Assembly: GCA_029319145.1 (NCBI GenBank)
Contig: CP119753.1
Coordinates: 558,001-622,000 of the forward strand
Direction: 5' to 3'
DNA length: 64,000 nt
DNA from: Microbacter sp. GSS18
Lineage (GTDB): Bacteria > Actinomycetota > Actinomycetes > Actinomycetales > Microbacteriaceae
The position numbers and the translations under genes were made by a program. The notes beneath the pieces were generated by a model, which saw only the letters and a list, made by a program, of their open reading frames with translations, was not told the DNA's origin and ran no database searches. This document shows, piece by piece, positions 1 through 64,000 of this stretch. The number at the start of each line of letters is the position of its first letter. The stretch's first letter is position 1.

Positions 1-253
1 ACGACCAGATGCGGAACGAGATCGTCGAGTCGGTCACGAGATCCTTGAGACGCCCGAAGACGTTGCCGCCGCGGACGTTCCACGACGTGATCTCTCCCTC
101 GACCCACACGGAGCCCCAGCCCTGGATGAAGCCCCGGATGGTGTCGTTCAGCCGGGCGACCGACGTGGGAGCCTCGGCGGTGGAGGCCCGGGGGGCGACC
201 GAGTCCGGCGGCGGCGCCTCGCCGGGCACGGCGGCGGGCTCGAAGGTGGTCAT
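1..253 (-). CDS. xseA: Exodeoxyribonuclease VII large subunit, N-terminal part (cut by window edge)
   Basis: Reading from an ATG at 253 toward the left edge gives 84 residues. A low-complexity lead of about 28 residues is followed by the typical XseA N-terminal OB-fold region, including [20 protein letters not shown], then EGEITSW and [10 protein letters not shown]. Exonuclease VII (XseA with XseB) degrades single-stranded DNA to short oligonucleotides during repair. The OB fold is the DNA-binding part; the catalytic region lies outside the window. The gene is divergent from ispH, an arrangement common in Microbacteriaceae. The identification is firm although only the first fifth is present. 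Confidence 0.9.
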
Positions 254-308
254 CGTCCTCCTGCGGTGTGCGGGCGGTGCTCGTCGGGCCGGGTCGAGGT
301 CTCGCACG

Positions 309-314
309 TAGAAT
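309..314 (+). promoter_or_regulatory. Leaderless -10 box of ispH
   Basis: TAGAAT lies 7 nt before the GTG at 322 and there is no Shine-Dalgarno sequence. A transcript from it would begin at or next to the start codon. This supports the GTG at 322 over the downstream ATG at 355. Confidence 0.6.
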
Positions 315-321
315 CGTCAGC

Positions 322-1392
322 GTGACTTCCTCCTCAGCGAACCCGGCCGTCCGCATGCCCGTGCCGCGAATCCCGAAGCGGCGCGAGCGCCTTCAGGATA
401 TCCCGGTGCCCGGACGCAAGCGGGTGCTGCTGGCCTCGCCCCGCGGCTACTGCGCGGGCGTGGACCGCGCCGTCATCGCGGTCGAGAAGGCGCTCGAGCG
501 CTTCGGGGCCCCCGTGTACGTCCGCAAACAGATCGTCCACAACATCCACGTCGTGACCGAACTCGAGGAGAAGGGCGCGATCTTCGTCGAGGAGGTCGAC
601 GAGGTGCCCGAGGGCGCTCACGTCGTCTTCAGCGCCCACGGCGTGTCGCCGGCGGTCGTGAACGCCGCTTCCGACCGTCGCCTGCAGGCGATCGACGCCA
701 CGTGCCCGCTGGTCACGAAGGTGCACCGCGAGGCCGTGCGCTTCGCGCGCGACGACTTCGAGATCCTCCTGATCGGTCACGACGGCCACGAGGAGGTCGA
801 GGGCACCGCCGGCGAGGCACCCGATCACGTCACCGTCGTGAACTCGCCCGAGGAGGCGGCGACGGTCGAGGTGAAGGACCCGTCCAAGGTCGTGTGGCTG
901 TCGCAGACCACGCTCTCGGTCGACGAGACGATGGAGACCGTGCGGCGCCTGCGCGAGCGGTTCCCCGAACTCCAGGACCCGCCGTCGGACGACATCTGCT
1001 ATGCCACGCAGAACCGCCAGGTCGCGATCAAGAAGGTCGCCAAGGACGCCGACCTGGTCATCGTGGTCGGCTCGTCGAACTCGTCCAACAGCGTGCGCCT
1101 GGTCGAGGTCGCGATGGAGTACGGCGCCAAGGCCGCGCACCGCGTCGACTACGCCGACGAGATCCAGCAGTCGTGGCTCGACGGCGTCACCACCGTCGGC
1201 GTCACCAGCGGCGCATCCGTTCCGGACGTTCTCGTCCAGCAGGTGCTCGAGGACCTCGCGTACGCCGGGTTCCGCGACGTCGAGGAGGTGCGCACGGCGG
1301 AGGAGGACCTCATGTTCTCGCTGCCGAAGGAGCTGCGTCAGGACTCCGAGGCGCGCCGCGGCGGCCGCTCCGCCGGACGGGTGACCGCGTGA
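322..1392 (+). CDS. ispH: 4-hydroxy-3-methylbut-2-enyl diphosphate reductase
   Basis: IspH is the last enzyme of the MEP isoprenoid pathway. It reductively dehydroxylates HMBPP to IPP and DMAPP with a [4Fe-4S] cluster in the cytosol. The 356-residue product has the three cluster cysteines in [10 protein letters not shown] (Cys44), DATCPLV and [10 protein letters not shown]. It also has the family motifs [15 protein letters not shown] and the C-terminal SSNSSNS phosphate-binding stretch. The GTG at 322 is preferred because of the leaderless -10 box just upstream; an ATG at 355 would remove 11 residues. The stop overlaps the next start (GTGA), so the two genes are probably co-translated. Confidence 0.95.
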
Positions 1393-1946
1393 GCGAGTCC
1401 TCCGGCGACCCGCGTCCGCGACCCCGGTACGGCGAGTACGCCACCCCCGAGGAGCAGCGGGCACGCATCCAGGTGCCCGACCCGGCTCTCATGGAGCCGG
1501 TGCCGGTGGCATCGCCGGAGCCGGCCGCGCCGGCGGAGCCGACGCCCGCGTCCCCGGCACCGCGGCGCGGCGCGGGCCGCACGGCCGACCGCATCGCGAC
1601 GTGGGCGCTGCTGGGGTACGGCTTCTTCACGGTGCTGTCGTCGGTGTCGGCGCTGGCGGACTACGGCTCCTTCGCCGCGACGTTCCTGGATCTGCTCGGC
1701 GTCGACGCCCAGCTCGCCGATCCTGCGGCTGGACGGGGCTGGGGGATCGCCGCGGCCATCGTGCTGGCGGTCGGCTGGGTGCTCACCGCGGTGCTGTCGT
1801 GGGCCGGCCTGCGGGCCGGGCGCGTGAGCTTCTGGATCCCGATCGTGGGGGGCATCGTGTCCAACATCGCCTCGGGGACGCTGATGCTGGTGCCGATCAT
1901 GTCGGATCCGGCCGTGTGGGACGCGCTGCTCGCGACCGTCGGCTGA
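1389..1946 (+). CDS. DUF6264-type membrane protein
   Basis: This 185-residue protein has a proline/alanine-rich cytoplasmic N-terminus of about 65 residues. Three to four hydrophobic segments follow, in [20 protein letters not shown], the [20 protein letters not shown] region and the C-terminal [20 protein letters not shown] region. The GTG start overlaps the ispH stop by 4 nt. It resembles the actinobacterial DUF6264 family, whose function is unknown. Proximity to ispH does not by itself show a role in isoprenoid synthesis. Confidence 0.75.
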
Positions 1947-1958
1947 CAGACTCGAGGC

Positions 1959-2519
1959 ATGACCTCCTCGGGAACCCTGCTCGCCGTCTGCGTCGTGCGC
2001 GAGCTGCGCGCCGACCCCGGCAGCGTCGGCGTGACCGCGATCGACAAGTCGTCGGTCGCCGGACCCGTGCGCGTCGGGCCCTACGGCGTATACGCCGACG
2101 TGCAGGCGGATCGCAGGCACCACGGCGGCTTCGACAAGGCGCTCTACGCCTACGGGCAGGACGACGCCGACTTCTGGTCCGCGCAGCTCGGCCGTGAGCT
2201 CGCGCCGGGGTTCTTCGGCGAGAACCTGCGTGTGACGGGGTTCGACGTCAACGCGTCGCGCATCGGCGACGTGTGGCGCATCGGCGAGAGCGTCGAAGTC
2301 GCGGTGACGATGCCGCGCACCCCCTGCCAGACCTTCGCCCGCTGGGTGGGCGGCGACGACGAGCGCGGGTGGGTCAAGCGCTTCTCGTCCGAGCGCCGGC
2401 TCGGACCGTACCTGCGGGTTCTCCGTGGCGGGCGCATCCGGGCCGGCGACGACGTGGTCGTCGTCGCCTCCGATCCGGATGCACCGGGTCTGCTCGACCG
2501 CTACGTCGACCCCGAGTGA
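1959..2519 (+). CDS. MOSC domain-containing protein (YiiM-like)
   Basis: The 186 residues form a single MOSC domain, the C-terminal fold of molybdenum cofactor sulfurases. Visible motifs are GPYGVYADVQADRRHHGG, FWSAQLGRELAPGFFGENL and the conserved cysteine in MPRTPCQTFARW. The N-terminal start KSSVAGPVRVG and the length match YiiM-type stand-alone MOSC proteins, some of which reduce N-hydroxylated compounds with a bound molybdenum cofactor. The gene starts 12 nt after the DUF6264 gene, so it is probably in the ispH operon. Its substrate cannot be read from sequence. Confidence 0.85.
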   Translation: MTSSGTLLAVCVVRELRADPGSVGVTAIDKSSVAGPVRVGPYGVYADVQADRRHHGGFDKALYAYGQDDADFWSAQLGRELAPGFFGENLRVTGFDVNASRIGDVWRIGESVEVAVTMPRTPCQTFARWVGGDDERGWVKRFSSERRLGPYLRVLRGGRIRAGDDVVVVASDPDAPGLLDRYVDPE

Positions 2520-2553
2520 GCCGGTCCGGTCGGGAGCGCGCGGCCCAGCCGCA

Positions 2554-3054
2554 TCAGCCGACCACGCCCGACCACACCGCACGCGCCCCGCTGTCGCCCA
2601 CGAGGACGACCATCACGAGGGAGCCCGCGCCGACCGCGAACGCGAGCGCGCCGAGCGCGATGACGACTCCGTGCGCCCAGCGGCGCGACCGTACTCGCAC
2701 GCGCGCGTCCGCATAGCGGAACCACGCCCACTGGCCGGCCGCGACGACGAACAGCGCGATCGTCCATGGCAGCAGCGCCTGCCCGAAGGCCTGGTGGCGC
2801 TGGACCGCCGGGAGCGGGCCGACCACCTCGGCCAGGGCCCGCCCGGCGGCGGCCGTGATCGGGACCAGGATCAGGACGGCCACCGCGGCCGCCGGGGTCA
2901 CGATGCCGAGCCGCCGGCGCGCGGCGGGCCACACCGTGCCCAGCCACAGCGCGAGCACCGTGAGCGGGATCAGGACCACGACGGCGTGCACCAGGAGCGG
3001 ATGGGCCGGGAGCCCCGCCACCTCGAAGATGCCGGTGTCTGCGAAAAGGGTCAT
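2554..3054 (-). CDS. DUF2231 membrane protein
   Basis: This 166-residue integral membrane protein has four hydrophobic segments. It begins with the DUF2231 hallmark VAGLPAHPLLVHAVVVLIPL (conserved His residues in the first segment), followed by RRLGIVTPAAAVAVLILVPI, LLPWTIALFVVAAGQWAWF and a C-terminal HGVVIALGALAFAVG segment. Function is unknown; relatives often lie near oxidative or envelope stress genes. The ATG at 3054 sits about 7 nt after a minus-strand ECF-type -10 element, so the mRNA may be leaderless. The gene is divergent from the sigma gene and appears to share its regulation. Confidence 0.8.
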   Translation of the reverse strand: MTLFADTGIFEVAGLPAHPLLVHAVVVLIPLTVLALWLGTVWPAARRRLGIVTPAAAVAVLILVPITAAAGRALAEVVGPLPAVQRHQAFGQALLPWTIALFVVAAGQWAWFRYADARVRVRSRRWAHGVVIALGALAFAVGAGSLVMVVLVGDSGARAVWSGVVG

Positions 3055-3061
3055 ACTCGTG

Positions 3062-3089
3062 ACAACGGTGCGGCGGCCGCCGCGGTTCA
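3062..3089 (-). promoter_or_regulatory. ECF-type promoter of the DUF2231 gene
   Basis: On the minus strand, TGAACC (3089-3084) is followed by 16 nt and CGTTGT (3067-3062). The same -35 and the same spacing appear upstream of the sigma gene. The predicted transcription start falls on or next to the ATG at 3054. Confidence 0.65.
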
Positions 3090-3092
3090 CGG

Positions 3093-3120
3093 TGAACCTT
3101 CCGGGCTCGCCCGTCGTGTT
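3093..3120 (+). promoter_or_regulatory. ECF-type promoter of the sigma/anti-sigma operon
   Basis: TGAACC (3093-3098), a 16-bp spacer and CGTGTT (3115-3120). This matches the form known for mycobacterial SigL promoters (TGAACC, 16-18 nt, CGT). It suggests that the sigma factor transcribes its own gene. The 5' leader would be only about 12 nt and would include the GGGGAGG ribosome site. Confidence 0.7.
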
Positions 3121-3138
3121 CCCTTCGGGGAGGTCCGC

Positions 3139-3645
3139 ATGGGCGATGACGATGAGACGCGACTGAGCGCGCTCTACGACGCGCACGCGGCACCGCTGTG
3201 GCGGTATACCGTCTCGCTGACCGGCGACCCGTCCGGAGCCGACGACGTCGTCCAGGAGACCCTCCTGCGGGCCTGGCGCACACCGCGCATCCTGGAGGAG
3301 GAGCCGGCCGCGGCCCGCGCGTGGATCTTCACCGTCGCGCGGCACCTCGTCATCGACGACGCCCGCAGCGCGCGCCGCCGCCACGAGACACCGGTCGCCG
3401 AGACGCCCGAGCGCGCAACCGCCGACGCCACCGACGCGCTGTTCGAGTCGCTCCTCGTGCAGGACGCCTTGGCCGCCATCACGCCCGATCATCGGGCGGT
3501 CGTTGTGCGCGCCTACTATCGCGGCATGACCGTCGCGCAGATGGCCGACGAGCTCGACATCCCCGAGGGCACCGTCAAGTCGCGCCTCCACTACGGTCTG
3601 CGCGGGCTGCGGCTCGCGCTGCAGGAGAGAGGGGTGACGCGGTGA
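3139..3645 (+). CDS. ECF RNA polymerase sigma factor, SigL-like
   Basis: This 168-residue group IV sigma factor has region 2 (about residues 8-80: LSALYDAHAAPLWRYTVSLT, GADDVVQETLLRAWR, WIFTVARHLVIDDARSARRR). Region 4 follows at about 110-162, with its helix-turn-helix YRGMTVAQMADELDIPEGTV and KSRLHYGLRGLR. There is no region 1.1 or 3. The ATG at 3139 follows GGGGAGG by 6 nt. The stop overlaps the GTG of the zinc anti-sigma gene, the usual sigma/anti-sigma coupling. Its promoter, the divergent promoter and that of the downstream lipoprotein share one consensus, indicating positive autoregulation. The assignment to the SigL group rests on that promoter form and the neighbouring anti-sigma. Confidence 0.9.
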   Translation: MGDDDETRLSALYDAHAAPLWRYTVSLTGDPSGADDVVQETLLRAWRTPRILEEEPAAARAWIFTVARHLVIDDARSARRRHETPVAETPERATADATDALFESLLVQDALAAITPDHRAVVVRAYYRGMTVAQMADELDIPEGTVKSRLHYGLRGLRLALQERGVTR

Positions 3646-4334
3646 ACGAGGACCACCCCCGGTTCGCGCAGTGGGATGCCGCCTACGTGCTCGGAGCGCT
3701 GAGCCCGGCCGATCGCCGCCTGTTCGAGGCGCACCTCGAGCAGTGCGCCGTGTGCCGGGGATCGATCGGCGAGATCGCTCCGACGCTGGGGCTGCTCTCG
3801 CGCCTGACCCGCGACCAGGCGGAGGCGATCCCGGACGAGGCGGGACCGGATGAGTCCGCGCGCGGGCGGTTCGTCGCACGCGCGGCGCAGCAGGCCCGGC
3901 GGCGGCGAGCGCTCGCCCGGTCGTCGGTGATGGCGGCGGCCGCCGCCGTGGTCGTGTTCGTCGTGCTCGCCGTCGCGATCGCGATCGTGCCCGCGCTGCG
4001 CGGGATCCAGGTCGTGGCGCTCGAGCCGGTCGCCGCCGTGCCCGTCACCGCGACGGTGGAGCTGGTGGACGCGGCGTGGGGCACGCGGATCGAGGTGGAG
4101 TGCAGCTACGACGGGGACGGGGCGGATGCTCCCGAGGACGGCTGGCCGTATGCACTGGTGGTCACCGCCGCCGACGGGACCGAAGAAGAGGTCTCGACGT
4201 GGCGCGCGCTGCCCGGGGCGACGGCGCGCGTGAGCGCGGGGACCGCCGTCGACACCGGCGACATCGTCGCGATCGAGATCCGCGCCGTCGTCTCCGGACG
4301 CGTGCTCATGCGCGCCGACATCCCCGCGGGCTGA
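3642..4334 (+). CDS. Zinc-binding transmembrane anti-sigma factor (RslA-like)
   Basis: The 230-residue protein has an N-terminal ZAS domain with the zinc motif H31-x3-C35-x2-C38 (AHLEQCAVCRG). One transmembrane helix lies at about residues 88-113 (SSVMAAAAAVVVFVVLAVAI). An extracytoplasmic domain of about 115 residues follows, ending in RVLMRADIPAG. ZAS anti-sigma factors hold the cognate ECF sigma inactive at the membrane until zinc loss, thiol oxidation or proteolysis. The GTG start overlaps the sigma stop (GTGA). The TGA stop at 4332 is itself the first three bases of the next ECF promoter. The outer domain probably senses or responds to an envelope signal; this is inference. Confidence 0.88.
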   Translation: MNEDHPRFAQWDAAYVLGALSPADRRLFEAHLEQCAVCRGSIGEIAPTLGLLSRLTRDQAEAIPDEAGPDESARGRFVARAAQQARRRRALARSSVMAAAAAVVVFVVLAVAIAIVPALRGIQVVALEPVAAVPVTATVELVDAAWGTRIEVECSYDGDGADAPEDGWPYALVVTAADGTEEEVSTWRALPGATARVSAGTAVDTGDIVAIEIRAVVSGRVLMRADIPAG

Positions 4335-4359
4335 ACCGCGCCGGGCGCCGTCTCGTGTT
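4332..4359 (+). promoter_or_regulatory. ECF-type promoter of the COG4315 lipoprotein
   Basis: TGAACC (4332-4337), a 16-bp spacer and CGTGTT (4354-4359). Both hexamers are identical to those of the sigma-gene promoter. The -35 element overlaps the stop codon of the anti-sigma gene. This gives the lipoprotein its own copy of the regulon promoter. Confidence 0.7.
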
Positions 4360-4407
4360 CACATCGGCGGCCGCCGTCCGGCGGTCGTCCGACCGAGGGA
4401 GATACAC

Positions 4408-4902
4408 ATGAGATCGCGCATCACCACGGCCGTCGTCTCGGCGACCGTCATCCTGCTCGCGCTCGCGGGCTGCACGTCGACCACCGCCGCTGATCCGGAG
4501 CCGGCGCCGGCGCAGACCTCGCAGGCGGAGGAGCCCGCGCCCGCCTCGGAGGTGGTGCTGCAGGTCGCCGACTCGGATCTCGGCGAGATCGTCGTGGACG
4601 GAGACGGCATGACCGTCTACATGTTCGACAGCGACAGCCAGGGGGGTGACGTGAGCACGTGCGAAGGGCAGTGCGCGGCGAACTGGCCCGCCGTGGGCGC
4701 CGCCGAGGGCGTGCCCGACGTCGACGGCGTCACGGGGGAGCTCGGCACCATCGCGGGCGTCGACGGTCAGCCGCAGCTGACCCTCAACGGGTGGCCGCTG
4801 TACTACTTCGCCGGGGATGCAGCCCCCGGCGACGTCAACGGCCAGGGGGTCAACGGCGTGTGGTGGGTGCTGAATCCCGCCGGTGAACGCCAGGCGGAAT
4901 GA
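4408..4902 (+). CDS. COG4315-type lipoprotein with secreted repeats
   Basis: This 164-residue exported lipoprotein has the signal TAVVSATVILLALAGC with lipobox LAGC (Cys23) and a Glu/Ala/Pro-rich linker. Two copies of the secreted repeat of unknown function (Pfam PF03640 type) follow, each with a Y-x-[FWY]-x-x-D core: VYMFDSD and YYFAGD. Each is followed by a Trp-containing segment (CAANWPAVG, NGVWWVLN). GAGGGAG precedes the ATG. The protein should be tethered to the outer face of the membrane; its ligand is unknown. It is probably the third member of the ECF regulon. A strong hairpin follows the gene. Confidence 0.87.
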   Translation: MRSRITTAVVSATVILLALAGCTSTTAADPEPAPAQTSQAEEPAPASEVVLQVADSDLGEIVVDGDGMTVYMFDSDSQGGDVSTCEGQCAANWPAVGAAEGVPDVDGVTGELGTIAGVDGQPQLTLNGWPLYYFAGDAAPGDVNGQGVNGVWWVLNPAGERQAE

Positions 4903-4909
4903 CCCGGCA

Positions 4910-4955
4910 CAGGCAGAGGGGCTGCGTCGACGGGTCGACGCAGCCCCTCTGCCTG
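4910..4955. terminator. Perfect 21-bp hairpin between convergent genes
   Basis: A 21-nt arm (4910-4930, starting CAGGCAGAGG) is perfectly complementary to 4935-4955 with a 4-nt loop. There is no T-tract. It lies between the converging lipoprotein and aldolase genes and probably ends transcription in both directions. Confidence 0.75.
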
Positions 4956-4963
4956 TCCGTGCG

Positions 4964-5995
<1,032 letters not shown>

Positions 5996-6173
5996 GAGTG
6001 CTCCTTGGTCGTAGCGGTTCTGCAGGCTCACTCTAGCGAAGGCGGTCGGCGTCCCGAGCGGGACTTCGGTCCCGGACGTGGACGCCGACGTGCTCCGCAT
6101 GACGCTCGGGAAAGAATCGCGATTCCTTCGTGTCAGGAGCGCCGCATCCGCGGCGCGGCGGAGGCATCCTGGA

Positions 6174-6179
6174 TAGGCT
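6174..6179 (+). promoter_or_regulatory. Leaderless -10 box of glpX
   Basis: TAGGCT lies 6 nt upstream of the glpX ATG with no ribosome-binding site between them. This fits a leaderless transcript. Confidence 0.6.
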
Positions 6180-6185
6180 GGCGAC

Positions 6186-7175
6186 ATGGTAAGTCTCACC
6201 GCGGATATGAGCCCGCTGCACCCCGATCGAAACCTCGCACTGGAGCTCGTCCGTGCCACCGAAGCCGCCTCGATTCGCGCGGTGCCGTTCATCGGACGGG
6301 GGGACAAGGAGGCCGCCGACGGCGCTGCGGTCGACGCGATGCGCGCGTTCTTCACGACGGTGAACTTCGACGGCACGATCGTGATCGGCGAGGGCGAGAA
6401 GGACGAGGCGCCCATGCTCTTCAACGGCGAGCGCGTCGGCAACGGGCGCGGCCCCAAGGCCGACGTCGCCGTCGACCCCATCGACGGCACGTCGCTGACG
6501 GCCGCCGGGCGCAACAACGCCCTCTCGGTGATCGCGGTGTCGGATGCCGGCACGATGCTCGACGCCTCGAGTGTCTTCTACATGGACAAGCTCGTCACGG
6601 GCCCCGCGGGCGTCGGGGTCGTGGACATCCGCCTGCCGGTCGGCGAGAACATCCGGCTCCTGGCGAAGGCGCTGGGCAAGCCCGTCGACGAGATCGTGGT
6701 GTCGGTGCTGAACCGCCCGCGTCACGAGCAGCTGATCGCCGACATCCGCGAGGCGGGTGCCGGGACGCGCCTCATGACGGACGGCGACGTCGCCGGCGGC
6801 ATCAACGCCGCGCGCCACAATGCCCGCACCGACATGTGCGTCGGCATCGGCGGGAGCCCCGAGGGCATCGTGACCACGTGCGCGATCCAGGCGCTCGGCG
6901 GGCACATCCAGGGGCGTCTGTGGCCGCGCGACGACGACGAGCTGCAGAAGGGCAAGGACGCGGGCCTGAAGATGGACGGCCACGTGTACGAGGCCGACGA
7001 GATGGTCAAGAGCAAGAACACGATCTTCGTGGCCACCGGCGTGACCAACGGCGAGCTCGTCGCGGGTGTACGCCGCGAAGGCGGGTACGTGTACACCGAG
7101 AGCGTCGTGCTGCGCAGCGCGTCGGGCACGCTGCGCCGCATCACGTCGGAGCACCTCGTCTCGAAGTGGCTCTGA
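6186..7175 (+). CDS. glpX: Class II fructose-1,6-bisphosphatase
   Basis: GlpX removes the C1 phosphate of fructose-1,6-bisphosphate, the committed step of gluconeogenesis and the main FBPase in actinobacteria. The 329-residue protein has the metal/substrate motifs FIGRGDKEAADGAAVDAMR, VIGEGEKDEAPML and the Li-sensitive phosphatase signature DVAVDPIDGTSL. It also has the C-terminal GGSPEGIVTTCAIQALGG, typical of GlpX. Beginning at MVSLTADMSPLHPDRNLALE, it is full length. fbaA, making the opposite arm of the same node, is divergent. A 13-bp hairpin follows. Confidence 0.96.
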   Translation: MVSLTADMSPLHPDRNLALELVRATEAASIRAVPFIGRGDKEAADGAAVDAMRAFFTTVNFDGTIVIGEGEKDEAPMLFNGERVGNGRGPKADVAVDPIDGTSLTAAGRNNALSVIAVSDAGTMLDASSVFYMDKLVTGPAGVGVVDIRLPVGENIRLLAKALGKPVDEIVVSVLNRPRHEQLIADIREAGAGTRLMTDGDVAGGINAARHNARTDMCVGIGGSPEGIVTTCAIQALGGHIQGRLWPRDDDELQKGKDAGLKMDGHVYEADEMVKSKNTIFVATGVTNGELVAGVRREGGYVYTESVVLRSASGTLRRITSEHLVSKWL

Positions 7176-7196
7176 ACGCTCTGCCGAGCTGAACGC

Positions 7197-7227
7197 GCGG
7201 GCGCGGCCGCGAGACGGCCGCGCCCGC
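7197..7227 (+). terminator. Hairpin terminator after glpX
   Basis: GCGGGCGCGGCCG (7197-7209) pairs perfectly with 7215-7227 around a CGAGA loop and is followed by TCTGTTC. It has the form of a GC-rich intrinsic terminator with a weak T-tract. Confidence 0.7.
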
Positions 7228-7364
7228 TCTGTTCGCCACGGGACCGGTGCGACGGATGTGGCGATCGTCACCGCGTCGTGACCTGCCGTTCAGGCTTCTC
7301 TGGCACAATTGTGAGCGGTGTCAACGGAGACGCTCGTCTTTCTTCGATACTCAGGGGGGTCGTG

Positions 7365-7571
7365 ATGTCCGCACAGAGCGGGACCGCACCGCAGACCGGC
7401 GCCATCGCCGTCGTCGCCGACGCCACCGACCCCGCACGTCGTCCCGACGTGTTGCTGCGCAAGCGCCGCGACGAGGGCCATGAGCTCAGTGCGTGGTGGA
7501 TGGTCGGCGCCTTCGTCGGCGTCTCGGCCGCCGTCATCCTGCTGCTGAGCTTCATCCCCGGTGGCGCCTGA
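7365..7571 (+). CDS. Small single-pass membrane protein
   Basis: This 68-residue protein of unknown function has a soluble N-terminal half (ATDPARRPDVLLRKRRDEGH) rich in Arg and Asp. One transmembrane helix (WWMVGAFVGVSAAVILLLSF) lies near the C-terminus and ends IPGGA. The ATG follows CAGGGGGG; a GTG one codon upstream is equally possible. GC3 bias fits a real gene. No family could be assigned by eye. Confidence 0.6.
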   Translation: MSAQSGTAPQTGAIAVVADATDPARRPDVLLRKRRDEGHELSAWWMVGAFVGVSAAVILLLSFIPGGA

Positions 7572-7587
7572 CGCGAACGACCTCAGG

Positions 7588-8955
7588 TCACGGCTCCGCG
7601 TCGATCCGGGCTCGGACCTCATCCACGGCGGCTCGTGCGACGACGTCGAATGACCGGGAGCCGTCATCGACGGCGGCACCGTTCATGTCGTGGCGGTTCG
7701 TGTTCTCTCCGTCCGCGTTCTCGCCGCTCGGCAACCCGTCGAGGAGCTCGGCGGCGGTGAGCCGTCGCGGCGCCTTGTCGATCGGGCCGGGAGCGCCGAG
7801 CGCGTCGAGCTTGGTGTCGTCGACGCCGGGGAACTTCCGCGCCGTGACGAGCACGCGCGATTCCAGCGAGCCGACGAGCTTGTTGTAGCCGTCGACGGTG
7901 CGCTCGATCGCCCGTCGCAGGTCGTCGGCGTGGCCGGCGAGCGATCCGAGCCGCTCGTACAGCTGATTGCCGAGGTCGAACAGCGTGCGCGCCTCGTGCG
8001 AGACGTCCTGCTGCGTCCACGCGAAGGCCACCGTCTTCAGCACCGCCCACAGGTTGACCGGCGAGGCCAGCGCGACGCGCTTGCCGAAGGCGTAGTCCAG
8101 GAGCGTCGGGTCCTCCTCGAGCGCCGCCGCGAGCAGCGACTCGCTCGGGACGAAGCAGATGACGAACTCGGGACTCGCGCCGATGCCGTTCCAGTACGTC
8201 TTCTTCGCGAGAGAGTCGACATGGGACCGGACGGCGCGCACGTGCTTTTCGAGCAGCGTGCGCCGGCGATCGGCGTCGGCGCCGATCGCCGTGGGGGAGA
8301 CGGCGCTGGCTTCGATGTAGGCGTCCAGCGGCACCTTGGCGTCGACGGCGATCGCCTTGTCTCCGGGCAGCCGGATGACCATGTCGGGACGTCCGGCACC
8401 GGCATCCGTCGTGATCGACGACTGCAGGTCGAAGTCGACGTGGCGCGTGAGGCCCGCAGCCTCGACGACGCGCCGCAGCTGCGTCTCGCCCCACACCCCG
8501 CGCGTCGTCCCCGACCGGAGTGCGCCCGCCAGTGATTCGGTGGTCGCCCGCAGCGCCTCGTCGCTCTCGTGCGCCCGCCGGAGCTGCTCGGCGAGCGAGC
8601 CGAACTGGGCCGTGCGATCGCGCTCGAGCCGGTCGACCTTCGCCTGCATCGACTCGAGCGTCTGCTGCACGGGCGAGAGTGCGCGCAGCACCGTCTGCTC
8701 GCGGCGTTCGCGTTCGTCGCGCACGGCCTGCTCGGCACGCGTCTGCGATGCGAGCTCGCGATACAGCTGCTGCTGATGCTCGAGCTGCGCCTGGACGCCC
8801 TGCCGGGTCGCTTCGGCCGCGGCCAGTCGCGTGCGCAGCTCGGCATCGTCGCGCGCTGCGCGAGCGGCGCCGCGCGCGAGCCCGACCGCCCAGCCCGCGA
8901 GCGCGCCGAGGATGAGACTGCCGATGACGAGGCCTGCGACGGCGAGTGGATCCAT
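7588..8955 (-). CDS. rmuC: DNA recombination protein RmuC
   Basis: RmuC limits rearrangements at inverted repeats and has a PD-(D/E)XK-like nuclease core. The 455-residue product has an N-terminal membrane anchor (AGLVIGSLILGALAGWAVGL) and a coiled coil (residues about 30-130, rich in Glu, Gln and Arg). The conserved RmuC domain follows with WGETQLRRVVEAAGL, FDLQSSI, RPDMVIRLPGDKAIAVDAKV and FAWTQQDVSHEARTLFDLG. The ATG at 8955 is 7 nt below a CAGGCT -10-like box (8968-8963), supporting it over an upstream ATG at 8985. The C-terminal tail is Asp/Asn-rich and variable. Confidence 0.92.
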   Translation of the reverse strand: MDPLAVAGLVIGSLILGALAGWAVGLARGAARAARDDAELRTRLAAAEATRQGVQAQLEHQQQLYRELASQTRAEQAVRDERERREQTVLRALSPVQQTLESMQAKVDRLERDRTAQFGSLAEQLRRAHESDEALRATTESLAGALRSGTTRGVWGETQLRRVVEAAGLTRHVDFDLQSSITTDAGAGRPDMVIRLPGDKAIAVDAKVPLDAYIEASAVSPTAIGADADRRRTLLEKHVRAVRSHVDSLAKKTYWNGIGASPEFVICFVPSESLLAAALEEDPTLLDYAFGKRVALASPVNLWAVLKTVAFAWTQQDVSHEARTLFDLGNQLYERLGSLAGHADDLRRAIERTVDGYNKLVGSLESRVLVTARKFPGVDDTKLDALGAPGPIDKAPRRLTAAELLDGLPSGENADGENTNRHDMNGAAVDDGSRSFDVVARAAVDEVRARIDAEP

Positions 8956-9025
8956 GTCCGCCAGCCTGCCCCAGGCCTCCGACATCGCCGCGCAGACGCC
9001 CCGGGGGCGCCGGTCGCGGGACCGA

Positions 9026-9637
9026 TCAGGCGACGGCCGTCGAGAACGCGGTCGTCGCGGGGGCGTCGGCGACGGCGATCCGGGACACGCGGATCCGCGC
9101 GGCCTCGGCGAGGTCGTCGAGGTCGTCCACGCCGAGACGGCCGGCGATGTCGATCATGACGTGCGCGCACGCGAGCGCGTCGGCGGTGGCATTGTGGTGC
9201 GCGAACTCGGCGAACCCGGCTTCGGCGGCGACGAACGGCAGCCGGTACGAATCCAGGTCGTACACGCGGCGCGCCGCCTGCAGGCTGCACGCGTACCGGT
9301 ACGGCGGGACGAGGTCGCCGCACGCCTCGGACGCGCGCTTGAGCACCGCCATGTCGAAGCCGGCGTTGTGGGCCACGAGCACATCCGCGCCCGCGAACGC
9401 CGTGAGGTCGGCGAGCTGCTCGCTCCAGCCCTTGGCGTCCTGCACGTCGGCTTCGCGGATGCCGTGGATGCGCGTGTTCAGCTCGAAGAACCGGTCGTAG
9501 CCGGCGGGCGGCCGGATCAGCCAGCCGGTCTGGGCCACGACGCGTCCGGCGCGGACGCGGACGAGGCCGACGGCGCACGCGGACGCATTGCTGGAGTTCG
9601 CCGTCTCGAAGTCGATCGCGGTGAAGTCCAGGGGCAC
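9026..9637 (-). CDS. DEDDh 3'-5' exonuclease (DnaQ-like)
   Basis: This 203-residue protein carries the exonuclease motifs in order: ExoI FTAIDFETANSS (Asp and Glu ligands), ExoII VLVAHNAGFDMAVLKRA and ExoIII HHNATADALACAHVM. It resembles the epsilon-like or RNase T/DnaQ superfamily as a stand-alone exonuclease rather than a polymerase subunit. It probably trims 3' ends of DNA or RNA in repair or turnover. The start is a GTG at 9637, 6 nt below a GAGAGT box. It lies head-to-tail with rmuC, 70 nt apart. Confidence 0.88.
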   Translation of the reverse strand: MPLDFTAIDFETANSSNASACAVGLVRVRAGRVVAQTGWLIRPPAGYDRFFELNTRIHGIREADVQDAKGWSEQLADLTAFAGADVLVAHNAGFDMAVLKRASEACGDLVPPYRYACSLQAARRVYDLDSYRLPFVAAEAGFAEFAHHNATADALACAHVMIDIAGRLGVDDLDDLAEAARIRVSRIAVADAPATTAFSTAVA

Positions 9638-9734
9638 GACTCCACTCTCGCCCGGACGGCGCGACGGGCTCGCGAGGCGCGCCGTCGTGGCAGGGACCGG
9701 CGCCGAAGACGGCGACGGGGGAGCCGATCGCGCC

Positions 9735-9740
9735 TAGGCT
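9735..9740 (+). promoter_or_regulatory. Leaderless -10 box of the methyltransferase gene
   Basis: TAGGCT lies 6 nt before the ATG at 9747; no Shine-Dalgarno sequence intervenes. Confidence 0.55.
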
Positions 9741-9746
9741 CGGTGC

Positions 9747-10496
9747 ATGGCCGGTCGTGAAGAGCTCTCGAGATCGTTCGGAGCGGTCGCCGACGTGTAC
9801 GAGTCCGGACGCCCGGAGTACCCGTCCGAGGCGGTCGCCTGGCTGCTCGAGCCCGTGCGGCGGGAGGGGCGCGTGCTGCGGGTGGCCGACGTCGGAGCCG
9901 GCACCGGAAAGCTCACGCGCGTCGCGGTCGAGTTCGGCGCCCAGGTCGTCGCGGTCGACCCCGACCCGGCGATGCTCGCCGCGCTGCGCGAGCAGGTGAT
10001 CGGCGTGCCGACGTTCGTGGGGTCGGCGGAGTCGATGCCGCTGCCCGACCATTCCCTGGACGCGCTGCTGTACGGCCAGGCGTGGCATTGGGTCGAGCCC
10101 GGCGCGGCGTCGGCCGAGGCGGCGCGTGTGCTGCGCGCCGGCGGAGTGCTGGGCTTGATCTGGAATGTCCGCGACGAACGCGAACTGTGGGTGCGGCGCC
10201 TCAACGCGGTCATGAAGGGCAGTCGCGCCGAGCAGATGCTCGCCGCCGGCGACCCGCCCGTGGCGGCGCCGTTCGACGGCGTCGAGCACGCCCGATGGAG
10301 CTGGAGGCGCGCCATGACCCGCGACGAGCTGTTCGCGCTGGCCCGGTCGCGCAGTCACGTCATCACGGCATCCGAGAGCGAACGGGCGCGGATCGAGGAC
10401 GGTCTCGAGCTGCTGCTCGACGAGGTCGGGGCCGTCGGCGACGACCCCGTCGAGTTGCCCTACGTCACCCACGCGTACCGCGCGGTGCGGCCGTGA
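9747..10496 (+). CDS. Class I SAM-dependent methyltransferase
   Basis: The 249-residue Rossmann methyltransferase has motif I VADVGAGTGKLTRVAVEFGA, an acidic strand end AVDPDPAMLAAL, then SAESMPLPDHSLDALLYGQA and the post-III region EAARVLRAGGVLGLIWNVRD. This is the UbiE/Methyltransf_11 pattern common in actinobacteria. The substrate, probably a small molecule, cannot be deduced. The N-terminal FGAVADVYESGRPEYP is typical of this subgroup. The HAD gene starts 31 nt downstream and may be co-transcribed. Confidence 0.88.
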   Translation: MAGREELSRSFGAVADVYESGRPEYPSEAVAWLLEPVRREGRVLRVADVGAGTGKLTRVAVEFGAQVVAVDPDPAMLAALREQVIGVPTFVGSAESMPLPDHSLDALLYGQAWHWVEPGAASAEAARVLRAGGVLGLIWNVRDERELWVRRLNAVMKGSRAEQMLAAGDPPVAAPFDGVEHARWSWRRAMTRDELFALARSRSHVITASESERARIEDGLELLLDEVGAVGDDPVELPYVTHAYRAVRP

Positions 10497-10527
10497 GCCC
10501 GCGCGCGATGGCGGTCGTCGACGGGGC

Positions 10528-11250
10528 GTGCCCGTGACCATCCGCGCGGTGTTCTTCGACCTCGACGGCACCCTGCTGCGCGACGACCGGATGTCGTCCG
10601 TCATCGAGGCGGTCGCCTTCGACCTGGCGCGGACGCATCCGCAGCTGCGGGTGCGGACGCTGCTCGCGCGGCAGCACCAGGTCTGGCAGGAGCACTGGGA
10701 CGAGGCCGGAGAGGACTGGCTGCTCGGCCGCATCCCCGCGGATGCCGTGACGCGCGAGGTGTGGCGGCGCACCCTGGCCTCCCTGGGCGTCGACGACCCG
10801 GCTGTCGTGGAGCGCGCCGTCGCGATGCACATGGCGGCCGAGGAGGAGTCGCACACCCTGTACGAGGAGTCCGCGGACGTGCTCGCCGCGCTCCGCGAGC
10901 GGGGCCTGCTGCTCGGCCTGATCACGAACGGCGCGAGCGACCTCCAGCGCGCGAAGATCCGCGCGGCCGGCATCGAGGACGCGTTCGACACGGTGCTCGT
11001 GTCGGGCGAGCTCGGCGTGCTCAAACCCACCGAGGAGATCTTCCAGCAGGGCCTTCGGCGGCTGGACGTCGCGGCATCCGAGGCGCTGCACGTCGGCGAC
11101 AACCTGGAGTCGGATGTGGCCGGCGCCCGGGGAGCGGGGCTGCGCGCGGTCTGGGTCGATCGCCGCTGCACGCGCCACGTCGTGCCGGGGGCCTCGATGG
11201 CCGACGCGATCGTCTCGGACCTGAACGGACTGCTCCCGCTGCTGGAGTGA
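10528..11250 (+). CDS. HAD family hydrolase
   Basis: This 240-residue phosphatase-like protein has HAD motif I VFFDLDGTLL (nucleophile Asp in DLDGT), motif II LGLITNGASD and motif III lysine in ELGVLKPTEEIF. Motif IV is HVGDNLESDVAGARGAGLRA. A helical cap lies between motifs I and II. It is most like YjjG or phosphoglycolate-phosphatase types that act on small phosphorylated metabolites. The GTG at 10528 is used; a GTG two codons later is an alternative. Substrate unknown. Confidence 0.88.
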   Translation: MPVTIRAVFFDLDGTLLRDDRMSSVIEAVAFDLARTHPQLRVRTLLARQHQVWQEHWDEAGEDWLLGRIPADAVTREVWRRTLASLGVDDPAVVERAVAMHMAAEEESHTLYEESADVLAALRERGLLLGLITNGASDLQRAKIRAAGIEDAFDTVLVSGELGVLKPTEEIFQQGLRRLDVAASEALHVGDNLESDVAGARGAGLRAVWVDRRCTRHVVPGASMADAIVSDLNGLLPLLE

Positions 11251-11308
11251 CCGGCGGCGGCTCCCGCCCCGATGCCGCCATCGGCACGGGTCGCGGCATC
11301 CGTCGACG

Positions 11309-11314
11309 TAGACT
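11309..11314 (+). promoter_or_regulatory. Leaderless -10 box of ychF
   Basis: TAGACT lies 8 nt before the GTG at 11323, the start that gives the family N-terminus MALTIGIVGLPNVGKST. Confidence 0.6.
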
Positions 11315-11322
11315 GGGTGCCC

Positions 11323-12396
11323 GTGGCTCTCACCATCGGAATCGTCGGACTCCCGAATGTCGGCAAGTCGACCCTCTTCAACGCCCTGACCAAGAACCAG
11401 GTTCTCGCGGCGAACTATCCGTTCGCGACGATCGAGCCGAACATCGGGGTCGTGAACCTGCCGGACTCGCGCCTGGCCACGCTCGCCGAGATCTTCCACA
11501 GCGAGCGCATCCTCCCCGCGGCCGTGTCCTTCGTCGACATCGCGGGAATCGTGCGCGGTGCCAGCGAGGGCGAGGGCCTGGGCAACAAGTTCCTGGCCAA
11601 CATCCGCGAGGCGGACGCGATCGCCCAGGTCGTACGCGGCTTCAGCGACGACGACGTGGTGCACGTCGACGGCGCGGTGAACCCCGCCGGCGACATGGAG
11701 ACGATCAACGCCGAGCTGCAGCTGGCCGATCTCGAGACGCTCGAGAAGGCGATCACGCGCTACGAGAAGGAAGTGAAGGGCAAGAAGCTCGACCCCTCCG
11801 TCCTCGCCGCCGCCGTGGCTGCGAAGGACGCGCTCGAGCGGGGCGTGCTGCTGTCGGCATCCGGCATCGACCTGTCGCCGATCAAGGAGCTGGGGCTGCT
11901 GACGGCCAAGCCCTTCATCTTCGTCTTCAACGTCGACGAGGGCGTGCTGACGGATGCCGCGCGCAAGGCCGAGCTCGAGGCGCTCGTCGCGCCCGCGAAG
12001 GCGATCTTCCTCGACGCGAAGATCGAGTCGGAGCTCATCGATCTCGACCCCGAGGACGCCGCCGAGCTGCTGGCCTCCACCGGGCAGGAGGAATCGGGGC
12101 TCGACCAGCTCGCGCGCATCGGGTTCGACACCCTCGGGCTGCAGACGTACCTGACGGCGGGCCCGAAGGAGGCGCGCGCCTGGACGATCGGCAAGGGCTG
12201 GAAGGCGCCGCAGGCCGCCGGGGTCATCCACACCGACTTCGAGAAGGGCTTCATCAAGGCCGAGGTCATCTCGTTCGAGGACCTCGTGGCCACGGGCTCC
12301 GTCGTCGAGGCCCGCGCGAAGGGCAAGGCCCGCCTCGAGGGCAAGGACTACGTCATGCAGGACGGCGACGTCGTGGAGTTCCGCTTCAACGTGTGA
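11323..12396 (+). CDS. ychF: Redox-regulated ATPase/GTPase YchF
   Basis: YchF is an Obg-family P-loop NTPase that binds ribosomes, prefers ATP and affects the response to oxidative stress. The 357-residue length is canonical. Motifs visible are the Walker A GIVGLPNVGKSTLFNALTKN, G2 ANYPFATIEPN, G3 DIAGIVRGASEGEGLGN and the variant NxxE nucleotide motif FVFNVDEG. The C-terminal TGS domain includes TYLTAGPKEARAWTI and HTDFEKGFIKAEVI. GTG start with leaderless context. Confidence 0.96.
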   Translation: MALTIGIVGLPNVGKSTLFNALTKNQVLAANYPFATIEPNIGVVNLPDSRLATLAEIFHSERILPAAVSFVDIAGIVRGASEGEGLGNKFLANIREADAIAQVVRGFSDDDVVHVDGAVNPAGDMETINAELQLADLETLEKAITRYEKEVKGKKLDPSVLAAAVAAKDALERGVLLSASGIDLSPIKELGLLTAKPFIFVFNVDEGVLTDAARKAELEALVAPAKAIFLDAKIESELIDLDPEDAAELLASTGQEESGLDQLARIGFDTLGLQTYLTAGPKEARAWTIGKGWKAPQAAGVIHTDFEKGFIKAEVISFEDLVATGSVVEARAKGKARLEGKDYVMQDGDVVEFRFNV

Positions 12397-12492
12397 GACC
12401 GCGCCGAGCGTCGGCCGGTGGATCCCGGCCGGCACGGACGACCCGGCCCGCCCGCACTGGCGGCACGGTCCGCGCGCTGGCAGGATCGGGGC

Positions 12493-12747
12493 ATGATCCA
12501 CGGCGATCCCGCCCTCGCGCTCGTGTTCCGCGACGATGACGGGCGCTGGCGCGTCCAGCTCGAGGATGCCGCGGGCGACCCGCTCTGGAGCGAGGACCTG
12601 CCGCGCGAGGCGCTCGACGCCGCCGACGCGGTGGCGGCGGCGGAGGTGCTGCTCGCCGAGCAGGGCCACGCGCCCCTCTTCGAACCGCACGAGGAGGAGC
12701 CCGGCGTATGGGCGGCTGTGCTGGGAGACGCCGGGCCGGAGGGCTGA
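12493..12747 (+). CDS. Small acidic hypothetical protein
   Basis: The 84-residue protein is rich in Asp, Glu and Ala, with no signal peptide, membrane segment or cysteine. Its N-terminal half (ALALVFRDDDGRWRVQLEDA) looks like a beta hairpin and the middle (REALDAADAVAAAEVLLAEQ) like a helix. CAGGAT lies 6 nt upstream of the ATG, the leaderless spacing seen for neighbours. No function can be assigned. Confidence 0.55.
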   Translation: MIHGDPALALVFRDDDGRWRVQLEDAAGDPLWSEDLPREALDAADAVAAAEVLLAEQGHAPLFEPHEEEPGVWAAVLGDAGPEG

Positions 12748-12875
12748 GGCACGGAGCGCGTCCGGGCGAGCGCGCGGGCCCCGCGCGGATCCACCGCCTC
12801 CGGGCCGGCGAAGTTGAGGTGGAACGTGCACGCGGGAGATGATGAAGTCGCCACCCCCGCCCCGAAAGACCCGCA

Positions 12876-13547
12876 ATGAGCGACACCACCACCTTCGAGC
12901 CCGACGGCCGCGCCATCCCCTACGTCGACGAGGGCAGCGGCCCCGCGATCGTGCTCGTGCCCGGCATGGGGCTGAACGTCCGCTACCTCGGGCCCCTCGC
13001 CGGAGCGCTGATCGAGGAGGACTTCCGCATCGTCCGGATCGGCTCTCGCCACGGTGCGACGCAGGCCGGCGTCACGATGCACGATCTGGCACAGGACGTC
13101 GTCGACGTCATGGACCACATCGGCCTCGCAAGCGCGTGGGTCGGCGGCCACGCCTTCGGCGGCGCGATCGCACGGACCGTCTCGCTCGACCACGACGGTC
13201 GCGCCAGCGGGGTCCTGCTGCTCGGCGTCGAGGCCGCGGACACCCACGAGTCCGACCTGTCGGAGCTCCCGCCGAACGCACGCGACACGGAGGTCGAGGC
13301 CATGCAGCTCGCGGCGCGCGAGGCCACCCCCGTGGAGGAGTGGGCGGGACTGGCAGCGGGTGTGCCGGTGCTCGTCGTGCAGGGCACGGCGGACACCATC
13401 ACGCCGCCCGCGAACGGCGATGCCCTCCAGGCGTCCGCGCCCGACCGCGTGAGCGTCGTGCGCATCGACGGGGGCGGCCATCTGTTCCCCGCCACCCACA
13501 TCGGCGAGACGGCATGGCCCATCGAGGACTACCTCGACTGGGACTGA
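12876..13547 (+). CDS. Alpha/beta-hydrolase fold protein with Ala at the nucleophile position
   Basis: The 223-residue protein follows the alpha/beta-hydrolase plan: strand 3 and oxyanion region IVLVPGMGLNVRYLGP, nucleophile elbow WVGGHAFGGAIART, acid region VVQGTADTITPP and a final histidine region IDGGGHLFPATH. In the elbow the usual G-x-S-x-G is G-H-A-F-G, so residue 93 is alanine rather than serine. The Asp and His of the triad seem present. It may be a non-hydrolytic binding protein or belong to a subgroup with this elbow. It is shorter than usual (250-300), lacking most of a lid domain. Confidence 0.8.
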   Translation: MSDTTTFEPDGRAIPYVDEGSGPAIVLVPGMGLNVRYLGPLAGALIEEDFRIVRIGSRHGATQAGVTMHDLAQDVVDVMDHIGLASAWVGGHAFGGAIARTVSLDHDGRASGVLLLGVEAADTHESDLSELPPNARDTEVEAMQLAAREATPVEEWAGLAAGVPVLVVQGTADTITPPANGDALQASAPDRVSVVRIDGGGHLFPATHIGETAWPIEDYLDWD

Positions 13548-13687
13548 TCAGGCCTCCCTCGGATGAAGCCGACACGCCTGGCGGCGGGATCGAAGGGTCT
13601 CGGTGCCGGGCGCTGCCTGGAGGAGCGTCGCGCCGAGTAGAGCAGGGGGGAATGGGCGGCGACGTGTGCGCAAGCGGACGGCCGGAA

Positions 13688-15979
13688 TCACCCGCCGCTC
13701 GCGAACGGAGAGAGCGGCCACGTGATCTCGGCGAGCACCCGTTGGCCCTCGACGCTCGGGTGGAAGTAGTCGGAGGTCGACACGTCCTTGGACTCGAAGA
13801 CGTAGCCCGCGACTCGCCCGTCATCGTAGGTGCAGGTGGGGAACTTGCCGCACTCGGTGGCGAGCGCGGAGTTGTACTCGTCGACCCGATCCTGAACCGC
13901 GCCTCTCCGCTCCATGTCCGCCTGCCTCGTACTGGAGGGATTGGCGAGCATCGACTGGCAGATGCCGGCCGTCGACCAGATGAACCGTGCTGCCCACTTG
14001 CTCTTGGAGACCTCCCACATCCGGTACAGGTTGGGGACGCTCGCCACGAAGATCTGGACGTTGTCTCGATCTTCGCCGGTGGTGAAGGTCTCGAGGGCAT
14101 CGTAGATGCGCTGGGCGTAGATGTCCGGGTCCGTCATCTCGGCGACGGTACTCGTGCACGCGTCGTTCGCGCCGATCTCGATGGTCATGTAGTCCGCCCC
14201 CGCGGCCACGGCCGCGGCGACCTGGGGCGCCAGATCAGCGGACGATGCCCCGACGACGGCCAGGTTCGTCGCCGTCACGTTCGACTGCAACGTGTCCTCC
14301 AGACGCAGGAGGTGGGAGTTCACGGTGGTCGAGGTGCCCGTCGCCCAGCTGTACTGCGGATATGAGCCGTATCCGGCCGCGTCGTAGGCGACCGTGATGG
14401 AGTCGCCGACGGCAGCCATCATGGACACCGATGGTGCGGGTGGGGGCGGTGGCGGGGTGGCCGGCATCGGGGCGGTGAACTCGAGCGTCGAGTCGTCGGA
14501 GAACGTCAGGGTGATCGTGACGTCGGTGGGCAGCGGGTCCGGGAGGCCGGAGAGCCTGATGTGGTAGCCGTCGAGCGCGAGGGCGAGGGTGCCGTCAACG
14601 GTGCCGTCGCCGCTCGGGATCGCGAAGCCGCTGACCGCACCTGTGCTGTCGTACAGTTCGGCCGTCGCGGGGTCGGCGGACGCCGACGAGATCGTGATGG
14701 GTGCGGTGGACGAGTTCGAGATGTCGCCGAGCACGGCGTAGTCCGAGCCGGCGGCCTCGACAGTGGCGCCCGAGACCGTGATGGACTCGGCGAGGGGTGG
14801 GGGCGGTGGCGGGGTGGCCGGCATCGGGGCGGTGAACTCGAGCGTCGAGTCGTCGGAGAACGTCAGGGTGATCGTGACGTCGGTGGGCAGCGGGTCCGGG
14901 AGGCCGGAGAGCCTGATGTGGTAGCCGTCGAGCGCGAGGGCGAGGGTGCCGTCAACGGTGCCGTCGCCGCCCGGGATCGCGAAGCCGCTGACCGCACCTG
15001 TGCTGTCGTACAGTTCGGCCGTCGCGGGGTCGGCGGACGCCGACGAGATCGTGATGGGTGCGGTGGACGAGTTCGAGATGTCGCCGAGCACGGCGTAGTC
15101 CGAGCCGGCGGCCTCGACAGTGGCGCCCGAGACCGTGATGGACTCGGCGAGGGGTGGGGGCGGTGGCGGGGTGGCCGGCATCGGGGCGGTGAACTCGAGC
15201 GTCGAGTCGTCGGAGAACGTCAGGGTGATCGTGACGTCGGTGGGCAGCGGGTCCGGGAGGCCGGAGAGCCTGATGTGGTAGCCGTCGAGCGCGAGGGCGA
15301 GGGTGCCGTCAACGGTGCCGTCGCCGCCCGGGATCGCGAAGCCGCTGACCGCACCTGTGCTGTCGTACAGTTCGGCCGTCGCGGGGTCGGCGGACGCCGA
15401 CGAGATCGTGATGGGTGCGGTGGACGAGTTCGAGATGTCGCCGAGCACGGCGTAGTCCGAGCCGGCGGCCTCGACAGTGGCGCCCGAGACCGTGATGGAC
15501 TCGGCGAGGGGTGGGGGCGGTGGCGGGGTGGCCGGCATCGGGGCGGTGAACTCGAGCGTCGAGTCGTCTGAGAACGTCAGGGTGATGGTGACGTCGGTGG
15601 GCAGCGGGTCCGGGAGGTCGGAGAGCCTGATGTGGTAGCCGTCGAGCGCGAGGGCGAGGGTGCCGCGGGCTGGGACCACGAACTCAGTTTCCGCGCCGGT
15701 GGTCCCGTCCAGCAGCTGCGCCGTCGCACCGACGTCGGCCGACGCCGACACGATACTGATGTCGGTCTTGGACGAGTTCGAGATGTCGCCGAGCACCGCG
15801 TAGGCCGAGCCCGCCGCCTCGACAGTGGCTCCCGAGACCGTCGCGGCAGATGCGCTCGGCTTGCCCTTGCCCGCGGGCGGCGCGGCGACCGCGGGCGATG
15901 CGATCGCCGCAGTCGCGACGAGCGCGGCGAGCGAGAGGGTGGCGGCGAAGGCGACGAATCGCCCACTTCCATAGGCCAT
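13688..15979 (-). CDS. Secreted SGNH/GDSL hydrolase with four PCu(A)C-like repeats
   Basis: The 763-residue protein has a Sec signal (FVAFAATLSLAALVATAAIA, AxA near 31-33). Four tandem domains of about 119 residues follow (roughly 47-160, 161-279, 280-398, 399-512), each ending in a proline run. The SGNH catalytic domain occupies about 517-763: block I AAVGDSITVAYD (Ser527), block III IEIGANDAC (Asn605) and block V SDYFHPSVEGQ (Asp737, His740). The repeats (DGYHIRLSGLPDPLP, DVTITLTFSDDSTLEFTAPM) resemble the C-terminal half of PCu(A)C copper chaperones such as the one at 22240, but the His/Met copper ligands are replaced. The enzyme probably deacylates a cell-surface or extracellular ester. 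The repeats may act as a stalk or binding module. Confidence 0.85.
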   Translation of the reverse strand: MAYGSGRFVAFAATLSLAALVATAAIASPAVAAPPAGKGKPSASAATVSGATVEAAGSAYAVLGDISNSSKTDISIVSASADVGATAQLLDGTTGAETEFVVPARGTLALALDGYHIRLSDLPDPLPTDVTITLTFSDDSTLEFTAPMPATPPPPPPLAESITVSGATVEAAGSDYAVLGDISNSSTAPITISSASADPATAELYDSTGAVSGFAIPGGDGTVDGTLALALDGYHIRLSGLPDPLPTDVTITLTFSDDSTLEFTAPMPATPPPPPPLAESITVSGATVEAAGSDYAVLGDISNSSTAPITISSASADPATAELYDSTGAVSGFAIPGGDGTVDGTLALALDGYHIRLSGLPDPLPTDVTITLTFSDDSTLEFTAPMPATPPPPPPLAESITVSGATVEAAGSDYAVLGDISNSSTAPITISSASADPATAELYDSTGAVSGFAIPSGDGTVDGTLALALDGYHIRLSGLPDPLPTDVTITLTFSDDSTLEFTAPMPATPPPPPPAPSVSMMAAVGDSITVAYDAAGYGSYPQYSWATGTSTTVNSHLLRLEDTLQSNVTATNLAVVGASSADLAPQVAAAVAAGADYMTIEIGANDACTSTVAEMTDPDIYAQRIYDALETFTTGEDRDNVQIFVASVPNLYRMWEVSKSKWAARFIWSTAGICQSMLANPSSTRQADMERRGAVQDRVDEYNSALATECGKFPTCTYDDGRVAGYVFESKDVSTSDYFHPSVEGQRVLAEITWPLSPFASGG
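14444..15840. repeat. 357-bp tandem direct repeats within the SGNH gene
   Basis: Units 14444-14800, 14801-15157 and 15158-15514 have a constant 357-bp period (119 codons) and are almost identical. One visible difference is GCT CGG versus GCC CGG near 14615. A fourth, diverged copy runs from 15515 to about 15840; its first about 150 bp and last about 70 bp match and its centre does not. Near-identity at synonymous sites points to recent amplification or gene conversion. Confidence 0.9.
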
Positions 15980-16079
15980 GTCGGCTCCTCGGTTCCCCAG
16001 TCGCGCGCACCCTTGCCCCCGTGCGCCCGTGATGCGCGTCATTGTCCTCTCGGCCGCGCGCGAGGTCAACGGGTGCACC

Positions 16080-16442
16080 TCAGCCGCCCGCGCGTGCGGC
16101 GCACTCCACGCACCGCTGCGCGGTGGGGCGCACCTCGAGGCGAGCGTCCGGGATCGCGCGGCCGCAGTCGACGCACACACCGTAAGCGCCGGCGCGAAGC
16201 CGTTCCTGCGCCTGCTGGATGTCGGAGAGCTCTGCGGCTGCGGCCGTGCGAAGCCCTTCCAGGCGCGACCATTCGGCGGAGAGGGTGTCGCCCTCGGGGT
16301 CGTGCTCGTCGTCGGCCGACTCCGCCGCACGCTCTCGGCGGAGTTCGGCGATCTCGTCTTCGAGCTGCGCGTGGCGGCGCTCGGCGCTCGCGCGGTGGTC
16401 GGCGAGGATGCGGGCGGCCGACGGCCCGCCGGTGTCGGACAC
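16080..16442 (-). CDS. DksA/TraR-type zinc-finger protein
   Basis: This 120-residue protein has a coiled-coil N-terminal half (ASAERRHAQLEDEIAELRRE) and a C-terminal four-cysteine finger CVDCGRAIPDARLEV...RCVEC (Cys-x2-Cys, 17 residues, Cys-x2-Cys), the DksA/TraR C4 arrangement. In actinobacteria such proteins may bind RNA polymerase through the secondary channel, but most are uncharacterised. The GTG at 16442 is chosen because a TAGCCT box (16455-16450) lies 7 nt upstream, giving a leaderless message. An ATG at 16463 would add seven residues but would place that box inside the coding region. Confidence 0.8.
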   Translation of the reverse strand: MSDTGGPSAARILADHRASAERRHAQLEDEIAELRRERAAESADDEHDPEGDTLSAEWSRLEGLRTAAAAELSDIQQAQERLRAGAYGVCVDCGRAIPDARLEVRPTAQRCVECAARAGG

Positions 16443-16511
16443 GCAGACGAGGCTAGCCGACACCGCCGACCGCGTGCGGTGCGGCGTGCGCGCGGCAGTC
16501 GGCGCACCTCC

Positions 16512-16592
16512 GTGACGATCTGGCGGCGCACCGGGTCCGCGTGGCGGATCGTCTACCGCCCGGGGACCGAGGTCTGCGGCGACGGGGCCTGA
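16512..16592 (+). pseudogene. Possible remnant of a DUF4440/SnoaL-like protein C-terminus
   Basis: A 26-codon stretch reads VTIWRRTGSAWRIVYRPGTE then VCGDGA and stop. The pattern WRR-x-G-x-x-WRIVY-x-x-GT is the usual C-terminal strand pair of DUF4440/SnoaL-like NTF2-fold proteins. Nothing upstream in the frame resembles the rest of the domain, and a real gene overlaps there on the other strand. It may be a decayed fragment or a chance match. Confidence 0.35.
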
Positions 16593-16628
16593 GCGCGCCG
16601 TCCAGGGGTCTTCGCGCGCTTGGAGGGC

Positions 16629-17927
16629 TCAGGCCCGACTCGCCCGCGCTGAGGCCGTGAAGGTCACCTCGCTCCACAGTCCGCCCTCGTCGACGGTGAC
16701 GTCCGGCCCCTCGGGGTCGTCGGCGCGGATGACGTGGGTGTCGAGCTCCTCCAGCTCGTCGAGCAGCTTGTGCTCGGGGATGGACGGCCACTGCGGAACC
16801 AGCCGGAAGGGCATCATCGCGACGTGCCCGCGGCCGAGGAGCTCCTCGGTGACGTACTCCTTGGGAGTGGCGTTGTGCGAGCCGTGGTGCCCGACTTTGT
16901 AGAAGGCCGGATCGGTCACGAGCGCCCGGGACTCGGGGTCGTCGAGCACATGCTTCCACGCGCCGTACTGCGAGTCGCCGACGAACACCAGTCGCGTGCC
17001 GTCGACATCGAGCACGAAGTAGACACTCGTGTTGTTCACGGCGCGCTCGAGAACCGAGGATGCCGCCAGCAGCTCATCGGCCTCGTCCGCGAGGGGGCTG
17101 AGATTCAGCGCCTTCTGCGCCTCTTGGAGCACTGACGGCACCTCGTCGTCCACCGCGCCGAACGGCACCGCGTAGGCCGGCTCGAAGGGCGGCTGGTCCT
17201 CGTCGTCCGCGAGCCGCTCCTCGGCCGTCAGTTGCAGCCACCGGACGGCCTTGGGCGGATTCATGCGCTTGAGGTCGTCGTGGTCGCGCGAGGGACCGAG
17301 AAGGTGGACGACGGTGCGGGGGATCGGCGTCGGCACCACGTTCTCCACCGGATCGACGGCCGGCACGTACCGCACGGTCGGGGTGTTCTTGAACGACAGC
17401 CCGTTCTGCCCCAGCAGACGATCGCGGGCGATGTCGTTGCCCGACGAGTTGGCCGCGAAGACCGCCGCCAGCGTGAGCGCGTCACGCGCGCGCGGGTCCT
17501 CGGCGGCGGCGAGCCGCTGCGACGCATCGCCGATGAGGGCGCTCAGCGCGTGGGCCGTCTGCACCTGCCCGGTTCGCAGCGCCCGGGCGTCGGCGTCGTC
17601 GGCGTCCTCGATGAACGGCACCCACACTTCGCCGACCTCGACTTCCTCCCACGCGGGATCGGCGAACCCGGCGATGTGGTCGGCGTGATGGTGCGTGGCG
17701 ACCACGACGTCCAGGCGCGGCGGCGACCCGGCGGGGGAGACCGCGATCAGGTCGTCGATGATCGCCCGCACCGACTCGGCGATCGGGCGGGCCTGACTCG
17801 AGCGAGAGACACCGCAGTCCACCAGCATCCGCCACACCTTCTTCGACCGCGAGACCGTCACGACGAACGCATCGCCGAAGCCCACGTTGTACATGCGCAC
17901 CGTCGCGGTCGTCCTGGTCTTGGTCAT
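16629..17927 (-). CDS. ComEC/Rec2-type metallo-beta-lactamase-fold protein
   Basis: The 432-residue soluble protein begins with VRMYNVGFGDAFVVTV, equivalent to the VGQGD start of ComEC-type MBL domains. It has the metal motif THHHADHIAGF (His79-x-His81-x-Asp83-His84), the strand TRLVFVGDSQYGAW and the late motif YKVGHHGSHNATP. Compared with a bare MBL domain it has an insertion of about 150 residues (about 110-290) that is rich in Asp, Ala and Arg. No membrane segments or signal peptide are seen, so it is not a DNA-uptake channel. Its ATG overlaps the TGA of the upstream gluzincin gene (ATGA), so the two are translated together. Relatives hydrolyse nucleic acids, cyclic nucleotides or small phosphoesters; the substrate here is unknown. 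Confidence 0.85.
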   Translation of the reverse strand: MTKTRTTATVRMYNVGFGDAFVVTVSRSKKVWRMLVDCGVSRSSQARPIAESVRAIIDDLIAVSPAGSPPRLDVVVATHHHADHIAGFADPAWEEVEVGEVWVPFIEDADDADARALRTGQVQTAHALSALIGDASQRLAAAEDPRARDALTLAAVFAANSSGNDIARDRLLGQNGLSFKNTPTVRYVPAVDPVENVVPTPIPRTVVHLLGPSRDHDDLKRMNPPKAVRWLQLTAEERLADDEDQPPFEPAYAVPFGAVDDEVPSVLQEAQKALNLSPLADEADELLAASSVLERAVNNTSVYFVLDVDGTRLVFVGDSQYGAWKHVLDDPESRALVTDPAFYKVGHHGSHNATPKEYVTEELLGRGHVAMMPFRLVPQWPSIPEHKLLDELEELDTHVIRADDPEGPDVTVDEGGLWSEVTFTASARASRA

Positions 17928-19978
17928 GACGCTTCCTCCTCGGTCGCGTCCTGCTGCTTCTCGTGCGGCGCGTCCTGAGCCTGCACCGCCTCGGCTGCGT
18001 GGAAGCGCGCGAAGTTCAGCCGGTTCACGGCGGGCTCTGTGAACCACGGCGTCAGCGGGTCGTCCTCGGCGACCTTCTCCTGCCAGTCCTCGAGGCGGCG
18101 GAGCCGCTCGACGCCCATCGCGTGGAAGTGCCGGACGACGTCCGAGCTCGTGTGACATCGATCGGCGATGTCGGCGATCAGCGCGATGAGCTCGTCCGCG
18201 CGCTTCTCGGCGTCGCGGGCGAGTGCGGCGGCCTCGTCGTGGGTCGGGTCCTCGGCGGCGAGCTGCGCGGCCTTCGCGGCCCTCGCAGCGGCCTCCGCCC
18301 GGCTCACGGCCGCGAACGGCAGGGGCTTGGGAACCAGATGCTCGACCGTTCCGCTCACACGGGCGATCACCGTCGTCGCGGCGTGGATCGGCACGCGCTC
18401 GGCCGTGCTCGCCTCGGCATCCTCGAGATCCTCGCGGCGCTGGACCAGCTGGACGACGGCGACCGGGCGGGACTGCCCGTCTGCGGCGTTGAGGTAGGCG
18501 ACGTGGAAGCCCTTGACCTGGATGGCGTCGTCGGGGTCCAGCCCCAGCGCCGCCGCGTGTGCGCTCGCCCACCCGTGCAGCTCCGAAGCGATGTGGGCGG
18601 TGCGGTCGGCGGACTCGTCTGCCTCGCGCGACCCGTCGTCGCCGGAGCCGCGCTCGCTGACGTCGAGCCGGCGGGTGGCGTCGATGATCAGCGCGCTGAG
18701 GTCGGCGCGGCCGGGCCCGGTCGCGAGATTGAGCGGGTGGGCGGGCCTGTCCCATGCGAGCGCTTCATCGGCGAGGGACGTGACGCCGGTGGGACGGATG
18801 CCGCGGCGGCGCAGCGCCTCGACGAGCGTCGAGCGCAGGCGGTTATCGTCGTCGGGGAACAGTGCGCGGTCGGCGGTCACGATCGCCTTGACCACATCGC
18901 CGAGGGTCACGTCGACGACGGGAAGGAACTCGAAGGCGCGCACCACCATCCCGAGGAACCGGTCGGCCAGGCGCACCGCCTGCTTGGACGCGAGATCGAC
19001 GAGGTCCGGCGGCAGGGCGCCCGGAGGCAGCACGCCGCTTCCGCCGGTCGCGAGACGCCGCAGGCCCGAGATGGCCTCCTTGTAGGTGTCGACGTACGCG
19101 TCGAACACGGCGGCGACGAAGCACGCACCGCGCGCGTGCGGCTCGGTCGCCTTCAGGAACGCGTCGGGAGTGCGCTTGCCCTTGACGGCGTTGCGCAGCG
19201 CTTCGCCGCGCCCCGTCGACTCGCCGAACTCCTTCGCCAAGTCCAGCAGCGCATCGGCCTGGCTGAGCTCGGCCCGCGAGGTCGCGATCGCGTCCGTGAC
19301 CACTTCGGGGAACAGGAAGTGGTGGAACAGCGCGACGAGGTCGGCGAACGCCTCGTGCCACGCGTACACGTCGGGGTTCGTGGCGTGCTGATAGAGCGGG
19401 CGCTGACGGTTCACGATGGCGTGAGTGACCTCGTGGGCGATGATGTCGACCGACAGGCAGGTGAACATCAGCTGACCCGGCAGATTGGCCCCCGGGTCGC
19501 TCGCCGAGGCGCGGTAGTAGCCGAACAGCACGGCGTTTCGTGAGGGATCGAAGTAGGCGTTGCGGCCCTCGAAGGCGTGCGGGACGAGCCGCAGCCTCTC
19601 GTCCCCGATCCACCGGAACCGCTGCCCGCCGAATCGCTCGAACCGCTCGATGACGCTCATGGCCACCGCGTACACGATCTGCTGGTGCGTGCGCGGGTCG
19701 CTCTCGGAAGGTCGCATGCCCTGCTGGGCGAGGATGAACGGGTCGTTGAGGTCGACGGGCCGGTACCACACGCGGCGGGCCGGGTCGTAGTCGACGACGT
19801 CGACCAGGCCGCCGGCGGGCCCGGGCTGCAGGTCCGTCTCAAACGGGACGTCGACGCGCAGGTAGCGGCTCGTCAGCCGCGTCGACATCGGGTCGAAGGC
19901 GAACGCCCGAAGCACGCGCCGGCTGGGCGTCGGGACCGCGGGGGCGACGGGTGGTGCGTCGTCGACATCGGTGACCAT
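17924..19978 (-). CDS. Gluzincin (thermolysin-like) metallopeptidase-domain protein
   Basis: The 684-residue protein has the zinc-peptidase motif SVDIIAHEVTHAIVNRQR (His182, Glu183, His186). It is followed 23 residues later by YAWHEAFADLVALF, matching the thermolysin ExxxD helix with Glu209 as third ligand and Asp213. The N-terminal 180 residues contain FDPSRNAVLFGYY. The region after 350 has no recognisable family and includes an Ala/Glu-rich helical stretch (AEAAARAAKAAQLAAEDPTH). It lacks a signal peptide, unlike secreted M4 enzymes, so it should act in the cytosol. GAGGAGGAGG precedes the ATG. It is coupled to the MBL-fold gene by a 4-nt overlap. Function unknown; a two-gene module is likely. 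Confidence 0.82.
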   Translation of the reverse strand: MVTDVDDAPPVAPAVPTPSRRVLRAFAFDPMSTRLTSRYLRVDVPFETDLQPGPAGGLVDVVDYDPARRVWYRPVDLNDPFILAQQGMRPSESDPRTHQQIVYAVAMSVIERFERFGGQRFRWIGDERLRLVPHAFEGRNAYFDPSRNAVLFGYYRASASDPGANLPGQLMFTCLSVDIIAHEVTHAIVNRQRPLYQHATNPDVYAWHEAFADLVALFHHFLFPEVVTDAIATSRAELSQADALLDLAKEFGESTGRGEALRNAVKGKRTPDAFLKATEPHARGACFVAAVFDAYVDTYKEAISGLRRLATGGSGVLPPGALPPDLVDLASKQAVRLADRFLGMVVRAFEFLPVVDVTLGDVVKAIVTADRALFPDDDNRLRSTLVEALRRRGIRPTGVTSLADEALAWDRPAHPLNLATGPGRADLSALIIDATRRLDVSERGSGDDGSREADESADRTAHIASELHGWASAHAAALGLDPDDAIQVKGFHVAYLNAADGQSRPVAVVQLVQRREDLEDAEASTAERVPIHAATTVIARVSGTVEHLVPKPLPFAAVSRAEAAARAAKAAQLAAEDPTHDEAAALARDAEKRADELIALIADIADRCHTSSDVVRHFHAMGVERLRRLEDWQEKVAEDDPLTPWFTEPAVNRLNFARFHAAEAVQAQDAPHEKQQDATEEEAS

Positions 19979-20049
19979 GGTGACCTCCTCCTCGAGGGGC
20001 GAGAGCGGCCCGTGGCGTCCTCTGATACCAGGGGTACCAGACAAGCCCC

Positions 20050-20694
20050 CTACAGATCGCCCCAATCGTTGGCGGGGCTGATCATCCGCGCGACGGCGTC
20101 GCCCTCGATGACCAGAAGAATGAAGTCGACGCCGGTCGTGCCGGGTCTCATCAGCGACTCGGTGCCCGGGGCCTCGCGCACCTGCACGATCAGCGAATCC
20201 GGCAGGGCGCTGTCCTCGGTCGCGCCGAGGGCGATCGCGTCGGCGGTCGTCATGCCGACCTCCACCCCCTCGGTCGTGCGCAGCTCGAGCGGGCCCGCGG
20301 TCGCCGAGGCGATCCACACGGTCGCGGGTCCGTCGTCGATCACCGACACCGAGACGTCGCCCCAGTCGTAGAAGGTGATCGGGTAGCCCTGCGCATTCGG
20401 GACGCCGGCCGGCGTCGATCCGAGTGCGTCGCCGAGGAACGAGAGCATCCCCGCGCCGTCGTCGAACGTCGCCTGCCCCACCACGTCGCCGGCGCTGTCG
20501 ACGAGGTCGACGCCGTCGACCGACACCTCGAGCGCGGCGGGCTCGGGCTCCGGGGTCGGAGCGGGGGATGCCGTGGCGGGCGGTGAGGCGGATGCCGTCG
20601 GCGCGGGAGGCTGGACGCAGGCGGAGAGCATCGCCGAGAGGAGCACGAGGACGACGGTCGAGGGAACGAGACGGATCGAACGGGCGACACTCAC
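20050..20694 (-). CDS. Putative lipoprotein of unknown function
   Basis: The 214-residue exported protein has the signal PSTVVLVLLSAMLSAC with lipobox LSAC. An Ala/Pro/Ser/Thr-rich linker (QPPAPTASASPPATASPAPT) is followed by a domain of about 155 residues with many beta strands (ITFYDWGDVSVSVIDDGPAT, GVDFILLVIEGDAVARM). The start is a GTG at 20694. No known family was recognised. It is divergent from the copper/heme cluster and 71 nt upstream of the gluzincin gene on the same strand. Confidence 0.7.
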   Translation of the reverse strand: MSVARSIRLVPSTVVLVLLSAMLSACVQPPAPTASASPPATASPAPTPEPEPAALEVSVDGVDLVDSAGDVVGQATFDDGAGMLSFLGDALGSTPAGVPNAQGYPITFYDWGDVSVSVIDDGPATVWIASATAGPLELRTTEGVEVGMTTADAIALGATEDSALPDSLIVQVREAPGTESLMRPGTTGVDFILLVIEGDAVARMISPANDWGDL

Positions 20695-20901
20695 GGAGTC
20701 ATCCGGTGGTCGATCGGGTGGTGGCGGCCGCGAGCGCGGAGATCGCAGCGAGCGTCACCGACGGGACGGGGCGAGACATGGTGGCTCCTGACGTGACTTT
20801 CGGCATGCGCCGCGCCCCCAGAGCTCGCGGCGACCGCGGGATCACGGCCGATTATTCTCCCCGGGCCGATGCCGGTCAACGGGCCGTGCGAGGATGGGGA
20901 C

Positions 20902-21510
20902 ATGCGTCGAAACCGAGCCCTCCGCGTCCTGCGCGGCTCGGTGGCGGCATCCGTGGCGACGTTCCTCGCGCTCATGTCCCATGTCGCCGGCGGGGGAGCC
21001 GCCCCCGGCTGGCTCGGCGTCGCCGTGCCCTGGGTGCTCTCGGTGGCGATCTGCACGCTGCTCGCGGGGCGCGCGCTCTCGCTCGTCCGGCTGGCTGTGG
21101 GCGTCATCGCCAGCCAGCTGCTCTTCCACGGCCTGTTCGTGCTCGGAGCGGTCGCGCCCGGTGCGACAGCGACCCCCGGCCACCACCACGGCGAAGCGCT
21201 CGTGCTGTCGGCCGAGGCGATCGGCGTCCCCCTGGCCGCCGATCCGCTGATGTGGATCGCGCACGGTATCGCGGCGATCATCACCATCGCCGCCCTGTAC
21301 CGCGGCGAGCATGCCCTCGCGACGCTGCTGAGCCTCGCCGCTCGGCTGGGGTCGTGGTTCGGGCGCGCCGTGGCACGCGCGCTGGCACCCCTCACCCCCA
21401 TCGGGCGGGGTGCGCGTCTGCATGTCGATGTCCGCCACCCGGCGGCTCCGCTCGGACTGCGCGGCGGCACCGTCTGCCGCCGCGGTCCACCGCTCCTCCC
21501 TGTGATCTGA
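20902..21510 (+). CDS. Polytopic membrane protein with a His-rich loop
   Basis: The 202-residue protein has four to five hydrophobic segments (SVAASVATFLALMSHVAGGG, GVAVPWVLSVAICTLLAG, LAVGVIASQLLFHGLFVLGA, MWIAHGIAAIITIAALY). A loop after the third segment contains PGHHHGEALVL, a likely metal-binding patch. The C-terminal 50 residues are Arg-rich and cytoplasmic. The ATG at 20902 has GAGGAT 6 nt upstream, the leaderless spacing. It precedes copC, and the spacing and His patch suggest a copper-related role. No named family was recognised. Confidence 0.7.
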   Translation: MRRNRALRVLRGSVAASVATFLALMSHVAGGGAAPGWLGVAVPWVLSVAICTLLAGRALSLVRLAVGVIASQLLFHGLFVLGAVAPGATATPGHHHGEALVLSAEAIGVPLAADPLMWIAHGIAAIITIAALYRGEHALATLLSLAARLGSWFGRAVARALAPLTPIGRGARLHVDVRHPAAPLGLRGGTVCRRGPPLLPVI

Positions 21511-21601
21511 GTCCTGCCGCACCGGCCCCGTCCCCGGGGTCGGTCCGTCGCGCCGCCCTCCGGCGGCCGATCCGCACACTCGCCCACGGGGAAGGTCCCA
21601 C

Positions 21602-22243
21602 ATGTCCGCCGTCCGTCTTCTGTCGCGCCTGGCCGCCGGCGCCGCGCTCGCCGCGGCGTTCGCGCTGGGCACCGCCGCTCCGGCATCCGCCCACGATGAT
21701 CTCGTCCGCAGCGACCCGGCCGAGGATGCCGCGCTCGCCGCGGCGCCCGCCGAGGTCACTCTGGAGTTCTCCGACGAGGTGCTCACGATCGGTGCGGTGA
21801 TCGTCGTCGCCGATGCGTCGGGCGCCGATTGGGTCGATGGCGAACTCGAGGTCCGCGAGGGCACCGTCGTGGCGCACCTGGCGGACGGGATGCCGGATGC
21901 CGGCTACGAGGTGCGCTGGCGCGTCGTGTCGGCCGACGGGCATCCCATCAGCGGCCTCATCCCGTTCACCGTGGGGGACGCCGATCCGCTCGTTCGCGAT
22001 GCGTCCGCGGATGCGGCGGGCGGCTCCGGAGCCGGGGACGGCTCGGCCGCCGGCGCCACGCCGACTCAGATCACACAGGAGGGCGGCATCCCGCGTGTCG
22101 TCCTGATCGGCGGAGCCGGGGCGGCCGTGGCCGCCGCCGGATTCGCCGCCTTCACCCTCATCCGCCGCCGCGCGAGAGTCGCCGGCGGCTCCGACCCCTC
22201 GGCCGACGCGGCCGGGTCGGAAGACCGAAAGGAACTCCTGTGA
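21602..22243 (+). CDS. CopC-domain copper resistance protein
   Basis: The 213-residue exported protein has a signal ending APASAHDDL, so that mature His1 could be a Cu ligand as in CopC. The domain includes RSDPAEDAALAAAPAEVTLE, FSDEVL and YEVRWRVVSADGHPISGLIPF (His in DGHP is the second ligand). A Gly/Ala/Ser linker and a C-terminal transmembrane helix (VVLIGGAGAAVAAAGFAAFT) anchor it outside the cell. Actinobacterial YcnJ/CopC-type proteins bind Cu(II) at the membrane surface. The stop overlaps the next start, forming a three-gene unit with PCu(A)C and DyP. Confidence 0.9.
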   Translation: MSAVRLLSRLAAGAALAAAFALGTAAPASAHDDLVRSDPAEDAALAAAPAEVTLEFSDEVLTIGAVIVVADASGADWVDGELEVREGTVVAHLADGMPDAGYEVRWRVVSADGHPISGLIPFTVGDADPLVRDASADAAGGSGAGDGSAAGATPTQITQEGGIPRVVLIGGAGAAVAAAGFAAFTLIRRRARVAGGSDPSADAAGSEDRKELL

Positions 22244-22770
22244 TCGCACGCACCACCCGCCTCGGCGCTCTCGCCCTCGCCGCCGCTCTCGCCCTGACCG
22301 GCTGCGCGAGCGGCTCGGCCGCCGACGCCGACACCGCCCCTGCCCTGGCCGAGGCCGACACCGTCACCGTCTCGGACGCGTGGGTGAAGGCCGCCGACGA
22401 GGGCATGACGGGCGCCTTCGCCGCGCTGACGAACGACGGCGCCGCCGACGTCACCGTCGTCGCGGCATCGACCGACGCGGCCGCGATGGTCGAGCTGCAC
22501 GAGACGGCCATGGGCGACGACGGCGAGATGGCGATGAGCGAAGTCGACGGCGGCTTCCTCATCGCGGCGGGCGGCACCCGGGCGCTCGAGCCCGGTGCCG
22601 ACCACATCATGCTGATGAGCCTCACCGGTCCGCTCGTGGCCGGCGACGAGGTCACCGTCACGCTGACGTTCGCCGACGAGTCCACGCTGGAGTTCACCGC
22701 CCCGGTGAAGGACTACACCGGCGCGAACGAGAACTACGTCGGCGGCGACGACACGGAGATGGACGAGTGA
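22240..22770 (+). CDS. PCu(A)C copper chaperone lipoprotein
   Basis: This 176-residue lipoprotein (LALAAALALTGC, lipobox LTGC) carries a PCu(A)C domain with the Cu(I) ligands in VELHETAMGDDGEMAMSEV and GADHIMLMSL (H-x-M). It ends TLTFADESTLEFTAPV. These periplasmic or extracellular chaperones supply Cu to cytochrome oxidase CuA sites or buffer copper. The GTG start overlaps the copC stop and its stop overlaps the DyP start, both as GTGA. The downstream repeats in the SGNH hydrolase at 13688 look like divergent copies of this fold. Confidence 0.92.
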   Translation: MIARTTRLGALALAAALALTGCASGSAADADTAPALAEADTVTVSDAWVKAADEGMTGAFAALTNDGAADVTVVAASTDAAAMVELHETAMGDDGEMAMSEVDGGFLIAAGGTRALEPGADHIMLMSLTGPLVAGDEVTVTLTFADESTLEFTAPVKDYTGANENYVGGDDTEMDE

Positions 22771-23999
22771 AGCGCTCCGACCGGGCACCGCGCCCCGGTC
22801 GGGCGGCGTCGACCCGGCGGCAGTTCCTCCTCGGAGGGGCTGTCGTCGGGGCCGGTGCCGCGGCGGCGATCGGGATCGACTACGCGCTGTCGGCAACGGA
22901 TGCCGAGGCGACGGCCTCGGCGGCCGCGCCGCTGAACGGCACCGTCACGGTCCCGTTCCACGGGGTCCACCAGGCCGGGATCGACACCGACGCGCAGGCG
23001 CACGGCCTGTTCGTCGCGTTCGATCTGAACGACGACGTCGACCGCGACGGTCTCAGACGCCTCATGCGGATCCTCACCGACGATGCCCGTCGTCTCACGC
23101 AGGGCGAGCCGGCGCTGGCCGACTCCGAGCCGGAGCTCGCCGTCGCGCCGGCGCGGCTCACCGTCACCTTCGGATTCGGGCCCGGCTTCGTCGAGCGGGC
23201 CGGCGGCGAGGGCCCCGCGTGGCTGCGGCCGCTCCCCGCCTTCTCGATCGACCGGCTGGCGGGGACCCACGACGGCGGCGATCTGCTGCTGCAGATCGCC
23301 GCGGACGACGCCCTCACCGTCGCTCACGCCTCGCGCATGCTTCTGAAGGACGCCCGCAGCTTCGCCGCGGTTCGCTGGACCCAGATCGGCTTCCGTCGCG
23401 CGCACGGGTCGGTGGCCCCCGGCACGACGATGCGGAACCTCTTCGGCCAGGTCGACGGGACCGCGAACCCGGCACCCGGCACCGCGGACTTCGACCGCGT
23501 CGTGTGGAGCTCCGACGGCTGGCTCGCCGGAGGCACGGGCATGGTCGTCCGACGCATCGCCATGGACCTCGAAGGCTGGGACGAGCTGGACCGGCCGGGT
23601 CGCGAGCAGTCGGTCGGCCGCACGCTCGCCACGGGCGCGCCGCTGACCGGCACCGACGAGCACGACGAGCCCGACTTCGCCGCGACCGACGCGATCGGGT
23701 TCCCGGTGATCCCCGAGTTCTCGCACATGCGGCGGTCGCGCAGCGAGGACGGGTCCGAACGGATCTTCCGGCGGGGCTACAACTACGACGAGTCGCCGCC
23801 GACGGGGGAGATCTCCGACGCGGGCCTGGTGTTCGTGTCGTTCCAGGCCGATGTCGACCGCCAGTTCGTGCCCATCCAGAGGCGTCTGGACGAGCTCGAC
23901 CTGCTGAACCGGTGGACGACGCCCATCGGCTCGGCGGTCTTCGCCATCCCGCCCGGATGCCGGGCGGACGGCTATGTCGGCGAGACGCTGCTGGCCTGA
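22767..23999 (+). CDS. Tat-exported DyP-type heme peroxidase
   Basis: The 410-residue enzyme has a twin-arginine signal STRRQFLLGGAVVGAGAAAA and a two-lobed ferredoxin-like fold. Heme-pocket motifs visible are FGQVDGTANP (the catalytic-Asp GxxDG motif), VVRRIAMDLEGWD, and EFSHMRRSRSEDG, which may hold the proximal His. The C-terminal RGYNYDESPPTGEISDAGLV and VFVSFQADVDRQFVPIQRRL are typical of the EfeB/DyP group. It should be folded in the cytosol with heme and exported. Substrates could be heme, dyes or phenolics. Position after CopC and PCu(A)C suggests a joint redox/metal function at the cell surface. Confidence 0.92.
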   Translation: MKRSDRAPRPGRAASTRRQFLLGGAVVGAGAAAAIGIDYALSATDAEATASAAAPLNGTVTVPFHGVHQAGIDTDAQAHGLFVAFDLNDDVDRDGLRRLMRILTDDARRLTQGEPALADSEPELAVAPARLTVTFGFGPGFVERAGGEGPAWLRPLPAFSIDRLAGTHDGGDLLLQIAADDALTVAHASRMLLKDARSFAAVRWTQIGFRRAHGSVAPGTTMRNLFGQVDGTANPAPGTADFDRVVWSSDGWLAGGTGMVVRRIAMDLEGWDELDRPGREQSVGRTLATGAPLTGTDEHDEPDFAATDAIGFPVIPEFSHMRRSRSEDGSERIFRRGYNYDESPPTGEISDAGLVFVSFQADVDRQFVPIQRRLDELDLLNRWTTPIGSAVFAIPPGCRADGYVGETLLA

Positions 24000-24043
24000 T
24001 CTCCGGGGTGTCCGCGCATCCGCCCGGATGGCACCATGAGGTC

Positions 24044-24880
24044 ATGCCGGAGTCTCCCGAGGTGGACGCGCTCGTCGGTTTCCTCGATGCCGCCCTCCGC
24101 GGGCGCCGCATCACCGGGATCGACGTGATGGAGTTCCGTGCCTGGAAGAGCCGCGACCGGCCGTCGACGTCGCTCGTGGGGGCTGTCGTGACGGGGGTCC
24201 GTCGCTTCGGCAAGCACGTCGCGCTGCTGACCGCGCGCGGCGATCTCGTGGTGAGTCTCGGACGCGCCGGATGGATGCGCGTGCGCCCGGCCGGGGACGA
24301 GGACGCTGCGGGCGAGGACGACTCTCCGGCCATCGTGCGGTTCGGCCTCGATGACGGCACGACGCTCGAGGCGACGGATGCGGGGGAGTGGCTGTCGATC
24401 GCCGTGTCCGCCGCCGACGATGCGGCCCAGGTCGACGCCGTCGCGCGGCTCGGCCCCGATCCGCTCGGTCCGGCGTACACGCGCGCGGACTTCGACCGCG
24501 CGCTGGGCGCGCGGCGCAAGCAGCTGAAGGCGCTGCTGCAGGAGCAGCAGAGCATCGCCGGAATCGGCAACGCGTACTCGGACGAGATCCTCCACACAGC
24601 GCGGCTGTCTCCGATCGCGCACGCCGCCGATCTCGACGCCGCCGAGCGGGACCGGCTCCACGATGCGGTCCGCTCGGTGCTCGCGGGTGCTGCCGCGGCG
24701 CGGCGCGGCATCCCGATCGCACAGCAGAAGGCGGCCAAGGTCGCAGCCATGCGCGTGCACGGGCGCACGGGGGAGCCCTGCCCGGTGTGCGGCACCGCGA
24801 TCGCCGACATCCCGGGGTCGAAGGCCTCCGCCCAGTACTGCCCGGGGTGTCAGACCGGTGGTGTCCCGCTCAGTGGGTGA
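24044..24880 (+). CDS. Fpg/Nei family DNA glycosylase
   Basis: The 278-residue bifunctional base-excision enzyme has N-terminal MPESPEV (Pro2 and Glu3 are the catalytic pair after Met removal) and beta-core RRFGKHVALLTARGDLVVSL. The H2TH region is LKALLQEQQSIAGIGNAYSD then EILHTARLSP. A C-terminal zinc finger has CPVCGTAI and YCPGCQ. It removes oxidised bases and nicks the abasic site. Whether it is MutM or Nei type cannot be settled by eye; the actinobacterial Fpg/Nei family proteins of this size include both. Confidence 0.92.
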   Translation: MPESPEVDALVGFLDAALRGRRITGIDVMEFRAWKSRDRPSTSLVGAVVTGVRRFGKHVALLTARGDLVVSLGRAGWMRVRPAGDEDAAGEDDSPAIVRFGLDDGTTLEATDAGEWLSIAVSAADDAAQVDAVARLGPDPLGPAYTRADFDRALGARRKQLKALLQEQQSIAGIGNAYSDEILHTARLSPIAHAADLDAAERDRLHDAVRSVLAGAAAARRGIPIAQQKAAKVAAMRVHGRTGEPCPVCGTAIADIPGSKASAQYCPGCQTGGVPLSG

Positions 24881-24934
24881 GATCCGGCGCCGCCGGCGCG
24901 CCCGCCCGCCGCGGGATGTGGTTGCATGGAGCGC

Positions 24935-25045
24935 ATGTCGACGTCATCGCTTCCCACGCCTTCGCTCCAGCCCGTCCCCGACGAGAAGAACCTGCTCGCC
25001 TCCGACGAGGGCGCCTCGTGCTGCGGCGGCGGCTGCTGCGGCTGA
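24935..25045 (+). CDS. 36-residue peptide with a CC-GGG-CC tail
   Basis: ATG at 24935 to TGA at 25043 encodes 36 residues. A polar N-terminal part containing LQPVPDEKNLLASDEG is followed by the tail ASCCGGGCCG with cysteines at 29, 30, 34 and 35. There is no signal peptide or membrane helix. A TTGCAT element lies 7 nt before the ATG, consistent with leaderless expression. The paired cysteines suggest metal or thiol chemistry. It follows the Nei gene and converges on an exporter gene. Confidence 0.6.
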   Translation: MSTSSLPTPSLQPVPDEKNLLASDEGASCCGGGCCG

Positions 25046-25072
25046 GCATCGCGTCAGCGCGCCCCGCCCGGA

Positions 25073-26596
25073 TCAGTGCGTCCCGGCGGGGAGCTCCTCG
25101 CCCGACTCGTCGGGCTTCCGGATCAGCGACGCGCTGATCAGCAGCGGCACCGAGACGATCGCGGCCAGCAGGAACGCCGCGTGCGTCCCGGCCACGCCCG
25201 CGGCCTGCTCGCCGAGATCCGCGGCCACGCCGGCCGCCGTGACGCCGGAGAAGATGGTCACCAGCAGGGCGATGCCCGCGGCGCCGCCCACCTGCTGTGT
25301 GGTCGCCAGCACGGCCGATCCGTACGAGTAGAACCGGCGGTCGAGCGACGCCAGGGAGGCCGTGAAGAGGGGTGTGAACGACATCGCCAGGCCGAGGGAG
25401 AGAACGGTCTGCGCGATCGCGATGGTGATGACCGTCGTCGATGCGTCGTATGTCGTGTAGAACCACAGCATCGCGCTCGTGAGGGCGGTGCCGGGGATCA
25501 GCAGGACGCGGGTGCCCCACCGGTCGTAGATCCGGCCGATGACGGGGCCGGCGAGACCCATGACGAGCGCACCCGGCAGGATGACCAGCCCGGTCTCGAG
25601 CGCCGAGACGCCCAGCACGCTCTGCATGAACAGCGGCAGCAGCGTGATGGTCCCGAAGAACGCTATCGACATGACGAGCATGTGGACGATCGCGAGCGTG
25701 AAGTTGGCCGAGCGGAAGACCCGGAGATCCAGCAGCGCGTCGTCGATCCGCTGCAGACGACGCTGGCGGAGCACGAACAGCGTGAGCGCCACGGCGGCGA
25801 CCGACAGCGAGACCCACAGCGCCACCGCCGAGACGGCGCCGGCCGCAGCCTCCGACGCGGTCTCGCCACCGTGCCCGGCGGCGCCGCCGATCTGACTCAG
25901 CCCGAAGACGAGTCCGCCGAACCCGAACGCCGACAGCACCACCGACAGCACGTCGATGGGCGCGTGCGTCGTCTCGCCCAGGTTGACCACCCAGCGGGCA
26001 CCGGCGAGCAGCGCCAGGAGGGCGATCGGGAGGACCACGCCGAAGATCGAGCGCCAGCCCACGGCGTCCAGGAGGAATCCCGACAGCGTCGGCCCGATGG
26101 CCGGCGCGAGCGAGATCACGACGCTGACACGTCCCATCATGCGACCGCGCGAGGCGGGCGGGACCAGTTCCATGAGCGTCGTCATGAGCAGCGGCATCAT
26201 GATCGCCGTGCCCGACGCCTGGACGACGCGGGCGACCAGCAGCACCTCGAAGCCGGGAGCCAGCAGGGCGATGAGGGTTCCCAGAGAGAACAGCGACATC
26301 GCGGCGATGAACATCGCGCGCGTCGTGAAGCGGCGGAGCAGGAACCCGGTGATGGGGATGACCACGGCCATCGTGAGCATGAACGCCGTGGTGAGCCACT
26401 GCGCCGCGAGCGCCGTGATGCCCAGGTCGTCGATGAGGTGCGGGATCGCCACGCCCATCGTCGTCTCGTTGAGGATCGCGACGAAGGCCGCGGCGAGCAG
26501 CAACCAGATGACGCGGCTCTGCTCGGCGCTGAGCCTCTGCCCCGACGCCGCGGGGACCGGGATGCTGCCCGTGCCGCTCGTCCCTGTCGCTGTCAT
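25073..26596 (-). CDS. DHA2-family MFS drug:proton antiporter
   Basis: The 507-residue protein has about 14 hydrophobic segments, the DHA2 (EmrB/QacA) layout. Motif A-like GFLLRRFTTRAMFI, motif C region VISLAPAIGPTLSGFLLD and motif B-like ARVVQASGTAIMMPL are visible, with a long cytoplasmic loop near the middle (LRQRRLQRIDDALLDLRVFR). It exports hydrophobic drugs or metabolites with the proton gradient. The ATG at 26596 has GGGGGAT upstream; an ATG two codons earlier is possible. A TATCCT -10 is seen at 26659-26654. Substrate unknown. Confidence 0.9.
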   Translation of the reverse strand: MTATGTSGTGSIPVPAASGQRLSAEQSRVIWLLLAAAFVAILNETTMGVAIPHLIDDLGITALAAQWLTTAFMLTMAVVIPITGFLLRRFTTRAMFIAAMSLFSLGTLIALLAPGFEVLLVARVVQASGTAIMMPLLMTTLMELVPPASRGRMMGRVSVVISLAPAIGPTLSGFLLDAVGWRSIFGVVLPIALLALLAGARWVVNLGETTHAPIDVLSVVLSAFGFGGLVFGLSQIGGAAGHGGETASEAAAGAVSAVALWVSLSVAAVALTLFVLRQRRLQRIDDALLDLRVFRSANFTLAIVHMLVMSIAFFGTITLLPLFMQSVLGVSALETGLVILPGALVMGLAGPVIGRIYDRWGTRVLLIPGTALTSAMLWFYTTYDASTTVITIAIAQTVLSLGLAMSFTPLFTASLASLDRRFYSYGSAVLATTQQVGGAAGIALLVTIFSGVTAAGVAADLGEQAAGVAGTHAAFLLAAIVSVPLLISASLIRKPDESGEELPAGTH

Positions 26597-26737
26597 GCCC
26601 ATCCCCCACGGCCCGTCGATTCCGGCGAAGCCACCCGAGGATGGCAAGCGTTCAGGATAACCTCGCACGCACGTGGGACATTCCCGGCGCCCGCCGCACG
26701 CCGCGGCGCGACGCGGGGACCGGGTCGTTCGGCGACG

Positions 26738-26929
26738 TCAGTCGCCGTCGGGCGCGCCCCAATCCTCGGAGCCGATCGCGTCGGTCGGCTCGGGGGTGGG
26801 CTCGTCGCGGAGGGCCTCCGTGGGGAGGGGGCTGATCAGCTCCTCCTCGGGGATCTTCTTCAGTTCGTCGATCTCTTCGCGGAGGGCCTCGAGGTCCTCG
26901 CCGTCGGGGATGTCGCCGTTGCCGCTCAT
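26738..26929 (-). CDS. Small acidic hypothetical protein
   Basis: The 63-residue highly acidic protein has one predicted helix (DLEALREEIDELKKIPEEEL), followed by a Pro/Glu-rich tail ending WGAPDGD. No cysteine, signal or membrane segment. A TAGGCT box (26942-26937) lies 7 nt before the ATG, giving a leaderless message, and faces the identical TAGGCT of the divergent ABC gene. The helix could mediate protein binding; no family was recognised. Confidence 0.6.
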   Translation of the reverse strand: MSGNGDIPDGEDLEALREEIDELKKIPEEELISPLPTEALRDEPTPEPTDAIGSEDWGAPDGD

Positions 26930-26936
26930 AGGGCCG

Positions 26937-26965
26937 AGCCTAGTGTCTTCGGGCGCGGATAGGCT
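26937..26965. promoter_or_regulatory. Divergent pair of leaderless TAGGCT promoters
   Basis: TAGGCT at 26942-26937 (minus) serves the acidic small protein, and TAGGCT at 26960-26965 (plus) serves the ABC exporter. Each is 7-8 nt from its start codon. The two boxes are 17 bp apart, so each -35 region overlaps the other promoter and polymerases would compete. Confidence 0.55.
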
Positions 26966-26973
26966 GGGCCCTC

Positions 26974-28902
26974 ATGAGCATGGGCATGCGTGGCGGCGGA
27001 GGCGGCCACGGCGGGGGGCCGCCGGCGTTCCGAGGGGTCGACATCGAGGCGCAGAAGCGGCTGAACGCCCAGGCGCCGCGCATCCCTCGCCTCGGCGCCC
27101 GCGTCGTCGAGCTGTTCCGCCCGTACACCGGCCGGATCACGGTGACGGCGCTGCTGGTGATCGCCGGCGCCGCGATCGCGGTGATCCCTCCGCTGATCGT
27201 CCAGCGCGTCTTCGACGATGCGCTGTTCCCGCTCGACGGCGGCTCGCCCGACATCCCGCTGCTGTGGGAGCTCGTCGGGGCGATGATCGGCCTGTTCCTG
27301 CTGTCGGCCGCCGTCGGCGTGGTGCAGACGTGGCTGACCTCGACGGTCGGCAACCGCGTCACCGGCGACCTTCGCGTGCGCCTGTTCGACCACCTGCAGG
27401 CAATGGAGCTGGGCTTCTTCACCCGCACCAAGACGGGTGTCATCCAGTCGCGGCTGCAGAACGACGTCGGCGGAGTGTCGGGCGTGCTCACGAACACCGT
27501 CACGAGCATCCTCGGCAACGCCGTCACCGTGATCGCCTCCCTGGTCGCGATGGTCATCATCGACTGGCGCCTCACGCTCATCGCGGTCGTGATGATGCCC
27601 TTCCTCGTGATCGTGCAGCGGCGCGTCGGCCAGGTGCGCGCGCGCATCGCGGGCGAGACGCAGGAATCGCTGTCGGAGCTGACCGCCATCACGCAGGAGA
27701 CCCTCAGCGTGTCGGGGATCCTGCTGTCGAAGTCGTTCAACCGCCAGCGGACCGAGTCCGCCCGCTACGGCGACGAGAACGTGAACCAGGTGCGGCTGCA
27801 GGTGCGCCGCGCCATGAGCGGGCAGGGCTTCTTCGCGGTCGTCCAGGTGATGATGGCGAGCGTCCCGGCGGTGATCTACCTGGTCGCGGGCTACTTCGTG
27901 GTCGGTGGCGCCGACACGATCACGGCGGGAACGATCGTCGCCTTCACGACGGTTCAGGCGCGCCTGCTGATGCCGCTCATGGGTCTCATGCGCGTGGCAC
28001 TCGACCTGCAGACCTCGTCGGCGCTGTTCGCCCGCATCTTCGAGTACCTCGACCTCGTCCCGGCGATCACCGATGCCCCGGACGCGATCGACGTCGACGA
28101 GGCGCCCGGGCCGGTGGGGCGCATCGAGTTCCGCGATGTCGTGTTCCGCTACCCGGATGCCGGGCAGGACGCCCGCGCGACGCTCGACGGCGTGAGCTTC
28201 GTCGCCGAGCCGGGGCGGCACGTGGCGTTCGTGGGGCCGTCGGGCGCCGGCAAGACCACGATCCTGTACCTCACGCCGCGTCTGTACGAGGCGACGGGCG
28301 GCAGCGTGATGTTCGCCGGCGCCGACGTGCGCCGGCTGCGGCAGGAGTCGATCATCGACCACGTCGGCATCGTCTCGCAGGAGACGTACCTGTTCCACGC
28401 GAGCATCCGCGAGAACCTCCGCTACGCCAAGCCCGACGCCTCGGACGCCGAGATCGAGGCGGCATGCCGCGCCGCCAACATCCACCACGTCATCGACGCG
28501 TTCGAGGACGGGTACGACACCGTCGTGGGCGAGCGCGGCTACCGGCTGTCGGGCGGCGAGAAGCAGCGCATCGCGATCGCGCGCGTGCTCCTGAAGGATC
28601 CGCCCGTCCTGCTGCTGGACGAGGCGACATCGGCGCTGGACACCGTGTCGGAGCGCGTCGTGCAGGACGCCATCGATGCGGCCGCCCGCGGGCGCACCAC
28701 CCTGACCATCGCCCACCGGCTCTCGACCGTCGTGGGCGCCGACCGGATCCACGTGGTCGAGGCGGGCCGCATCGTCGAGACCGGCACGCACGCCGAGCTG
28801 CTGGCGGCGGGGGGACTCTACGCCGATCTCGCGGCCGAGCAGCTGGCGGCATCGCGCGTCATCGACGCCGAGGAGGCCGCGGAGTCGGGCCGGTCGGGCT
28901 GA
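26974..28902 (+). CDS. ABC exporter, fused transmembrane and ATPase domains
   Basis: The 642-residue half-transporter starts with a Gly-rich tail (GMRGGGGGHGGGPPAFRG). Six transmembrane helices (about 45-330) of the type I exporter fold follow, then an ATPase domain with Walker A FVGPSGAGKTTI, Q-loop IVSQETYLFHASIRENL, signature YRLSGGEKQRIAIARVL, Walker B VLLLDEATSALD and H-loop TIAHRLST. It works as a homo- or heterodimer exporting lipids, peptides or drugs; the lone gene suggests a homodimer. The Gly/His-rich N-terminus is characteristic of an actinobacterial subgroup. Substrate unknown. Confidence 0.92.
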   Translation: MSMGMRGGGGGHGGGPPAFRGVDIEAQKRLNAQAPRIPRLGARVVELFRPYTGRITVTALLVIAGAAIAVIPPLIVQRVFDDALFPLDGGSPDIPLLWELVGAMIGLFLLSAAVGVVQTWLTSTVGNRVTGDLRVRLFDHLQAMELGFFTRTKTGVIQSRLQNDVGGVSGVLTNTVTSILGNAVTVIASLVAMVIIDWRLTLIAVVMMPFLVIVQRRVGQVRARIAGETQESLSELTAITQETLSVSGILLSKSFNRQRTESARYGDENVNQVRLQVRRAMSGQGFFAVVQVMMASVPAVIYLVAGYFVVGGADTITAGTIVAFTTVQARLLMPLMGLMRVALDLQTSSALFARIFEYLDLVPAITDAPDAIDVDEAPGPVGRIEFRDVVFRYPDAGQDARATLDGVSFVAEPGRHVAFVGPSGAGKTTILYLTPRLYEATGGSVMFAGADVRRLRQESIIDHVGIVSQETYLFHASIRENLRYAKPDASDAEIEAACRAANIHHVIDAFEDGYDTVVGERGYRLSGGEKQRIAIARVLLKDPPVLLLDEATSALDTVSERVVQDAIDAAARGRTTLTIAHRLSTVVGADRIHVVEAGRIVETGTHAELLAAGGLYADLAAEQLAASRVIDAEEAAESGRSG

Positions 28903-28918
28903 CCGCGTCGGCTCGCTC

Positions 28919-29878
28919 TCACCAGAGGGTGGCGGCGGCCGTCGGCTGCGTGAGGTCGGTCACGGGGTCCGCATCGCGGGCGAGCAGGTCGCGCACGAAG
29001 GACCCGAGGATCCGCCGGTACCGGTCGTCGGGGTGATCCCGCGCGATCGTCAGCAGCGGCGGAAGGTCGAGGTGCTGGATCAGGGCGACGCGCGACTGCA
29101 CGGCGGCGTCGAGGCCGGCGGACTCGAGAACCGCGATGCCGCCACGCAGCGCATCGAGGTAGTCCGTCAGGATCGCCGGGTCCGCGGTGCGCTGGGTGAT
29201 CGAGGACCCGTCGGCGCGCTCGCGCCACTCGACCACCACGTCGGGCACGACGTCGATGCCGCGGGCGCGCGTGTAGAGCAGCTGGGCAACGACCTGGTCC
29301 TCGTACGCCCGGCCCTCGGGAAAGCGGACACCCTCACGTCGCCACAGGTCGATGCGGCTGAGCTTGGACCACGCGACGATGTTCCCGGCGAGGTCGGGGT
29401 GCTCGGCCAGCGAGGTGCCGGTGCGGCCGGGGTGGGTCGCGGCGGCCACCCACGGCTGGACGTCGCCCGGCTCGTAGGCGCCCGCGCCGGACGGACGCAG
29501 CCGGACGTACGCGCCCACCGCGACTTCGCTGCCGCTCGCGGTGATGGTTCGCACGAGCGCGTCGAGCGCGTCGGGCCGCAGCCGGTCGTCGGCGTCGAGG
29601 AAGCCCACGAGGCTCGTCGTGACGAGATCGAGACCCGCGTTGCGTGCCGCGCCGAGCCCGAGGCGCCGGTCCAGGTGCACGACACGGAACCGCGGGTCGC
29701 GCGCCGCGGCGTCGTCGAAGACGGCTCCGGTCGCGTCGGACGATGCGTCGTCGACGAGGATCGCGGTCCACGCCCGGAACGTCTGAGCCTCGAGCGATGC
29801 GATCGCCTCGCCCGCGTACTCCTCGACGTCGAATCCGGGGACGACCACCGTGACGATCGGGTCGTGTGGCGCGGTCAC
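28919..29878 (-). CDS. Family 2 glycosyltransferase
   Basis: The 319-residue GT-A enzyme has VTVVVPGFDVEEYAGEAIAS, AILVDDASSDATGAVFDDAA, GLGAARNAGLDLV and the metal-binding D-x-D motif VGFLDADDRLRPDAL, the usual GT2 order. The C-terminal 120 residues are helical and unassigned. It probably adds a sugar or sugar phosphate to a cell-wall polymer or lipid. GTG at 29878 overlaps the iscS stop (GTGA). A TACAAT box (29891-29886) lies 7 nt upstream inside the end of iscS, so it may also have its own leaderless promoter. Its place at the end of a NAD/cysteine desulfurase operon is unusual. Confidence 0.87.
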   Translation of the reverse strand: MTAPHDPIVTVVVPGFDVEEYAGEAIASLEAQTFRAWTAILVDDASSDATGAVFDDAAARDPRFRVVHLDRRLGLGAARNAGLDLVTTSLVGFLDADDRLRPDALDALVRTITASGSEVAVGAYVRLRPSGAGAYEPGDVQPWVAAATHPGRTGTSLAEHPDLAGNIVAWSKLSRIDLWRREGVRFPEGRAYEDQVVAQLLYTRARGIDVVPDVVVEWRERADGSSITQRTADPAILTDYLDALRGGIAVLESAGLDAAVQSRVALIQHLDLPPLLTIARDHPDDRYRRILGSFVRDLLARDADPVTDLTQPTAAATLW

Positions 29879-31020
29879 GCGCCCGATTGTACGGCCGTCA
29901 CCGAGGCCTCGAGCGCGTCGGCGACCTGATCGAGCGATGCCTGGAGCGACCGAGGGAAGGTGAACCGCACCGAGGTGCGCGCGATGTCCGGGGCGATCCC
30001 CAGCGCGACGAGCACGTGCGACGGCTCGTCGCTGCCCGCCGCACACGCCGAGCCGCTCGAGGAGACGATGCCGCGCCGCTCGAGCTCGAGCAGCACGGCC
30101 TCCCCGCTCGTCCCCTCGAACGTGAAGCTCGCCGTCCCCGGCAGCCTGTCGAGCGGATCACCGGTGAGGCGCGCCGAGGGGATGTCCGCCAGCACGCGGG
30201 CGATGAACGCGTCGCGCAGCGGCGCGACGCGGGCGGCGGCGTCGGCGCGCTCGGCCTCGGCGAGCTCGAGGGCGACCGCGAGCCCGACGGCTCCCGCGAC
30301 GTCCTCCGTGCCGCTGCGGCGCTCGCGCTGCTGGCCGCCGCCGTGGATGAGCGGCTCGAGGGGCACGCGTCCCCGGATGCCGAGCACCCCGGTCCCCTTG
30401 GGGGCGCCGATCTTGTGGCCGGCCACCGCGATCGCGGCGTAGCCCAATTCGTCGGCCGCGAGAGGCAGCCACCCGGCCGCCTGCACGGCATCGATGTGGA
30501 GCGGCACGCCGCGGGCCCGCGAGACGGCGGCGATCGCGGGCACGTCCTGCACCGTGCCGATCTCGTTGTTCGCGTAGCCGAGGCTCACCAGGGCGGTGTC
30601 GGCCCGCAGCGCGTCGGCGACGGCATCCGGATCCACGCGCCCGCGGGCATCCACCGGAACGTAGGTGATCTCGAACCCGTGGAACCGCTGCAGGTAGGCG
30701 GCGGACTCGAGCACCGACTCGTGCTCGATCGGCGACGTGACCACGTGCCGGGCCCCGCGGTGCTGCCACGCGGCCAGCGCGATGCCCTTGATCGCGAGGT
30801 TGTTCGCCTCGGTGCCGCCCGAGGTGAACACGACGTCGCCCGGGCGCATGCCGAGCACCCGCGCGACGCGCCGTCTCGCGTCGTCGAGTGCCGCCGCGGC
30901 CTGCTCGCCGACGGTGTGATGACTCGAGGGGTTGCCGAAGACCTGTGTCAGGTACGGCGTCATCGCCTCGAGCACCTCGCGTCGGATCGGCGTGGTCGCG
31001 GCGTTGTCGAGGTAGAGCAT
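29875..31020 (-). CDS. Cysteine desulfurase (NifS/IscS type)
   Basis: The 381-residue PLP enzyme begins MLYLDNAATTPIRREVLEAM and has FTSGGTEANNLAIKG. The PLP lysine lies in VAGHKIGAPKGTGVLGI. The catalytic cysteine is in the mobile loop SSSGSACAAGSDEPSHVL. It converts L-cysteine to alanine and a persulfide used for Fe-S assembly or tRNA thiolation. It follows nadC by 5 nt in the NAD operon, so it most likely provides sulfur for the [4Fe-4S] cluster of NadA; this is inference from position, as known for nad operons of other Gram-positive bacteria. Confidence 0.93.
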   Translation of the reverse strand: MLYLDNAATTPIRREVLEAMTPYLTQVFGNPSSHHTVGEQAAAALDDARRRVARVLGMRPGDVVFTSGGTEANNLAIKGIALAAWQHRGARHVVTSPIEHESVLESAAYLQRFHGFEITYVPVDARGRVDPDAVADALRADTALVSLGYANNEIGTVQDVPAIAAVSRARGVPLHIDAVQAAGWLPLAADELGYAAIAVAGHKIGAPKGTGVLGIRGRVPLEPLIHGGGQQRERRSGTEDVAGAVGLAVALELAEAERADAAARVAPLRDAFIARVLADIPSARLTGDPLDRLPGTASFTFEGTSGEAVLLELERRGIVSSSGSACAAGSDEPSHVLVALGIAPDIARTSVRFTFPRSLQASLDQVADALEASVTAVQSGA

Positions 31021-31025
31021 GCCGG

Positions 31026-31883
31026 TCAGGAGTCGGAGACCCGGACGTCGAGGCCGAGATCCAGTGCTGGCGCCGAGTGCGTCAGCGCGCCCACCGAGAT
31101 GATGTCGACGCCGGTCTCGGCGATCGCGCGGACCGTGTCGAGCGAGACGCCGCCGGACGCCTCCACCATCGCGCGGCCGGCGATCTGCGCGACGCCTGCG
31201 CGCATGTCGGCGAGCGAGAAGTTGTCGAGCATGATCGTGCCGACGCCGGCCGCGAGCACCGCGTCGATCTGATCGAGCCGGTCGACCTCGACCTCGACGT
31301 GCGTCGTGTGCGGCAGCCGGGCGATGGCGCCCTGCAGCGCGGCCGTCACCGACAGGCCCCGCTGGGCGAGCACGGCCAGATGGTTGTCCTTGGCCATGAC
31401 GGCGTCCGACAGCGAATGGCGATGATTGTGGCCGCCGCCGCTGACGACGGCGTGGCGCTCGAACGCGCGCAGGCCGGGGGTGGTCTTGCGCGTGTCGGCG
31501 ATGCGCGCGCCGGTGTCGGCGACCTCGGCCACGTAGCGCGCGGTGAGGGTCGCGATGCCCGACATGCGCTGGACGAAGTTCAGGCCCACCCGCTCGGCGG
31601 TGAGCACGGCGCGGGCGGGGCCGGCCACGGTCGCCAGCAGCGCGCCGGATTCGAAGCTCTCCCCGTCGCGCACGACGAGTCGCACGTCGATCGCCGGGTC
31701 GGTCAGCGCGAACGCCGCCGCGAACACCTCGCCGCCGCTGAACATGCCCGCTTCGCGCGCGACGAGGTCGGCCTGCGCGTGCGCGGTTTCGGGGATGAGC
31801 GCTTCGCACGTGACGTCGCCCCACGGGGCGTCCTCGTCGAGCGCGGCGGCCACGGTGCGGTCGATGACGGTGCGGGTCAGCAT
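31026..31883 (-). CDS. nadC: Nicotinate-nucleotide pyrophosphorylase (carboxylating)
   Basis: NadC joins quinolinate and PRPP to give nicotinate mononucleotide, CO2 and PPi in de novo NAD synthesis. The 285-residue protein has EDAPWGDVTCEALIP, the substrate-binding TRKTTPGLRAFERHAV, GGGHNHRHSLSDAVMAKDNH, the strand THVEVEVDRLDQ, MLDNFSLADMR and EASGGVSLDTVRAIAETGVD. It lacks nothing seen in type II phosphoribosyltransferases. The ATG at 31883 overlaps the nadB stop by 7 nt; a GTG/ATG further upstream is less likely because of that context. Confidence 0.95.
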   Translation of the reverse strand: MLTRTVIDRTVAAALDEDAPWGDVTCEALIPETAHAQADLVAREAGMFSGGEVFAAAFALTDPAIDVRLVVRDGESFESGALLATVAGPARAVLTAERVGLNFVQRMSGIATLTARYVAEVADTGARIADTRKTTPGLRAFERHAVVSGGGHNHRHSLSDAVMAKDNHLAVLAQRGLSVTAALQGAIARLPHTTHVEVEVDRLDQIDAVLAAGVGTIMLDNFSLADMRAGVAQIAGRAMVEASGGVSLDTVRAIAETGVDIISVGALTHSAPALDLGLDVRVSDS

Positions 31884-33586
31884 GCGATGCTCCCGAGCTT
31901 CTCGGGCCGCGGTGCAGAACTCCACGGATTCGCGTCAGCGGGGCCGTCGACGAGGGCCGGAGCGGCGGAGGGCGCCGGGATCCGTGGAGTTCGGTCAGCG
32001 GCGTCGGAGCGGAAGTGCGCGCCGGCGGACTCCCGGCGGGCGCGGGCGGCGTCGACCAGGTGCTCGGCGACCAGCAGCAGGTTCTCGTCCTCGAACTCGC
32101 GCTCGCTGCGCGGAGCCCGGGTCACCCGGCGCCAGCGGGCGATCACGTCGGCGGCGTGCGCGAGGCCGGCCTCGTCGCGAACGAGCCCCGCGGCCTCCCA
32201 CATCAGCTCCTGCAGGGCGCGGCGGTCGAAGACCGGGATGTCGCCGGGCTCGTCGGGCATCCGATCGACGGCCACCGTCTCGGGTGCGCCCGACTCCGCG
32301 GCCGCGGGCGGCCGGGGCGAGGCGAAGCGCGACGCGTCGGGCCACGAGCCCGCCGCCGCATCGGCCGCGATCGCGTCGCCCGCGCGCGCGCCGAACACGG
32401 CGCCCTCCAGCAGCGAGTTCGACGCGAGGCGGTTCGCGCCGTGGACGCCGGTGCGGGCGACCTCGCCGACGGCGTAGAGCCCGGGCACCGAGGTGCGTCC
32501 GTCGAGATCGGTCACGACGCCGCCCATCAGGTAGTGGGCTGCGGGTGTCACCGGGATCGGCTCGCGGGCCCAGTCGAGTCCGCGCTCGCGGACGGCGCGG
32601 TCGATGGTGGGGAAGCGGCGGGCGAGGAATGCCGCGCGCTCGTCGATGTCCTCCGAGTGCAGCGCCGTCGCGTCCAGAACCACGGGGCGTCCGCCCTGGC
32701 GGTCCATCGCCGTCGCGATCGCGCGGGCGACGACGTCGCGCGGTGCGAGTTCGCCGTCCGGGTGGGCGTCGAGGGCGAACCGGCGGCCGCCCTCGTCCCG
32801 CAGCACCGCCCCCTCGCCGCGCACGGCCTCCGAGACCAGGAACGCCTCGCCCACGGCGAGGATCGTGGGGTGGAACTGGAAGAACTCCAGGTCGGCCACC
32901 GCGGCACCGGCGCGGATGGCCGCCGCGATGCCGTCGCCGGTCGCCACGGCGGGATTCGTCGAGTGCGCGTAGAGCTCACCCGCGCCGCCCGTGGCGAGCA
33001 CCACGGCGTCGGCCGCGATGTGCACCGGACGCCCGGGGACGGGGGCGGAGGCATCCGCCGCCTCGCGCTCGCCGACGAGCAGGTCGACGCCGGCGACCCG
33101 GCCGCCGTCGCGCACGAGGTCGACCAGGAACGCGTGCTCGATCACCTCGACGCGGCTCGCGCGCAGCCGGGCCACGAGCGCCTTCTCGATGACGGTGCCG
33201 GTGGCGTCGCCGCCGGCGTGCAGGATGCGGGGGTAGGAGTGGGCGGCCTCGAGCCCCTTCACGAACGCGCCGTCGTCGCCGCGATCGAACGCGACGCCGA
33301 GGGCGACGAGCTCGCGGATGCGGTCGGGGCCCTCGTCGACGAGAACCCGCACGGCCTCCGGATCGTTCAGGCCGGTCCCGGCGGTGATGGTGTCGCGCAC
33401 GTGGTCCTCGGCGCGGTCGTCGTCGAACATGACCCCGGCGATGCCGCCCTGGGCGTAGCGGGTGTTGGCGTGCTCGAGCACGTCCTTGGTCACCAGCGTC
33501 GCGGTGCACCCGCGCTCGACGGCGTGAAGGGCCACGGTCAGACCGGCGATGCCCGATCCGACGACGATGACGTGCGGGGTCGTCAT
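31877..33586 (-). CDS. nadB: L-aspartate oxidase
   Basis: NadB oxidises L-aspartate to iminoaspartate with FAD, feeding NadA. The 569-residue protein has the dinucleotide motif VIVVGSGIAGLTVALHA, the FAD-contacting NTRYAQGGIAGVM, HSYPRILHAGGDATG, LATGGAGELYAHSTNPAVAT, the substrate region FQFHPTIL, and the CPVTP-like VTPAAHYLMGGV. It ends with a helical C-terminal domain (RALQELMWEAAGLVRDEAGL) as in fumarate reductase relatives. The ATG at 33586 overlaps the nadA stop (ATGA). Confidence 0.95.
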   Translation of the reverse strand: MTTPHVIVVGSGIAGLTVALHAVERGCTATLVTKDVLEHANTRYAQGGIAGVMFDDDRAEDHVRDTITAGTGLNDPEAVRVLVDEGPDRIRELVALGVAFDRGDDGAFVKGLEAAHSYPRILHAGGDATGTVIEKALVARLRASRVEVIEHAFLVDLVRDGGRVAGVDLLVGEREAADASAPVPGRPVHIAADAVVLATGGAGELYAHSTNPAVATGDGIAAAIRAGAAVADLEFFQFHPTILAVGEAFLVSEAVRGEGAVLRDEGGRRFALDAHPDGELAPRDVVARAIATAMDRQGGRPVVLDATALHSEDIDERAAFLARRFPTIDRAVRERGLDWAREPIPVTPAAHYLMGGVVTDLDGRTSVPGLYAVGEVARTGVHGANRLASNSLLEGAVFGARAGDAIAADAAAGSWPDASRFASPRPPAAAESGAPETVAVDRMPDEPGDIPVFDRRALQELMWEAAGLVRDEAGLAHAADVIARWRRVTRAPRSEREFEDENLLLVAEHLVDAARARRESAGAHFRSDAADRTPRIPAPSAAPALVDGPADANPWSSAPRPEKLGSIAC

Positions 33587-34935
33587 GCGGGGGTTCCGGA
33601 CTTCTCGACGCGGCCTGCGGGGGGCTTGGCGGCGAGCATGCGCTCGAGCGCCACGCGGGCGGGCTCGGCGACATCGGGGGCCACCTCGATGCGGTTGACG
33701 ACCTCGCCGCCGACGAGTCGCTCGAGCACCCACGCCAGATATCCGGGGTGGATGCGGTACATCGTCGAGCACGGGCACACCACCGGGTCGAGGCAGAAGA
33801 TCTCGTGCTGCGGGTTCTGGGCCGCGAGGCGTTGGACGAGGTTCACCTCGGTGCCGATCGCGAAGGTGGTCGGCTCGGCGGCGTCCTCGATCGCGCGGCG
33901 GATGTAGTCGGTGGAGCCGGCCTCGTCGGCGGCGTCGACGACCTCCATGGGGCACTCCGGGTGCACGATGACGCGCACGCCGGGGTGCTCGGCACGGGCC
34001 TTGTCGATCTGGTCGACGCTGAACCGTCGGTGCACCGAGCAGAAGCCGTGCCACAGGATCACGCGTGCGTCCTGGAGCTGCTCCTCGGTGGAGCCGCCGA
34101 AGGGCCGGCGCGGGTTCCACATCGGCATGTGCTCGAGCGGCACGCCCATCGCCTTCGCCGTGTTGCGGCCCAGGTGCTGGTCGGGGAAGAACAGCACGCG
34201 GCGGCCGCGCTCGAAGGCCCACTCCAGCACCGTCCGCGCGTTGGACGACGTGCATACGATGCCGCCGTGACGGCCGACGAAGCCCTTGATGGCCGCGGAG
34301 GAGTTCATGTACGTCACCGGGATCACCGGCACCAGGCCGTCGGCGTCCTTCGCGTCCATGTCGCCGTAGATCTCTTCGAGCTGCTCCCAGGCCTCCTCGA
34401 CCTGGTCGATGTCGGCCATGTCGGCCATCGAGCAGCCGGCGGCGAGGTTCGGCAGGATCACCGACTGCTCGGGGCGCGACAGCATGTCGGCGGTCTCGGC
34501 CATGAAGTGCACGCCGCAGAAAACGATGGCCTCGGCATCCGGGTGTTCGAGCGCCGCGTTCGCGAGCTGGAACGAGTCTCCGACGTAGTCGGCGTGACGT
34601 ACGACCTCTTCGCGCTGGTAGAAGTGCCCGAGGACCACGAGCCGGTCGCCGAGGGTCTGCTTGGCGGCGCGGATGCGCTCGTCGAGCTCCTTTTCGGTCG
34701 CTTCGCGGTACTCCAGCGGCAGCTCTCCCTGGCGGGGTGCGCCGGTGGGGATGACGTCTCCCATCGACGATCCCGGGCCGTAGCCGGGACGGGTGTCGAA
34801 GTTCCAGGGGCCGGCGGCGAGGTCGGTGTTGCAGGTCTCGCCCACTTCGGCGCCCGAGACGATGGCCTGGATCTCGTGATCGACGGACGGGTCGATCTCG
34901 GTGCGCGGCATCAGGTTGAGGTTGACAGCGGGCAT
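33583..34935 (-). CDS. nadA: Quinolinate synthase
   Basis: NadA condenses iminoaspartate and DHAP to quinolinate with a [4Fe-4S] cluster. The 450-residue protein belongs to the longer actinobacterial type. Motifs include VVLGHFYQREEVVRHADYVG, DSFQLAN, CGVHFMAETADML, AAGCSMADM, TYMNSSAAIKGF, CTSSNARTVLEW, FFPDQHLGRNTA, VIVHPECPMEVV and VVCPCSTMYRIHPGYL, where the cysteines in the last three regions and CSMADM are cluster candidates. The ATG at 34935 is 13 nt after the nrtR stop. The N-terminal 80 residues are an extension before the repeat domains. Confidence 0.95.
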   Translation of the reverse strand: MPAVNLNLMPRTEIDPSVDHEIQAIVSGAEVGETCNTDLAAGPWNFDTRPGYGPGSSMGDVIPTGAPRQGELPLEYREATEKELDERIRAAKQTLGDRLVVLGHFYQREEVVRHADYVGDSFQLANAALEHPDAEAIVFCGVHFMAETADMLSRPEQSVILPNLAAGCSMADMADIDQVEEAWEQLEEIYGDMDAKDADGLVPVIPVTYMNSSAAIKGFVGRHGGIVCTSSNARTVLEWAFERGRRVLFFPDQHLGRNTAKAMGVPLEHMPMWNPRRPFGGSTEEQLQDARVILWHGFCSVHRRFSVDQIDKARAEHPGVRVIVHPECPMEVVDAADEAGSTDYIRRAIEDAAEPTTFAIGTEVNLVQRLAAQNPQHEIFCLDPVVCPCSTMYRIHPGYLAWVLERLVGGEVVNRIEVAPDVAEPARVALERMLAAKPPAGRVEKSGTPA

Positions 34936-34948
34936 GGCAGTACTCGAT

Positions 34949-35668
34949 TCACTGGCGGATGGACAGCGGCCCGCGTTCGGCGAGCTCGAGGTCCTGGTCA
35001 TACCGATACAGCCGCGCCGGGCGATGCGCTCCGGTGCGGAAGCGGTCGGTGGGGATGAGGGTTCCGGAGTTCTCGGCCTGGCGGCGGAAGTTCGCGGGGT
35101 CCAGACGACGTCCGAGGATCGATTCGTACACCTCGCGCAGCTCGGCCAGCGTGAACTCGTCGGCCAGCAGGCCGTGTGCGATACGGCTGTAGCCGACCTT
35201 GTTGCTCAGACGCCACAGCGCGTAGTCGACGATCTCGCTGTGGTCGAACGCGAGACGGGGGAGGGACGCCGCGTCGAACCACGCGGTGTTCTCGATCCCG
35301 GCATCCGGGATCTCGTCGGCGCGGATGAGGGCCCAGTACACGATCGACACGGTGCGCGTGGGGGAGCGGTCGACGGCCCCGAAGGCGTACAGCTGCTCGA
35401 GGTAGCTGGGCTCGAGGCCCGTCGTCTCGGCGAGGGTGCGGGAGGCCGCCGCCTCGAGGCTCTCGCGGACGTCGAGCCAGCCGCCCGGGAGCGCCCACAG
35501 CCCCTCGTGCGGATCGCGTGTGCGACGCACCAGGGGCAGCGCGAGCTCCATGCGCTCGGTGCGCGGATCGCGGCGGATCGTGAAGATCACGGTGGACACG
35601 GCCACGCGCGTCGCGTCCGCGGGCGCGGGCGCGACGGCCTGGAGAGGCGCGGCGTCGGTTTGTGTCAT
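34949..35668 (-). CDS. nrtR: NrtR-type NAD biosynthesis regulator (Nudix + winged helix)
   Basis: The 239-residue protein has an N-terminal Nudix-fold domain and a C-terminal winged helix. The Nudix box region is LWALPGGWLDVRESLEAAAS then RTLAETTGLEP, close to the usual GGx5Ex7REUxEExGU. The C-terminal region FTLAELREVYESILGRRLDP then ANFRRQ is the NrtR wHTH signature. NrtR repressors bind operators of NAD genes and release them on binding ADP-ribose. Position at the head of nadABC strongly supports this. Two 11-bp inverted repeats flank and overlap its start codon. Confidence 0.9.
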   Translation of the reverse strand: MTQTDAAPLQAVAPAPADATRVAVSTVIFTIRRDPRTERMELALPLVRRTRDPHEGLWALPGGWLDVRESLEAAASRTLAETTGLEPSYLEQLYAFGAVDRSPTRTVSIVYWALIRADEIPDAGIENTAWFDAASLPRLAFDHSEIVDYALWRLSNKVGYSRIAHGLLADEFTLAELREVYESILGRRLDPANFRRQAENSGTLIPTDRFRTGAHRPARLYRYDQDLELAERGPLSIRQ

Positions 35669-35711
35669 GGTGACCCTAACTTGTCTGATGCGATCTTAGT
35701 GTCATCGTGAC
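35664..35711. promoter_or_regulatory. Candidate NrtR operators: two GTCAN3TGAC palindromes
   Basis: GTCATGGTGAC (35664-35674) overlaps the nrtR start codon, and GTCATCGTGAC (35701-35711) lies 37 bp upstream (centre to centre). Both have perfect GTCA/TGAC arms and a 3-bp centre. A TAAGAT -10-like element lies between them on the minus strand. The spacing of about 3.5 helical turns would place the two sites on opposite faces. Assignment to NrtR is inference. Confidence 0.45.
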
Positions 35712-35789
35712 CAGAAGTGCAAAGCGTCCCGAACGCCGACGTTCTCCCAGCCTCGGTCTGTAGCCTGGCCATCCCCGAAAGGAGCACGC

Positions 35790-36965
35790 GTGCAGGTGAT
35801 CGACATCATCCTCATCGGGGTGCTCGTCATCGCGCTCGCCGTGGGCCTCCAGCGAGGACTGCTGGCCAGCCTCGGGTCGCTGATCGGACTGGTCGCGGGC
35901 GCCTTCGGCGCTCTGTGGGTGATCCCGCTCGTCAACGACGCGCTGCCCAGCCAGGCCTGGCGCGGCATCGTCGTCATCGGCGGCACCATCGTGCTGCTCG
36001 TCGCGGGGGCCGCGATCGGCGGCGCCGTCGGCGAGGCGCTGCGCAGCGGCGTCGACAAGACTCCGCTCCGGGGCGCCGACCGCTTCTTCGGCGGTGTCGC
36101 GGGCGTCGTCGTGGCCGCGCTCGCGGCATCCTTCGTCGGTCAGGGGATCGCCGCGACGGGCATGCCCGTCGTCGCGCAGGCGCTCGGATCCTCCGTGGTG
36201 CTGCGCACCATCGACGACCTCACACCGCCGCCCGTGCAGACCACCCTCGCCCAGCTGCGCGCGGCCGTGCTCGACGAGGGCATCCCGCGCCTGGGCATCC
36301 TCGTCGTGCCCGACACCGGCGGCGAGCCGCTGCCGGCGATCGCGCTGGACTCTCCCGAGCTCGAGTCCGCCGCGGCCTCGGTCGCCCGCATCTCGGGCGT
36401 CGCGTACGCGTGCGGCACGAGCTCGACCGGCAGCGGATTCGTCGCCGCGACCGACCTCGTCGTCACCAACGCGCACGTGGTCGCCGGGGTCGAGACGCCC
36501 GTGGTCGAACTGCCGGGCCGGGCCGCGCGCGAGGGGCGCGTGGTCTACTTCGACCCGGTCGACGACATCGCCGTCATCGAGGTCGACGGTCTCGACGGCG
36601 CCGTGCTGTCCGTGACGGCGCCGCTCGCGATCGGCGATCCCGCCGTCGTCCAGGGCTACCCCTACGGCGGACCGTTCGAGATGGGCTCGGCGCGCGTCCT
36701 GTCGGTCGCCAGCACCCCGGTGCCCGACATCTACCAGGGCTCCAGCGCCCCGCGCGACATCTACGCGCTGCAGGCGACGATCGTTCCCGGCAACTCCGGC
36801 GGACCGCTGCTGAGCACGACCGGCGACGTCGTGGGCGTCGTGTTCGCCCGTGCCGACGACGGCCGCGACATCGGCTACGCCATGACGACGACCGAGCTGC
36901 TGCCGGTCCTCGCGCAGGCCGACGACCTCGAGCAGCCCGTGTCGACCGGGTCCTGCACGACCTGA
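35790..36965 (+). CDS. MarP-like membrane serine protease (CvpA + trypsin-like)
   Basis: The 391-residue protein has four transmembrane helices of the CvpA/colicin-V type (residues 1-125, e.g. [20 protein letters not shown]). A chymotrypsin-fold protease domain follows from about 195, with His in [11 protein letters not shown], Asp in [12 protein letters not shown] and Ser in [18 protein letters not shown]. Cys residues in AYACGTSS and at the C-terminus (TGSCTT) could form the disulfide known in MarP. Mycobacterial MarP maintains intrabacterial pH in acid by cleaving wall-hydrolase partners. GTG start with AAAGGAG; TAGCCT at 35761 is a -10 candidate. Confidence 0.9.
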
Positions 36966-37031
36966 CCCGCGAGCCGGCGCAACCCCCGACCGTCCGCGGA
37001 CCCGGGGTCGTCGAGGCCGCGCCGATCCCGG

Positions 37032-37037
37032 TAGAGT
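37032..37037 (+). promoter_or_regulatory. -10 element for the glycine-riboswitch transcript
   Basis: TAGAGT lies about 32 nt before the first aptamer; the predicted start is near 37044. A TTGACA-like -35 is not clear. Confidence 0.45.
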
Positions 37038-37065
37038 GGACGCACAACTTCAACCGACCGACAAC

Positions 37066-37243
37066 CCGCCACGGGAGAACGCCGCACAGCGGCTGCCGTA
37101 GGAGCAACTCCTCCCGGAATCTCTCAGGCCCACGTACCGTGGCGACAGGTCACTCTGGAAAGCGGAGCCGCATGGCTCCCGCCGACGGGGCAAGCGCACG
37201 ACGATGCGCGGAAACTCTCAGGCCGATGACAGAGCGGGAGGAA
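37066..37243 (+). promoter_or_regulatory. Tandem glycine riboswitch (gcvT type)
   Basis: Two glycine aptamers are recognisable. Aptamer 1 (about 37069-37163) contains the conserved GGAGCAACTCC, ATCTCTCAGGCCCACGTACC and ACAGG...CTCTGGAAAGC elements. Aptamer 2 (about 37164-37243) contains GGGGCAAGCGC, AAACTCTCAGGC and GATGACAGAGCGGGAG. This is the cooperative glycine sensor used for glycine cleavage genes. It stands before leader ORF-sdaA-gcvT-gcvH-gcvP. The 3' end of aptamer 2 overlaps one arm of an SD-sequestering hairpin. Confidence 0.92.
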
Positions 37244-37283
37244 CTCTCACCATCCGTCGGATGTCCTCGACAAGGAGTTCCTC
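37238..37283 (+). promoter_or_regulatory. Shine-Dalgarno-sequestering hairpin (riboswitch expression platform)
   Basis: GAGGAACTC (37238-37246), which overlaps the end of aptamer 2, is perfectly complementary to GAGTTCCTC (37275-37283), which covers part of the AAGGAG ribosome site and abuts the ATG at 37284. An inner CATCC/GGATG stem sits in the loop. Glycine-driven folding of aptamer 2 would compete with this pairing and expose the site. There is no T-tract, so it is probably translational control. Confidence 0.6.
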
Positions 37284-37346
37284 ATGCACGTCACCGCACC
37301 ACCGCACCTGCACACGACATCGTTCGGCGCGCAGGTCGGCGGATGA
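37284..37346 (+). CDS. 20-codon leader ORF coupled to sdaA
   Basis: ATG at 37284 encodes [20 protein letters not shown] and stops at TGA 37344-37346, overlapping the sdaA ATG (ATGA). It has a good AAGGAG 6 nt upstream, whereas sdaA lacks one (only GGCGG upstream). Three His in the first ten residues are notable. The likely role is to pass ribosomes into sdaA when glycine opens the riboswitch. Whether the peptide itself matters is unknown. Confidence 0.55.
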
Positions 37347-38725
37347 GCGCCACCGCCCTCGGCGTCGCCGATCTGTTCTCGATCGGCATCGGCCCGTCCA
37401 GCTCCCACACCGTGGGGCCGATGCGGGCGAGTCACGACTTCGTGTCCCGACTCACTCCGGACGCGCTCGAGGTCGTCGCACACGTCGACGTCGAGCTGTA
37501 CGGGTCGCTCGCGGCGACCGGAGCCGGTCACGGCACGCTCACGGCCGTCCTTCTCGGCCTGGAGGGATGCCGCCCCGAACTCGTCTCGGGCGACGAGGTC
37601 GTCGCGCGCGCCGAGCGCATCGAGCGGGACGGCATCGTGCGGGTGGGAGGCCGTCGTGATGTCGCGCTGCGCACCTCGGACATCCGCCTGTCCCCGCGGA
37701 CCGTCCTCCCGACCCACACGAACGGCATGCGCCTGCGCGCGGCGGCCGCCGACGGCTCCGTGGTGGACGAGGCGGTGTATTTCTCGGTCGGCGGCGGCTT
37801 CGTGGTGCGCGAGGGCGAGACGCCGGCCGCCCACGATCGTCCGGCCGCCGCGCACGACTACGCCAGCGCCGCGGAGCTGCTGGCGCTGTGCGCGGCGGAA
37901 GGCGTCGGCATCGCCGAGATCGCGTGGCGCAACGAGTCGGCCCGCCGCAGCCGCGATGAGGTGCGCGCGGACATCCTGCGCATCCGCGACGTCATGGAGG
38001 AGTGCGTCGCCGCAGGCATCGCGTCGGACGGCATCCTCCCGGGCGGACTGGGTGTCGCGCGTCGCGCCCCGGCCTGGCACGCGCGGCTCGAGCGCGAGGA
38101 CCCCGACCGCTCCGAGGCGTTCGCGCAGGAGTGGGTGAACCTCGTCGCCCTCGCCGTCAACGAGGAGAACGCCGCCGGCGGGCGCGTCGTCACGGCGCCC
38201 ACGAACGGCGCCGCCGGCATCATCCCTGCCGTGCTGCACTACGCCGCGCACTACTCTCCCGCGGCGCGGGCCGGGCGCGACCGCGACGACATCGCGGTGG
38301 AGTTCCTGCTGACCGCCACCGCCATCGGCGCGCTGTACAAGACCCGCGCGTCGATCTCGGGCGCCGAGGTCGGCTGCCAGGGCGAGGTGGGTTCCGCGTG
38401 CTCCATGGCCGCCGGCGCCCTCGCGGCCGTTCTCGGCGGAACGCCCGAGCAGGTCGAGAACGCCGCCGAGATCGGCATGGAGCACAATCTGGGGCTCACG
38501 TGCGATCCCGTCGCCGGCCTCGTGCAGATCCCGTGCATCGAGCGCAACGCCATCGCGGCGGGCAAGGCGATCAACGCCGCCCGCATGGCGATGTGGGGCG
38601 ACGGCCGGCACCGCGTGTCGCTGGACGCCGTCATCGAGACGATGCGCCAGACCGGGCGCGACATGAACGACAGATACAAGGAGACCGCACTGGGCGGGCT
38701 CGCCGTCAACGTGGTGGAATGCTGA
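37343..38725 (+). CDS. sdaA: L-serine ammonia-lyase, single-chain type
   Basis: The enzyme deaminates L-serine to pyruvate with a [4Fe-4S] cluster. The 460-residue protein joins a beta domain ([36 protein letters not shown]) and an alpha domain ([16 protein letters not shown], cluster cysteines in [19 protein letters not shown] and [15 protein letters not shown]). The C-terminus [12 protein letters not shown] ends in the conserved Cys used for autocoordination. Being first in the riboswitch operon with gcvTHP links serine and glycine breakdown to one-carbon supply. It starts at the ATG overlapping the leader ORF stop. Confidence 0.94.
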
Positions 38726-38735
38726 GGGGGTCCGC

Positions 38736-39956
38736 ATGAGCGAGACGCAAGACGACCGGTCGCCGGCGAGGTACACCTCGCTGCGCGGTGTCCACGAGGC
38801 GCTCGGCGCCGCCTTCACGGACTTCGGCGGGTGGATGATGCCGGTCCGCTACAGTTCCGACCTCGCCGAGCACCGCGCAGTCCGCGAAGCCGCGGGGCTG
38901 TTCGACATCTCGCACATGGCCGAGTTCGTCGTCCAGGGCGAGCCCGCCGGGGCGTTCCTCGACTTCGCGCTCGCCGGCCGGATCTCGACGATGCGGGTGG
39001 GCAAGGCGAAGTACTCGCTGGTGCTCGCCGAGTCGGGCGGCATCGTCGACGACGTCATCGTCTACCGCCTGGCCGACGACCGGTTCCTCGTCATCGCCAA
39101 CGCCGGCAACCGCGATGCCGTCGCGGCCGCGCTCGCCGACCGTGCGGGCCGTGCCCCGGTGGCCGCGGCGTACCGGCGCGAGCGGGTCTCGGGGGACGCC
39201 GCCGACGGGTTCCTGCGCATCGGCGGGACCGATCCGCAGTTCGCGACCGTCGAGGACGCGTCGGACGAGTTCGCGCTCATCGCCGTCCAGGGCCCCGCGG
39301 CCCGCTCGGTGATCGAAGCGACCGCCGGCATCGCGGGAATCACGCCCCCCGTCGAGGAGCTCGGTTACTACGCGTGGGCGGCGGGCACCTTCGACGGTTC
39401 GCCGCTGTTCGTGGCCCGCACGGGCTACACCGGCGAAGACGGGTTCGAGCTGCTGGTTTCGCACGCCGCGGCAACTGGCCTGTGGAACGCGCTGCTGGTC
39501 GCCGGCGAGCCGCGCGGCCTGGTGCCCGCGGGCCTCGCCGCGCGCGACACGCTGCGGCTGGAGGCGGGCATGCCGCTGTACGGACATGAGCTCTCGCTCG
39601 ACGTGCTGCCCGCGCAGGCGGGCCTGGGCCGCGCGGTCGCAGCCGACAAGGACGACTTCGTCGGCAAGGCCGGACCCGCGGCGCCCGCCGACGCGCCCGT
39701 CCTCGTGGGCCTCGAAGCCGAGGGCCGACGCGCCGGCCGTGCCGGCTACGGCGTGTTCGACGGCGCGGACGCCGACGCCGCCCGCGTCGGCGAGATCACC
39801 AGCGGCGCGCTCAGCCCGACCCTCGGCCACCCCATCGCGATGGCCTACGTCACGCCGGCGACCGCCGCCGCCGGCACCCGCCTCTTCATCGACGTGCGGG
39901 GGAACCGCATCCCCGCGACCGTGACCGCCCTGCCCTTCTACCGGAGGAAGAAATGA
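38736..39956 (+). CDS. gcvT: Glycine cleavage system T protein (aminomethyltransferase)
   Basis: GcvT transfers the methylene group from the H-protein lipoyl arm to THF and frees ammonia. The 406-residue protein has [48 protein letters not shown], the folate-site [20 protein letters not shown] and a C-terminal barrel ending [13 protein letters not shown]. The start lies 10 nt after sdaA. The stop overlaps the gcvH start (ATGA), giving a coupled T-H-P set. Confidence 0.95.
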
Positions 39957-40336
39957 CCGACCTCAACAGCCTCAAGTACACCGGCGAGCACGAGTGGATC
40001 GCCCTCGACGGCGACACCGCCACCGTCGGGATCACCGACTACGCCGCCGACAAGCTCGGCGACGTCGTCTTCGTCGACCTCCCCGCCGCCGGCACGGCCG
40101 TCACGGCGGGCGAGGTGTGCGGCGAGATCGAGTCGACCAAGTCCGTCGGCGAGCTCTACGCGCCCCTGACCGGCGAGGTGGTCGAGGCCAACGACGCCGC
40201 GGACGCGGACCCGTCGCTGGTCAACTCCGACCCGTTCGGCGCGGGCTGGCTCATCAAGATCACGGTCGACCCGGCCGCGGTGGCGGACCTCATGGACCGC
40301 GCCGCCTATCTCGAACTCACGGGCGGCGAGGCGTGA
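39953..40336 (+). CDS. gcvH: Glycine cleavage system H protein
   Basis: GcvH carries the aminomethyl intermediate on a lipoyl-lysine between the P, T and L proteins. The 127-residue protein has [20 protein letters not shown], the lipoylation site [20 protein letters not shown] with Lys63, and [13 protein letters not shown], the standard family ending. The ATG overlaps the gcvT stop. Its own stop overlaps the GTG of gcvP. Confidence 0.96.
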
Positions 40337-43227
40337 CCGGCGCCTTCACCGAACGGCACATCGGGACGGATGCCGATGCGCAGCGCGTCATGCTCGACGC
40401 GCTCGGCTACGCCGACGTCGACGACCTGGTGACCACGGCGGTGCCGGCGTCCATCCAGGTCGCCCCGCGCGCGACGAGCGACATCCCCGCCCCTGCGACC
40501 GAGGCCGAGGCGCTGGCCGAACTGCGCCTGCTGGCGTCGCAGAACCGCACCGCCCGCCCCATGATCGGTCTCGGCTACCACGACACGCTGACGCCGTCGG
40601 TCATCGCCCGCAACGTGTTCGAGAACCCGTCCTGGTACACCGCGTACACGCCCTATCAGCCCGAGATCTCGCAGGGTCGCCTCGAGGCGCTCATCAACTT
40701 CCAGACGATGGTGACCGACCTCACCGGCCTCGCGACCGCGAACGCGTCGATGCTCGACGAGTCGACCGCGGTCGTCGAGGGCATGCTCGTCGCGCGGCGC
40801 GCCTCCAAGGTGCGATCGGACGTCTTCCTCGTCGACGCCGATGCGATGCCGCAGACCAAGGCCCTGCTCGAGCACCGGGCTGCGGCGCTCGGCATCCGCA
40901 TCCGCTACACGTCGTTCTACACCGCGCACGCGGGGGACGACGAGGCGTTCGGCGCGTTCATCCAGTACCCGGGCGCCTCCGGCCGCGTGTGGGATCCGTC
41001 CGAGGCCATCGCCGCGGTCAAGGACCGGGGAGGCCTCGCGGTCGTCGCGGCGGACCTGCTCGCGCTGACCCTGCTGCGTTCGCCGGGAGCCATGGGCGCC
41101 GACGTCGCGGTGGGCACGACCCAGCGCTTCGGCGTGCCGCTCGGCTTCGGCGGGCCCCACGCCGGCTACATGGCCGTCCGCTCGGGCCTCGAGCGCCAGC
41201 TGCCCGGTCGCCTCGTGGGCGTGTCGCAGGACGCCGCAGGCCACCCCGCCTACCGGCTGTCGCTGCAGACGCGCGAGCAGCACATCCGCCGCGAGAAGGC
41301 GACGTCGAACATCTGCACGGCGCAGGTTCTGCTGGCGGTCATGGCCGCGATGTACGCGGTCTACCACGGCCCGTCGGGTCTGACCGCGATCGCCACCGAC
41401 GTCGCACGCAAGGCCGAGGCGCTCGCGGGACGTCTGCGCGAGTACGGCCTGTCGGTGGCGCACGAGGCGTTCTTCGACACGATCCGCGTCACCACGCCCG
41501 GACCCGCGAAGCGGGTCGTCGACCGCGCGCGGGACCGCGGCTACCAGCTGTTCTGGGCGGACGACGCCACCGTCGGCGTGTCGGTCGACGAGACCACCAC
41601 GGCCGACGACCTCGCCGCCGTGGCGTGGGCTTTCGGCCTGCCCGAGGGCGAGTTCGTCGGCGCAGGCGACCAGGGCGAGCGCGCGCTGCCCTTCGACAGC
41701 GCCACGCCGCTCGCGGGCGTCCCGTCGCAGCTGCGCCGCGACGACCCGTTCCTCGAGCATCCGGTGTTCAACACCCACCGCTCCGAGACCGCCATGATGC
41801 GGTACCTCAAGACCCTCGCCGACCGCGACTATGCGCTGGACCGCGGCATGATCCCGCTGGGTTCGTGCACCATGAAGCTCAACGCGGCGACCGAGATGGC
41901 GGCGGTGTCGTGGCCGGAGTTCTCGCGCGTGCACCCGTACGCGCCCGAGGCCGACGTGCACGGCTACCTCGCGATGATCGAGCAGCTCGAGGTGTGGCTG
42001 GCCGAGGTCACCGGCTACGACGCGGTGTCACTCCAGCCGAACGCCGGATCGCAGGGCGAGCTCGCGGGGCTCCTGGCGATCCGCGGCTACCACCACGCCA
42101 ACGGCGACACCCAGCGCACCGTGTGCCTCATCCCGTCGTCGGCGCACGGCACCAATGCCGCCTCCGCCGTGCTGGCGGGCATGAAGGTCGTCGTCGTCGC
42201 GTGCGACGAGGCCGGAAACGTCGACCTCGACGATCTGCGCGCCAAGATCGCGGCCAACGCCGACGAGCTCTCGGCCCTCATGATCACCTACCCGTCCACG
42301 CACGGCGTCTACGAGCACGAAGTGCTCGAGATCACGCAGGCCGTCCACGACGCCGGCGGTCAGGTGTACGTCGACGGCGCGAACCTCAATGCGCTGCTCG
42401 GCTACGCGCGATTCGGCGACCTCGGCGGCGACGTGTCGCACCTGAACCTGCACAAGACGTTCGCGATTCCGCACGGCGGTGGCGGACCCGGCGTCGGGCC
42501 GGTCGCGGCCAAGGCCCACCTGGCGCCCCATCTGCCGTCGCATCCGCTCGCGCAGCGCAAGGACCACGCCGGCGGCCACGTCTTCGATGGGGGTCCGGTG
42601 TCGTCCGCGGCGTACGGTTCGGCATCGATCCTCCCGATCTCGTGGGCCTACGTGCGCATGATGGGGCTCGAGGGGCTCAAGCAGGCCACGGCCGCCGCGG
42701 TGCTGTCGGCCAACTACATCGCTCATCGGCTGAAGGACCACTACCCGGTGCTGTACGCCGGGGAGGGGGGCCTGGTCGCGCACGAGTGCATCCTCGACCT
42801 GCGGCCGCTGCGCGAAGCGACCGGGGTCACGGTCGACGACGTGGCCAAGCGTCTCATCGACTACGGCTTCCACGCGCCGACGATGTCGTTCCCCGTCGCC
42901 GGAACGCTCATGGTCGAGCCGACCGAGTCCGAGGACCTCGGGGAGATCGAGCGCTTCATCGACGCCATGATCGCCATCAAGGCCGAGGCGGATGCCGTCG
43001 CGGCGGGCGTGTGGCCGGCCGACGACAACCCGCTCGTGAACGCCCCCCACACCGCCGAGTCGGTTGTGGCGGGGGAGTGGGCGCACGCCTACTCGCGCGA
43101 GACCGCCGTGTACCCCGTGCACACGCTCGTGCGGAACAAGTACTGGCCCCCGGTGCGCCGCATCGACCAGGCCTACGGCGATCGCAACCTCGTGTGCGCC
43201 TGCCCGCCGATCGAGGCGTTCGCGTAG
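40333..43227 (+). CDS. gcvP: Glycine dehydrogenase (decarboxylating), P protein
   Basis: GcvP is the PLP enzyme that decarboxylates glycine and passes the aminomethyl group to GcvH. The 964-residue fused (alpha-beta) form is full length. It contains [20 protein letters not shown], the middle [20 protein letters not shown] and SCTMKLNAA. The catalytic Lys is in [17 protein letters not shown]. The C-terminus has RDLAYGDRNL-like [17 protein letters not shown]. The GTG start overlaps the gcvH stop. The L protein (lipoamide dehydrogenase) is not in the window and is usually encoded elsewhere. Confidence 0.96.
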
Positions 43228-43266
43228 CAGCACGTCGCACCCGCACCGTTCGGGTCACGCGAGCGG

Positions 43267-43327
43267 AGGAGAAATCGCGAGAACAGGACGATTCCCACCG
43301 GGGTCTCCTGCTCTCGCGATTTCTCCT
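43267..43327. repeat. 22-bp inverted repeat after gcvP
   Basis: Arm 43267-43288 (starting AGGAGAAATCGCGAGAACAG) pairs with 43306-43327 with one mismatch across a 17-nt loop. There is no T-tract. It may be the gcvP terminator or a copy of a dispersed palindromic element, since the arms resemble nothing else in this window. The rest of 43228-43479 shows no gene. Confidence 0.6.
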
Positions 43328-43479
43328 GTTTCGGAGAGCCGTCGGGCGGAGCGCTACGCGTCGGGCGCCATGGGTATTGCCAGATCGTCCCGGGCGTGCC
43401 ATGGTCGACGCAAGCGAAACGCGCCTCTGGGGAAGTGCACGTCCTTCGGGGCATCGTCATGCCTGCCTCAGGAGGAATC

Positions 43480-45108
43480 GTGACCAAAATGCAATGGCGC
43501 AAGCGCGCACTCGGCACGGCAGCCCTCATGGCCGTGGGTTCACTCGCGCTCGCGGGTTGCTCCGGCGACTCGGGCGGCGACGAGGATGCGACCGGTGATT
43601 CGTCCGCCGTCATCGTGACCAACGGCAGCGAACCCGAGAACCCGCTGATCCCGACCAACACCAACGAGACCGGCGGCGCCAAGATCCTCACCTCGATCTT
43701 CGCGGGACTGATCTACTACGACGTCGACGGCAACCCGGTCAACGACATGGCCGAGGACATCACCGTCGATGACCCTCAGCACCTGACCGTCACCCTCAAG
43801 CAGGGACAGACCTTCACCGACGGCGAAGAGGTCACGGCCGACAACTTCATCAATGCCTGGAACTACGGCGCGCTGCTGTCGAACGCTCAGCTCAACAGCT
43901 ACTTCTTCGAAGACATCGAGGGCTTCAGCTGGGACGAGGACTCCGAGCTGACCGGGCTCGAGCAGGTCGACGACTACACGTTCACGATCGCCCTCAACAA
44001 GCCGGCATCGGACTTCGCGCTGCGCCTGGGATACCCGGCCTTCTCTCCGCTGCCCGACGTCGCCTTCGAGGACATCGACGCATTCGGCCAGAACCCGGTC
44101 GGCAACGGTCCGTACAAGCTCGCGTCCGAGGATGCGTGGCAGCACGATGTGCAGATCGACCTGGTCGTGAACGAGGACTACCAGGGTGGGCGGCAGCCGG
44201 CCAATGGGGGCTTGAGCATCGTCTTCTACGCCACGCCCGACGCGGCGTATGCCGATCTTCTGGGCGGTGTGGTCGACGTGATCGACCTCATGCCGCAGTC
44301 GGCGCTGGCGACCTTCGAGTCGGACCTCGGCGACCGTGCGGTCAATCAGCCCGCCGCGATCTTCCAGTCGTTCACGATCCCGGAGCGCCTCGAGCACTTC
44401 TCGGGCGAAGAGGGTCAGCTGCGGCGCCAGGCGATCTCGATGGCCATCGACCGCGAGGCGATCACCGAGACGATCTTCCAGAGCACGCGCACGCCCGCGA
44501 GCGACTTCACCTCGCCGGTCATCGCCGGCTGGTCGGACTCGCTCGAGGGTGCCGACGTCCTCGTCTACGACGAGCAGGCGGCGCAGGATCTGTGGGCGCA
44601 GGCCGATGAGATCTCGCCGTGGTCGGGCACATTCGAGCTGGCCTACAACTCGGACGGGCCGCACCAGGCATGGGTCGACGCGACGGCGAACTCGATCAGC
44701 AACGTGCTGGGCATCGAGGCGTACGGCGATCCGTACGTCGACTTCGCGACGCTGCGCACCGAGGTCAACGCCGGCACCATCGAGACGGCGTTCCGCACCG
44801 GCTGGCAGGCCGACTACCCCGGTCTGTACAACTTCCTCGGGCCGCTGTACGCGACCAACGCGGGTTCGAACGACGGCGACTACTCCAGCGCCGAGTTCGA
44901 CGCGTTCCTTTCGGAGGGCATCTCGAACGGCGACCTCGATGAGCAGAACGCCCTGTTCCAACAGGCCCAGGAGGTCCTGCTGGAGGATCTGCCCGCCATT
45001 CCCCTGTGGTACCAGAACGTGGTAGGCGGCTACGCCGACACGGTCGAGAACGTCGCGTTCGGCTGGGATTCGGTTCCACTCTACGACCAGATCACCAAGG
45101 CCGAGTAG
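43480..45108 (+). CDS. Peptide ABC transporter substrate-binding lipoprotein (first system)
   Basis: The 542-residue SBP_bac_5 (DppA/OppA) lipoprotein has the signal ALGTAALMAVGSLALAGC with lipobox LAGC and an Asp/Gly-rich linker. The binding fold follows, beginning VIVTNGSEPENPLIPTNTNE, with GQTFTDGEEVTADNFINAWN, NPVGNGPYKL and RRQAISMAIDREAIT. It captures oligopeptides outside the cell for the following permease/ATPase genes. GTG start after CAGGAGGAA. A candidate TTGCCA...CATGGT promoter precedes it. The specificity is not readable. Confidence 0.92.
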   Translation: MTKMQWRKRALGTAALMAVGSLALAGCSGDSGGDEDATGDSSAVIVTNGSEPENPLIPTNTNETGGAKILTSIFAGLIYYDVDGNPVNDMAEDITVDDPQHLTVTLKQGQTFTDGEEVTADNFINAWNYGALLSNAQLNSYFFEDIEGFSWDEDSELTGLEQVDDYTFTIALNKPASDFALRLGYPAFSPLPDVAFEDIDAFGQNPVGNGPYKLASEDAWQHDVQIDLVVNEDYQGGRQPANGGLSIVFYATPDAAYADLLGGVVDVIDLMPQSALATFESDLGDRAVNQPAAIFQSFTIPERLEHFSGEEGQLRRQAISMAIDREAITETIFQSTRTPASDFTSPVIAGWSDSLEGADVLVYDEQAAQDLWAQADEISPWSGTFELAYNSDGPHQAWVDATANSISNVLGIEAYGDPYVDFATLRTEVNAGTIETAFRTGWQADYPGLYNFLGPLYATNAGSNDGDYSSAEFDAFLSEGISNGDLDEQNALFQQAQEVLLEDLPAIPLWYQNVVGGYADTVENVAFGWDSVPLYDQITKAE

Positions 45109-45141
45109 CCCTCGGGCAGCGGTCCCGCGAGGCGGTGAGGA

Positions 45142-46071
45142 GTGCTCAGCTACATCCTGCGGCGCGTGCTCCAGGTGATTCCGGTCTTCATCGGTTCCAC
45201 TCTGCTGATCTACTTCCTGGTCTTCGCCATGCCGGGAAACCCGATCCTCGCGCTGTTCGGCGATCGCACTCCCAGCCCGCAGCTCGTGGCCGAGCTCGAG
45301 GCGCAGTACCACCTCGACCAGCCTTTCCTGGTCCAGTACTTCTACTACATGGCCGGGATCTTCCAGGGCGACATGGGCGTGACCTTCTCGGGCCAGTCGG
45401 TAGGCGACGTGCTCGCCCGGACGCTCCCGGTCACCGCCCGCCTGGCGGTCATGGCCATCGCGATCGAGTTCTTCCTCTCGATCATTATCGGGACAGTCTC
45501 GGCGCTGCGGAAGGGCAAGGTCTTCGACAACGTCTCGCTCATCGTCGCCCTCGTCTTCGTCGCTGTTCCGATCTTCGTCCTGTGCTTCGTCGCCCAGTAC
45601 TTCCTCGCGATCCAGCTCGGCTGGTTCCGGCCGACCGTCGGAGCCGAGAACGACTGGAACGACCTGTGGCTGCCGGCACTGGTGCTGGGCTTCAGCCTCT
45701 ATGCCACCAGCATGCGCCTCATGCGCAGCTCGGTCATCGACACGCTCAACCAGGACTGGGTGCGCACGGCCTACAGCAAGGGACTGCCGCGCCGCCGTGT
45801 CATCCCCGTGCACGTGCTGCGCAACTCGCTGCTCCCCGTCATCACGAACTCGGCCACCAACTTCGGCGTGCTGCTGGTCGGCGCGACCGTGACCGAGGCC
45901 ATCTTCAACATCCCCGGCGTCGGGAACACCCTGTTCCAGGCGACGCTGCGCCATGAGGGCCCCACGATCGTGTCGTTCGTGACGGTGTTCGTCATCATCT
46001 ACGTGCTGGTCAACCTCGTCGTCGACCTGTTCTACGGCCTGCTCGATCCGAGGATCCGATATGTCTCGTGA
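45142..46071 (+). CDS. Peptide ABC transporter permease, DppB type (first system)
   Basis: The 309-residue permease has six hydrophobic segments starting SYILRRVLQVIPVFIGSTLL. The ATPase-coupling loop is YSKGLPRRRVIPVHVLRNSL, the EAA motif of BPD transporters. It follows the substrate-binding lipoprotein by 33 nt after GGCGGTGAGG. Its 3' end overlaps the next permease by 11 nt. It pairs with that protein to form the channel. Confidence 0.92.
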   Translation: MLSYILRRVLQVIPVFIGSTLLIYFLVFAMPGNPILALFGDRTPSPQLVAELEAQYHLDQPFLVQYFYYMAGIFQGDMGVTFSGQSVGDVLARTLPVTARLAVMAIAIEFFLSIIIGTVSALRKGKVFDNVSLIVALVFVAVPIFVLCFVAQYFLAIQLGWFRPTVGAENDWNDLWLPALVLGFSLYATSMRLMRSSVIDTLNQDWVRTAYSKGLPRRRVIPVHVLRNSLLPVITNSATNFGVLLVGATVTEAIFNIPGVGNTLFQATLRHEGPTIVSFVTVFVIIYVLVNLVVDLFYGLLDPRIRYVS

Positions 46072-47008
46072 CGCCGCCCGCGACGAGCACTACGTCGCGC
46101 CCATCCTCGACGAGGAGGTCGCCGTCGACGCCGTGCGGGTCGACGCGAAGCCCTCGAGCCTGTGGCAGGACGCCTGGCGCGATCTGCGCAAGCGCCCCAC
46201 GTTCTGGATCTCGCTGCTGGTCGTGGCGATGGTGCTCCTCATGGCCCTGTGGCCGACGCTGTTCACCCAGACCTCTCCCAACACAGGCTGCACCCTGGCC
46301 AACAGCAACGCGGGGCCGGCGCCGGGGCACCCGCTCGGCTTCACGTTCCAGGGCTGCGACATCTGGGCCCGCATCGTGTGGGGCGCCCGCACATCACTGG
46401 CGGTCGGCCTGCTCGCCACGCTGATCGGGTCGACCATCGGATTGGTGATGGGCGCCTTCGCCGGCTTCTACGGCGGCTGGCTCGACTCGCTGCTCTCGCG
46501 CATCGGCGACATCTTCTTCTCGATCCCCTACATCCTCGCCGCCGTCGTCGTGATGAGCGTCTTCTCGCAGTACACCAGCGTGCCTCTCCTGGCGCTCGCG
46601 ATCGGCGGCTTCGCGTGGGCGGCGACGGCGCGTGTGGTCCGTGCCGAAGTGCTCCGCGTGCGTCAGGCGGACTTCGTCACCGCTGCGCGCGCGCTCGGGC
46701 GCACCCGCTTCAGCACTCTCGTGTCGCACGTCGTGCCCAACGCCATCGCGCCGCTGCTCGTGGTCTCGACCCTGTCGCTCGCGGCGGCGATCGTCGCGGA
46801 GGCGACGCTGTCCTTCCTCGGCGTCGGCCTCGGACCGACGGTCATGTCGTGGGGCGCCGACATCAGCCAGGCGCAGACCTCGCTGCGCGTGGCGCCGATG
46901 GCGCTCATCTGGCCATCCCTCGCACTGACGATCACCGTGCTGGCGTTCATCATGCTCGGCGAGCTGATCCGAGACGCACTCGACCCGAGAGCGAGGGCCC
47001 GGCGATGA
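46061..47008 (+). CDS. Peptide ABC transporter permease, DppC type (first system)
   Basis: The 315-residue permease has an acidic cytoplasmic N-terminus (YVAPILDEEVAVDAVRVDAK) and then membrane segments beginning RPTFWISLLVVAMVLLMALW. A periplasmic loop containing two Cys (NTGCTLANSN, FTFQGCDIWARIV) and the EAA loop FVTAARALGRTRFSTLVSHV follow. It starts within the end of the upstream permease gene and ends overlapping the ATPase start (ATGA), so the three are coupled. Confidence 0.92.
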   Translation: MSRDAARDEHYVAPILDEEVAVDAVRVDAKPSSLWQDAWRDLRKRPTFWISLLVVAMVLLMALWPTLFTQTSPNTGCTLANSNAGPAPGHPLGFTFQGCDIWARIVWGARTSLAVGLLATLIGSTIGLVMGAFAGFYGGWLDSLLSRIGDIFFSIPYILAAVVVMSVFSQYTSVPLLALAIGGFAWAATARVVRAEVLRVRQADFVTAARALGRTRFSTLVSHVVPNAIAPLLVVSTLSLAAAIVAEATLSFLGVGLGPTVMSWGADISQAQTSLRVAPMALIWPSLALTITVLAFIMLGELIRDALDPRARARR

Positions 47009-48663
47009 CGGACGAGCCGCTCCTCAGCATCCGCGATCTCACGGTCGCGTTCGCGACGCAGTCCGGCACGCGGGAAGTGCTCCACGGCGTCGACCTGGAC
47101 GTGTACCCCGGTGAGACCGTCGCGATCGTGGGCGAGTCGGGGTCGGGAAAGTCCACGACGGCATCCGCGGTGGTCAACCTGCTCCCGGGCACCGGATTCG
47201 TCAGCAACGGTTCGGTGACGCTCCAGGGACGGGAGCTCACATCGTTGAGCGCGCGCCAGATGGAGCGTGTGCGCGGCCGCGACATCGGCTATGTGCCGCA
47301 GGATCCGATGTCGAACCTGAACCCGGTGTGGAGCATCGGCTTCCAGGTCAAGGAGGCGGTGCGCGCCAACGGCACCGCGGTCGGCCGTCAGCAGGCGCAC
47401 GACCGCGCCGTCGAAGTGCTCAGGCAGGCGGGCCTCGCCGACGCCGAGAGACGGCTGGGGCAGTACCCGCATCAGTTCTCCGGCGGCATGCGCCAGCGTG
47501 CGCTCATCGGCATCGGTCTGGCTGCGGATCCGATGCTGCTGATCGCCGACGAACCCACCTCGGCGCTCGATGTGACCGTGCAGCGGACGATCCTCGACCA
47601 CATGGCGGGCCTCACGCGCGAGAAGGGCACGTCGGTGCTCCTGATCACCCACGACCTCGGGCTCGCGGCCGAGCGTGCAGAGCGCATCGTCGTGATGCAG
47701 AGCGGCTCGATCGTCGAAGCCGGTCCCAGCCGCGAACTGCTGCAGAACCCGGTGCATCCGTACACCAAGCGCCTTGTCGCGGCGGCTCCCTCGATCGCCT
47801 CGACGCGCATCCAGATCGCACACGAGCGGGAAGGCGTGCGGGAGTCGATGGAGCTCGCAGAGGCCGCGCCGGCCGTCCGCATCCGCGACCTGATCAAGGA
47901 CTACCGCATTCGCACCGGGTCTTTCCGCTCCGAGCCCTTCCGAGCGGTCGATGCGGTCTCCTTCGACATCCCGAAGGGCAAGACGCTCGCCCTTGTGGGG
48001 GAGTCGGGCTCGGGCAAGTCCACGGTCGCCCGGCTGCTGCTCAAGCTCGAGGACCCCACGAGCGGCTCGATCGAGATCGACGGAATCGACATAGCCACGC
48101 TCTCGGGGCGCGAGGTGTTCGGCCTCCGGCGCCGGCTGCAGCCGGTCTTCCAGGATCCCTACGGATCGCTCGACCCTCAGCGCAACATCGGCAACGCCAT
48201 CGCCGAGCCGCTCGAGGTCCACAGGGTCGGCACCGCGGCCGAGCGCCGCGCCCGCGTCCGCGAGCTGCTCGACGAGGTGTCGCTGCCGCAGGAGATGAGC
48301 ACGCGATACCCCAGCGAGCTGTCGGGCGGCCAGCGCCAGCGCGTCGCGGTCGCCCGCGCCCTGGCTCTCAAGCCCGACATCGTGGTGCTCGACGAGGCCG
48401 TGTCGGCGCTCGACGTGCTGGTGCAGGACCAGATCCTGAACCTGCTCGCCCAGCTGCAGAGCGAGCTCGGTCTGACCTATCTGTTCATCACCCACGACCT
48501 CGCCGTCGTCCGCGTCGTGGCCGACCTGGTCGCCGTGATGGAGAAGGGCCGGATCGTCGAGCAGGGCACGGTCGACGAGATCTTCGCGAACCCGTCCGAG
48601 GCCTACACCGAGCGACTGCTGGACGCCATTCCCGGCCGAACGATACCGATGGGCGGCCCGTGA
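47005..48663 (+). CDS. Fused double-ATPase subunit of the first peptide ABC importer
   Basis: The 552-residue protein holds two ABC ATPase domains, equivalent to DppD and DppF in one chain. Domain 1 (about 1-270) has Walker [13 protein letters not shown], signature FSGGMRQRALIGIG, Walker [13 protein letters not shown]. Domain 2 (about 295-550) has Walker [15 protein letters not shown], signature [15 protein letters not shown], Walker B IVVLDEAVSALD. The oligopeptide C-terminal helix (NPVHPYTKRLVAAAP) follows domain 1. ATP hydrolysis drives peptide uptake. Confidence 0.93.
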   Translation: MTDEPLLSIRDLTVAFATQSGTREVLHGVDLDVYPGETVAIVGESGSGKSTTASAVVNLLPGTGFVSNGSVTLQGRELTSLSARQMERVRGRDIGYVPQDPMSNLNPVWSIGFQVKEAVRANGTAVGRQQAHDRAVEVLRQAGLADAERRLGQYPHQFSGGMRQRALIGIGLAADPMLLIADEPTSALDVTVQRTILDHMAGLTREKGTSVLLITHDLGLAAERAERIVVMQSGSIVEAGPSRELLQNPVHPYTKRLVAAAPSIASTRIQIAHEREGVRESMELAEAAPAVRIRDLIKDYRIRTGSFRSEPFRAVDAVSFDIPKGKTLALVGESGSGKSTVARLLLKLEDPTSGSIEIDGIDIATLSGREVFGLRRRLQPVFQDPYGSLDPQRNIGNAIAEPLEVHRVGTAAERRARVRELLDEVSLPQEMSTRYPSELSGGQRQRVAVARALALKPDIVVLDEAVSALDVLVQDQILNLLAQLQSELGLTYLFITHDLAVVRVVADLVAVMEKGRIVEQGTVDEIFANPSEAYTERLLDAIPGRTIPMGGP

Positions 48664-48681
48664 GCGCCGACCGGGCGCGCG

Positions 48682-49536
48682 TCAGGCGGACGGCGTCGCG
48701 GACGGCGTCGGCGTGGGCGACGGCGTGGGGGAGGGCGCCGGAGCGAAGACGTCGGGCCACAGCGCGGCGGCGAGCGGGTAGCCGACGAAGGCGACGATGT
48801 CGAGCAGTGCGTGGGCGATCACCAGCGGCATGATCCGTCCCCACCGGCGGTAGCACCACCCGAACACGACGCCCATCGCGAAGTTGCCGACGATCGCGCC
48901 GAACCCCTGATAGGCGTGGTACGCCCCGCGCATCGCGGCGGTCGACAGGATGATCGTCCACCATCCCCAGCCCAGTCGTCGCAGTCGGTCGTAGAGCCAC
49001 GCGACGCCGATCACCTCTTCCAACAGCGAGGCGCGCAGCGCCGAGAGCACCAGCAGCGGAATCGTCCACCACGCGGCGTCGAGGGTGGATGCCGCCACGG
49101 CCACGTTCAGCCCGAGCACGCGGGCGAGCGCGTAGAGGCCGAGGCCGGGGATGCCGATCACCGCGAACAGCGCGACGCCGCGTCCCAGATCGCCGCCGAA
49201 GCGCGAGAAGTCCAGGCCGATGCGGCGGAGCGCGTTCGAACCCGGCTCCCACAGCAGGTAGACCACCAGGGCCACCAGCGCCAGATCGAACGCGATGTCG
49301 AGCACGCGGTAGATCGCATCCCACACCGCCTGATCGGCGCGAACAGGGTTCAGCTGCGCCGACTGCTGAGACAGCGGAACCTCGATCGTGAGACGGCGTA
49401 TCAGGGTCAGGCTCGAGTAGACGGCCTGCTGCCCGAGCGTCAGCGCGAGGACGATCCCGATCTCCCACCACTGCCTCACGCGGCTGGGAACGGCCTGATC
49501 GCCCGGTGTGGAGGCGGTGAACTGCACCTTGTGCAC
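48682..49536 (-). CDS. CPBP-family intramembrane protease-like protein
   Basis: The 284-residue membrane protein has seven to eight hydrophobic segments and the CPBP/ABI motifs in order: LLEEVIGVAWLYDRLRRLGW (Glu-Glu), MRGAYHAYQG (His) and VIAHALLDI (His). The first motif lacks the usual Arg at EExxxR (here EEVIGV). The C-terminus is a Pro/Ser/Thr run (PAPSPTPSPTPTPSATPSA). Such proteins may cleave membrane substrates or protect against bacteriocins; the role here is unknown. The GTG at 49536 follows GAGAGGAA. It lies between the two peptide importers in reverse. Confidence 0.85.
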   Translation of the reverse strand: MHKVQFTASTPGDQAVPSRVRQWWEIGIVLALTLGQQAVYSSLTLIRRLTIEVPLSQQSAQLNPVRADQAVWDAIYRVLDIAFDLALVALVVYLLWEPGSNALRRIGLDFSRFGGDLGRGVALFAVIGIPGLGLYALARVLGLNVAVAASTLDAAWWTIPLLVLSALRASLLEEVIGVAWLYDRLRRLGWGWWTIILSTAAMRGAYHAYQGFGAIVGNFAMGVVFGWCYRRWGRIMPLVIAHALLDIVAFVGYPLAAALWPDVFAPAPSPTPSPTPTPSATPSA

Positions 49537-49635
49537 TTCCTCTCAGGGGTGTAGGCGCCAGGATGCGGCGTGTTGTCACAATGCCACATCGAATGCCGCT
49601 CGAGTAAAGGGCATGTAACGTTTTGGGCTCAGGTT

Positions 49636-49664
49636 TTGATCAACGATGCAAGCGTGCCTATCGT
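49636..49664 (+). promoter_or_regulatory. Sigma-A-type promoter of the second peptide importer
   Basis: TTGATC (49636-49641), a 17-bp spacer and TATCGT (49659-49664) lie in the most AT-rich stretch nearby. They give a 5' leader of about 70 nt before the GTG at 49738. Confidence 0.6.
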
Positions 49665-49737
49665 TTATCCGTTCGTGTCCGATGGCGTGCAGCACGCTCA
49701 TCGGATGCATGTATCCCTTGCACAGGAGGAAATCAGA

Positions 49738-51519
49738 GTGAAGATCACACGTCTGGGTGCAGGCCTGGGCATCGTCACGGTGGGTGCGCTCGCGCTCGCC
49801 GGATGCTCGGTCCCGTACGAGTCGGAGGTCATCGAGGACACGGAGATCACCGTTTCCTGGAATGACATCGTCGACAACTTCAACACCGACAGCACGGCGG
49901 GCAACAACATCGCCAACTCGAACATCGAGTACATGACGTCGGCGTCGTTCAACTACTACAACGACTCGCCCGAGCTCGTTCAGAACACCGACTTCGGTAC
50001 CTACGAGAAGACCAGCGACGACCCGCTGACCGTCGAGTACACGGTCAACGACAACGTCGTGTGGTCGGACGGCACGCCGCTCGACGAGGCGGACCTGCTG
50101 CTGGCCTACGTCACGATCTTCGAGGCGTTCCAGAACGAGGACGGCGACCCGCTGTTCAACTACGCCAACCCGCGCCCGGACCTGGCTTCGACTCTTCCGG
50201 AGATCGACGACCACAAGCTGACGCTGGTCTACGACAAGCAGTACGTGGACTGGGAGGTCCAGTACGGTGTCGGCCAGGTTGCCGCGCACGCCGCCGTCAT
50301 GCTGGCCTACCCCGAGATCGAGGACCCGCAGGAGGCCAAGGACCAGTTCGTCGAGGCCGTCCAGAGCGGCGACGTCGACTGGCTCACCCCGGTCGCCGAC
50401 GTCTGGAACTCGGACTTCCAGTCGGCGAACACCCCCGATGACGAGCTGAAGTACCTCTCGTACGGCCCGTACGTCGTCGAGGAGCTCGTCGAGGAGGACT
50501 ACGTCACCCTCGTCGCCAACGAGAGCTTCGCGTGGGGCCCCTCGCCCAAGTACCAGCGCATCACGGTCCGCCAGATCGCCGACCCGACCGCGCAGGTGCA
50601 GTCGCTGCAGAACCAGGACGTCCAGGTGGCCTCGGGCCAGCCGACGCCCGACGTGCTGCAGCTCGTCCAGGAGACCGACACCGCTGAGTACTACACCGGT
50701 GACGAGGCCACCTACGAGCACATCGACCTGACCTTCAACAACGGCGGTCCGTTCGACCCGGCTACCTACGGTGGCGACGAGGAGGCTGCCAAGGCCGTCC
50801 GCATCGCGTTCCTCAAGACGATCCCGCGCGAGGAGATCCTCGAGAAGCTGATCCGTCCGCTGAACCCGAACGCCCAGGTCCGCAACTCCACGCTGACCAT
50901 CCCCGGCTCGCCGTTCTACGACGCGATCGTCGAGGCCAACGGTTCGGCCGAGTTCGCCGAGGTCGACATCGACGGCGCCAAGGCGCTGCTCGAGGAGGCC
51001 GGTGTCGACACGCCGGTCGACGTGAAGTTCTGGTACCCCGAGGGCAACACCCGCCGTGCCGCTGAGTTCGAGCTCATCGCCACGTCGGCCGCCCTCGCCG
51101 GCTTCAACGTGATCGACGACTCCGAGCCCAACTGGGAGTTCACCGACACCACCGCCCTGCCGATCAACCCGCACGACGCGGTGATCTTCGCCTGGGCCTC
51201 CACGAGCCTCGCGCTCACCGGTTCGGACCAGTACCTCGGCACGGGTCAGCCCTCGAACTTCGGTGGCTACTCGAACGAGGTCGTGGACACGCGTCTGGCG
51301 GACCTCGAGACCGAGCTGGATGAGGCCGCGCAGCAGCAGATCCTCATCGACGTCGAGACCGAGCTCTGGGGTGAAGGCTACGGCGTCACCATCTTCCAGT
51401 TCCCGGGTCTGACCGCATGGGACAAGGGCGTGACCGGCATCGCTCCGGCTCCGCTGGCCCCGTACTACTTCTGGAACTTCTGGGAGTGGGCGCCTTCGGA
51501 CGCAGCCACCGCTGAGTAA
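49738..51519 (+). CDS. Peptide ABC transporter substrate-binding lipoprotein (second system)
   Basis: The 593-residue SBP_bac_5 lipoprotein has the signal RLGAGLGIVTVGALALAGC with lipobox LAGC. Family motifs are VVWSDGTPLDEADLLLAYVT, LSYGPYVVEELVEEDYVTLV, AAKAVRIAFLKTIPREEILE and YPEGNTRRAAEFELIATSAA. It is longer than the first system's protein and differs throughout, so it probably takes other substrates. GTG start after CAGGAGGAA. A perfect 16-bp hairpin follows, then the permease genes. The codon usage includes slightly more T-ending codons than neighbours, consistent with high expression. Confidence 0.92.
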   Translation: MKITRLGAGLGIVTVGALALAGCSVPYESEVIEDTEITVSWNDIVDNFNTDSTAGNNIANSNIEYMTSASFNYYNDSPELVQNTDFGTYEKTSDDPLTVEYTVNDNVVWSDGTPLDEADLLLAYVTIFEAFQNEDGDPLFNYANPRPDLASTLPEIDDHKLTLVYDKQYVDWEVQYGVGQVAAHAAVMLAYPEIEDPQEAKDQFVEAVQSGDVDWLTPVADVWNSDFQSANTPDDELKYLSYGPYVVEELVEEDYVTLVANESFAWGPSPKYQRITVRQIADPTAQVQSLQNQDVQVASGQPTPDVLQLVQETDTAEYYTGDEATYEHIDLTFNNGGPFDPATYGGDEEAAKAVRIAFLKTIPREEILEKLIRPLNPNAQVRNSTLTIPGSPFYDAIVEANGSAEFAEVDIDGAKALLEEAGVDTPVDVKFWYPEGNTRRAAEFELIATSAALAGFNVIDDSEPNWEFTDTTALPINPHDAVIFAWASTSLALTGSDQYLGTGQPSNFGGYSNEVVDTRLADLETELDEAAQQQILIDVETELWGEGYGVTIFQFPGLTAWDKGVTGIAPAPLAPYYFWNFWEWAPSDAATAE

Positions 51520-51537
51520 GCAGTAGCTGCATCGCCC

Positions 51538-51573
51538 CCGGTGGGCCGGATGCGATAGCATCCGGCCCACCGG
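51538..51573 (+). terminator. 16-bp hairpin between lipoprotein and permease genes
   Basis: CCGGTGGGCCGGATGC (51538-51553) pairs perfectly with 51558-51573 around GATA. No T-tract follows. It lies between the binding-protein gene and the first permease gene, and could stop part of transcription or protect the upstream mRNA, giving more binding protein than permease. Confidence 0.7.
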
Positions 51574-51607
51574 CCATGTCGATCTACCCTCAAAAGGACC
51601 CTTGTCG

Positions 51608-53155
51608 GTGCTCTCCTTCGTCTCCCGGCGTCTCGTCGCCACCCTTCTCGTTCTTCTCGTCGCGTCGTACGTCGTCTATGTGCTGACCGCGATCTCCGGG
51701 GATCCGCTGCTCGAGCTGCGCGGCAGCAACGACCCCGATGCTCAGTTCAAGATCGCGGACCTCTCTGAGAAGCTTCAGCTCGATGTCCCGCCTGCGCTGC
51801 GCTACTTCACGTGGCTTCCCGGCGCCGCCGGATGCCTGATCGGTCAGTGCGACCTCGGCATCTCCGTCGCCCGCGGTGAACTGCCCGTCAGCGAGGTCAT
51901 CGTGACCGCCATGGGCTCCACCCTCCAGCTCGTCACCGTCGCGACAGTGCTGTCGATCCTCTTCGGTGTCGCCATCGGCATGACCACCGCGCTCCGCCAG
52001 TACAGCGGCTACGACTACACGGTGACCTTCGCCACCTTCGTCTTCTACTCGCTCCCGGTCTTCTGGGTCGCTGTGATCCTCAAGCAGTACGGCGGCATCG
52101 CCTTCAACCAGTTCCTCGGTGATCCCGTGATCCCGTGGTGGTTCCTCGTCATCTTCGGCTTGGTCGCCGGCTTCATATTCATGGCCATCGTCGGCGGCAG
52201 CCTCAGCACCCGGATAAAGACGTTCATCTTCACCGGCATCGCCGCCGGCGGATTCCTGACCGTCCTCGACGTGACGAACTGGTTCGAGCAGCCCTCGATC
52301 GGACTCGTCGGCGTCATCCTGTTCACGCTCGGCAACGCCCTGATCGTGGCGAGCCTGACGACCGGACTGCGCGACCGCACGGCGCTCATCGCGATCGGCC
52401 TGGCCGCGGTCGTCGGCCCCGTGGCCCTGTACTACCCCTTCCAATACCTGTTCTTCTACGGCAACGCATGGTGGACCATCGCGATCGCCGCTGCCGCGCT
52501 CGCCGGCATCGGCGCCGTCGTGGGGTTCCTCTTCGGAGGCGATCGCAAGGCGTACATGGCACGCATCGTCGGCCTCGCCGCCGTGCTCGGCACCGTGCCG
52601 CTGGTGTTCGACCAGATGTTCCAGCGGTGGGCGACGTACCAGTCGATCATCCCGCTCTCCAGCGGCGTGATCTCGACCATCGGCGCGTCGACGCCGGCCA
52701 TCGACCGCCAGGACGACTACTGGCTGCAGATGCTCGACTCGCTCACGCACATGATCCTGCCGACCATGACGCTGATGCTGATCTCGCTCGCGGCGTACAC
52801 CCGCTACTCGCGTGCGAGCCTGCTCGAGGTCATGAACCAGGACTACGTGCGCACCGCGCGGGCCAAGGGCCTGTCCGAGCGCGTCGTGGTCATGCGCCAC
52901 GCGTTCCGCAACGCCATGATCCCGATCGCGACCATCATCGCGTTCGACTTCGGCGGTCTGATCGGCGGTGCCGTCATCACCGAGACGGTCTTCGCGTGGA
53001 AGGGAATGGGCGCCGTCTTCTCCGACGCGCTGCGCACGACCGACGTGAATCTCATGATGGGCTTCTTCCTCGTCACGGGAATCCTGGCCGTCCTCTTCAA
53101 CATCGTCGCCGACCTTCTGTACTCGGCTCTCGACCCGCGAATCCGAGTGAGCTGA
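51608..53155 (+). CDS. Peptide ABC transporter permease, DppB type with extra membrane domain (second system)
   Basis: The 515-residue permease has the normal start LSFVSRRLVATLLVLLVASY and the coupling loop YVRTARAKGLSERVVVMRHA. Between the third helix and the final core it carries about 180 extra residues (about 165-345) with five to six extra hydrophobic segments (e.g. WWFLVIFGLVAGFIFMAIVG, AWWTIAIAAAALAGIGAVVG). Usual DppB length is 310-340. The GTG at 51608 is 9 nt from AAGGA; a TTG at 51602 is an alternative. The insertion may bind a lipid or another subunit. Confidence 0.9.
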   Translation: MLSFVSRRLVATLLVLLVASYVVYVLTAISGDPLLELRGSNDPDAQFKIADLSEKLQLDVPPALRYFTWLPGAAGCLIGQCDLGISVARGELPVSEVIVTAMGSTLQLVTVATVLSILFGVAIGMTTALRQYSGYDYTVTFATFVFYSLPVFWVAVILKQYGGIAFNQFLGDPVIPWWFLVIFGLVAGFIFMAIVGGSLSTRIKTFIFTGIAAGGFLTVLDVTNWFEQPSIGLVGVILFTLGNALIVASLTTGLRDRTALIAIGLAAVVGPVALYYPFQYLFFYGNAWWTIAIAAAALAGIGAVVGFLFGGDRKAYMARIVGLAAVLGTVPLVFDQMFQRWATYQSIIPLSSGVISTIGASTPAIDRQDDYWLQMLDSLTHMILPTMTLMLISLAAYTRYSRASLLEVMNQDYVRTARAKGLSERVVVMRHAFRNAMIPIATIIAFDFGGLIGGAVITETVFAWKGMGAVFSDALRTTDVNLMMGFFLVTGILAVLFNIVADLLYSALDPRIRVS

Positions 53156-53156
53156 C

Positions 53157-54371
53157 ATGTCTGACAAGTACAACTCCGAGAACATCCCGCAGGAAGCGAA
53201 CCCGAACGACCTGCTCCCCAACGAGGACGACTTCGAATCGCAGCACCGCGATGACCGCGGCAGCGAGATGTCGATCGAGCAGCGCGAGGTCGCCGGCCTC
53301 AGTCAGGGAGCGATCGTCCGCCGCCGGTTCTTCCAGCACCGCGGCGCCATCATCTCGCTGGTCGTGTTCGGGCTCATCGTCATCCTGGCCTACTCGTCGG
53401 TCGGCACGGTCATCGGCGGCACCGGCAACTACAAGATCGACCCGACCACCGGAACGCTCGTGATCGACGGCTTCCGCATCACCGGCTGGTGGGGCAAGGA
53501 CTGGTGGACCCGCTACGACATCGTCAACGGCGGCCAGCCCACGATCCAGCTGTGGCCGTTCCAGCTCGGCGAGCACCCCTTCGGGCAGGACGACCTGGGC
53601 AAGGACATGTTCGCCCGCGTCATGCGCGGCACGCAGCAGTCGCTGGTGGTCGTGTTCATCACGGGCATCCTCGCGACCGTCGTCGGCACCGTGATCGGAG
53701 CCGTTTCGGGCTTCTACCGCGGATTCACCGACTCGCTGCTGATGCGCTTCACCGACGTCATCATCATCATCCCGATCCTCGTCCTGGCGGCGGTCCTCGC
53801 ACGCACGGTCGGCGGCAACGCCGTCACGATCGGCGTCGTGATCGGCGTGCTCGCATGGACCGGTCTCGCGCGACTCGTGCGTGCGGAGTTCCTCGCTCTG
53901 CGAGAACGCGAGTTCGTCGATGCCGCCCGCGTCGCGGGAGCGAGCGACGCCCGCATCATCTTCAAGCACATCCTGCCGAACACCGTCGGCGTCATCGTGG
54001 TCAACTCGACGCTGCTGATGAGCGCGGCGATCCTGATCGAGGTGTCGCTGAGCTTCCTGGGCTTCGGCATCCAGACGCCCGACATCTCGCTCGGTCAGCT
54101 CATCAACGAGTACCAGGGCGCGTTCAACACTCGCCCGTGGCTGTTCTGGTGGCCGGGTGTGTTCATCATCGCGATCGCGCTGTGCATCAACTTCGTCGGC
54201 GACGGCCTGCGCGACGCGTTCGACCCGCGCCAGAAGCGCGTGCCGAACTTCAACGGCCCGCGCGCCGAGATCAAGCGCTGGTGGGCGGCGCGCAGCGCCG
54301 ACCGCACCGGCGCGATGGTCGGCGCGGGTATGGCGGACGACGGGTCCGCATCCGGTACCGAGAAGCGGTGA
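53157..54371 (+). CDS. Peptide ABC transporter permease, DppC type (second system)
   Basis: The 404-residue permease has an acidic, Asn/Asp-rich soluble N-terminus of about 60 residues (NIPQEANPNDLLPNEDDFES). Helices starting AIISLVVFGLIVILAYSSVG follow, then a large external loop (about 85-160) and the coupling loop EFVDAARVAGASDARIIFKH. The C-terminal 40 residues are cytoplasmic and polar. The ATG immediately follows the previous stop. It forms a pair with the long permease. An antisense PH-domain gene begins at its 3' side. Confidence 0.92.
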   Translation: MSDKYNSENIPQEANPNDLLPNEDDFESQHRDDRGSEMSIEQREVAGLSQGAIVRRRFFQHRGAIISLVVFGLIVILAYSSVGTVIGGTGNYKIDPTTGTLVIDGFRITGWWGKDWWTRYDIVNGGQPTIQLWPFQLGEHPFGQDDLGKDMFARVMRGTQQSLVVVFITGILATVVGTVIGAVSGFYRGFTDSLLMRFTDVIIIIPILVLAAVLARTVGGNAVTIGVVIGVLAWTGLARLVRAEFLALREREFVDAARVAGASDARIIFKHILPNTVGVIVVNSTLLMSAAILIEVSLSFLGFGIQTPDISLGQLINEYQGAFNTRPWLFWWPGVFIIAIALCINFVGDGLRDAFDPRQKRVPNFNGPRAEIKRWWAARSADRTGAMVGAGMADDGSASGTEKR

Positions 54372-54382
54372 CGCGGATGTCG

Positions 54383-54979
54383 CTAGACAAGCAGCGAGAG
54401 CGTGAGGGCGGCCACCAGGGTCGCACCGACCGCGATCGTGACGATGTGGAGCTGAACCTCCACCGCGCCGGCATGCGCGTCGAGGGCTCCCGCATCCCGC
54501 AGCTGCTCCCAGCGGCGGCGCACGATGTAGGCGGCGACGCCCGAATCCGAGCCGGTGAGGTCGCCCGGGCGCACGGTGCCCGCGACGTAGCTGGACTCGG
54601 GGAGGTGCTCCGCCTGGTCGCGCCGGATGGTCATCAGCTTGTGACGGCCGGGCGCGGGCGCGGCCCACGCGGTGATGCGGCGCTCCGGAGTGAAGAGCGT
54701 CAGCGCGTAGCGCGTGTCGATCCGCTGGATCTGCCCGTACGGCACGCGGAGCGTGCGGAAGACGTTCTCGACGACGACGACGTCGTCGTCGACGCGCACC
54801 GAGGGGCGCCAGTAGGCCGCCCACGCGACGAACGCGAGCAGACCGAGCATCGGGAGCGCCGCGACGCCGTTGACGGGCGACTGCACCAGAAGGGTGATCG
54901 CGGCGGCCCCGCAGACGATCATCACCGCACCCGCGAGGAAACGGCCGAATCGGGGACGGAGCACGTGGGCTTCGGGCAT
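54383..54979 (-). CDS. PH domain-containing membrane protein
   Basis: The 198-residue protein has two N-terminal transmembrane helices (FLAGAVMIVCGAAAITLLVQ, AALPMLGLLAFVAWAAYW). A bacterial PH-like domain follows (RVDDDVVVVENVFRTLRVPY then GQIQRIDT, ITAWAAPAPGRHKL). A C-terminal helix (IVTIAVGATLVAALTLSLLV) ends the chain. It resembles actinobacterial PH-domain proteins of unknown function. It sits on the opposite strand between permease and ATPase genes of the second peptide importer. ATG at 54979 is preferred over in-frame starts that would overlap the ATPase gene. Confidence 0.8.
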   Translation of the reverse strand: MPEAHVLRPRFGRFLAGAVMIVCGAAAITLLVQSPVNGVAALPMLGLLAFVAWAAYWRPSVRVDDDVVVVENVFRTLRVPYGQIQRIDTRYALTLFTPERRITAWAAPAPGRHKLMTIRRDQAEHLPESSYVAGTVRPGDLTGSDSGVAAYIVRRRWEQLRDAGALDAHAGAVEVQLHIVTIAVGATLVAALTLSLLV

Positions 54980-55030
54980 CCCCCTATCGTCGCAGAAGCG
55001 GCGTGACGAAACTCTGAAAGGCATCAGCAC

Positions 55031-56704
55031 GTGAACCACACGCAGAACGGCACCGCACCGGTGCTGGAGGTGCGCGACCTCGGCATCGACTTCTGGGTCG
55101 ACGGGGAATGGGTCTCGGCCGCTCGCGGCATCGACTACACGCTCAACCCGGGCGACGTCCTCGCCATCGTCGGCGAGTCGGGCTCGGGCAAGTCGACGAG
55201 CTCGATGGGCGTCCTGGGGCTGCTCCCGGGCAACGGCCGGGCGACCGGCTCGGCGAAGCTCGCGGGCGAGGAGCTCATCGGGGCATCACCGGCGAAGCTG
55301 CGCAAGATCCGCGGCAAGGGCATCTCGGTGATCTTCCAGGAGCCGATGACGGCCCTGAACCCCGTCTACACGATCGGGTACCAGATCGTGGAGGCGCTGC
55401 AGATCCACAACCCGAACATGCACAAGGTCGAGGCCACCAAGCGGGCGCTCGAGCTGCTCAAGCAGGTCGAGATGCCCGACCCGCAGAAGGCCTTCGATTC
55501 GTTCCCGCACCAGCTGTCGGGCGGACAGCGTCAGCGCGCGATGATCGCGCAGTCCATGTCGAACGACCCGAAGCTCCTCATCGCCGACGAGCCGACGACG
55601 GCCCTCGACGTGACGGTGCAGGCCGAGATCCTCGACCTCATGCGTCGCCTGCACACCGAGCTCGACTCGGCGATCGTGCTGATCACGCACGATATGGGCG
55701 TTGTGGCCGACCTCGCCGACCAGGTGATCGTCATGAAGGACGGCGCCGTCGTCGAGCACGGCAGCATCATCGACATCTTCAAGGCACCGAAGCACCCGTA
55801 CACGCAGGCGCTGCTCGCCGCCGTCCCGCATCTGGGGACCACGGTCACCGACACCACCGAGGTCCAGGAGCGCATCGAAGGCGAGAACGTCCTGCACATG
55901 AAGGACCTCGTCATCGAGTACCCCAAGCGCGGTCGGGTGCCTGCGTTCCGCGCGGTGGACGGCGTCGACCTCGACATCCGCCGCGGCGAGGTCGTCGGCC
56001 TCGTGGGCGAGTCGGGATCTGGCAAGACCACGATCGGGCGCGCGGCGATCGGCCTGCTCCCGGTGCACTCCGGCGAGCTGGAGGTCGCCGGCCACAACAT
56101 GGCCGGCATCGGCAAGGGCGAGCTGCTGAAGACGCGCCGTGAGATCGGCATCGTCTTCCAGGACCCCGGTTCGTCGCTGAACCCGCGCATCCCGGTCGGC
56201 GAGTCGATCGCCGAACCGCTGCTGCTGTCGGGCGGTTACACCAAGGCAGAGATGACCGAGCGCGTCACCGAGCTCCTCGACGCCGTCGAGCTGCCGCGTG
56301 CCATGCGCAACCGGTACCCGCACGAGCTTTCCGGCGGTCAGCGTCAGCGCATCGGCATCGCCCGTGCCCTGGCCCTCAAGCCGAAGTTCCTCGTGGCCGA
56401 CGAGCCCACCAGCGCGCTCGACGTGTCGGTTCAGGCGCGTGTGCTGGACCTGTTCCAGGAGCTGCAGCGCGGACTCGGCTTCGGCTGCCTCTTCGTCACT
56501 CACGACCTCGCCGTCGTCGACCAGCTCGCCGACCGCATCGCGGTGATGAACCACGGCAAGCTCGTCGAGGTCGGCACGCGCGACCAGATCCTGCGCAACC
56601 CGCAGGACCCTTACACGCAGAAGCTCATCTCGGCCGTGCCTGTGCCGGACCCCGAGGAGCAGCGCCAGCGCCGCGAGGCGCGCAACGCCGCTCGCGGCAA
56701 GTAG
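55031..56704 (+). CDS. Fused double-ATPase subunit of the second peptide ABC importer
   Basis: The 557-residue protein has two ATPase domains as in the first system: Walker [15 protein letters not shown] and [14 protein letters not shown], signatures [14 protein letters not shown] and [14 protein letters not shown], Walker [13 protein letters not shown] and [11 protein letters not shown]. An oligopeptide-type extension ([19 protein letters not shown]) follows domain 1. GTG at 55031 follows GAAAGG. The gene is cut off from the permeases by the reverse PH gene, so it may have its own promoter or be read through. Confidence 0.92.
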
Positions 56705-56762
56705 CCCGCGCCGCCACCCGCCCGCACCGTCAGAGGAGACCGCACCCGCCGATGAGAGTCGA

Positions 56763-59459
56763 GTGCGCGTGATCGGCGGCTTCGTGCGCGCACGCGCGCG
56801 TGCCGGTTTGGCGCCGCTGGTCGCGCTGACTGTCGTGGCGGCGCTGGCGGCGGGCCTAGCGGCCGCGGTCGTGGGTGCCATGCGGGCGGTGGAGGCCGCG
56901 GTCGTCGTCAGCGCCGTGGAGGACTCGTCGGGAGACCGCGATCGTGTCGTCGTGCGTTTCGACGGCGTGGATCCCGCGGCCGGCGGAATGCCCGAAGCGG
57001 TCGCCGGGGCGCTGTCGGGGCTCGGGGCCGCGGGTGCGCTGCGCACCGCGTCGGATCCGGCCGACGGAATCCTCGAGTACACCGTCGACCCCTCGCGCTT
57101 CACGGCGGATGCTGCGATCGCGCTCGTGGCGGGGCTGCCGGATCTGGCCGACGGGATCGAGGAGCGCATCGCGCTCGACGTGCAGGTGTCGGGCGGGCTC
57201 CGGTCGACCCTCCTCGGCGTGCGCGAGGGGCTCGAGGCCCGCCGGGGACCGATCGTCGTCGGGCTCGCGGTCTATGCCCTGCTGGCCGCGGTCGTCGTCG
57301 CGACCGTCGCGCTCGAGCCGGTCCTCGCACGATCGGGTGAGACGCGCCTGCTGCGCGCCCGCGGCGCACGTGCACGCACGCTTCTGGGCCTCACGGCAGG
57401 CGAGACGGTGCTGTGCGCGGGCGCGGGCGCAGCGGCCGGCGCCGTGATCGGAACGGTCGCGGTCTCGGCGGCGACCGGCGTGATCCTCGAGCCCTGGATC
57501 GGCGCCGCCTCCGCGGCCGGCGTCGCGCTCGTGGCGCTGGGTTCCGCGCTCATCGCGACCGCCCGCCGGCTCGGCCGTGCGAGCACCCGCGCCGATGCGA
57601 CGGCGGGAATCGGCGCCGCCGTGCTGGCCGCGGCGCTCACCGGCGTCGCGCTGTGGCAGTTCTCGACCGTCGGCACGCCGGTCGTGGAGCGGTCCGGCGG
57701 GGCGGCCGCACTGGACCCCGTCGTCGCGCTGGCGCCGGCGCTGACGCTCGCCTTCGCGGCGCTTCTGGCCGTGCTGATCGTCACGCCGCTCGCCGGCGCC
57801 GCGGCGCGGCTGTCCGAACGCTCACGCGGGCTGTCGCCGGTGCTGCCGCTGCGCCTGGTGTCTCGTCGCCCCGGCCGTCACGCCCTCACCACGGCCGTCG
57901 TCGCGTTCGCGGTGGGCGCGATCACGCTGGCCGCCTCCTACCAGGGCACGGTCACCGCGGTCGGCGATGCGCCGGAGGCACTCCGTGTGGGAGCCGACGT
58001 GCGGGTGACGTCGGTGCCCGAGGACGCCGGCCCCGCGACCGTCGCGGAGTTCGCGGGTGTCGACGCGACGATGGGCGTGCACGCGGCCGACGCGCGCGGC
58101 GCGGACGGGCGCATTCCGGTGCTCGCAGCGGATGCGCCCGACCTCGGCGATGTCATGCTCGACGCCGGCGGCGCCATCGATCCGGCAGCCCTGGCGGCCG
58201 CGCTGCAGATCCCTGAGACGGGGGTGATCGTGCCGGAGGGCGCCGATGCCATCGGCATCCGCCTCGTCGTCGCCGAGCCCCCGCCCTTCGTCGACCACGA
58301 CGGCCAGGAGTGGGAGCCGGGCACGCCGTTCGTCGTCGCGTCGGTCGTCCTGACCGATCCCACCGGAGCCACGGCCGAACTGCACGCCTCGAACGCCGAG
58401 ATCACCGCCTCGTCGAGCGACGAGACCGGAGAGTTCGTCGATCGCACGACGTTCGCCGAACGCACCGAAGTCCTCGACGTGCCCGAGGGCGGTCCGTGGC
58501 GCGTCTCGCTCGTGGGCGTCGTGAACCCGGACTGGGGACTGGAGACCGAGGCCACGATCGAGCTGTCGACCTCGGCGGGCCCGCTCGACATCTCGCCATA
58601 CCGGCTTCGCGGCGACGGCGCCGTGCTCGACCCGGCCGGGACGGGGCTGCGCTTCGACCTGCCCGCACCGGATGCCTCAGACCCCGACGTCCCCTACGCC
58701 GCGCCCGGCGACGCCCCCTCCGCCGCGCCGGCGGCCGTGACGGCCGACCTCGCCGCATCCCTCGCCCTCGAGGTCGGCGACGCGACCTCGCTGCAGGTTC
58801 CCGACGTCGGCGGACCGCTCGACCTCGAGGTCGCCGCGATCATCCCCGTGCTGCCCGGGTCGGCGTCGGGGGAGGGCGTCCTCGTCGACCGTACCGCCGC
58901 GTCGCTCGTCGTCGGACAGCCGCTGACCGCGACGGAGGTCTGGGTGTCCACCGATGGTCCCGCGCTCGTCATCGACGAGGTGTCCGCCCGGCTCCCCGGG
59001 GCCCGCACGGATGCCGCCGACCACCGCTCGGCGGCCGCCGCGGCCGACACCGCGTGGGCCTTCGTCCTTGCCGCAGCCGGGGCGGCCCTGCTCGCCCTCG
59101 TGGTGCTGCTGCTGCGCCGGGCCCGGAGCCGAGCGGACGCGCGCGAGTTCGCGCTGCTCGCACTGCTGGGCGCGGGGCGCGCGGGGGCCCGTCGGATGCG
59201 CACGAGCGAGGACCTCTTCGCCCTCGCGACGGGCGTCGTCGGGGGGCTGGCCGCGGGAGCTGCGACGGCGTGGCTGGTCGTGCCGGCCCTGGTGCGCGCC
59301 GCGTACGTGTCGGTGCCCGACGGCTTCCCGATCGCCCTGCAGGCCGAGCCGGTGACCCTCATCGCGGCCGTCGCGGTCACGGTCTCGGTGTTCGCGCTCG
59401 TCGTGGGCTCGGTGCGCCCTCCGTCCCAGCTCTCGCCCCTGGTGCGGGAGGACGAGTGA
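56763..59459 (+). CDS. FtsX-type ABC transporter permease
   Basis: The 898-residue protein has an N-terminal helix (GLAPLVALTVVAALAAGLAA). A first extracytoplasmic domain, a central set of helices (about 160-360 and 370-400) and a large second outer domain (about 410-740) follow. The C-terminal helices have AFVLAAAGAALLALVVLLLR and the FtsX signature SRADAREFALLALLGAGRAG. This is the duplicated FtsX/MacB-like permease architecture. It works with the ATPases at the end of the operon on cell-envelope substrates or signals. GTG start at 56763; its stop overlaps the second permease start (GTGA). Confidence 0.85.
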   Translation: MRVIGGFVRARARAGLAPLVALTVVAALAAGLAAAVVGAMRAVEAAVVVSAVEDSSGDRDRVVVRFDGVDPAAGGMPEAVAGALSGLGAAGALRTASDPADGILEYTVDPSRFTADAAIALVAGLPDLADGIEERIALDVQVSGGLRSTLLGVREGLEARRGPIVVGLAVYALLAAVVVATVALEPVLARSGETRLLRARGARARTLLGLTAGETVLCAGAGAAAGAVIGTVAVSAATGVILEPWIGAASAAGVALVALGSALIATARRLGRASTRADATAGIGAAVLAAALTGVALWQFSTVGTPVVERSGGAAALDPVVALAPALTLAFAALLAVLIVTPLAGAAARLSERSRGLSPVLPLRLVSRRPGRHALTTAVVAFAVGAITLAASYQGTVTAVGDAPEALRVGADVRVTSVPEDAGPATVAEFAGVDATMGVHAADARGADGRIPVLAADAPDLGDVMLDAGGAIDPAALAAALQIPETGVIVPEGADAIGIRLVVAEPPPFVDHDGQEWEPGTPFVVASVVLTDPTGATAELHASNAEITASSSDETGEFVDRTTFAERTEVLDVPEGGPWRVSLVGVVNPDWGLETEATIELSTSAGPLDISPYRLRGDGAVLDPAGTGLRFDLPAPDASDPDVPYAAPGDAPSAAPAAVTADLAASLALEVGDATSLQVPDVGGPLDLEVAAIIPVLPGSASGEGVLVDRTAASLVVGQPLTATEVWVSTDGPALVIDEVSARLPGARTDAADHRSAAAAADTAWAFVLAAAGAALLALVVLLLRRARSRADAREFALLALLGAGRAGARRMRTSEDLFALATGVVGGLAAGAATAWLVVPALVRAAYVSVPDGFPIALQAEPVTLIAAVAVTVSVFALVVGSVRPPSQLSPLVREDE

Positions 59460-62176
59460 GCAGGTCGCCCGGGCTCGTCGCCCTCACCCGCCGGCGCTTC
59501 GCGACACCGCGCAGCGCGGCGCTCGTCGTGATCGCCCTCGCGACCCTCGCCGCCCTCATCGTCGCCGGCGCCCCGCGCGCCCTCGTCGGCGTGATCCGCG
59601 CCGAGGTGGCGTATCAGATCGGCGAAGTGCCGGCGGCGCTGCGCGATCTGTCGGGCACCATGCTCCTCCCGCCCGACTTCGCGCCGGCTCGCGACGGCGA
59701 GCTCGTCGAGGAATGGGATGCCGGCGCCGCCGACGTGCTGGGTGATCTCGCCCAGCGGCTGGCCGACAACCGCGACGGCTTCGAGGACGTGCTCGTGCCC
59801 GTCACCGACGATGCGGAGTTCGCACTGCGCACGGCGGCGCTCGTCGCGACGCCCGAGACGCTTCCTGCCGACGCGCCCAACGGCAACGTGCAGCTGCTCG
59901 CGGACCCGGTCATGCGCAGCGAGCTCGCGCTCGGCGATGGCATGTGGCCGGAGCGCTGGGAGGGCAGCGGTCCCCTCGAGATCGCGCTCGCGAGCGAAGC
60001 GGCCGAGCGGATGCAGTGGACGCTCGGTCAGGAGCGCGAGCTGTCGGGACAGTTCGTCCTCGAAGCGGGTGCGGATGTCTCCGCCGTGCTGGTGGGCACC
60101 GTCGACGCCGTCGACCCGGATGCCGAGCGGTGGCAGCACATGCCGCCGGCCGCGCTGACCGCCACGATCTTCGACGATGGCAACCGCCGGCCCGAGGCGA
60201 CGGCCGTCGCCTACGTCGACGCCGCGGGCTGGCCCGAGGTCGTGAACGTCGTCCGGCACGGGCAGACCGAGACGACGGCGTGGTACCCCGTCGACGGCGC
60301 CGGTGCGCAGCAGAGCGACCCGGCCGCCCTGCACGCGGCGCTGCGCCAGGCGACATCGGAGTCCGTCCCTCTCAACGAGGGCGGCTCCGCGCGCATGCGC
60401 TTCTCTTCCGACATCGTCGATGTCCTGGGCGACTCGCTCGCTCGGTCGAATTCGGCGAGTGCGATCCTGGCGGTCGCGGCGGTGGGACCGCTGGCGGTGA
60501 GTGTGGCCCTGGTCGTGCTGGCCTCGGTGCTCATCATCCGCCGCCGGCGCACCGACCTGACTCTGATGTCGGCCCGCGGGGCGCCGCTGGCGCGACTGCG
60601 CGGGCTGCTCGCGGGCGAGGGCCTGGTGCTGGGGGTTCCTGCGGCCGCCGTCGGCGTCGTCGCGGGTATCGCGCTGACGGCCTTCGACGCAGGTCCCGTG
60701 CCGACGATCCTGGGCATGCTCATCGGCGTGATCCCGGCCCTGGCCCTCGCGCTGTCGCTGCGCGCGGCCACGCTCACGACCGAGCGGGGCGACCTCGACG
60801 CCGTGCGCGCCGGCCGCGTGGCGCGCATCGTCGAGGGGCTGGTTGTGCTCCTGGCGATCACCGCCGTGACCCTGCTGGTCGTCCGCGGCATCGCGCCGGC
60901 CGAGGACGCCGTCGACCCGCTCGTGATCGCCGCGCCGCTGCTGGCGACCGTGGCGCTGGCGCTGGCGGTCGTGCGGCTGCATCCGCTCCCGATCGCGGCG
61001 GCGCTGCGCGTGGCGTCGCGCGGTCGCGGCGTCGTCGGGCTCGTAGGCGCGGCGCGCAACCTCCGCGATGCCGCGGCCGGCTCGACGGCGGTGCTGGCCA
61101 TGCTCGTCGCGGTCGCGATCGCGATGTTCTCCTCGGTCGTGCTCGCCACGGTCGACAGCGGCGCCCAGACCGCCGCGGAACGTCAGGTGGGCGCCGACAT
61201 GAAGGTCTCGGGCCCGTTCCTGAGCATCGATCAGCTCGACGCGATCCGCGACGTCGACGGCGTCTCCGCCGCGTCGGGTGTCCTGGTCGGCGATCGTGTG
61301 AGCGTCGAAGGCGCGAGCGGTTCGGTCACGACCGTCGTCGTCGCCGTCGAGACCGAAGACCTCGCGGCGGTCCAGAGCGGTCTCGACGGTGCGCTTCCGC
61401 CCGGCGCGCCGGCGCCGGGGCGGACTCCCGTCGAAGTGGTCGCCTCGACGTCGCTGGTCGCCGAACTCGGCGGCACCGGGCTCACCACGTCGCAGACGCC
61501 GCTGGATGTCGCGGGTAGCGTACCGCGCCTTCTCGGCGCGGCCCTTCCCGGCGACTTCGTCATCGTCGACGCCGCCGACTACCGCACCGTGACCGGCCTC
61601 GGGTTCTTCCCGCGCGCCGTGCTCATCGGACTCGACGCCGACGCCGATGCGACGGCGGTGTCGGCCGGCATCGCCACGGTGATCGGGGGACCCCACAGCG
61701 TCGAGGTGCTCGCCGACCGCACCGCGGCGATCCAGGCGTCGCCGGCCATCACCGCGCTGCGGGTCGCGCTGCTCGCAGCGCTCGGGCTCGCCGTCGCGCT
61801 GTCGGTCGTCGCGGTCCTGCTGGTCGCCGGCGTCGCACGGGACTCGCGCTCTCGGACGATCGCCCTGCTGCGGACGATGGGCCTGTCGCGGCGCCAGGGG
61901 CGGGGCATCGTCGCGTGGGAGTTCGCCCCGCTCGGCGTCACCGCGCTGATCGGCGGCGTCGTGCTCGGCGCCGTGCTGCCGCTGCTGGTGCTCGCCGCGG
62001 TCGACCTGCGCCCGTTCACCGGCTCGGCGACCCAGCCGGCGCTGGCCGTCGACCCCGCGCTGACCGGCTCGTTGCTGCTGGCGGTCGTCGCCGCGCTCGT
62101 GATGGCGGTCGTCGTCGGCGTCGTGAGTGCCCGTACCGCTTCCATCTCCACCGTGCTGCGGACCGAGGAGGACTGA
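59456..62176 (+). CDS. Second FtsX-type ABC transporter permease
   Basis: The 906-residue protein is related in layout to the previous permease: an N-terminal helix (ALVVIALATLAALIVAGAPR), an outer domain of about 290 residues and helix groups around 330-560 (SILAVAAVGPLAVSVALVVL, TDLTLMSARGAPLARLRGLL). A second outer domain follows. The C-terminal FtsX domain has SRTIALLRTMGLSRRQGRGI and helices to the end. The GTG overlaps the upstream stop. The stop overlaps the ATG of the first ATPase (TGATG), so all four genes are coupled. Confidence 0.85.
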   Translation: MSRSPGLVALTRRRFATPRSAALVVIALATLAALIVAGAPRALVGVIRAEVAYQIGEVPAALRDLSGTMLLPPDFAPARDGELVEEWDAGAADVLGDLAQRLADNRDGFEDVLVPVTDDAEFALRTAALVATPETLPADAPNGNVQLLADPVMRSELALGDGMWPERWEGSGPLEIALASEAAERMQWTLGQERELSGQFVLEAGADVSAVLVGTVDAVDPDAERWQHMPPAALTATIFDDGNRRPEATAVAYVDAAGWPEVVNVVRHGQTETTAWYPVDGAGAQQSDPAALHAALRQATSESVPLNEGGSARMRFSSDIVDVLGDSLARSNSASAILAVAAVGPLAVSVALVVLASVLIIRRRRTDLTLMSARGAPLARLRGLLAGEGLVLGVPAAAVGVVAGIALTAFDAGPVPTILGMLIGVIPALALALSLRAATLTTERGDLDAVRAGRVARIVEGLVVLLAITAVTLLVVRGIAPAEDAVDPLVIAAPLLATVALALAVVRLHPLPIAAALRVASRGRGVVGLVGAARNLRDAAAGSTAVLAMLVAVAIAMFSSVVLATVDSGAQTAAERQVGADMKVSGPFLSIDQLDAIRDVDGVSAASGVLVGDRVSVEGASGSVTTVVVAVETEDLAAVQSGLDGALPPGAPAPGRTPVEVVASTSLVAELGGTGLTTSQTPLDVAGSVPRLLGAALPGDFVIVDAADYRTVTGLGFFPRAVLIGLDADADATAVSAGIATVIGGPHSVEVLADRTAAIQASPAITALRVALLAALGLAVALSVVAVLLVAGVARDSRSRTIALLRTMGLSRRQGRGIVAWEFAPLGVTALIGGVVLGAVLPLLVLAAVDLRPFTGSATQPALAVDPALTGSLLLAVVAALVMAVVVGVVSARTASISTVLRTEED

Positions 62177-63120
62177 TGACCGAATCCACGACAGCGGATG
62201 TGCCGCCCGAGATCGTCTGCGAGGGGCTCGTGCGCATCTTCACCGTCGCCGACATCGAGGTGCAGGCCCTGCAGGGTCTGGATCTGCTCGTGCGGCGCGG
62301 CGAGCTCGTCGCGCTCGTGGGCGCGTCCGGCTCCGGCAAGTCGACGCTTCTGACGATCCTGTCGGCGCTCGACGCCCCCACCGCCGGGAAGGCGACCGTC
62401 GCCGGCCGCGACCTGCCGTCGCTGTCGGCCCGCGACCGTGTGCGGTACCGGCGCGAGGTCGTCGGCTTCGTGTGGCAGCAGACCGCCCGGAATCTGCTGC
62501 CGTACCTGTCCGCGCTCGAGAACGTCCAGCTCGCGCGCGCGATCGGCGGCGACCGCCGGCACCCCGAGCGCGCGGGCGAGCTGCTCGAGCTCGTCGGCGT
62601 CGCCGAGCACGCCGGCAAGCGGCCGGCCGAGCTCTCGGGCGGACAGCAGCAGCGCGTGGCGATCGCGGTGGCGCTCGCGAACGACCCGCGCGTGCTGCTC
62701 GCCGACGAGCCGACCGGCGACCTCGACGAGCACACGTCCGTCGACGTGCTGCGCACCTTCGAGGACGTCAACCGGGAGCTCGGCACCACCGCCCTGATCG
62801 TCACGCACGATCCGACGGTGTCCGAGCACGTGCAGCGGACCATCCAGATCCGCGACGGCCGCATGTCCACCGAGGTGCTGCGCTGGACGCACACCGACGA
62901 CGAGGGACGCGAGCACGCGATGGCCGAGGAGTTCGCGGTGCTGGACCGGGTCGGCCGGATGCAGCTTCCCGCCGACTACATGGACCGCCTGTCGCTGCGC
63001 GACAGGGTGCGGCTGCGCCTGGAGGCCGACCACGTAGGCGTCTGGCCGGGGGACCGGCAGGCGCAGGCGGGCGATGGTGCGGACGCCCCCGAGCGGAGCG
63101 AGGAGCCCGATGATGAGTGA
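62176..63120 (+). CDS. LolD/MacB-type ABC ATPase with C-terminal extension
   Basis: The 314-residue ATPase has Walker A LVGASGSGKSTLLTIL, Q-loop VGFVWQQTARNLLPYLSALE, signature LSGGQQQRVAIAVALA and Walker B VLLADEPTGDLDEHTS, then H-loop IVTHDPTVS. The last about 80 residues (after RDGRMSTEVLR) are an acidic/basic extension not found in typical LolD-like subunits. It energises the FtsX-type permeases before it. ATG overlaps the upstream stop; the next ATPase begins within its last codons. Confidence 0.9.
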   Translation: MTESTTADVPPEIVCEGLVRIFTVADIEVQALQGLDLLVRRGELVALVGASGSGKSTLLTILSALDAPTAGKATVAGRDLPSLSARDRVRYRREVVGFVWQQTARNLLPYLSALENVQLARAIGGDRRHPERAGELLELVGVAEHAGKRPAELSGGQQQRVAIAVALANDPRVLLADEPTGDLDEHTSVDVLRTFEDVNRELGTTALIVTHDPTVSEHVQRTIQIRDGRMSTEVLRWTHTDDEGREHAMAEEFAVLDRVGRMQLPADYMDRLSLRDRVRLRLEADHVGVWPGDRQAQAGDGADAPERSEEPDDE

Positions 63121-63796
63121 GACCGTGCTCGAGGCATCCGGACTGTCGGTCGTCCACCGCACGCCCGCCGGCGACGTCACGGCGCTCGCCGACGCGTCGC
63201 TGACGCTGCGCCGCGGCGAGTTCACCGTGCTGATCGGTCCGTCGGGTGCGGGCAAGACGACGCTGCTGCACGTCCTCGGCGGCATCCAGCAGCCGTCCAC
63301 CGGTGTCGTGACGGTCGGCGGCGTCGACCTCGGGGCGGCCAAGGAGAGCGAGGTCGACCGCATCCGCCGCGACGAGGTCGGCTACGTGTTCCAGTCGTTC
63401 GGTCTCATCGGCGCGCTGTCGGCGCAGGAGAACGTCGAGCTGCCGCTGCGGATCCAGGGCGCCGATCCCGCCGAGCGCGGCCGCATCGTCGGCGACCTGC
63501 TCGAGCGGGTGGGGCTCACCGCGCATGCGCAGCAGCGCCCGGGCGAGCTCTCCGGCGGTCAGCAGCAGCGCGTGGGAATCGCCCGCGCGCTCGCCGGGCG
63601 GCCCACCGTGCTGCTCGCCGACGAGCCGACCGGCCAGCTCGACTCGCACACCGCCGAGGCGATGATCGAGCTCATCGGCTCCATCGCGCACGACGACGGC
63701 GTGGCCGTGCTGCTGTCGACGCACGACCCGGGCATCGTCGAGCGCGCCGACCGTGTCCTCGAGATCCACGACGGCGTGCTGCGCGCCCGCGCGTGA
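63113..63796 (+). CDS. LolD/MacB-type ABC ATPase
   Basis: The 227-residue compact ATPase has Walker A IGPSGAGKTTLLHVL, Q-loop VGYVFQSFGLIGALSAQENV, signature LSGGQQQRVGIARALA, Walker B VLLADEPTGQLDSHTA and H-loop LLSTHDPGIVE. It is distinct from the preceding ATPase, so the system may use a heterodimeric engine, matching two unlike permeases. The ATG at 63113 has AGGAG 7 nt upstream; an ATG one codon earlier also fits. Confidence 0.9.
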   Translation: MSETVLEASGLSVVHRTPAGDVTALADASLTLRRGEFTVLIGPSGAGKTTLLHVLGGIQQPSTGVVTVGGVDLGAAKESEVDRIRRDEVGYVFQSFGLIGALSAQENVELPLRIQGADPAERGRIVGDLLERVGLTAHAQQRPGELSGGQQQRVGIARALAGRPTVLLADEPTGQLDSHTAEAMIELIGSIAHDDGVAVLLSTHDPGIVERADRVLEIHDGVLRARA

Positions 63797-63848
63797 GGTC
63801 CCCGGCGCCCTGATCGCGCCCTGCACGGATCGCCCAGGCTGGGCCCGA

Positions 63849-63854
63849 TAGACT
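63849..63854 (+). promoter_or_regulatory. -10 box of typA
   Basis: TAGACT lies 47 nt before the typA ATG; the leader contains a CGCCCG/CGGGCG hairpin and an AAGGA ribosome site. The rest of 63797-63901 shows no gene. Confidence 0.5.
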
Positions 63855-63901
63855 GGTCGGCGCCCGAATCCGGGCGTCACCCCAACCGCAAGGACCCTCA
63901 C

Positions 63902-64000
63902 ATGGCGCGCGCCCTCCGCCCTGACCTCCGCAACGTCGCGATCGTCGCGCACGTCGACCACGGCAAGACGACGCTCGTCGACGCCATGCTCCGGCAGACC
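63902..64000 (+). CDS. typA: Translational GTPase TypA/BipA, N-terminus (cut by window edge)
   Basis: Thirty-three codons are present from the ATG at 63902: [20 protein letters not shown], then [13 protein letters not shown]. The G1 motif AHVDHGKTT with the [14 protein letters not shown] context is typical of TypA/BipA, a ribosome-binding GTPase active under stress and in 50S assembly. Only the first 5 percent is seen; EF-G or LepA are less likely because of the [20 protein letters not shown] start. Confidence 0.85.

Follow-up and report, generated by a model that had tools for sequence, protein, structure and literature searches.

Promoters read by mycobacterial SigL carry the -35 hexamer TGAAC(C). 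Their -10 region is given as C-14 G-13 T-12 G-11 in PMC6372665 (in excerpt), according to which His54 and Asp60 of Mycobacterium tuberculosis (Mtb) SigL read promoter positions -12 and -11, and the characterised Mtb SigL promoters (P-sigL, P-pks10 and P-Rv1139c) concern genes other than those treated below. The cognate anti-sigma factor RslA binds zinc through His25, His50, Cys54 and Cys57 (PMC2877774, in excerpt), and is described, as far as the excerpts of PMC2877774 and PMC10449499 go, as releasing its zinc through redox chemistry and being cut by an M50 protease. In Mtb it is a target of Rip1, as is RskA, the anti-sigma factor of SigK (both from the excerpt of PMC10449499). In Streptomyces coelicolor, a COG4315-type lipoprotein, SCO0930, is placed in the regulon of an ECF sigma factor, SigU (PMC6295645, in excerpt).

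We analysed a stretch of 64,000 nucleotides (the window; bases 558001-622000) from a genome of 4.03 Mb in a single contig. Four of its genes, in the order DUF2231, sigma, anti-sigma and COG4315 lipoprotein, are listed with their predicted promoters in Table 1; they were defined by homology because the crude, codon-based gene caller mis-called the sigma gene. We think it likely that the locus forms a self-contained circuit of the SigL-RslA type, controlled by a zinc anti-sigma factor and driving an exported, probably redox, module. A MOSC gene (1959-2519) was considered as a further member and rejected: it runs convergently to DUF2231, lacks a promoter site, and was not seen beside sigma in the loci of 70 relatives.

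Table 1. Genes and predicted promoter elements of the sigma factor locus (window coordinates).
Feature	Position	Strand	Basis or detail
DUF2231 membrane protein, 166 aa, four predicted long helices	2554-3054	-	Pfam PF09990
Predicted DUF2231 promoter	3062-3089	-	-35 TGAACC 3084-3089, -10 region CGTTGT 3062-3067
Back-to-back -35 elements GGTTCA-CGG-TGAACC, 3 bp apart	3084-3098	.	two divergent predicted promoters
Predicted sigma/anti-sigma operon promoter	3093-3120	+	-35 TGAACC 3093-3098, -10 region CGTGTT 3115-3120
ECF sigma factor, SigL type, 168 aa	3139-3645	+	NF007227 and Mtb SigL match
Membrane anti-sigma factor, RslA type, 230 aa, GTG start, overlapping the sigma stop	3642-4334	+	HxxxCxxC zinc motif
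Predicted lipoprotein gene promoter	4332-4359	+	-35 TGAACC 4332-4337, -10 region CGTGTT 4354-4359
COG4315/PF03640 lipoprotein, 164 aa, two repeats	4408-4902	+	PF03640 match

Relatives of the locus were gathered in two sets. A survey of 199 genomes of the family (this one included) found the sigma gene at E<=1e-30 in 71, and the family set comprises 71 loci: 70 of the 71 matches outside our own genome, among them one second copy (G166 was omitted), and the window. The second set holds 80 named actinobacterial loci, making 151 in total; the sets overlap in some species, as with L053 and L128, whose sigma sequences are identical.

The sigma factor scores 228.5 bits (cut-off 202) against NF007227/PRK09645, which we take to be the SigL subfamily model, the entry being titled 'sigma-70 family RNA polymerase sigma factor'. 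Its best PDB match is Mtb SigL (6dv9_F, E=1.6e-53), the best non-SigL sigma following at 1.8e-13, and its nearest named relatives are mostly Microbacterium (66-73% identity), those in Agromyces and Pseudolysinimonas reaching 72% as well, which points to Microbacteriaceae as the family. A promoter of the SigL kind, TGAAC(C) and CG(T) at a fixed spacing, precedes its own operon. Thus the SigL-type label, proposed in a reading of the sequence alone, stands on both the subfamily model and the structural match, with the two -10-reading residues, which do not define the family, replaced: Mtb SigL His54 and Asp60 align with Thr48 and Glu54 here, and both positions varied across the 63 family loci that have a site just before sigma (below). 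In the same 63 loci the -11 base is T in 27, G in 23, A in 8 and C in 5, and since the two residues are not kept and this base varies, -10 recognition would be SigL-like and not identical. An association was present between the -11 base and loop residues 54-67, from which shared ancestry was not removed, and we made no use of it.

The only PDB match of the anti-sigma factor at E<=0.01 is RslA (3hug, E=4.5e-17). RslA H25, H50, C54 and C57 align with H5, H31, C35 and C38, so that all four zinc ligands are present, as the proposal of a zinc anti-sigma factor would have it; H31, C35 and C38 are invariant in 19 anti-sigma sequences (window included), and H5 is not found in all relatives. The outer domain has a lone cysteine, Cys154, which is invariant in the family-set alignment and stands in a WGTR-x4-C-x-Y motif. 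A motif search of the 151 loci recovered 138 anti-sigma sequences (13 loci gave nothing), and 124 of these, mycobacterial ones among them, carry an outer GT-x4-6-C motif; HxxxCxxC is present in 138/138 by construction, the search having required it.

Three TGAACC-N16-CGTNNT sites lie exactly where the sequence-only reading had put them, before DUF2231, the sigma/anti-sigma operon and the lipoprotein gene, each with the 16-nt spacer that it gave. The anti-sigma gene has its stop codon within the third site, as the TGA of TGAACC. With a spacer of 15-17 nt and a CGT box, the window has five matches for 1.19 expected, a number reached in none of 100 shuffles, and the region 1900-5100 gave no sigma-70 promoter or terminator matches. 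The strict pattern occurs 19 times in the genome. Three of these matches fall within 1.3 kb at this locus, and the other 16 are all inside predicted genes, as called by the crude codon-based finder; one of the latter (L007) is near the end of its gene, 40 nt before an aroE-like start.

A family-consensus pattern, TGAACB-N16-CGTKKH, gave 21 genome matches, three here and 18 elsewhere, of which 15 are inside genes. The three that are not have varied surroundings: (i) L207 has no called gene downstream on its strand; (ii) L213 lies 78 nt before a glgA-like gene; (iii) L215 lies 203 nt upstream of a gene for a secreted product, PQQ-repeat-like by eye. None of these three intergenic matches was a convincing further regulon member. 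The same consensus with a 15-nt spacer had 11 matches, all inside genes, and the loosest version of the pattern 207. Since the family-consensus scan gave no convincing target elsewhere, the whole regulon is, by consensus, the four genes of one 2.4 kb locus; if the scan is complete, the direct effect of deleting sigma would run only through them.

The site before sigma is strongly conserved. Within 260 nt upstream, TGAAC-N17-CGT is present in 63 of the 71 family loci, and spacings of 15, 16, 18 and 19 do not occur. The remaining eight have a same-strand site further upstream, before a YceI, COG4315 or FMN-binding gene (3.1 kb upstream of sigma in L097), and sigma would be read within those operons. 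Among the named loci the site precedes sigma within 300 nt in 58/80 and within 1000 nt in 65/80, the other 15 having no same-strand site within 1000 nt; each other spacing from 10 to 24 occurs at most six times. A divergent pair of sites less than 400 nt apart is found upstream of sigma in 63 of the 151 loci, seven of these pairs being separated by 2 or 3 bp, and with -35 boxes that close two polymerases presumably could not bind simultaneously. The three promoters beside the sigma gene are, on this comparative evidence, almost certainly real, and autoregulation of sigma, as earlier proposed, is borne out to the extent that the promoter before its operon is conserved in relatives.

The lipoprotein matches PF03640, which we take to be COG4315, in two stretches (E=7.9e-33, 112.1 bits, cut-off 24.4). 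A lipobox, LAGC, can be read from its sequence, and 21 aligned COG4315 sequences have an invariant Cys85 and Cys89 in SxCxGxCxxxWP (CxxxC). Its leader gave nothing in a search for RNA structure (z=-0.94). It is the only COG4315 gene found in this genome. In relatives, sigma-linked COG4315 genes have the site within 400 nt upstream in all 22 family loci and in 16/18 named loci, and the sigma gene is present in 30 of 35 COG4315 genomes, compared with 41 of the 164 genomes that have no COG4315 (Fisher p=2e-11, with no correction for relatedness).

If the site works as a promoter for this sigma factor, it is expected to accompany targets that have become separated from the sigma gene. Eight sigma-positive genomes have only unlinked COG4315, on another contig or more than 400 kb away, and in six of them, from three genera by genome code, the site lies within 500 nt upstream; the chance of this, from the density in our own genome, is ~1.3% each. 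The two unlinked genes without a site are in G007 and G075, that of G075 being a diverged form by eye, and second COG4315 copies (G006, G089, G190) have the site in 0/3. One of five sigma-negative genomes has a site before COG4315 (G177, 88% complete); taken alone, the contrast between sigma-positive and sigma-negative genomes (6/8 vs 1/5) is not significant (p=0.10).

The DUF2231 protein matches PF09990 just above the cut-off (E=1.9e-6, 28.4 bits, cut-off 26.4) and is predicted to form a four-helix bundle (pLDDT 91). H18, H23 and H87 are invariant in 23 aligned sequences, window included, and by the positive-inside rule these histidines probably face outward. No other DUF2231 gene was found in this genome; as a Pfam family, DUF2231 is in 79/199 genomes, too common to mark sigma. 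Its ATG starts 8 nt after the CGTTGT box. The start codon is 7 or 8 nt after CGTNNT, which is position -2 or -1 in Mtb SigL numbering, in 13 of the 15 loci with a site within 400 nt upstream; in the other two (L050 and L155) an ATG stands at the same distance, with the frame broken further on. Held at this distance, the start codon suggests that the DUF2231 mRNA is probably leaderless, and its expected start would be about 3053-3054 (minus); those of the other two promoters are expected at about 3129 and 4368 (plus). DUF2231 directly follows the site in 8/25 family and 7/8 named sigma-linked loci, and in others comes after a Rieske gene. In the family set, a site precedes 22/25 sigma-linked DUF2231 genes by at most 1500 nt, and 3/25 have none in that range. 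Both targets of the sequence-only reading, the membrane protein with histidines and the secreted-repeat lipoprotein, are thus supported, the former by its invariant residues and conserved promoters, the latter by the site upstream in every linked family locus.

The gene served by the divergent or neighbouring promoter varies: COG4315, a Rieske [2Fe-2S] lipoprotein, a YceI-like protein, or an FMN-binding lipoprotein accompanied by an NqrB-like membrane protein. The FMN_bind match falls slightly short of the Pfam cut-off, and 'NqrB-like' is our own reading of a 230 aa piece with no Pfam match. Other loci have a second small membrane protein or, in the case of mycobacteria and certain relatives, an enzyme of ThDP type (again our own label). 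The 400 nt before a Rieske gene near sigma contain a same-strand site in 19/21 family and 7/10 named loci, those before YceI in 6/6 and 3/4, and those before FMN-binding genes in 3/3 and 1/1; DUF2231 is near the Rieske lipoprotein in 15 of the 21 family Rieske loci. At least one of COG4315, Rieske, YceI or FMN/NqrB is near sigma in 49/71 family and 29/80 named loci, and the tested output families gave none in 20/71 and 39/80, the searches having been seeded with sequences of the family set plus, for two families, of the named set. The output that was earlier called unknown can accordingly be narrowed to these four types in the 49 family and 29 named loci; in the rest we recognised none of them.

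A quick sigma tree was built from 150 of the 151 loci plus Mtb SigL (L179 dropped), 46 of its 146 inner branches being drawn open because of low support. With one label per locus and precedence given to Rieske, the 87 labelled loci require no fewer than 18 changes of output. Of 18 genomes searched that contribute family loci with no recognised output, 15 lack any COG4315; in one, COG4315 adjoins a second copy of sigma, and in two it is unlinked and carries the site. As judged from these sequences, the promoter and anti-sigma factor are kept in many actinobacteria and the exported output is swapped.

From these parts the following circuit can be proposed. In the resting cell the membrane anti-sigma factor would hold sigma through its zinc-binding domain, as the 3HUG match suggests. 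An envelope or redox change would be sensed through the conserved outer domain, through oxidation of the zinc Cys pair, or both, and sigma would be freed, probably with the help of the single M50 protease gene detected in the genome, by analogy with RslA and Rip1 in M. tuberculosis. RNA polymerase with sigma would then read TGAACC-N16-CGTNNT at the three promoters. Reading of its own operon would give positive feedback and more anti-sigma factor; the divergent DUF2231 gene would be read as a leaderless mRNA, together with the COG4315 gene just downstream of the operon. The product would be a four-helix membrane protein with conserved histidines and a cysteine-containing surface lipoprotein.

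We think that DUF2231 and COG4315 probably form a small extracytoplasmic electron-transfer or redox-protection pair. The DUF2231 histidines, the COG4315 CxxxC and the Rieske, YceI and FMN-binding alternatives together point to an exported step of this kind; fold searches with the DUF2231 and COG4315 models gave no informative match, and against a redox output stands the linked target in mycobacteria, which looks like a ThDP-dependent enzyme and not a redox lipoprotein. More tentatively, and with the odds somewhat against it, SigL-RslA might be an old actinobacterial envelope-redox switch, in which a fixed sensor commands COG4315, Rieske (with DUF2231), YceI and FMN-binding (with NqrB-like) proteins as interchangeable exported electron carriers answering one signal, the mycobacterial polyketide and ThDP targets being later additions.

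The main rival to a redox output accepts the promoters and has the exported module handle the supply or trafficking of a metal (iron, zinc or copper), with the CxxxC lipoprotein binding the metal and DUF2231 as its membrane partner. It is the main rival because sigL mutants of Mtb do poorly when iron is low (PMC10449499, in excerpt); the invariance of the COG4315 CxxxC also suits it, as do the Rieske and zinc themes, which fit metal handling too. The FMN-binding plus NqrB-like and YceI outputs are, however, unlike metal-binding families, and no metal regulator or transporter was noticed among the four genes of the locus, and we regard metal handling as rather unlikely. Another ECF sigma factor of the SigE or SigH kind, with an overlapping consensus, might instead be the main user of the sites: the genome has 14 sigma region-2 matches, and SigL, SigE and SigH sites are similar in Mtb (PMC4821874, in excerpt). 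This is improbable given how regularly the site is kept before this sigma gene in the family, its presence before most unlinked COG4315 genes of sigma-positive genomes, and the co-occurrence of COG4315 with sigma. That the sites are a by-product of high G+C coding sequence, as the background-like strict matches elsewhere and most of the family-consensus ones, all inside genes, might suggest, has next to no probability beside three clustered intergenic sites, one spacing kept across the family and a start codon held at one distance from the box; such footprinting in effect refutes a chance origin.

In the literature searched, neither COG4315 nor DUF2231 had a described function, and looking for COG4315 under that name together with a sigma factor gave no publication; searches on ECF factors with Rieske, lipoprotein or YceI, on SigL in Microbacterium, and on SigL or SigU regulons with RslA or Rieske gave nothing relevant, by title or abstract opening, among the papers listed. 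Nor did we come across the one-locus arrangement that includes DUF2231 and COG4315, the leaderless target, or the pattern of a conserved sensor with swapped outputs, in a search that did not extend to the primary papers on the Mtb SigL regulon and on ECF classification. With its three promoters in one locus, the version of this Microbacterium-like actinobacterium offers a simple place to learn the job and signal of SigL-RslA, and what COG4315 and DUF2231 do. Should the reading as an envelope-redox switch be true, it would give a first functional handle on these two families.

Among known systems, the locus compares with three. (i) It shares with SigU of S. coelicolor a COG4315-type lipoprotein under an ECF sigma factor; the sigma factor differs, and the lipoprotein here matches the SCO0930-family model below its cut-off. 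(ii) Like SigK-RskA of Mtb and other actinobacteria, it pairs an ECF sigma factor with an anti-sigma factor and has exported targets. The targets differ, however, and the match to SigK is distant (4nqw, E=2.7e-11; 82.6 bits against the NCBIfam SigK model, cut-off 226). The SigK promoter also differs from the consensus of this locus. (iii) With Mtb SigL-RslA (Rv0735-Rv0736; 6dv9, 3hug) it has in common the sigma family, the order of sigma then anti-sigma, the zinc-ligand set and an own promoter of the CGT(G) type, and the outer GT-x4-C motif is shared with the mycobacterial relatives L148, L150 and L159. It is unlike the Mtb system in the replacement of His54 and Asp60, and in a consensus regulon confined to a single locus that includes DUF2231 and COG4315. 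Except for the two -10-reading residues, the features tested make it a SigL-RslA relative and not a new kind of circuit.

Several mycobacterial sigma loci have a SigL-type site ahead of a gene for a ~570 aa enzyme, 3' of the anti-sigma gene; judging from its sequence, we read this enzyme as ThDP-type. In the set of named actinobacterial loci, all ThDP-type genes near sigma (10/10) have such a site within 400 nt upstream. At L149, L162 and L165, the spacing between site and start codon is that expected of a leaderless mRNA.

Features with coordinates
Feature	Position	Setting
SigL-type site before ~570 aa enzyme gene	about +1250 to +1630 from sigma	mycobacterial loci L149, L152, L159, L162-L165, L182
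MOSC-domain gene	window 1959-2519	convergent with DUF2231 gene
Family-consensus site L215	1694643-1694670	own genome, 203 nt before secreted-protein gene

The MOSC-domain gene in the window lacks a SigL-type site, and was not seen adjoining sigma in the relatives' loci. Elsewhere in the Microbacter genome, L215, a match to the family consensus (TGAACB-N16-CGTKKH), may mark an additional, weak target or may have arisen by chance; the protein encoded downstream looks PQQ-repeat-like by eye.

We note some further loci among the relatives: (i) Genome G171 has two SigL-type sigma genes (L098 and L106), one adjoining a COG4315 lipoprotein gene that bears its SigL-type site, the other with no output detected. 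(ii) The sigma gene of Microbacterium elymi (L155), and the DUF2231 genes there and at L050, are apparently frame-broken in the available sequence, which may reflect sequencing error or decay. (iii) A second small membrane-protein-like sequence of ~120-155 aa occurs with a SigL-type site at L178, L180, L181, L183 and L186, and L174 is similar. No DUF2231 was detected alongside it at any of these six loci, four have a Rieske neighbour, and it may be a DUF2231 analogue.
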